The notes under the pieces: generated by a model
Databases searched by the model: none
What the model was told of the DNA's origin: nothing
What the model saw: the letters and a program-made list of their open reading frames with translations, nothing else
Source of the DNA: Thermoplasmata archaeon
Lineage (GTDB): Archaea; Thermoplasmatota; Thermoplasmata; Thermoplasmatales; Thermoplasmataceae
Reading direction: 5' to 3'
DNA length: 18,868 bases
Assembly: GCA_021793945.1 (NCBI GenBank)
Contig: JAJYRT010000021.1
Span: forward strand, 1-18,868
Program-made: the position numbers and the translations under genes
In this document: piece after piece, positions 1 to 18,868 of the stretch
Position numbering within the stretch: the stretch's first letter is position 1
How the letters are laid out: each line of letters opens with the position of its first letter

Positions 1-2
1 AG

Positions 3-76
3 CGGGTCCGGGGGGGTTTGGACCCCCGACCTATGGATTAAGAGTCCATCGCTCTACCTAGCTAAGCTACGGACCC
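3..76 (-). tRNA. tRNA-Lys (anticodon CUU)
   Basis: Read on the minus strand, a complete 74-nt cloverleaf can be drawn. The 7-bp acceptor stem is GGGTCCG/CGGACCC, the D arm is GCTT/GAGC with a GG in its loop, the anticodon stem is ATGGA/TCCAT with loop CTCTTAA, the variable loop has 5 nt, and the T stem is GGGGG/CCCCC. The anticodon CTT reads the lysine codon AAG. The discriminator base is G and no CCA is encoded. There is no intron. One oddity is the T loop, which reads TCCAAAC, so the nearly invariant U55 is C. The gene is divergent from the ribosomal cluster and has its own TATA-like element. Confidence 0.95.
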
Positions 77-96
77 AGTTGATGGAAATATTCCCG

Positions 97-110
97 TATA
101 ATTTATATTT
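97..110 (-). promoter_or_regulatory. TATA-box-like element for the tRNA-Lys gene
   Basis: On the minus strand this stretch reads AAATATAAATTATA, a good archaeal TATA-type sequence. Its centre lies about 25-28 nt before the tRNA 5' end at 76, which would place transcription start at or just before the mature tRNA end. The assignment rests on sequence and spacing only. Confidence 0.6.
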
Positions 111-175
111 TCTTATCGCAAAATGGTGGAAGCCAAAACGGTCTTTTTCCAAGTTACGCTTTCGAGGGGACACTG

Positions 176-194
176 CAGGGGCACTTTGCACCTG
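176..194. repeat. Inverted repeat / hairpin
   Basis: CAGGGGCA and TGCACCTG flank a 3-nt loop. They form seven Watson-Crick pairs interrupted by one G-A mismatch. Transcription across it has not been shown. It is the strongest short hairpin in the non-coding region. Confidence 0.4.
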
Positions 195-218
195 ATAATC
201 AAACTCCCGAAAAAAATA

Positions 219-229
219 GTTAGGCTAAC
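219..229. repeat. Short palindrome
   Basis: GTTAG-G-CTAAC is a perfect 5+1+5 inverted repeat. It could be a protein-binding site or chance. The half-site GCTAAC recurs at 391-396, just after the TATA-like element for the cluster. Confidence 0.3.
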
Positions 230-257
230 ATGCCGAATAGAGTGGAAGACATGTCCT

Positions 258-285
258 CAAGCCCATAATTCAATTGCGGGTCTTG
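258..285. repeat. Inverted repeat / hairpin with AT-rich loop
   Basis: CAAGCCC at 258-264 can pair with GGG (278-280) and CTTG (282-285) across a single bulged T, leaving a 13-nt AT-rich loop. It is the third potential hairpin within about 110 nt. No function was recognised. Confidence 0.3.
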
Positions 286-372
286 CTTAGATGGCATTCT
301 TTATTCTGATAAACGGATACCACCACAGGGGACATAATTTCAGTTTCAATTTGTGCAGCGGAGTCAATAAAA

Positions 373-381
373 TTTTAAATA
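373..381 (+). promoter_or_regulatory. Probable TATA box of the ribosomal-protein cluster
   Basis: TTTTAAATA, preceded by an A-rich stretch, is the best archaeal TATA-type sequence ahead of uL3. Transcription would start near 400-405, giving a leader of about 100 nt before the ATG at 507. A weaker alternative is the TATATTTTTA at 458-467, which would give a leader of about 20 nt. Confidence 0.5.
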
Positions 382-421
382 CCGTGATAAGCTAACGGAA
401 TAAGAGAAGCCATACACTAAG

Positions 422-445
422 AGGGCAATGCAACTATGCAACCCT
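422..445 (+). promoter_or_regulatory. Potential leader hairpin upstream of uL3
   Basis: AGGG (422-425) and TGCA (429-432) can pair with TGCA (437-440) and CCCT (442-445) around a 4-nt loop ACTA, with a 3-by-1 internal loop. If transcription starts near 400, this lies in the untranslated leader, where ribosomal-protein operons often carry autoregulatory binding sites. The structure is read from sequence; the function is inferred. Confidence 0.35.
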
Positions 446-506
446 AATGGCCAGGTCTATATTTTTAGCTTGGTCGATAAGTGTAACGGTTCTTTAGGTG
501 AAATAA

Positions 507-1496
507 ATGGCGACGCCACATCACCCCAGAAGGGGGTCAAAGGGGTATTACCCTAGGGTACGCGCTCAGCATATGCAGAGCGACATTCGAAGCTGGCCAG
601 AGACAGAAGGAAAGCCAAAAATTCAGGCTTTTGCTGGTTACAAGGTCGGCATGACACACATAGAGATGGTGGATTATAGAAAGAGCAGTGTTACTGCCGG
701 GCAAACAATAATGTCTGCAGTTACTATAATTGAAGTTCCTCCTCTTTCAGTGGTTGGAATCCGGTATTATGATACTGACGAGTCAGGCCTTTTTGTGGTT
801 GCTGAGGAATGGGCTCAGGATCTGGATAAGGATCTTTTCAAAAGACTCCCGGAGAGAAAGAAAAAATCTGAAAGTCCAACGGTTAATGAAGTTATAGATG
901 TTAGGCTGATTGTAAGCACTAACCCTTCCGAGGTAACCGGTGTGCCTTCTAAAACACCGGAGATATTTGAGATAAGAATAGGCGGTTCTGATCTCAAGGA
1001 AAAAATTGAATATGCCAAGGGGAAACTTGGAAAGAAAATTTCATTTGATGAGTTCAGTACCCCTGGAAAATTTGTGGACGCAATTTCAATTACAAAGGGA
1101 AAAGGATTCACTGGGCATGTGCAGAGGTTCGGTGTTAAGCTGCTGCCTTATAAAAACAGAAAACACAGAAGAATGATAGGAACACTTGGACCATGGCACC
1201 CGGACTGGGTTAGAAACACCGTTCCTCAAGCCGGCCAAAAGGGAACACATCAGAGGACTGCTTCTAACATCAGGGTGCTCAAATATGCAAAGAAAGAGTC
1301 AAATGAGGATATAAACGTGAAGGGCGGATTTCCTGGATACGGCCTTGTGAGAAGTGACTTCGTACTGGTTCACGGTTCTATACCGGGTCCTTCAAAGCGT
1401 CTAGTGAAGATGAGAGACCCAGCGAGGCAGAAATCATCAAACATAGAGAATCTGACAATTTCATACATATCCAAGGAATCAAAACAGGGTGACTAA
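507..1496 (+). CDS. rpl3: Large-subunit ribosomal protein uL3
   Basis: This 329-residue protein binds 23S rRNA near the peptidyl-transferase centre and helps start 50S assembly. The N-terminus (PHHPRRGSKGYYPRVRAQ, then IRSWPE) is the typical archaeal uL3 opening. The conserved core around residues 198-260 contains GFTGHVQRFGVK, KHRRMIGTLGPWHPDW and AGQKGTHQRT, which form the tip that reaches the catalytic site. The ATG start is preceded by AGGTGA with a 5-nt spacer. It is the first gene of the block, so its leader is the natural place for control of the whole cluster. The length is normal for archaea. Confidence 0.97.
   Translation: MATPHHPRRGSKGYYPRVRAQHMQSDIRSWPETEGKPKIQAFAGYKVGMTHIEMVDYRKSSVTAGQTIMSAVTIIEVPPLSVVGIRYYDTDESGLFVVAEEWAQDLDKDLFKRLPERKKKSESPTVNEVIDVRLIVSTNPSEVTGVPSKTPEIFEIRIGGSDLKEKIEYAKGKLGKKISFDEFSTPGKFVDAISITKGKGFTGHVQRFGVKLLPYKNRKHRRMIGTLGPWHPDWVRNTVPQAGQKGTHQRTASNIRVLKYAKKESNEDINVKGGFPGYGLVRSDFVLVHGSIPGPSKRLVKMRDPARQKSSNIENLTISYISKESKQGD
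1487..1492 (+). promoter_or_regulatory. Ribosome binding site deciding the uL4 start
   Basis: GGGTGA lies 5 nt before the TTG at 1498, the same motif and spacing as at uL3. The GTG at 1489 lies inside this motif and has no SD sequence of its own, so TTG 1498 is the better start. Confidence 0.6.
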
Positions 1497-1497
1497 G

Positions 1498-2256
1498 TTG
1501 GAAACAGACATTTATGACAATCAGGGAAACATGAAAGGGAAGATCGAACTTCCCGGCGTATTCAGCACAACTCCGAGGGAAGATATTCTTGGAAAGGCGT
1601 TCAGAGCTGTATCACTTACATTGAGGCATCCGTATGGGTCATCACCGGAAGCTGGGATGCGGCGTGTTGGTCATAACAGCGGGGCAAATCACGGCATATC
1701 AAGGCTGCCAAGGGTAGCAGGATCTTCACGCGGTGTCACACTTGCCAGCATGGTCGGAGGAAGGAGTGCTCACTCTCCGAGGTCAAACAAGATACTTTAC
1801 AAGAAAATTAACGACAAGGAAAGGAAGATAGCAAGATTCAGCGCAATTGCCATGACAGCAGACAAGAGTGCGGTTAAGAAAAGGGGCCATAAATTTGACG
1901 AGGAGCTCCATCTTCCGGTTGTTATTGAGGATACATTGAATGAAGTAAAGAAAGTCAAGGATGCTATAACACTCTTTGAGAACATCGGAATCTACGATGA
2001 TGTGTTAAGGGCCAAAGAAGGAAAAAAGGTCAGGGCTGGACGGGGAAAGATGAGGGGGAGAAGATACAAACAGCCCAGAAGCATACTGGTTGTTGGGACT
2101 TCCAGCAGCGACCTGAGAGTATTCAAGTCTATGCCAGGTGTGGAGGTCGCTACTCCCGACAGCCTCAGCATCAGAAAGCTGGCACCGGGTGGTGTTGGCG
2201 GAAGGCTTGTAGTCTATACTGCCGCAGCCATTAAGAAGTTAGGAGAGGTGTCTTAG
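1498..2256 (+). CDS. rpl4: Large-subunit ribosomal protein uL4
   Basis: A uL4 protein of 252 residues that binds 23S rRNA and sends a long loop into the exit tunnel wall. The family signature is RHPYGSSPEAGMRRVGHN followed by the basic loop segment ISRLPRVAGSSRG, and the C-terminal part holds RGKMRGRRYKQPRS and the usual Rossmann-like end. I chose the TTG at 1498 because it has a GGGTGA site 5 nt upstream; GTG at 1489 would add three residues and overlap uL3 by 8 nt. The gene follows uL3 with a 1-nt gap and ends directly before the uL23 ATG. Confidence 0.93.
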   Translation: METDIYDNQGNMKGKIELPGVFSTTPREDILGKAFRAVSLTLRHPYGSSPEAGMRRVGHNSGANHGISRLPRVAGSSRGVTLASMVGGRSAHSPRSNKILYKKINDKERKIARFSAIAMTADKSAVKKRGHKFDEELHLPVVIEDTLNEVKKVKDAITLFENIGIYDDVLRAKEGKKVRAGRGKMRGRRYKQPRSILVVGTSSSDLRVFKSMPGVEVATPDSLSIRKLAPGGVGGRLVVYTAAAIKKLGEVS

Positions 2257-2508
2257 ATGACTAATGTCATAATCAGCCCCATAGCAACAGAAAAATCTAT
2301 GCTGGGGATGGAAAAAGAGAATAAACTGACATTTATGGTGACGAGAAAGGCGAATAAATCCCAGATAAAGGAAGAAGTTGAGAAGAGATTTGAACTGAAG
2401 GTTCTGGGAGTGAATACAATAATAACCAAGAAAGGGAAGAAGGCTATTGTTGAGCTCGACAAGAGCTACTCTGCAGATGAGATCGCAGGGAGAATTGGGG
2501 TATTCTGA
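2257..2508 (+). CDS. rpl23: Large-subunit ribosomal protein uL23
   Basis: The 83-residue product sits at the exit of the nascent-peptide tunnel, where it docks SRP and the Sec translocon. It opens with the typical IISPIATEKSM and continues with the TFMVTRKANKSQI strand-helix and FELKVLGVNTIITKKGKK, the conserved RNA-binding segment. Length is normal for archaea. The ATG directly abuts the uL4 stop and is preceded by GGAG and GGTG at 2242-2250. Confidence 0.95.
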   Translation: MTNVIISPIATEKSMLGMEKENKLTFMVTRKANKSQIKEEVEKRFELKVLGVNTIITKKGKKAIVELDKSYSADEIAGRIGVF

Positions 2509-2517
2509 GGTAATATT

Positions 2518-3210
2518 ATGGGTAAACATATAGTGGCACAGAGGCGTGGACACGGGGGGCTTGTATACAGGAGCCCAAGTCACAGGCATACAAGGATCCT
2601 GAAACATCCAGCCGACGGTGAGTATAAGGTTACAGATCTTGTCCAGGCACCGGGAAGAAATGCACCTTTAATCATTTCTGAGTCCGAAACCGGCAAGAAG
2701 AATACGCAACTGGCATTCAACGGCGCGTACGTCGGGCAGGTTTATTCGGTTGGAAAGACATCAACACCTGCAAGCGGTGACACTTCATTTCTTGGAAATG
2801 TACCGGACGGGTCACTGGTGTTCAACATTGAGAGCATGCCAGGTGACGGCGGCAAGTTCTGCCGCACTGCTGGTGCATCGGCACTTGTAGTTAGCCATGG
2901 GACCTCCGTGACCTTGAAGCTACCCTCGGGTAAGACAAAACAATTCAACCCGGGCTGCAAAGCGACTGTTGGCCTCGTTGCGGGTTCTGGGGCAAGAGAC
3001 ATTCCAATACTGAAAGCCGGCAGGCATATTCACTACCTGCAGAGCAAGGCAAAGAGACCTTACACTGTCAGAGGAGTTGCAATGAACGCGGTAAACCATC
3101 CTCACGGTGGAGGCAATCATCAGCATGTTGGTAGGCCCAGCACAGTTGGAAGGGGAACCCCGCCAGGTAGAAAAGTAGGAAGGCTATCACCACAAAGGAG
3201 GAAAAATTAA
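2518..3210 (+). CDS. rpl2: Large-subunit ribosomal protein uL2
   Basis: A 230-residue protein needed for subunit joining and located near the peptidyl-transferase centre. The N-terminal part has the OB-fold ([17 protein letters not shown]) and the later part the SH3-like barrel. Around residues 190-210 it has [18 protein letters not shown] with the conserved histidine implicated in the active-site region, then GTPPGRKVG. It ends soon after (SPQRRKN), slightly shorter than most archaeal uL2. The SD is GAGGT at 2507-2511, overlapping the uL23 stop. Confidence 0.97.
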
Positions 3211-3665
3211 TGGTAGTTAAGAGACAGGCCTCGGTAAAATCCATAAAGAGGAGATCACGAAAATCACAAAAGATAACCATGGGGCGATCGAAGGAATTTC
3301 TCTATCGCGGGCTCTCTCTCGATGAGCTCAAAAAGATGAGCGATCAGGAACTTTTCAAGATACTGCCTTCCAGGGCGAGAAGGTCTCTCACAAGAGAGAT
3401 GAACCAGGAGCAGAAGAAACTATACCTGAAGATGAACAGCGAGGAGAAGGAGATAAAAACCCACGTACGCGATTTTATCATTCTCCCAAAGTATATAGGG
3501 AAAGTCATGGAAGTCTATAACGGGAATTCTTACGTCAAGTTCGAGATTAAGCCAGAAATGATGGGGCATTACCTAGGTGAATATGCACAGACGAGAAAGG
3601 AAGTTAAGCACTCAGGGCCGGGAGTAGGCGCTACCAGGTCATCGAAGTTCATGCCATTGAAGTGA
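3210..3665 (+). CDS. rps19: Small-subunit ribosomal protein uS19
   Basis: This 151-residue protein of the 30S head works with uS13 near the A-site tRNA. The core motifs are KEFLYRGLSLDEL, LPSRARRSLTR, THVRDFIILPKYIGK and the C-terminal HYLGEYAQTRK with KHSGPGVGATRSSKF. The ATG overlaps the uL2 stop (TAATG) and has a strong AAGGAGG at 3195-3201. This supports a basic N-terminal extension of about 23 residues before MGRSKEFLYRG that most archaeal uS19 proteins lack. An internal start at 3279 has no SD. Confidence 0.95.
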   Translation: MVVKRQASVKSIKRRSRKSQKITMGRSKEFLYRGLSLDELKKMSDQELFKILPSRARRSLTREMNQEQKKLYLKMNSEEKEIKTHVRDFIILPKYIGKVMEVYNGNSYVKFEIKPEMMGHYLGEYAQTRKEVKHSGPGVGATRSSKFMPLK

Positions 3666-3669
3666 TATT

Positions 3670-4119
3670 ATGAAGGGTTACTCTACAACAGAATTTAGTG
3701 AAAAAAGCGCAATTGCAAGAGCGATTGAAGTAGACATATCGATGAAGGATGCGGTAAACATTGCACACTATCTGCGTGGAATGAAGCTTGACCATGCAAA
3801 GGAAGTGGTAGACAGGGCAATAAAGAAGGAACTCCCAATCCCATATTTCAGGTATCTTGACTCGGTATCGCACAGGAAAGGCGTTGGCCCGGGCAGATAT
3901 CCCGTAAAGGCCCTGAAGGAATTCAAGGCTGTCCTGAATAACGCTGAGGCAAACGCAGATTTTAAGAGCTTGAACACTGAAAATCTCATCATCAAGCACA
4001 TAGCCGCCAGCAAGGGACGGATGATCAAGAAGTTCACCCCCAAGGCATATGGACGAGCTGGAGCTAATTTCAAGGACCTTATCAATATTGATGTTGTACT
4101 GCAGGAGGTGGAAGAGTGA
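3670..4119 (+). CDS. rpl22: Large-subunit ribosomal protein uL22
   Basis: A uL22 of 149 residues, which binds all domains of 23S rRNA and lines the peptide tunnel with a long hairpin. Recognisable segments are [19 protein letters not shown] near residues 36-54, the archaeal insert [18 protein letters not shown], and the C-terminal hairpin [16 protein letters not shown]. The ATG follows the uS19 stop by 4 nt with a weak AGTGAT upstream. Its stop overlaps the uS3 GTG start by 4 nt. Confidence 0.95.
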
Positions 4120-4781
4120 AGGAGAGGAAATTCATCAATGAAGCCGTTAAGAAACTCCTCGTTTCCGAATTCATCAGAAAGGAAACCGACCATGCGGGAT
4201 TCGGAGGGATGGAAATGAAGAGAACTCCGTTCGGCACAAACATCACGCTGTTTGTGAACAAACCAGGCCTTGTCATAGGAAGGCGTGGATCCAAGGTTCA
4301 GGAGATCACTGAAAACCTGGAGCATAAGTATCATGTTGAATCGCCACAGATTGAAGTAAAGGAAATCGAGAACCCTGATTTGAATCCACAGGTTGTCTCT
4401 AAGAAAATTGCGCTATCGCTGGAAAAGGGATGGGCATACAGGAAAGCCGGAAACACCACACTGAGGAGGGTTATAGATAACCACTCAAAAGGGGTTATAA
4501 TAAGGATCGGCGGCAAGATTTCAGGCGAACGCGCCAGAACACAGAAATTCATGTATGGTTCAGTAAAGTATTCCGGAGATCCGTCAAGATCTGGAATGAA
4601 AAACGGTTTCTCAATAGCCAAGCTGAAACAGGGTGTAATCGGGGTTACTGTAAGAATGCTGGACAATAACTACAAGCTTCCGGATGAAATCAAGGTGGGG
4701 CCGATCGTTGCGAGCCCAAAAGTTACGGATGTCGCAAATGGAGATGTGAAGGTAGATGGAACTCAGAGCCAAGCAAATTAG
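4116..4781 (+). CDS. rps3: Small-subunit ribosomal protein uS3
   Basis: The 221-residue product binds mRNA at the entry channel of the 30S subunit. It begins [15 protein letters not shown], as archaeal uS3 does. It has a type-II KH domain with the signature [15 protein letters not shown] near residues 50-64 and the C-terminal segment [17 protein letters not shown]. The GTG start is well supported by GGAGGTG at 4104-4110 with a 5-nt spacer. The last 26 nt overlap uL29. Confidence 0.96.
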
Positions 4782-4956
4782 GGGAATGGAGAAGGCAGAG
4801 ATTGAAGAGAGGCTGAAATCCCTCGAGGAATCACTGCTCAAGGAAAGGGCGTCAGTCGCAATGGGCGGAGCACCGAGAAATCCTGGTAAGATCAAGTCAT
4901 TGAGAAGGCAGATAGCGAGAATAAATACTGTTCTCAGTGGAGGACCAAAGGAATGA
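4756..4956 (+). CDS. rpl29: Large-subunit ribosomal protein uL29
   Basis: A 66-residue helical hairpin protein at the tunnel exit, a neighbour of uL23. The pattern LRAKQIRGM, then [13 protein letters not shown], then [15 protein letters not shown] is typical of the family. The ATG at 4756 lies inside the end of uS3. It is preferred over the later ATG at 4786 because the earlier one keeps the conserved LRxxxIR motif. The stop overlaps the aIF1 start by 4 nt. Confidence 0.93.
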
Positions 4957-5252
4957 AGGATAAGAATTTCACCGGAATACCAAAGGAACTGCAGCCATGG
5001 GAAGGATTCACCAGAGATTCACAATCCATAAAGATAAGCGTTGACAAGAGACGATACGGGAAGAACATGACCATAATTGAGGGAATAGATCCAAAATCAG
5101 AAGATATATACGAGATCGCCAAGGAGCTGAAGAAGAAGGTCGCATCCGGAGGGACAGTGAAGGATGGAAAGACTGTTGAGCTCCAAGGTGACCACAGGGA
5201 TGCCGTAAAGAAGTATCTGGATGAGATGGGATTCAAGACAGAGGTCGTTTAG
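4953..5252 (+). CDS. Translation initiation factor aIF1 (SUI1 family)
   Basis: This 99-residue SUI1-domain protein binds the 30S P-site region and checks start-codon pairing. The N-terminal tail is about 25 residues. The family core follows: the basic loop VDKRRYGKNMTIIEGID (residues 30-46) and KKKVASGGTVKDGKTVEL (61-78) with QGDH. The gene sits between uL29 and the RNase P subunit, a usual euryarchaeal position. SD is GGAGG at 4939-4943. Confusion with another SUI1 protein is unlikely given its size and place. Confidence 0.93.
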   Translation: MKDKNFTGIPKELQPWEGFTRDSQSIKISVDKRRYGKNMTIIEGIDPKSEDIYEIAKELKKKVASGGTVKDGKTVELQGDHRDAVKKYLDEMGFKTEVV

Positions 5253-5253
5253 A

Positions 5254-5553
5254 ATGAGATCGGAAGACGCAATCTACTTTGGAGAGTTCATAGGGCGGGA
5301 GATTTCTGTCAGATCATCAGCAAACCCCACACTGAAAGGAAAGCGTGGTATTGTGGTTGATGAGACGAAGAAGACCCTGGTCATAAATGACGGCAAAAAG
5401 CAGCTGGTCATTCCCAAGGATATTTGCAGCTTCGAGATCAAATCCGGTGAAAGGAGCCTTGAGATACTTGGGAGAGCAATAGTATCAAGGCCTGAGGACA
5501 GGATAAAGGAACACAGAAAAATTGAAAGAATGATCAGAAAGGGTGGTAACTAA
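5254..5553 (+). CDS. rnp1: RNase P protein component 1 (Rpp29/Pop4 homologue)
   Basis: A 99-residue protein that forms part of archaeal RNase P, which removes tRNA 5' leaders. The Sm-like barrel is seen in FIGREISVRSSANPTLKGK, GIVVDETKKTLVI and VIPKDICSFEI, followed by a basic C-terminal helix (RPEDRIKEHRKIERMIR). The ATG at 5254 is chosen because GAGGT lies at 5241-5245. The frame is open back to an ATG at 5221, but that would overlap aIF1 by 32 nt and add residues unlike the family. The stop overlaps the uS17 ATG. Confidence 0.9.
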   Translation: MRSEDAIYFGEFIGREISVRSSANPTLKGKRGIVVDETKKTLVINDGKKQLVIPKDICSFEIKSGERSLEILGRAIVSRPEDRIKEHRKIERMIRKGGN

Positions 5554-5879
5554 TGAGCAAGAATATAGGATTAGAAGTTAAGGCACCGGAAGTTGAATGT
5601 CATGATAAAAAATGCCCATTTCACGGTGAACTTAAGATCAGGGGTCAGATTATACTCGGCGAAGTGGAGTCGGCTTCAATGATCAGAAGCGCTGTAATCA
5701 GAAGGGATTACAAGAGACCGGTCAGAAAATACGAGCGTAAGATATCTAGAACTTCAAAATATCACGCGCACGTTCCTGAATGCATCAATATCAAGCCTGG
5801 AGATACTGTCAGGATAGCGGAGTGCAAGAAACTCGCAAAGACGATTTCATTCGTCGTGGTTGAGAAGGTGAGCCAATGA
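5553..5879 (+). CDS. rps17: Small-subunit ribosomal protein uS17
   Basis: The 108-residue product is an OB-fold primary 16S-rRNA binder. Archaeal features are the N-terminal IGLEVKAPEVEC, the Cys pair in CHDKKCPFHG, then VIRRDYKRPVRKYERK, SKYHAHVPECINIKPGD and IAECKKLAKTISFVVVE. TAATG couples it to rnp1, with GGTGG upstream at 5543-5547. Its stop overlaps uL14 by 4 nt. Confidence 0.96.
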   Translation: MSKNIGLEVKAPEVECHDKKCPFHGELKIRGQIILGEVESASMIRSAVIRRDYKRPVRKYERKISRTSKYHAHVPECINIKPGDTVRIAECKKLAKTISFVVVEKVSQ

Positions 5880-6274
5880 AAGGAATAGCTGGAAGACAGC
5901 AGAGAGGGTTGCCCCTTGGTGCCACCATGCCGTGTGCAGACAACAGCGGCGCAAAGATCATCAGTCTTATAGATGTTAAGGCTTACCATGGAGTTGCCCG
6001 GAGAATCCCGGCTGCAGGCGTAGGCGACATGTTTGTAGCAAGCGTCAAAAAGGGTACGCCGGAAATGAGAAGCAAGATTGTGTACGCTGTGGTGATCAGG
6101 CAGAAGAGGCCGTACAGAAGGCCAGATGGAACCATGATGAGATTCGAGGACAATGCCGCCGTACTGGTAACTCCGGAAGGAGAAGTCAGAGGTTCTGAGA
6201 TCAAAGGGTCAGTGTCGAGGGAAGCAGCAGAAAGGTGGCCGAGGATAGCATCGGTGGCATCATCAATAATTTGA
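5876..6274 (+). CDS. rpl14: Large-subunit ribosomal protein uL14
   Basis: A 132-residue protein at the subunit interface, forming bridges with 16S rRNA. The family pattern is clear: GATMPCADNSGAKIISLI, VGDMFVASVKKGTPEMRSK, VVIRQKRPYRRPDGTMMRF and EDNAAVL. The ATG overlaps the uS17 stop by 4 nt, and AAGGTGA (5865-5871) gives a 4-nt spacer. Length is normal. Confidence 0.97.
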   Translation: MKGIAGRQQRGLPLGATMPCADNSGAKIISLIDVKAYHGVARRIPAAGVGDMFVASVKKGTPEMRSKIVYAVVIRQKRPYRRPDGTMMRFEDNAAVLVTPEGEVRGSEIKGSVSREAAERWPRIASVASSII

Positions 6275-6283
6275 GTGGTACAA

Positions 6284-6739
6284 ATGACAGTTAAGAACAC
6301 ATTTAAGGTATATCTCAGCAAGGATCTGAGGAAGAAATACGGATTAAGATCATTTCCTCTCGCAAAGGGAGATATAGTAACCATAGAAGCAGGCTCAAAA
6401 AAGGGAGAAGGGGGAAAGGTGCTGGACATAAATCACGTGGACTCAAAGGTTTCCATAGAAGGTATAACTGCGACCAAGGCGGACGGGAAGCAGAAGGCAT
6501 TCATGGTGGATCCGAGCAACCTGAAGATAACCCGGCTTGATCTTTCCAGGCAGGAAAGACTCCAGAAGATCAAGGATCTTGCAGCTAGAAAGAACATTAT
6601 AGTTGAAGAGGAACCGGTACCGGAGGAGAAGGCACCGGAACCCGAGGTCCCTGAAATTGCTGAGGAACAGGAACAACCCGAAGAGAACGTGGAAGAAGAT
6701 AAACCGGAGGATGAGAACGAAGATGATAAACAAGACTAA
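6284..6739 (+). CDS. rpl24: Large-subunit ribosomal protein uL24 with acidic C-terminal tail
   Basis: A uL24 of 151 residues, an early assembly protein with a KOW motif. Residues 1-107 match the family: the N-terminal LSKDLRKKYGLRSFPLAKGD, KOW segment VTIEAGSKKGEGGKVLDINH and the DPSNLKITRLDL region. Residues 108-151 form a tail rich in Glu, Asp and Pro that is not part of the usual archaeal protein of about 120 residues. The ATG at 6284 is chosen over the in-frame GTG at 6275 because the GTGGT sequence lies just before it. Its last 17 nt overlap eS4. Confidence 0.93.
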   Translation: MTVKNTFKVYLSKDLRKKYGLRSFPLAKGDIVTIEAGSKKGEGGKVLDINHVDSKVSIEGITATKADGKQKAFMVDPSNLKITRLDLSRQERLQKIKDLAARKNIIVEEEPVPEEKAPEPEVPEIAEEQEQPEENVEEDKPEDENEDDKQD

Positions 6740-7436
6740 GAGACAGATGGTGCCACCCACTGTGATGATCCCGCGGAAGACCTATTTCTGGTCAGCCACC
6801 CCAAGTACGGGGAAACATAACAGGAAATCATCAGTTGCACTATTGACTGTGCTCAGGGATTACGCCAAACTTGGTGACAAGGAGCGGGAGATAACAAGGA
6901 TTCTCGCTGCGGGCGAAGTAAAGGTTGATGGAAGGGTTACGAAGGAGAGAAGGACCGCGGTAGGGTTCATGGATGTCATCTCAATACCTTCAATAAAGAA
7001 GAATTACCGGGTAATTTATGATAACAAGGGAAGACTTACAATCAGGCAGGAAAGTGAGAAAAACAGCGAGATCAAGCCGATGAAGGTTATGAAAAAGGTT
7101 ATTACAACAGGGGGAAAAATACAGCTTTCGTTCCACGATGGCCAGAATATACTGACAGACGATAAGGGAATACACCCGGGAGACGTTCTGATAATGAAGA
7201 TGCCGGAAAAGGAGATAAAGGAGATAATTAAAATGCAGCCCGGGAACAAGGTATTCCTCACTGGAGGAAGTCACGTGGGAAAGATAGCAACGGTAAAGAA
7301 GATAGAGATAAAGGAATCTTCCCACGCAAACCTTGTCCATTTCCAGGAGGATTTTTCCACAGTAACGGATTACGCATTCCCCATAAGCGGGCCACGCTAT
7401 ACCTTTGAGATTCCGGATAAGGGAGTTGAAGCTTAA
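6723..7436 (+). CDS. rps4e: Small-subunit ribosomal protein eS4
   Basis: A 237-residue archaeal/eukaryotic-type S4 protein. The ATG at 6723 aligns the N-terminus (MINKTKRQMVPP, PRKTYFW) with the usual start and first Trp of the family. An S4-like RNA-binding module lies near residues 45-90 (LAAGEVKVDGRV, VGFMDVISIP). The central domain follows, with GDVLIMKMP, and then a KOW-like segment GGSHVGKIATVKKIE near 181-195. The frame is open further upstream, but that stretch is the out-of-frame reading of the acidic uL24 tail. SD is GGAGG at 6706-6710. The stop overlaps the uL5 ATG by 1 nt. Confidence 0.94.
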   Translation: MINKTKRQMVPPTVMIPRKTYFWSATPSTGKHNRKSSVALLTVLRDYAKLGDKEREITRILAAGEVKVDGRVTKERRTAVGFMDVISIPSIKKNYRVIYDNKGRLTIRQESEKNSEIKPMKVMKKVITTGGKIQLSFHDGQNILTDDKGIHPGDVLIMKMPEKEIKEIIKMQPGNKVFLTGGSHVGKIATVKKIEIKESSHANLVHFQEDFSTVTDYAFPISGPRYTFEIPDKGVEA

Positions 7437-8116
7437 TGAACATGGAAAACCCAAAGGCAGCAGCAAGGCAGAAGAAGAAGGCGGAAAGGAATCCTAACCC
7501 TGTTGCGCCGGTGAAGAAGCCTGCAGCGAAGGCACGGGCGTCAGCGCCTAAGAAAAAAGTAGAAGCCCCCAAGACAAAGAAGCGAACACCAAGGCAGACA
7601 AAAGTGGAAGGAATGAACGAGGTAGTCATAGAAAAGGTGGTCGTGAACATAGGTGTGGGGCAGGCGGGAGAGAGGCTCAACAAGGCTGCAAGGGTGCTTG
7701 AAATGCTCACAGAGCACAAAGCGGTACTTACCACTGCAAGAGGTTCAGTCAGGGACTTCAATATAAGAACTGGACTGCAAATAGGAACGAAGGTCACCCT
7801 CAGGGGACCGGATTCAGAGGAATTCCTGCAGAGGGCGTTTTATGCAAAGGATAACAAGATACCAGCATACTCATTCGACAGGGATGGAAACGCACACTTT
7901 GGCATACCGGACTATACAGAATTCAAGGGAATGAAGTACGATCCTGAAATCGGTATATTTGGAATGGATGTTGCAATAGTACTGAAGAGACGCGGTGGAT
8001 TCAGGTTGTCCAGAAGGATGATCCGGACCTCTAAGTTACCCAGAAAAATAAGGGTTACGAAGGAAGAGGCAATGAAGTTCATTTCAGGGACTTTCAACGT
8101 TACGGTCGTAAGGTGA
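7436..8116 (+). CDS. rpl5: Large-subunit ribosomal protein uL5 with basic N-terminal extension
   Basis: A 226-residue uL5, which binds 5S rRNA and the P-site tRNA. The family core starts near residue 60: [38 protein letters not shown] and [20 protein letters not shown]. The first 59 residues are an unusual Lys/Ala/Pro-rich tail without hydrophobic structure, resembling histone H1 tails in composition. The ATG at 7436 overlaps the eS4 stop (TAATG). Starting instead at the ATG 7613, which has a GGAAGGA upstream, would leave a gap of 176 nt in a cluster with gaps of at most about 13 nt, so the longer form is preferred. Confidence 0.9.
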
Positions 8117-8120
8117 ACAG

Positions 8121-8282
8121 ATGTCACAAATAAAGCTTGAACCAAAGAAGAAATTTGGGCATAAGGATGGATGCGTAAGATGCGGGCGCAAGCGTGGGAT
8201 TGTGAGGCGTTACGGCCTCATGATGTGCAGGCAGTGCTTCAGGGAAACCGCTCCAGAGATTGGATTCAGGAAATACAGTTAA
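8121..8282 (+). CDS. rps14: Small-subunit ribosomal protein uS14 (zinc-binding, type Z)
   Basis: A 53-residue protein that is easy to miss because of its size. It carries the zinc ribbon Cys18-x2-Cys21 and Cys36-x2-Cys39 in [11 protein letters not shown] and LMMCRQCF, and ends GFRKYS as archaeal uS14 does. It helps form the 30S head near uS3 and uS10. The ATG is preceded by AGGTGA at 8111-8116. It fills the space between uL5 and uS8, its standard place in the spc-type gene order. Confidence 0.96.
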
Positions 8283-8295
8283 GAGGTGCAGATAG

Positions 8296-8685
8296 ATGAG
8301 ACACGATCCGTTAAATGACATAATAAACACCATTAAGAACGCTTCGAGAATAGGCAAAAGAGAAGTAATGGCAGAACCCGCGGCCAGGCTCGTTGGTAGG
8401 ATCCTAAAGGTAATGCAGGACTATAACTACCTGAAGAGTTTCGAGATAGTTGAGGAGTCAAAGGGTGGCAGATTCAAGATAGTGCTGAGTGACACAATAA
8501 ATAACTGTGGAATAATAAAGCCTCGGCTACCCGTGAAACTGGCAAATCTTGAAAAATACGAATCAAGATATCTCCCGGCCCAGGACTTCGGGATCCTCAT
8601 AATATCAACCACGAAGGGTGTCATGAGCCACGTTGAGGCCAGGAAACTTGGACTCGGTGGAAGGCTACTGGCGTACGTCTATTAG
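8296..8685 (+). CDS. rps8: Small-subunit ribosomal protein uS8
   Basis: The 129-residue product is a primary 16S-rRNA binder in the central domain. It shows the family opening ([20 protein letters not shown]) and the C-terminal signature [17 protein letters not shown] with [10 protein letters not shown]. The ATG has GAGGTG at 8283-8288 with a 7-nt spacer. The 13-nt gap from uS14 is the widest inside the cluster. Length is normal. Confidence 0.97.
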
Positions 8686-8694
8686 GTGAAAGAA

Positions 8695-9231
8695 ATGATT
8701 AAATGGAAAGATGTGGAAGATGTTGACATACTGCCCGGAGTATCGCTGACGATGGAAGGAACGGTCGTCAAGGTGAAAGGAAAGCTCGGTGAATCCGAGA
8801 TGGACTTCAGGAACAATTATGTCAAGCTCACCCACAAGGAAAGCAAGATAGTTGTCAGCGAAAGCAAGAACAACAAAAAGACAAATGCCATCGTAGGAAC
8901 CTGGGCATCTGAAATAAGAAACATGATGAAGGGTGTAAGTGATGGGTTTGAGTACCATATGAAGATCGATTACACACATTTCCCGACAAGAGTTTCCGTA
9001 AAGGGTGATAGTGTACTGATAGAGAACTTCCTTGGTGAAAGGTCCGCCAGGTTAGCAAGCATAGTCGGCAACACGAAGGTAAGTGTCAAGGGGGACAGGA
9101 TAGTAATCACCGGAATACATAAGCGACATGTCGGAGAAACGGCAGCAAATATAGAGCGAGCAACAAAGATAAAGGGCTTTGACCTGAGGGTATTCCAGGA
9201 CGGAGTATACCTTCTGAAGGGAGAGAATTGA
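8695..9231 (+). CDS. rpl6: Large-subunit ribosomal protein uL6
   Basis: A 178-residue protein near the factor-binding site of the 50S. Two repeated alpha-beta domains are visible, the first around PGVSLTMEGTVVKVKGKLGE and WASEIRNMMKGVSDGFEY, the second with VSVKGDSVLIENFLGE and VSVKGDRIVITG. It ends with FDLRVFQDGVYLL. The ATG at 8695 follows AGGTGA (8684-8689) with a 5-nt spacer, which is preferred over the GTG at 8686 inside that motif. Confidence 0.95.
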   Translation: MIKWKDVEDVDILPGVSLTMEGTVVKVKGKLGESEMDFRNNYVKLTHKESKIVVSESKNNKKTNAIVGTWASEIRNMMKGVSDGFEYHMKIDYTHFPTRVSVKGDSVLIENFLGERSARLASIVGNTKVSVKGDRIVITGIHKRHVGETAANIERATKIKGFDLRVFQDGVYLLKGEN

Positions 9232-9232
9232 A

Positions 9233-9643
9233 ATGGCTGAACCAAAACCGCAACTCGACAAGAAACAGAAAAAACTGCTCAAGTACAAAATCGAAAGATC
9301 AAGGAGAAGGACTCCCTTCAGGAGGCAGGAATGGTTCCGGTATGCAAAATTCAGCGAAACATGGAGAAAACCAAGGGGAAAGCATTCAAAGTTGCGTGAA
9401 CATCAGGACAGAAGACCGCCCATGGTTGACGCAGGCTTCAGGTCACCGAAACTGGTAAGGGGGCTTCATCCCTCGGGTTTCATGGAGGTAATGGTGCATA
9501 ACGAGAATGACCTGACGCTTATAGATCCAAAGGTCCAGGCAGCCAGAATTTCCAGAACAGTCGGATCGAGAAGGAAGCTAGCTATCCAGGAAAAGGCTGA
9601 TGAAATGAACATTAAGGTTCTCAATAGAAAGGTAGTGGAGTAA
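9233..9643 (+). CDS. rpl32e: Large-subunit ribosomal protein eL32
   Basis: A 136-residue archaeal/eukaryotic-specific protein. Signature segments are RRRTPFRRQEWFRYAKF, WRKPRGKHSKLREH, PMVDAGFRSPKLVRGLHPSG and ARISRTVGSRRKLAIQEKA. It directly follows uL6 (1-nt gap) and precedes eL19 with no gap, as in other euryarchaeal clusters. This supports the archaeal assignment of the window. Confidence 0.96.
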   Translation: MAEPKPQLDKKQKKLLKYKIERSRRRTPFRRQEWFRYAKFSETWRKPRGKHSKLREHQDRRPPMVDAGFRSPKLVRGLHPSGFMEVMVHNENDLTLIDPKVQAARISRTVGSRRKLAIQEKADEMNIKVLNRKVVE

Positions 9644-10102
9644 ATGAGAGTAAATACAGCAAAGAGGATAGCCGCAGATCAATTCAAGTCTGGAATATCA
9701 CGTGTATGGATAGATACAAACAGCCTTGAGCAGGTTATGGAATCCGCCACCAGATCTGATATAAAGGAACTGATCAACAGGCACGTTATTCAGGTAATTC
9801 CGAAGAAGGGTAACTCAACCTACAGGCATAAGAAAAGGATAGTGCAGCTATCCAAGGAAAGAAGAAGGGGCCAGGGATCGGTAAGAGGAACGAAAAATGC
9901 AAGATTCCCCCGGAAGGTCAGATGGGTTAAGACCGTCAGGGCTCTTCGTGACGAACTTGTTAAATTGAAGGATCAGAAATCAATCGACCAGAAAACATAC
10001 AGGAAGTTCTATAGGCTTATCAAGGGAGGATCAATCAGGTCGAGGGCACAGTTGAATTCTCAGATCAAGTCCATGGGAATGATGACTGAGGTGGGCAAAT
10101 GA
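9644..10102 (+). CDS. rpl19e: Large-subunit ribosomal protein eL19
   Basis: A 152-residue, mostly helical, very basic protein. It begins RVNTAKRIAADQFKSGISRVW. It has GSVRGTKNARFPRKVRWVKTVRALR in the middle and TYRKFYRLIKGGSIRSRAQL near the end, matching archaeal eL19. The ATG directly follows the eL32 stop. The stop overlaps the uL18 ATG by 4 nt. Confidence 0.96.
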   Translation: MRVNTAKRIAADQFKSGISRVWIDTNSLEQVMESATRSDIKELINRHVIQVIPKKGNSTYRHKKRIVQLSKERRRGQGSVRGTKNARFPRKVRWVKTVRALRDELVKLKDQKSIDQKTYRKFYRLIKGGSIRSRAQLNSQIKSMGMMTEVGK

Positions 10103-10593
10103 AGACACCAACCATATTTAAGAGAAAGAGGCTTGGGCTGACTGACTACAGGAAGAGGCTGAGGATACTGAGATCCGGCAAGCCCAGGTTCGTTGTCAGA
10201 AGATCAGGGAAAGGCGTTATGGTGCAGCTTATCAAGTACAAGCCTGAAGGCGATAACGTCCTTGTAACAGTTACAGACAAATCCCTCAAGAAAATGGGAC
10301 TGGATGTTTTTGGGAACAGCACACCTGTTTCGTATCTTGTTGGGTATGCAGCCGGAGTAAAAGCCAAGAAACTCGGAGAGACCGAGGCAATCCTGGACAC
10401 CGGAAGATACAAATTCACAAAGGGAGGCAGATTGGCGGCAGCATTGAAAGGTTTTGTCGATTCCGGAATGGAGATACCGCATGACCCAGAAATATTCCCG
10501 TCTGAGGAGAGAATCAGGGGAAAGCATCTGTCTTCTGCAAAGCTGAAGGTTGGTAATTTTGATGAACTGTTGTCGAAAATTGAGGTGAAATGA
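10099..10593 (+). CDS. rpl18: Large-subunit ribosomal protein uL18
   Basis: The 164-residue product binds 5S rRNA together with uL5. The N-terminus has LTDYRKRLRILRSGKPRFVVRRS, then VLVTVTDKSLK, AGVKAKKLGETEAILDTG and a C-terminal part with EIPHDPEIFPSEERIRGKHL. It is somewhat shorter than many archaeal uL18 proteins (often around 190), missing mainly the C-terminal end. SD is GAGGTG at 10088-10093 with a 5-nt spacer. Confidence 0.95.
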   Translation: MKTPTIFKRKRLGLTDYRKRLRILRSGKPRFVVRRSGKGVMVQLIKYKPEGDNVLVTVTDKSLKKMGLDVFGNSTPVSYLVGYAAGVKAKKLGETEAILDTGRYKFTKGGRLAAALKGFVDSGMEIPHDPEIFPSEERIRGKHLSSAKLKVGNFDELLSKIEVK

Positions 10594-11261
10594 TGCCAGA
10601 AGAGACATGGATACCGAGAACGCAACTTGGCAAGATGGTTGCTTCCGGTGAGATAAAGACAATTTCAGAGGCATTGAGGACAAAACTCCCGCTGAAGGAG
10701 TACCAGATCGTGGATTACCTCCTGCCAAATCTTAAGGATGAGGTTCTGAACATAGAGCGTGCCCAGAGGATGACCGATTCCGGCAGGAGAATGAACTATT
10801 CGATCACCGCCGTGGTCGGGAACGAGGACGGCTTCGTCGGTGTAGGAATGGGTAAGGCCAAGGAGGCCGCGCCGGCAATAAGGAAAGCCGTAAACAATGC
10901 AAAGCTGAACCTGGTGGAGATCAGGAGAGGCTGTGGTTCCTGGGAATGCGGTTGCGGGAGAGCACATACCCTGCCATTCGAGGTTACAGGAAAATCAGGA
11001 TCTGTAATTGTTACTTTGAAGCCAGCTCCTCAAGGGGTTGGCAAAGCAGTAGGAGATGTAGCCAAGATAATTCTCAGGCATGCCGGCATTGACGACGCGT
11101 GGGGATTCGTGAAGGGGCATACAAAAACAACAGTGAATTATTCACTGGCCGTTTTCAATGCACTTGTGGAGACGTCAAGAACGAAGATAAACCAGTCGAT
11201 AAAGTTGAGTACACCAATTTACTTAGGTAGTGTGGCAAATGTTAGCGGTAATAAGAATTAG
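10593..11261 (+). CDS. rps5: Small-subunit ribosomal protein uS5
   Basis: A 222-residue protein at the mRNA entry channel that affects accuracy. A double-stranded-RNA-binding fold is seen in FVGVGMGKAKEAAPAIRKAV. The archaeal Cys motif GCGSWECGCGRAHTLPF follows, then TLKPAPQGVGKAVGDVAK and TTVNYSLAVFNAL. Of the tandem ATGs at 10590 and 10593 the second is chosen because GAGGTGA (10582-10588) then has a usable 4-nt spacer. The end overlaps uL30 by 23 nt. Confidence 0.95.
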   Translation: MPEETWIPRTQLGKMVASGEIKTISEALRTKLPLKEYQIVDYLLPNLKDEVLNIERAQRMTDSGRRMNYSITAVVGNEDGFVGVGMGKAKEAAPAIRKAVNNAKLNLVEIRRGCGSWECGCGRAHTLPFEVTGKSGSVIVTLKPAPQGVGKAVGDVAKIILRHAGIDDAWGFVKGHTKTTVNYSLAVFNALVETSRTKINQSIKLSTPIYLGSVANVSGNKN

Positions 11262-11736
11262 GGGAGAAACAGGAATAAGCCCGGACGCTCAGAAGACAAC
11301 TGAACTGCTGAGGCTTCACAAGATCAATCATCTGGTAGTGGTTGAAGACAATTCAATCAGCAGAGGGATGATAAATCGCGTAGAGAACTATGTTACCTGG
11401 GGAGAAATTGACAAGGACACCCTGACCGTTCTCCTGAAGGAGAAAGCACTCTTCAAGGGAAGGAAAAAAATCGAAGAAGGCAGCCTGAAGGAGTCAACTG
11501 GCTACGATACTTATGGTTCTATGGCAGATGCGCTCATGAATGGTAATGTGAAATACAAGGATATCAAAGACATAGTTCCAGTGATAAGGCTCAATCCGCC
11601 TTACAAAGGATATGAAGCCATCAGGAAACACTTTAAGAAGGGTGGTTCCGCTGGTTACCGCGGTGCGGAGATAAACAAGCTGATCAGGAGAATGATAAAA
11701 CCGGGAGTTGACCTTAATGGTAAGAACGAGAACTAA
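11239..11736 (+). CDS. rpl30: Large-subunit ribosomal protein uL30
   Basis: The 165-residue archaeal form of uL30 is about 100 residues longer than the bacterial one. It opens with MLAVIRIRGE and has LLRLHKINHLVVV, YVTWGEIDKDTL and a C-terminal region with RLNPPYKGYEAIRKHFKKGG, as expected. The ATG at 11239 fits the conserved N-terminus; a GTG at 11230 would add three residues. It overlaps uS5 upstream by 23 nt and uL15 downstream by 20 nt. Confidence 0.94.
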   Translation: MLAVIRIRGETGISPDAQKTTELLRLHKINHLVVVEDNSISRGMINRVENYVTWGEIDKDTLTVLLKEKALFKGRKKIEEGSLKESTGYDTYGSMADALMNGNVKYKDIKDIVPVIRLNPPYKGYEAIRKHFKKGGSAGYRGAEINKLIRRMIKPGVDLNGKNEN

Positions 11737-12160
11737 AAAACTTAGAGGCGGACATTACGGAAGGGGAATGAAAGCCGGAAGGGGAAAGGGAAAGAAAGGA
11801 GGTTCCGGCATGGCCGGCCTTCATAAACATAAATGGGTATGGACCATTATAAACGATCCCCTGCACTTTGGCGGGAAGGGATTCACCAGCCATCACCCCT
11901 CAAACCCGGATATTCCTATAACCCTGAACGAACTGAACAACGAGTTTCCAAGGCTCGTTGCAAGAGGTTATGCCAAGGAGAGCAAGAACGGTTACGAGGT
12001 TGATCTAACCTCTGCGGGTTATACAAAGCTTCTTGGTTCAGGGCTTTTCAACAAGAAATGTGTGATAAAGGTCGAGAAAGCAACGGAAAAGGCTATAAGT
12101 AAGCTTTCCACTTTCGGAACTACGGTAGAGGTAAATGGCGGCGGAGATACAGCGGAATAA
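11717..12160 (+). CDS. rpl15: Large-subunit ribosomal protein uL15
   Basis: A 147-residue protein that fills the interior of the 50S. The N-terminal glycine/arginine-rich extension (KLRGGHYGRGMKAGRG, KGKKGGSGMAGLHKHKW) is typical, followed by a globular part with HFGGKGFTSH and DLTSAGYTKLLGSG. The ATG 11717 with GGAG at 11704-11707 is preferred over an in-frame TTG at 11708. The last 26 nt overlap secY, which often follows uL15 in both archaea and bacteria. Confidence 0.94.
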   Translation: MVRTRTKKLRGGHYGRGMKAGRGKGKKGGSGMAGLHKHKWVWTIINDPLHFGGKGFTSHHPSNPDIPITLNELNNEFPRLVARGYAKESKNGYEVDLTSAGYTKLLGSGLFNKKCVIKVEKATEKAISKLSTFGTTVEVNGGGDTAE

Positions 12161-13913
12161 TCGTACAGCAATTCCCATTATCATAATATTTGCAATTGTC
12201 ATTGCAGGTTTTTATTACTTTAGCGGGTACACGGGATTCAAGCTCTTTATCGCCGCGCTCCTTGTTTCGCCGCTGTTTTACATAACATACCTGATAGTAA
12301 GTTACAAAGGGCCAAAGAAGAGCAAACTTTACGGTATTGAGGGGCTTACCGCTAAACTTCCGGCCGTGAAGAAGGCAAAAGGACACGTTGAATTCAAGTA
12401 CAAGCTGATGTGGACCGCAATAATCGTGATCCTCTATTTCGCTCTTACCAATATCTACATTTACGGCCTGAACGCATCCCAGACAATTGATGTTTTCGCT
12501 TCATTCAGGGCTATCTTTGCCGGTGCATCCGGTTCCCTAATGGACTTGGGAATAGGGCCAATAGTCACTGCAAGCATAGTTATGCAGCTATTTGCCGGAG
12601 CAAAGATATTCAACATTGACCTGCAGAACTCTGAGGACAAGGCCATTTACCAGGGTACCCAGAAGCTCCTGGTCATAGTCATGATATTCGTCGAGGCAAT
12701 ACCACAGGCTTTCGGATATCTTGTGCCGGACGCTGCACTGGTATCGTCTATAAACGCCGCTATTCCTGGTTACGGGGAATTTCTTTCGCAGACTATCATA
12801 ATTCTTCAGCTTTTCCTGGGTTCATACCTTGTATTCCTGATGGATGAGGTTGTTTCCAAGTATGGAATAGGATCGGGAATCTCCCTGTTTATAGCGGCTG
12901 GAGTCTCCCAGCAGCTTTTCACAGGGACATTCAACTGGCTGCCTGAAACCGCGGGCCTGCCTCTAAATATTACTACAAACACCCCTGCGGGAGCGCTACC
13001 AAAGATGATATACATAATCACTCACTCCTCCGCAAGCTATATGTACAGCAATGGAGGCGTACAGGTGCTCTTCCAGCAGCCCAATCCAATGATTGCACTG
13101 GTCGGCACGCTTCTTATTTTCTTTATAGTTGCATATTTCCAGAGCAGCAAGATAGAGTTGCCAATAGCTCATGAAAGGGTCAGGGGTGCCAGGGGGCGTT
13201 ATCCAATCCAGCTGTTCTATGCATCAAATATACCTGTTATCCTGGCTACCGCGCTGCTTGCCAACGTATCTATGTGGACGCTGCTCTTCTGGAGCAGCCC
13301 TGTCCTCAGTAAGATACCCATACTTGGCCACAATGCACTTCTTGGATCATATCCGACCGCCGCCATGATTGCTAACTACGGGTCAAATGCCCTGCAAAGT
13401 ACGACACCAACCGGAGGGTTGGCATTCTATCTCTTCACACCTAACGGTCTGTCTGACTGGCTGTTTCCTATCCTGCAGCCGGCATCCAGCCAGAGCATAC
13501 TTCTTGGGCATGCTCCATGGGAAGAGGGAGTGCACATACTGGTGTTTGTGCTGTTCATGGTGATAGCATCGGTCATATTTGCCAAGTTCTGGATCGAGAC
13601 AACCAACATGGGCGCCAGCTCCGTTGCAAAGCAGATCCAGTCCAGCGGTATGCAGATACCCGGCTTCAGGCGTGATCCAAAGGTCATGGAAAAGGTGCTC
13701 TCCAAATATATACCCACGATCACCGTGTTCAGCGGTGCCGCTGTGGGACTGCTTGCAGCAGGCGCGAACCTCATAGGCACTGTCGGCAATACAAGCGGAA
13801 CCGGCCTCCTGCTTGCCGTAGGCATAGTCATACAGACGTACGAAGCAATGGGCAGGGAACAACTGATGGAGATGCATCCGGTCATAAGGCAGTTCTTCGC
13901 TGGTGGTTCTTAG
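12135..13913 (+). CDS. secY: Preprotein translocase subunit SecY with extra two-helix N-terminal extension
   Basis: A 592-residue channel subunit of the Sec translocon. The canonical part begins near residue 90 (FKYKLMWTAIIVILYF). It contains the plug/TM2 region (LMDLGIGPIVTASIVMQLF), the C4 loop ELPIAHERVRGARGRYPIQL and the C-terminal TYEAMGREQLMEMHPVI, giving about ten membrane segments. In front lie about 85 residues with two strongly hydrophobic segments (about 12-30 and 33-56), making some twelve in all and a protein longer than the usual 430-490. The only Met before residue 93 is the first, and the frame is continuous. The ATG overlaps uL15 by 26 nt, with GGTAGAGGT just upstream. Confidence 0.95.
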   Translation: MAAEIQRNNRTAIPIIIIFAIVIAGFYYFSGYTGFKLFIAALLVSPLFYITYLIVSYKGPKKSKLYGIEGLTAKLPAVKKAKGHVEFKYKLMWTAIIVILYFALTNIYIYGLNASQTIDVFASFRAIFAGASGSLMDLGIGPIVTASIVMQLFAGAKIFNIDLQNSEDKAIYQGTQKLLVIVMIFVEAIPQAFGYLVPDAALVSSINAAIPGYGEFLSQTIIILQLFLGSYLVFLMDEVVSKYGIGSGISLFIAAGVSQQLFTGTFNWLPETAGLPLNITTNTPAGALPKMIYIITHSSASYMYSNGGVQVLFQQPNPMIALVGTLLIFFIVAYFQSSKIELPIAHERVRGARGRYPIQLFYASNIPVILATALLANVSMWTLLFWSSPVLSKIPILGHNALLGSYPTAAMIANYGSNALQSTTPTGGLAFYLFTPNGLSDWLFPILQPASSQSILLGHAPWEEGVHILVFVLFMVIASVIFAKFWIETTNMGASSVAKQIQSSGMQIPGFRRDPKVMEKVLSKYIPTITVFSGAAVGLLAAGANLIGTVGNTSGTGLLLAVGIVIQTYEAMGREQLMEMHPVIRQFFAGGS

Positions 13914-14468
13914 ATGAGAGTTGTCATTTCCGGCGTCGCTGGAGTTGGAAAGTCAACGGTCCTGGAAATAGTTTCAAGAAAGACGCAATACGATATCATA
14001 AATTTCGGAACCCTGATGTTTGAAATGGCACGGGAGATAAATCTTGTCAAGGACAGGGACGGACTGAGGAAACTTGGAATCGATACCCAGATCAACCTGC
14101 AGAAAAAAGCATCCAATGCCATAGGACGAATGGATAATGTCATCATTGACACCCACATGGCCATAAAGAGCCCCAAGGGATATCTTCCGGGGTTGCCTGA
14201 ATGGGTTCTCAGGGAACTGAAGGTATCCTCATATTTCCTCATTGAAGCGGATTCCCGGCTCATAGAGCAGAGGCGAAGGAACGACAGTTCGAGGAGCAGG
14301 GACGAGGATTCTGCTGATACCATCCGGGAGCACCAGGAGATCAACAGATATTTCGCAGCCGCCTATGCAGTTTTCTCCGGTGCTACCGTTAATTTCATAG
14401 AAAATCCAGAAGGCAAACCAGAAATAGCGGCAGATAATATAGTAAAGAGGTTGATGGTAGTTGACTGA
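13914..14468 (+). CDS. adkA: Archaeal-type adenylate kinase
   Basis: A 184-residue P-loop kinase that converts AMP + ATP to 2 ADP. The Walker A motif GVAGVGKST is at residues 7-15. NFGTLMFEMA follows, as does the archaeal signature IDTHMAIKSPKGYLPGLPEWVL around residues 79-100. It is of the archaeal AdkA family, not the bacterial Adk with a Cys-rich lid. It starts directly after the secY stop with GGTGG at 13902-13906. The secY-adkA pairing is common in euryarchaea. The stop overlaps the next gene by 8 nt. Confidence 0.94.
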   Translation: MRVVISGVAGVGKSTVLEIVSRKTQYDIINFGTLMFEMAREINLVKDRDGLRKLGIDTQINLQKKASNAIGRMDNVIIDTHMAIKSPKGYLPGLPEWVLRELKVSSYFLIEADSRLIEQRRRNDSSRSRDEDSADTIREHQEINRYFAAAYAVFSGATVNFIENPEGKPEIAADNIVKRLMVVD

Positions 14469-15156
14469 GACAAGCCCTCAGAGGCCAAGTTCGCAGGAAG
14501 CCATGAAGAAAGCGATGAGCTTTCAGATGGTGTATCTGTTCATAATGATAATGATGGTTGTGCTGGTTTCTGACATATCAATAAGGAACGCCATCGGGAC
14601 AATGATGAACAAGGTTCTCATGCCAGTAATAGGCTTTAATTACACAACCCCCCTTATGACGCTATTTCTTGTAGGCATACTGATAGGGTTGATCACCTCA
14701 GTCCCCCGTTACTTCTTCACAGACTGGATAAGCATGGGAAGGGCCCAGAACCGCATGAAGGCTTTCAACAAGGTTTACAAGGAGGCATTCAGGGCAAACC
14801 AGAAGGACAGGCTTGCAAAGCTGAACAAGATGAGGATGGACGTAACCATGGAGCAGCAGCAGCTTTCCATGAACACGATGAAGCCCCTGATGATCCTGAC
14901 AGTTTTCATTTTCCTGATATATATGTGGCTTTTTGTCTACATATCTGCCCTGCCGTACCAGATAATAGCGACACCATGGGATACAGACATAAATCTTGCT
15001 ACTGCCAAGATATTCATCGCACCATACTGGATAGGGATCTACTTCATAGCGAGCTTGGTAATAGGCTACTTTGCAACAATGATAATAAAATACATAGACT
15101 TCACATTCAAACTGAGGAAGTACGAGAAGAGAGAGATTGATGCTATTAACGATTAG
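14461..15156 (+). CDS. DUF106 membrane protein (archaeal Oxa1/YidC/EMC3-superfamily insertase)
   Basis: The 231-residue product belongs to the DUF106 family, relatives of EMC3/TMCO1 and YidC that help insert membrane proteins. Hydrophobic segments lie at about 22-38, 63-81, 142-163 and 186-208. Between the second and third is a charged helical region (about 92-138, with RAQNRMKAFNKVYKEAF and MEQQQLSM), the expected cytosolic coiled coil. The position after secY and within the ribosomal cluster fits co-translational insertion. The TTG at 14461 is the start given here; an ATG at 14503 preceded by AGGAAG is a real alternative that would remove 14 residues. Confidence 0.88.
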   Translation: MTETSPQRPSSQEAMKKAMSFQMVYLFIMIMMVVLVSDISIRNAIGTMMNKVLMPVIGFNYTTPLMTLFLVGILIGLITSVPRYFFTDWISMGRAQNRMKAFNKVYKEAFRANQKDRLAKLNKMRMDVTMEQQQLSMNTMKPLMILTVFIFLIYMWLFVYISALPYQIIATPWDTDINLATAKIFIAPYWIGIYFIASLVIGYFATMIIKYIDFTFKLRKYEKREIDAIND

Positions 15157-15679
15157 CGGTGAAATAGGGAGCGGCAAATCAACCATTGCCAAGCTGGCCT
15201 CCACCAAGTTGGGATATTCTTACGTTTCAGGGGGAGACATCTTCCGGGACATCGCGAAGGAGAAGGGCATGACTGTCGACGAATTCGGCGCTCTTGCAGA
15301 GAAGGAAGAGAATATAGACCGGGATCTTGACCGGCTGCTTCTTGACGCACTGAGAAAGAACAGGAACATGGTGGTAGATTCAAGGCTGTCCGGATGGTTG
15401 TGCTTCATCAATGGCATCAATGCTCTGAAGGTTTTCGTTAAAGCCCCGCTGGATATTCGGGTAAAACGGGTTATGTTCAGGGAAAACCTTCCTGAAAAAG
15501 CCGTAAGGGCTGAAATACGGGCAAGAGAACAATCTGAAATGAAAAGGTACAAGCAGTATTATGATATTGACTATTCCAGAACGGATATCTACGACCTGAT
15601 TATAGACTCGGGTAGCAGAAGCGCTCAGGAAATAGCGGATGAATTATATGACAGAATATCGTCAGGCGGAAAGAAATGA
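15140..15679 (+). CDS. cmk: Archaeal cytidylate kinase
   Basis: A 179-residue P-loop kinase phosphorylating CMP/dCMP. Walker A is GEIGSGKST near residues 7-15. YVSGGDIFRDIAKEKGM, DRDLDRLLLD, VDSRLSGWL and the lid/arginine segment ENLPEKAVRAEIRAREQSE follow, with YDIDYSRTDIYDLIID as in archaeal Cmk. The ATG at 15140 is preferred over the TTG at 15137. It overlaps the DUF106 gene by 17 nt and cbf5 by 41 nt. In many other archaea eL34 and eL14 lie between cmk and cbf5; here they are absent. Confidence 0.93.
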   Translation: MLLTISGEIGSGKSTIAKLASTKLGYSYVSGGDIFRDIAKEKGMTVDEFGALAEKEENIDRDLDRLLLDALRKNRNMVVDSRLSGWLCFINGINALKVFVKAPLDIRVKRVMFRENLPEKAVRAEIRAREQSEMKRYKQYYDIDYSRTDIYDLIIDSGSRSAQEIADELYDRISSGGKK

Positions 15680-16772
15680 TCCGGAAGGATTCATTGTAAT
15701 AGACAAGCCAAAGGGGCCGACCAGTCATCAGGTGGATTTCTGGGTCAAGAAAATAATTGGTACTGACAGGGTGGGCCACATAGGCACACTCGACCCCAAC
15801 GTATCGGGCGTGCTGGTGATGGCAATCGGCCGAGCTACAAAACTTATTGAAATAGCGCATGAGGAGCCAAAGGAGTACATATGCGTCTTAAGGACATACT
15901 CTGAGGTATCCGAAGCAAGGCTCGGGGAGGTGCTGTCCGAATTCACCACCGATATCTACCAGCTCCCTCCGGTAAGGTCTGCAGTGTCAAGGACAGTAAG
16001 GGTAAGAAGAATTTTTTCAATAGATCTGATGGAATATGGAGGGAGGCTCTCGCTTCTCAGGATAAGATGCGAATCTGGGACATACATCAGGACTCTCTGC
16101 ACCGATATTGGGTATGTACTTGGATGTGGCGCTCAGATGGCAGAATTGAGGCGAACGGCGACCGGTCCCTTCAACGAGGAAAGGATGGTTACGTTGCAGA
16201 TGCTTAAAGATGCGGTATATCTCAGCACCCAGTCCTCTGGAAAAAAGTTATCTGAAATACTTCTGCCGGTAGAATTCCTGTTCCGGAGTTACCCGAAGGT
16301 AGTTGTTAAGAATTCGTCACTTGAAAATATCGCCCATGGTTCGGATCTCTTTCCCGGCGGGATCAAGGCCATCGTGGGTGAACCAAGAAAGGGAGACCGG
16401 GTGTGCGTGGTTTCCGAGGATAATTACGTTGTGGGAACAGGAAAGATGATGGTATCATTCGACGAAGTCAGCGATCTAAAGGTCGTTGACTTTGATAGAA
16501 TCCTTATATCTCCTAAGGCTAAGGTTACTGTAGAAAATGAGGCAAAACCAGAGAGAAATAATGTGGTACGGAAGGAAGTCCGGCAGGGATCTGCTGCCGT
16601 ACACAAATTTGGAAACAAGCTACATCCAGATCATGGACGATCTCAGGGCGGGGGTTATTCCAGAGACATCCCAGCCCGGGTCGGGAAAAATACCCGATTT
16701 GAGGGAAGTCCTTATCAGCTACGGAAGAAAAAGGATAAAGGAAGAATTCGCGGGCGATCAGGTAGTCATTAA
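15639..16772 (+). CDS. cbf5: Cbf5/TruB-family rRNA/tRNA pseudouridine synthase
   Basis: The 377-residue catalytic subunit of H/ACA ribonucleoproteins (probably also acting on tRNA U55). Motif I is DKPKGPTSH (22-30). The catalytic Asp52 lies in GTLDPNVSGVL, and LPPVRSAVSRTVRVRRI and SGTYIRTLCTDIG follow. A PUA domain occupies about 219-293. The N-terminus is shorter than in most archaeal Cbf5 proteins. Residues 294-377 are a hydrophilic, basic tail that is read entirely inside the out-of-frame start of nop5. The ATG at 15639 overlaps cmk by 41 nt; an ATG at 15648 is also possible, and neither has a strong SD. Confidence 0.9.
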   Translation: MNYMTEYRQAERNDPEGFIVIDKPKGPTSHQVDFWVKKIIGTDRVGHIGTLDPNVSGVLVMAIGRATKLIEIAHEEPKEYICVLRTYSEVSEARLGEVLSEFTTDIYQLPPVRSAVSRTVRVRRIFSIDLMEYGGRLSLLRIRCESGTYIRTLCTDIGYVLGCGAQMAELRRTATGPFNEERMVTLQMLKDAVYLSTQSSGKKLSEILLPVEFLFRSYPKVVVKNSSLENIAHGSDLFPGGIKAIVGEPRKGDRVCVVSEDNYVVGTGKMMVSFDEVSDLKVVDFDRILISPKAKVTVENEAKPERNNVVRKEVRQGSAAVHKFGNKLHPDHGRSQGGGYSRDIPARVGKNTRFEGSPYQLRKKKDKGRIRGRSGSH

Positions 16773-17379
16773 GCTTCACGCGGTAAAGTCTGAACTTGAC
16801 CGTATCATCAACACGTACCTGGAAAGCGCTATGCCATTTGCTACCCTGTCTGGAATCACATATCATGATGATGATCCCTGCGCATTTTTTTCAAGGAACC
16901 TGGACCGGATGAAAGGGGGAATTGAGGATTCCGTGGTGTTAAGGGAACTATGGTCGACTGGAATGGGCCTATGCAAGTACCGTTCTGCGCTATCAGAGTA
17001 CCTGAACGTGGAGATAAGGAAGGTGATGCAGAACACTTCAGATCTGGTCGGTCCGGATCTTACTCTGGAGATCCTGTCCAGAAGCGGGGGCCTGAAGAAC
17101 CTTGTCAAATATCCATCAAGTACGATTCAGGTACTTGGCGCAGAAACCGCATTCTTCAAGCACATGACCACCGGCTCGCCACCGCCGAAGCACGGCGTTA
17201 TCTTCAAGCATCCGGACGTTTCTCCGCTTAAGCCATCCCTGAGGGGAAAGGCCTCAAGAGCCATTGCAAACAAGATAGCCATAACGTCAAAGGCAGACTT
17301 CCTGGGCACAAAAATGGACATAGAGCTGATGAAAAAACAGCTCGACAAGAGGCTGAAGGAAATTAAGTCCGGTCAGTAA
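16537..17379 (+). CDS. Short Nop5 (Nop56/58-type) C/D box RNP protein
   Basis: A 280-residue Nop-domain protein. The coiled-coil part begins near residue 55 (LREVLISYGRKRIKEEFAGD, AVKSELDRIINTYLESAMPF). The Nop domain at about 165-256 is unmistakable, with GGLKNLVKYPSSTIQVLGAE, PPPKHGVIFKHP and LRGKASRAIANKIAI. It would bind L7Ae and C/D guide RNA. Archaeal Nop5 is usually about 400 residues with an N-terminal fibrillarin-binding domain; here only some 54 residues precede the coiled coil, so that domain seems missing. The ATG at 16537 lies inside cbf5 (236-nt overlap) with GGTTA about 9 nt upstream; ATGs at 16561 and 16633 are alternatives. The Lys-rich end (MKKQLDKRLKEIKSGQ) is typical. Confidence 0.88.
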   Translation: MRQNQREIMWYGRKSGRDLLPYTNLETSYIQIMDDLRAGVIPETSQPGSGKIPDLREVLISYGRKRIKEEFAGDQVVIKLHAVKSELDRIINTYLESAMPFATLSGITYHDDDPCAFFSRNLDRMKGGIEDSVVLRELWSTGMGLCKYRSALSEYLNVEIRKVMQNTSDLVGPDLTLEILSRSGGLKNLVKYPSSTIQVLGAETAFFKHMTTGSPPPKHGVIFKHPDVSPLKPSLRGKASRAIANKIAITSKADFLGTKMDIELMKKQLDKRLKEIKSGQ

Positions 17380-18806
17380 TTTGTAAGAGCTTTCTGGTAC
17401 AGATATTTCTCTCCGGGTATGTTGACGGGATATTCTCCAGTCAGGCAACTCAGGCAAAGATTCCGCTTTTGCATTCCTATTGACTTTACCAGACCGTCAA
17501 TTGAAATGTAGGCCAGGGAATCAGCGCCGATTTCTTCTGTTATTTCCTGGTTAGTCCTCCCTCTTGCTATGAATTGATCCTTCGTTTTCATGTCTACTCC
17601 AAAGTAGCAGGGGGCAATGATTTCTGGCGATCCTATCCTGACGTGCACCTCCGTAGCGCCCGCCTTTCTCAGAAGCGTAACGATATGTCTCATGGTATTG
17701 CCTCGTACTATGCTGTCGTCAACAAGTACTATACGCTTCCCCTTCACTACTGACCTGATCGCATTCAGCTTCATCTTTATAGATGCAGTTCTCTGAACCT
17801 GCGACGGCATTATGAAGGTTCTGCCGGAATACCTGTTCTTTATGAGACCCTCGCTGTAAACAATGCCCGACCTCTGGGAAAAACCCAGTGCCTGGGCCCT
17901 TCCTGAATCCGGTACCGGTATTACAACGTCAGCATCTACAATGCTTTCATCGGCGAGTACCCTTCCAAGTTTGATCCTGGTTTCGAAAACCTCTATGTTG
18001 TCTATTATGCTGTCCGGCCTGGCAAAGTAGACATATTCAAACATGCAATGCGCTTCCACCCTTGAAGATGCTATGAAAATTCTTTTCGGTCCGATGGGAG
18101 TTATTTCCACCACCTCACCGGGAAGCACATCCCTTATGGTTTCCCCTCCAAGCACATCCATTACGCAGCTTTCTGAGGCAACAACGTAAGTATTGCCTGC
18201 CTTTCCAAGAATAAGAGGCCTTATTCCCATGGGATCCCGGATGGCAAAAAGCCTGTCATCAATCATGAATGCAGCGGAATAAGCTCCTTTAAGCTTTGAC
18301 ATAGCGATCTTCATTCCATTCGCAACGCCGTTTTCCGCTATCTCCTTGGAAAGTTCCATGAGCATTACCTCGGTATCCGAGGAAGTTGAAAATGTAGCCC
18401 CTCTTTTCTTGAGTTCCTCGCTGAGCTGCTCTGCGTTTGTTATCTCTCCGTTATGGGATATGGCAAGATAGCCGGACGCGCTGGACACAACAAATGGACC
18501 TGCATTCTCCAGGGTTTTCGTTCCCATTGTAGAATATCGCGTATGTCCGATTCCCACGTTACCGGAAATCGGGTTCTCCTTCTCGTTAAAAACGTCGCTT
18601 ACAAGCCCCATTCCCTTCTTCAGCTTCATCATTGTGCCGTCAAAAGCTGCTATTCCGGCACTTTCCTGCCCACGGTGCTGCAGCGATTTCAGGGAACTGA
18701 CAAGGTAGCCATAAGCCTGTTCGTTGGAAATCACGCCAACTACAGCGCAGTGATCACTTGGTTTTTGCCCAGTTATAGGATCTTGTTCTTGCTGCGGGAA
18801 ATCCAC
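17373..18806 (-). CDS. purF: Amidophosphoribosyltransferase (glutamine PRPP amidotransferase)
   Basis: This enzyme catalyses the first committed step of purine synthesis, PRPP + glutamine to phosphoribosylamine. From GTG 18806 it has 477 residues. Cys20 in DHCAVVGVIS is the glutaminase nucleophile, which implies removal of a 19-residue propeptide. GHTRYSTMG, SHNGEITN and RDPMGIRPL complete the N-terminal Ntn domain. The PRPP-binding motif IVLVDDSIVRGNT is at about 359-371. Four cysteines (254, 400, 451, 454) match the iron-sulphur-type enzyme. GTG 18806 is chosen because GAGGTG lies 8 nt upstream; the frame stays open to the window edge, with another GTG at 18851. It converges with nop5 and overlaps it by 7 bp. 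Confidence 0.94.
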   Translation of the reverse strand: MDFPQQEQDPITGQKPSDHCAVVGVISNEQAYGYLVSSLKSLQHRGQESAGIAAFDGTMMKLKKGMGLVSDVFNEKENPISGNVGIGHTRYSTMGTKTLENAGPFVVSSASGYLAISHNGEITNAEQLSEELKKRGATFSTSSDTEVMLMELSKEIAENGVANGMKIAMSKLKGAYSAAFMIDDRLFAIRDPMGIRPLILGKAGNTYVVASESCVMDVLGGETIRDVLPGEVVEITPIGPKRIFIASSRVEAHCMFEYVYFARPDSIIDNIEVFETRIKLGRVLADESIVDADVVIPVPDSGRAQALGFSQRSGIVYSEGLIKNRYSGRTFIMPSQVQRTASIKMKLNAIRSVVKGKRIVLVDDSIVRGNTMRHIVTLLRKAGATEVHVRIGSPEIIAPCYFGVDMKTKDQFIARGRTNQEITEEIGADSLAYISIDGLVKSIGMQKRNLCLSCLTGEYPVNIPGEKYLYQKALTNY

Positions 18807-18868
18807 AGTGAGAGCACCTCTTTTGCCTGATGTGGTATGTATGGTGACCACATCTCCTGCAGGTAATA
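18773..18868 (-). CDS. C-terminal end of an unidentified minus-strand protein (partial)
   Basis: A frame different from purF enters from the right edge and ends at a TAA (18775-18773), giving 31 residues that include EMWSPYIPHQAKEVLSLWI. The pattern of a helix with SPYIP and conserved aromatics resembles the end of a class-I aminoacyl-tRNA synthetase anticodon-binding domain, but the fragment is too short to name. If real, it overlaps the purF start by 34 nt, a style of coupling seen elsewhere in this window. It could also be a chance open frame, because the purF frame is open over the same stretch. Confidence 0.35.
   Translation of the reverse strand, partial: YYLQEMWSPYIPHQAKEVLSLWISRSKNKIL
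18815..18820 (-). promoter_or_regulatory. Ribosome binding site deciding the purF start
   Basis: On the minus strand GAGGTG lies 8 nt before the GTG at 18806-18804. The alternative GTG at 18851 has GGAGAT directly against it with no spacer, so it is the poorer start. Confidence 0.55.

Follow-up and report, generated by a model that had tools for sequence, protein, structure and literature searches.

The window, that is, the whole stretch of 18,868 nucleotides that was analysed, carries a ribosomal-protein operon of a Thermoplasmatales archaeon, as judged by eye from its open frames and from kin sequences. The host group consists of acid-loving archaea. Near the end of the operon lie cbf5 and nop5, whose reading frames run through the same bases over more than two hundred nucleotides. 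The features discussed here are as follows.

15639 to 16772, plus strand: cbf5, pseudouridine synthase of the H/ACA guide RNP, 377 aa with a C-terminal tail, stop codon TAA; the in-frame ATG at 15648 may be the start.
16518 to 16769, plus strand: Cbf5 tail, residues 294-377, basic and predicted to be disordered (AF2 pLDDT below 50 for 294-377), with a net charge of +14 for residues 293-377.
16537 to 17379, plus strand: nop5, scaffold protein of the box C/D guide RNP, 280 aa, in frame +1 relative to Cbf5.
16537 to 16772, plus strand: putative dual-coding overlap, 236 nt counted from the ATG at 16537; Cbf5 codon position 1 is Nop5 codon position 3.
16560 to 16562, plus strand: Cbf5 codon AAT (Asn), at the site of the cbf5 stop codon in 11 of 26 non-overlapping relatives.
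16561 to 16563, plus strand: alternative nop5 ATG, directly 5' of W-Y-G, found in many overlapping relatives; the overlap would then be 212 nt.
16564 to 16572, plus strand: codons of the Nop5 W-Y-G motif, used as alignment anchor; the Cbf5 frame reads Val-Val-Arg here (from 16563).

Cbf5 is recognised by NCBIfam NF003280 (385.8 bits against a cut-off of 242, residues 6-294), by TIGR00425 (295.5 bits against 238.15) and by the Pfam models TruB_N, TruB_C_2 and PUA, all above cut-off, with PUA at residues 219-286. An earlier note on this DNA had read the Cbf5 frame as open to 16772, about 84 codons past the PUA domain, and this reading holds: the PUA domain closes at 286 and the match to the family model at 294, with about 83 residues beyond. 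The 236-nt out-of-frame overlap that it described is also borne out (212 nt with the second ATG). Its estimate that at least about 70 nt were truly Nop5-coding was too low, since homologous Nop5 sequence starts at the W-Y-G at 16564 and spans the remaining overlap.

Nop5 matches the Pfam family Nop, PF01798 (112.6 bits, cut-off 25.4), and stays below the curated cut-off of the NCBIfam aNop56 equivalog PRK14552.1 (144.3 bits against 452). It is a short, divergent Nop-family protein, which we name Nop5 here but which lies outside that equivalog. Its AF2 model matches archaeal Nop5 structures, among them 3pla_A (E-value 9.2e-15) and 3nvi_A. The mean pLDDT is 86, with values of 73-84 across residues 11-80, where the model contains two strands, one helix and the first coiled-coil helix. 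According to these models, what the overlap encodes would be folded in Nop5 and disordered in Cbf5. In other archaea, the N-terminal domain of Nop5 is described as binding fibrillarin (PMC3608112). This domain looks shrunk to about 50 residues in the window (16537-16740) and in Thermoplasmatales Nop5 generally.

The other gene borders nearby are ordinary. The gene at 15137-15679, cytidylate-kinase-like by eye, overlaps cbf5 by at most 41 nt (15639-15679), or by 32 nt if cbf5 starts at 15648, a usual operon overlap. A convergent amidotransferase/phosphoribosyltransferase gene (17373-18851, minus strand) shares 7 nt with nop5 at the stops (17373-17379).

Regarding the start of nop5, a locus of the window's own clade with a Cbf5 74% identical to ours (L035, genome G047) has TTG at the second start place and an ATG nine codons before W-Y-G. 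Because this relative has TTG at the equivalent of 16561, the comparison favours 16537 as the nop5 start, and 16561 appears less likely. Shine-Dalgarno-like pairing is weak in the window (-4.4 and -3.3 kcal/mol for the two ATGs, calculated with an anti-Shine-Dalgarno sequence that was not taken from these genomes); the background has a median of -3.5 kcal/mol, and 38% of background sites reach -4. Pairing is strong in several overlapping relatives, with -8.9 in L034, -10.6 in L042, -9.3 in L064 and -10.8 kcal/mol in L065. The scan is thus suggestive only, with clear sites in those relatives and weak ones in the window.

The architecture recurs beyond this contig. One Cbf5 from a 3.5-kb contig (P0121) has 377 aa and an identity that rounds to 100%, and two others, P0122 and P0123, are 98% and 97% identical; all of them keep it. 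The Nop5 protein P0001, of 280 aa, comes from a 31-kb contig that possibly includes the window's own record. The kin genomes G001 and G002 (loci L004 and L003) retain the same overlap. An indel or assembly error as the cause of the overlap is therefore very unlikely, given these proteins from other contigs and the kin genomes.

We then looked at the junction across the order. Cbf5 was searched in 117 genomes, with matches in 110, and 82 junction loci were read (including L003 and L004). Left out were 28 junctions, namely G096 and G097, whose matches came in pieces, and 26 low-scoring loci resembling class D (see below), with a best E-value of 1e-66 or weaker than 1e-74 and open frames of 284-318 aa (one of 384 aa in G026). 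With the window, the set comprises 83 loci, of which 69 had both genes and a W-Y-G-like anchor and were compared; the other 14 (L087, L098, L102-L113) were set aside. In 43 of the 69 junctions (class A), nop5 lies in frame +1 without exception; counted from the nearest ATG, or from GTG in L058, the overlap measures 182-239 nt, and Cbf5 extends 179-233 nt beyond the W-Y-G anchor. In the remaining 26 (23 of class B and three long-tailed ones of class C), the cbf5 stop precedes the anchor, and the two genes share at most 44 nt. No junction among the 69 has an overlap of a size between these two groups. In twelve more distant loci (class D), Cbf5 lacks a tail of this kind. A sample of 150 genomes drawn from the whole class gave a match in 141; outside the tailed group, the matches listed end at or before query residue 305, and certain open frames there are longer, up to 652 aa.

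Two further observations concern these loci. L083, L086 and L092, together with L087, which is cut off by the stretch read, form a small clade in which Cbf5 has a charged and polar-rich tail of about 280 residues, about 555 aa in total, with a cbf5-nop5 overlap of just 8-14 nt. Besides, several Nop5 proteins in the databases are short: P0021 (215 aa) begins in the last part of the overlap and P0007 (191 aa) beyond it, and P0005 (198 aa) and P0006 (205 aa) are likewise short, as judged by length only. These entries probably lack the N-terminus, apparently an effect of gene-calling programs that shy away from long overlaps.

Evidence for a maintained Cbf5 frame comes from stop codons. After W-Y-G, the first stop in the Cbf5-type frame falls at codon 59-77 in 43/43 overlapping loci and at codon 6-25 in 26/26 non-overlapping ones. 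Cbf5 ends in another frame in four of these controls (L039, L043, L061, L062), and without them the early stop is found in 22/22. In all 43 class A loci, a stop interrupts the third frame by codon 46. Nop5 is homologous in both groups, and therefore the open Cbf5 frame is not forced by the Nop5 protein. When nop5 codons were shuffled synonymously in 42 of the 43 class A loci (L066 was removed by the shuffle filter), 182.9 stops were expected and none is present; the 26 controls have 114 against 137.0 expected, somewhat fewer than expected. The same is seen most cleanly codon by codon. T-ending Nop5 codons in a context that would make a stop amount to 0/791 in the class A overlap, 452/1829 downstream and 114/479 in the matching control zone. 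For 22 diverged representatives the figures are 0/408 in the overlap against 212/927 downstream, for the window's own clade 0/89 against 40/223, and for the window alone 0/18 against 6/44, which is too few by itself. T at Nop5 third positions drops to 9.7% in the class A overlap from 25.6% downstream, against 26.3% and 24.8% in the controls. It is also scarcer where no stop would arise (0.227 against 0.347 in class A; 0.417 against 0.340 in controls).

The composition of the tail points in the same direction. Compared with stop-free shuffles, real tails have a higher net charge (+12.6 against +7.5, in 21/21 representatives) and fewer hydrophobic residues (10.0 against 14.1, lower in 20/21); the test covers 21 of 22 representatives, as L073 gave too few open shuffles. 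According to these comparisons, selection maintains the tail not only open but also basic and hydrophilic. Class B tails, which are mostly encoded upstream of nop5, are basic too, and the median charge is +14 in class A and class B alike. These values come from a table in which 34/43 class A, 15/24 class B, 3/4 class C and 0/12 class D tails were parsed. The presence of basic tails in class B, where there is no long overlap, suggests that the trait is the basic tail itself, which the overlap is one means of encoding. As a related observation, the basic Cbf5 tails of classes B and C are mutually dissimilar and recur in sister lineages without a long overlap, so that the trait looks kept while its sequence turns over.

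We considered whether the tail replaces a missing Gar1, an idea that finds no support, as Gar1-like matches occur in 85/117 genomes (E-value at most 0.001). Only 18/117 exceed the Pfam cut-off, and such weak matches indicate that the Gar1 of this order is divergent or at times escapes detection.

Substitution rates in both frames, a check proposed in the earlier note, bear on the two proteins at once. At identical Nop5 residues, class A codon differences in the overlap and downstream are 0.099 against 0.262, 0.233 against 0.515, 0.347 against 0.525 and 0.508 against 0.609 in four bins of rising divergence, a gap-aware comparison in which pairs within clades share history and are not independent events. 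Synonymous change in Nop5 is thus lowered 1.2- to 2.6-fold in the class A overlap. No lowering is seen in the controls, where the overlap zone and the downstream part give 0.340 and 0.351, 0.546 and 0.512, 0.552 and 0.584, and 0.609 and 0.618. Nop5 identity in the 0.12-0.3 bin is 0.771 in the overlap part and 0.780 downstream in class A, and 0.535 and 0.821 in the controls, where the N-terminus evolves faster than in overlapping loci. That the class A N-terminus is as conserved as the downstream part is as expected if the overlap also brakes Nop5.

An overlap-aware count was made on eight close clades, which include 26 of the 43 class A loci. In this count, NN/NS divides the rate of changes that alter both proteins by the rate of changes that are silent for Cbf5 alone, and NN/SN has as denominator the changes silent in Nop5 only. 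NN/NS is 0.655 for the tail (0.49-0.92 by bootstrap over codon columns) and NN/SN is 0.25 for Nop5 in the overlap (bootstrap 0.20-0.33). The downstream control of this clade-wise count used fixed codon windows with no gap check, and g76, and perhaps ferC, look misaligned in it. The count, which thus finds constraint in both frames, indicates that both are under purifying selection, Nop5 more strongly. NN/NS is just mildly below 1, being below 1 in 6/8 clades and not in the other two; therefore, the composition of the tail is selected more clearly than its sequence.

Taken together, we think that 16537-16772 is a long-lived dual-coding overlap, in which the N-terminus of Nop5 and a basic, disordered tail of Cbf5 are encoded by the same bases and both frames are under selection, and we give this reading a probability of about 0.94. 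The earlier note had offered as one option that the basic tail is real and the DNA dual-coding, and it is this option that stop avoidance, slowed Nop5-synonymous change and NN/NS support.

Among the alternatives, the one to be weighed most carefully is that the tail is translated and stays open because a long, non-hydrophobic end is harmless, selection acting solely against damage and the tail having no function. The modest conservation of its sequence, together with its predicted disorder, would fit such a case. However, a premature stop would merely shorten the tail and should be tolerated, yet there is none in 43 loci, and the sister lineages also have basic tails without needing a long overlap for them. 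We hold this explanation to be improbable.

An RNA structure or a regulatory RNA in the overlap would also slow synonymous change, but it would not clear stops from one frame only. Moreover, there is no Rfam match within the overlap, and the folding energy is ordinary in the window (z -1.33) and in 22 representatives (mean z -0.48, lowest -2.80, against -0.69 downstream), so that we regard such an element as very unlikely.

That the open frame is there by chance, with a lost cbf5 stop and a tail read neutrally on to the next one, would agree with the stop just before W-Y-G in relatives and with the one-step codons described below. Against it stand the complete lack of stops and of stop-making T-ending codons, the slowing of Nop5 synonymous sites solely in overlapping loci, and a tail charge and hydrophobicity beyond those of shuffles. 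Very recent kinship of the overlapping loci, on which chance would have to rely, is contradicted by their downstream divergence. We see hardly any room left for this explanation. The same can be said of the view that the Cbf5 tail alone codes and nop5 begins only towards the end of the overlap or beyond, where the database predictions P0021 and P0007 place it: the Nop5 frame of the overlap is homologous to the N-terminus of non-overlapping relatives (W-Y-G, L-R-x-G, P-D-L-R), pairs of middle divergence are 77% identical in the overlap against 78% downstream, NN/SN is low, and this part of Nop5 is predicted to fold. Finally, programmed frameshifting into a Cbf5-Nop5 fusion, which the earlier note had mentioned and for which a single slip inside the overlapping frames would suffice, is scarcely credible, as there is no in-frame fusion among the 69 junctions, all 43 overlapping loci keep separate frames with their own stops, nop5 retains start codons (several with a Shine-Dalgarno-like site), and the Cbf5 frames of about 555 aa in L083, L086 and L092 are tails and not fusions.

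As for how the overlap arose, the neighbouring lineages offer a simple answer. Both sister groups contain non-overlapping loci, 11/26 in all, whose cbf5 stop occupies the codon that immediately precedes Val-Val-Arg in class A. L086 has a stop codon at that site too, behind its own stop, and in 10/43 class A loci the codon there is one change away from a stop. These stops and one-step codons make the loss of that stop in an already tailed ancestor the simplest origin. The option that the tail is a by-product of a lost cbf5 stop is therefore plausible for the origin, although the frame has been kept by selection since then, as indicated by stop avoidance and by the rates. In the earlier note, relatives with a cbf5 stop near 16530 and no conserved tail were to mark the frame as a chance one. 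Relatives that stop before W-Y-G do exist, and the corresponding frame within their nop5 soon runs into stops, but they too have a basic tail, with its coding sequence upstream. When the tree is rooted on the tail-less class D, a group set apart by a fully supported branch, class A forms one clade or nearly so; the AU test does not reject a single class A clade (p 0.395), yet only 15% of bootstrap trees contain it. The tree is compatible with a single origin of the overlap, with or without a subsequent loss in one of the sister groups, and does not settle which.

Under the dual-coding reading, cbf5 and nop5 would be translated from one operon mRNA. Ribosomes on cbf5 would read on to 16772, so that the pseudouridine synthase would end in a positively charged, disordered tail. 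A second set of ribosomes would initiate within cbf5, at 16537 (or 16561), and translate this stretch in the nop5 frame, yielding a small folded N-terminal domain and the start of the coiled coil. We hypothesize that an ancestor whose cbf5 stopped just before W-Y-G lost that stop, after which the longer tail would have been retained and adjusted through synonymous codon choice in nop5. The function of the tail might be electrostatic contact with RNA or with RNP partners.

It is tempting to go further and propose that the overlap couples both guide-RNP machines. Ribosomes finishing Cbf5 would cross the nop5 start, so that the output of the H/ACA enzyme would set the output of the C/D scaffold, and the Nop5 code would supply an archaeal, independently evolved basic disordered tail acting like the eukaryotic snoRNP tails. 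We put this forward tentatively, at well below even odds. If coupling were true, the overlap would be kept throughout the clade with neither gene able to change its end without harming the other.

An overlap of at least 182 nt kept in 43/69 junctions across an archaeal order, involving two core guide-RNP genes and accompanied by a control in sister lineages, suggests that cells may stably maintain long dual coding on one strand if one of the products is disordered. It would also mean that some database Nop5 proteins of these archaea are without their N-terminus and that basic Cbf5 tails of predicted disorder are not restricted to eukaryotes. For the terms searched, the open-access literature gave no paper on a cbf5-nop5 overlap by title or by the start of the abstract.

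Among known systems, the rnpA/rpmH genes of Thermus (Feltens et al. 2003, as described in PMC9841429) come close: in that prokaryote, two conserved RNA/ribosome genes overlap at length on one strand and out of frame, and both are expressed. In Thermus, according to that description, rpmH is nested fully in rnpA, with neighbouring start codons in one start region, unlike our locus, where the 3' end of cbf5 overlaps the 5' end of nop5 and the internal start lies about 60-80 codons before the cbf5 stop. In this geometry, it resembles holD/rimI of enterobacteria (Palleja et al. 2008, PMC2478687), reported as a co-directional end-on overlap conserved across relatives, beside which the cbf5/nop5 overlap measures 182-239 nt. 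Annotated long overlaps in 58 species are reported to exceed an exponential expectation (PMC2174442), a view that differs from the one presented in PMC2478687. Short stop-start overlaps of the ATGA/TGATG kind, described with translational coupling (PMC6728339), also join co-directional neighbours, and several of the non-overlapping relatives have short junctions. Unlike cbf5/nop5, however, they are described as spanning a few nucleotides and encode no second protein segment. With respect to the tail, eukaryotic Cbf5, Nop56 and Nop58 have lysine-rich (KKE/D) disordered tails, which are said in PMC11528048 to be absent from archaea. The archaeal tail is like that of eukaryotic Cbf5, as described there, in being a charged, disordered C-terminal extension on the same enzyme. 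It differs in having about as much Arg as Lys (K/R 0.95) and an acidic fraction of 0.10, net basic, in 34 class A tails, and no KKE/D repeats are seen by eye in the printed archaeal Cbf5 tails. We infer that the archaeal tail is an Arg/Lys-mixed analogue of the eukaryotic ones, with a separate origin.
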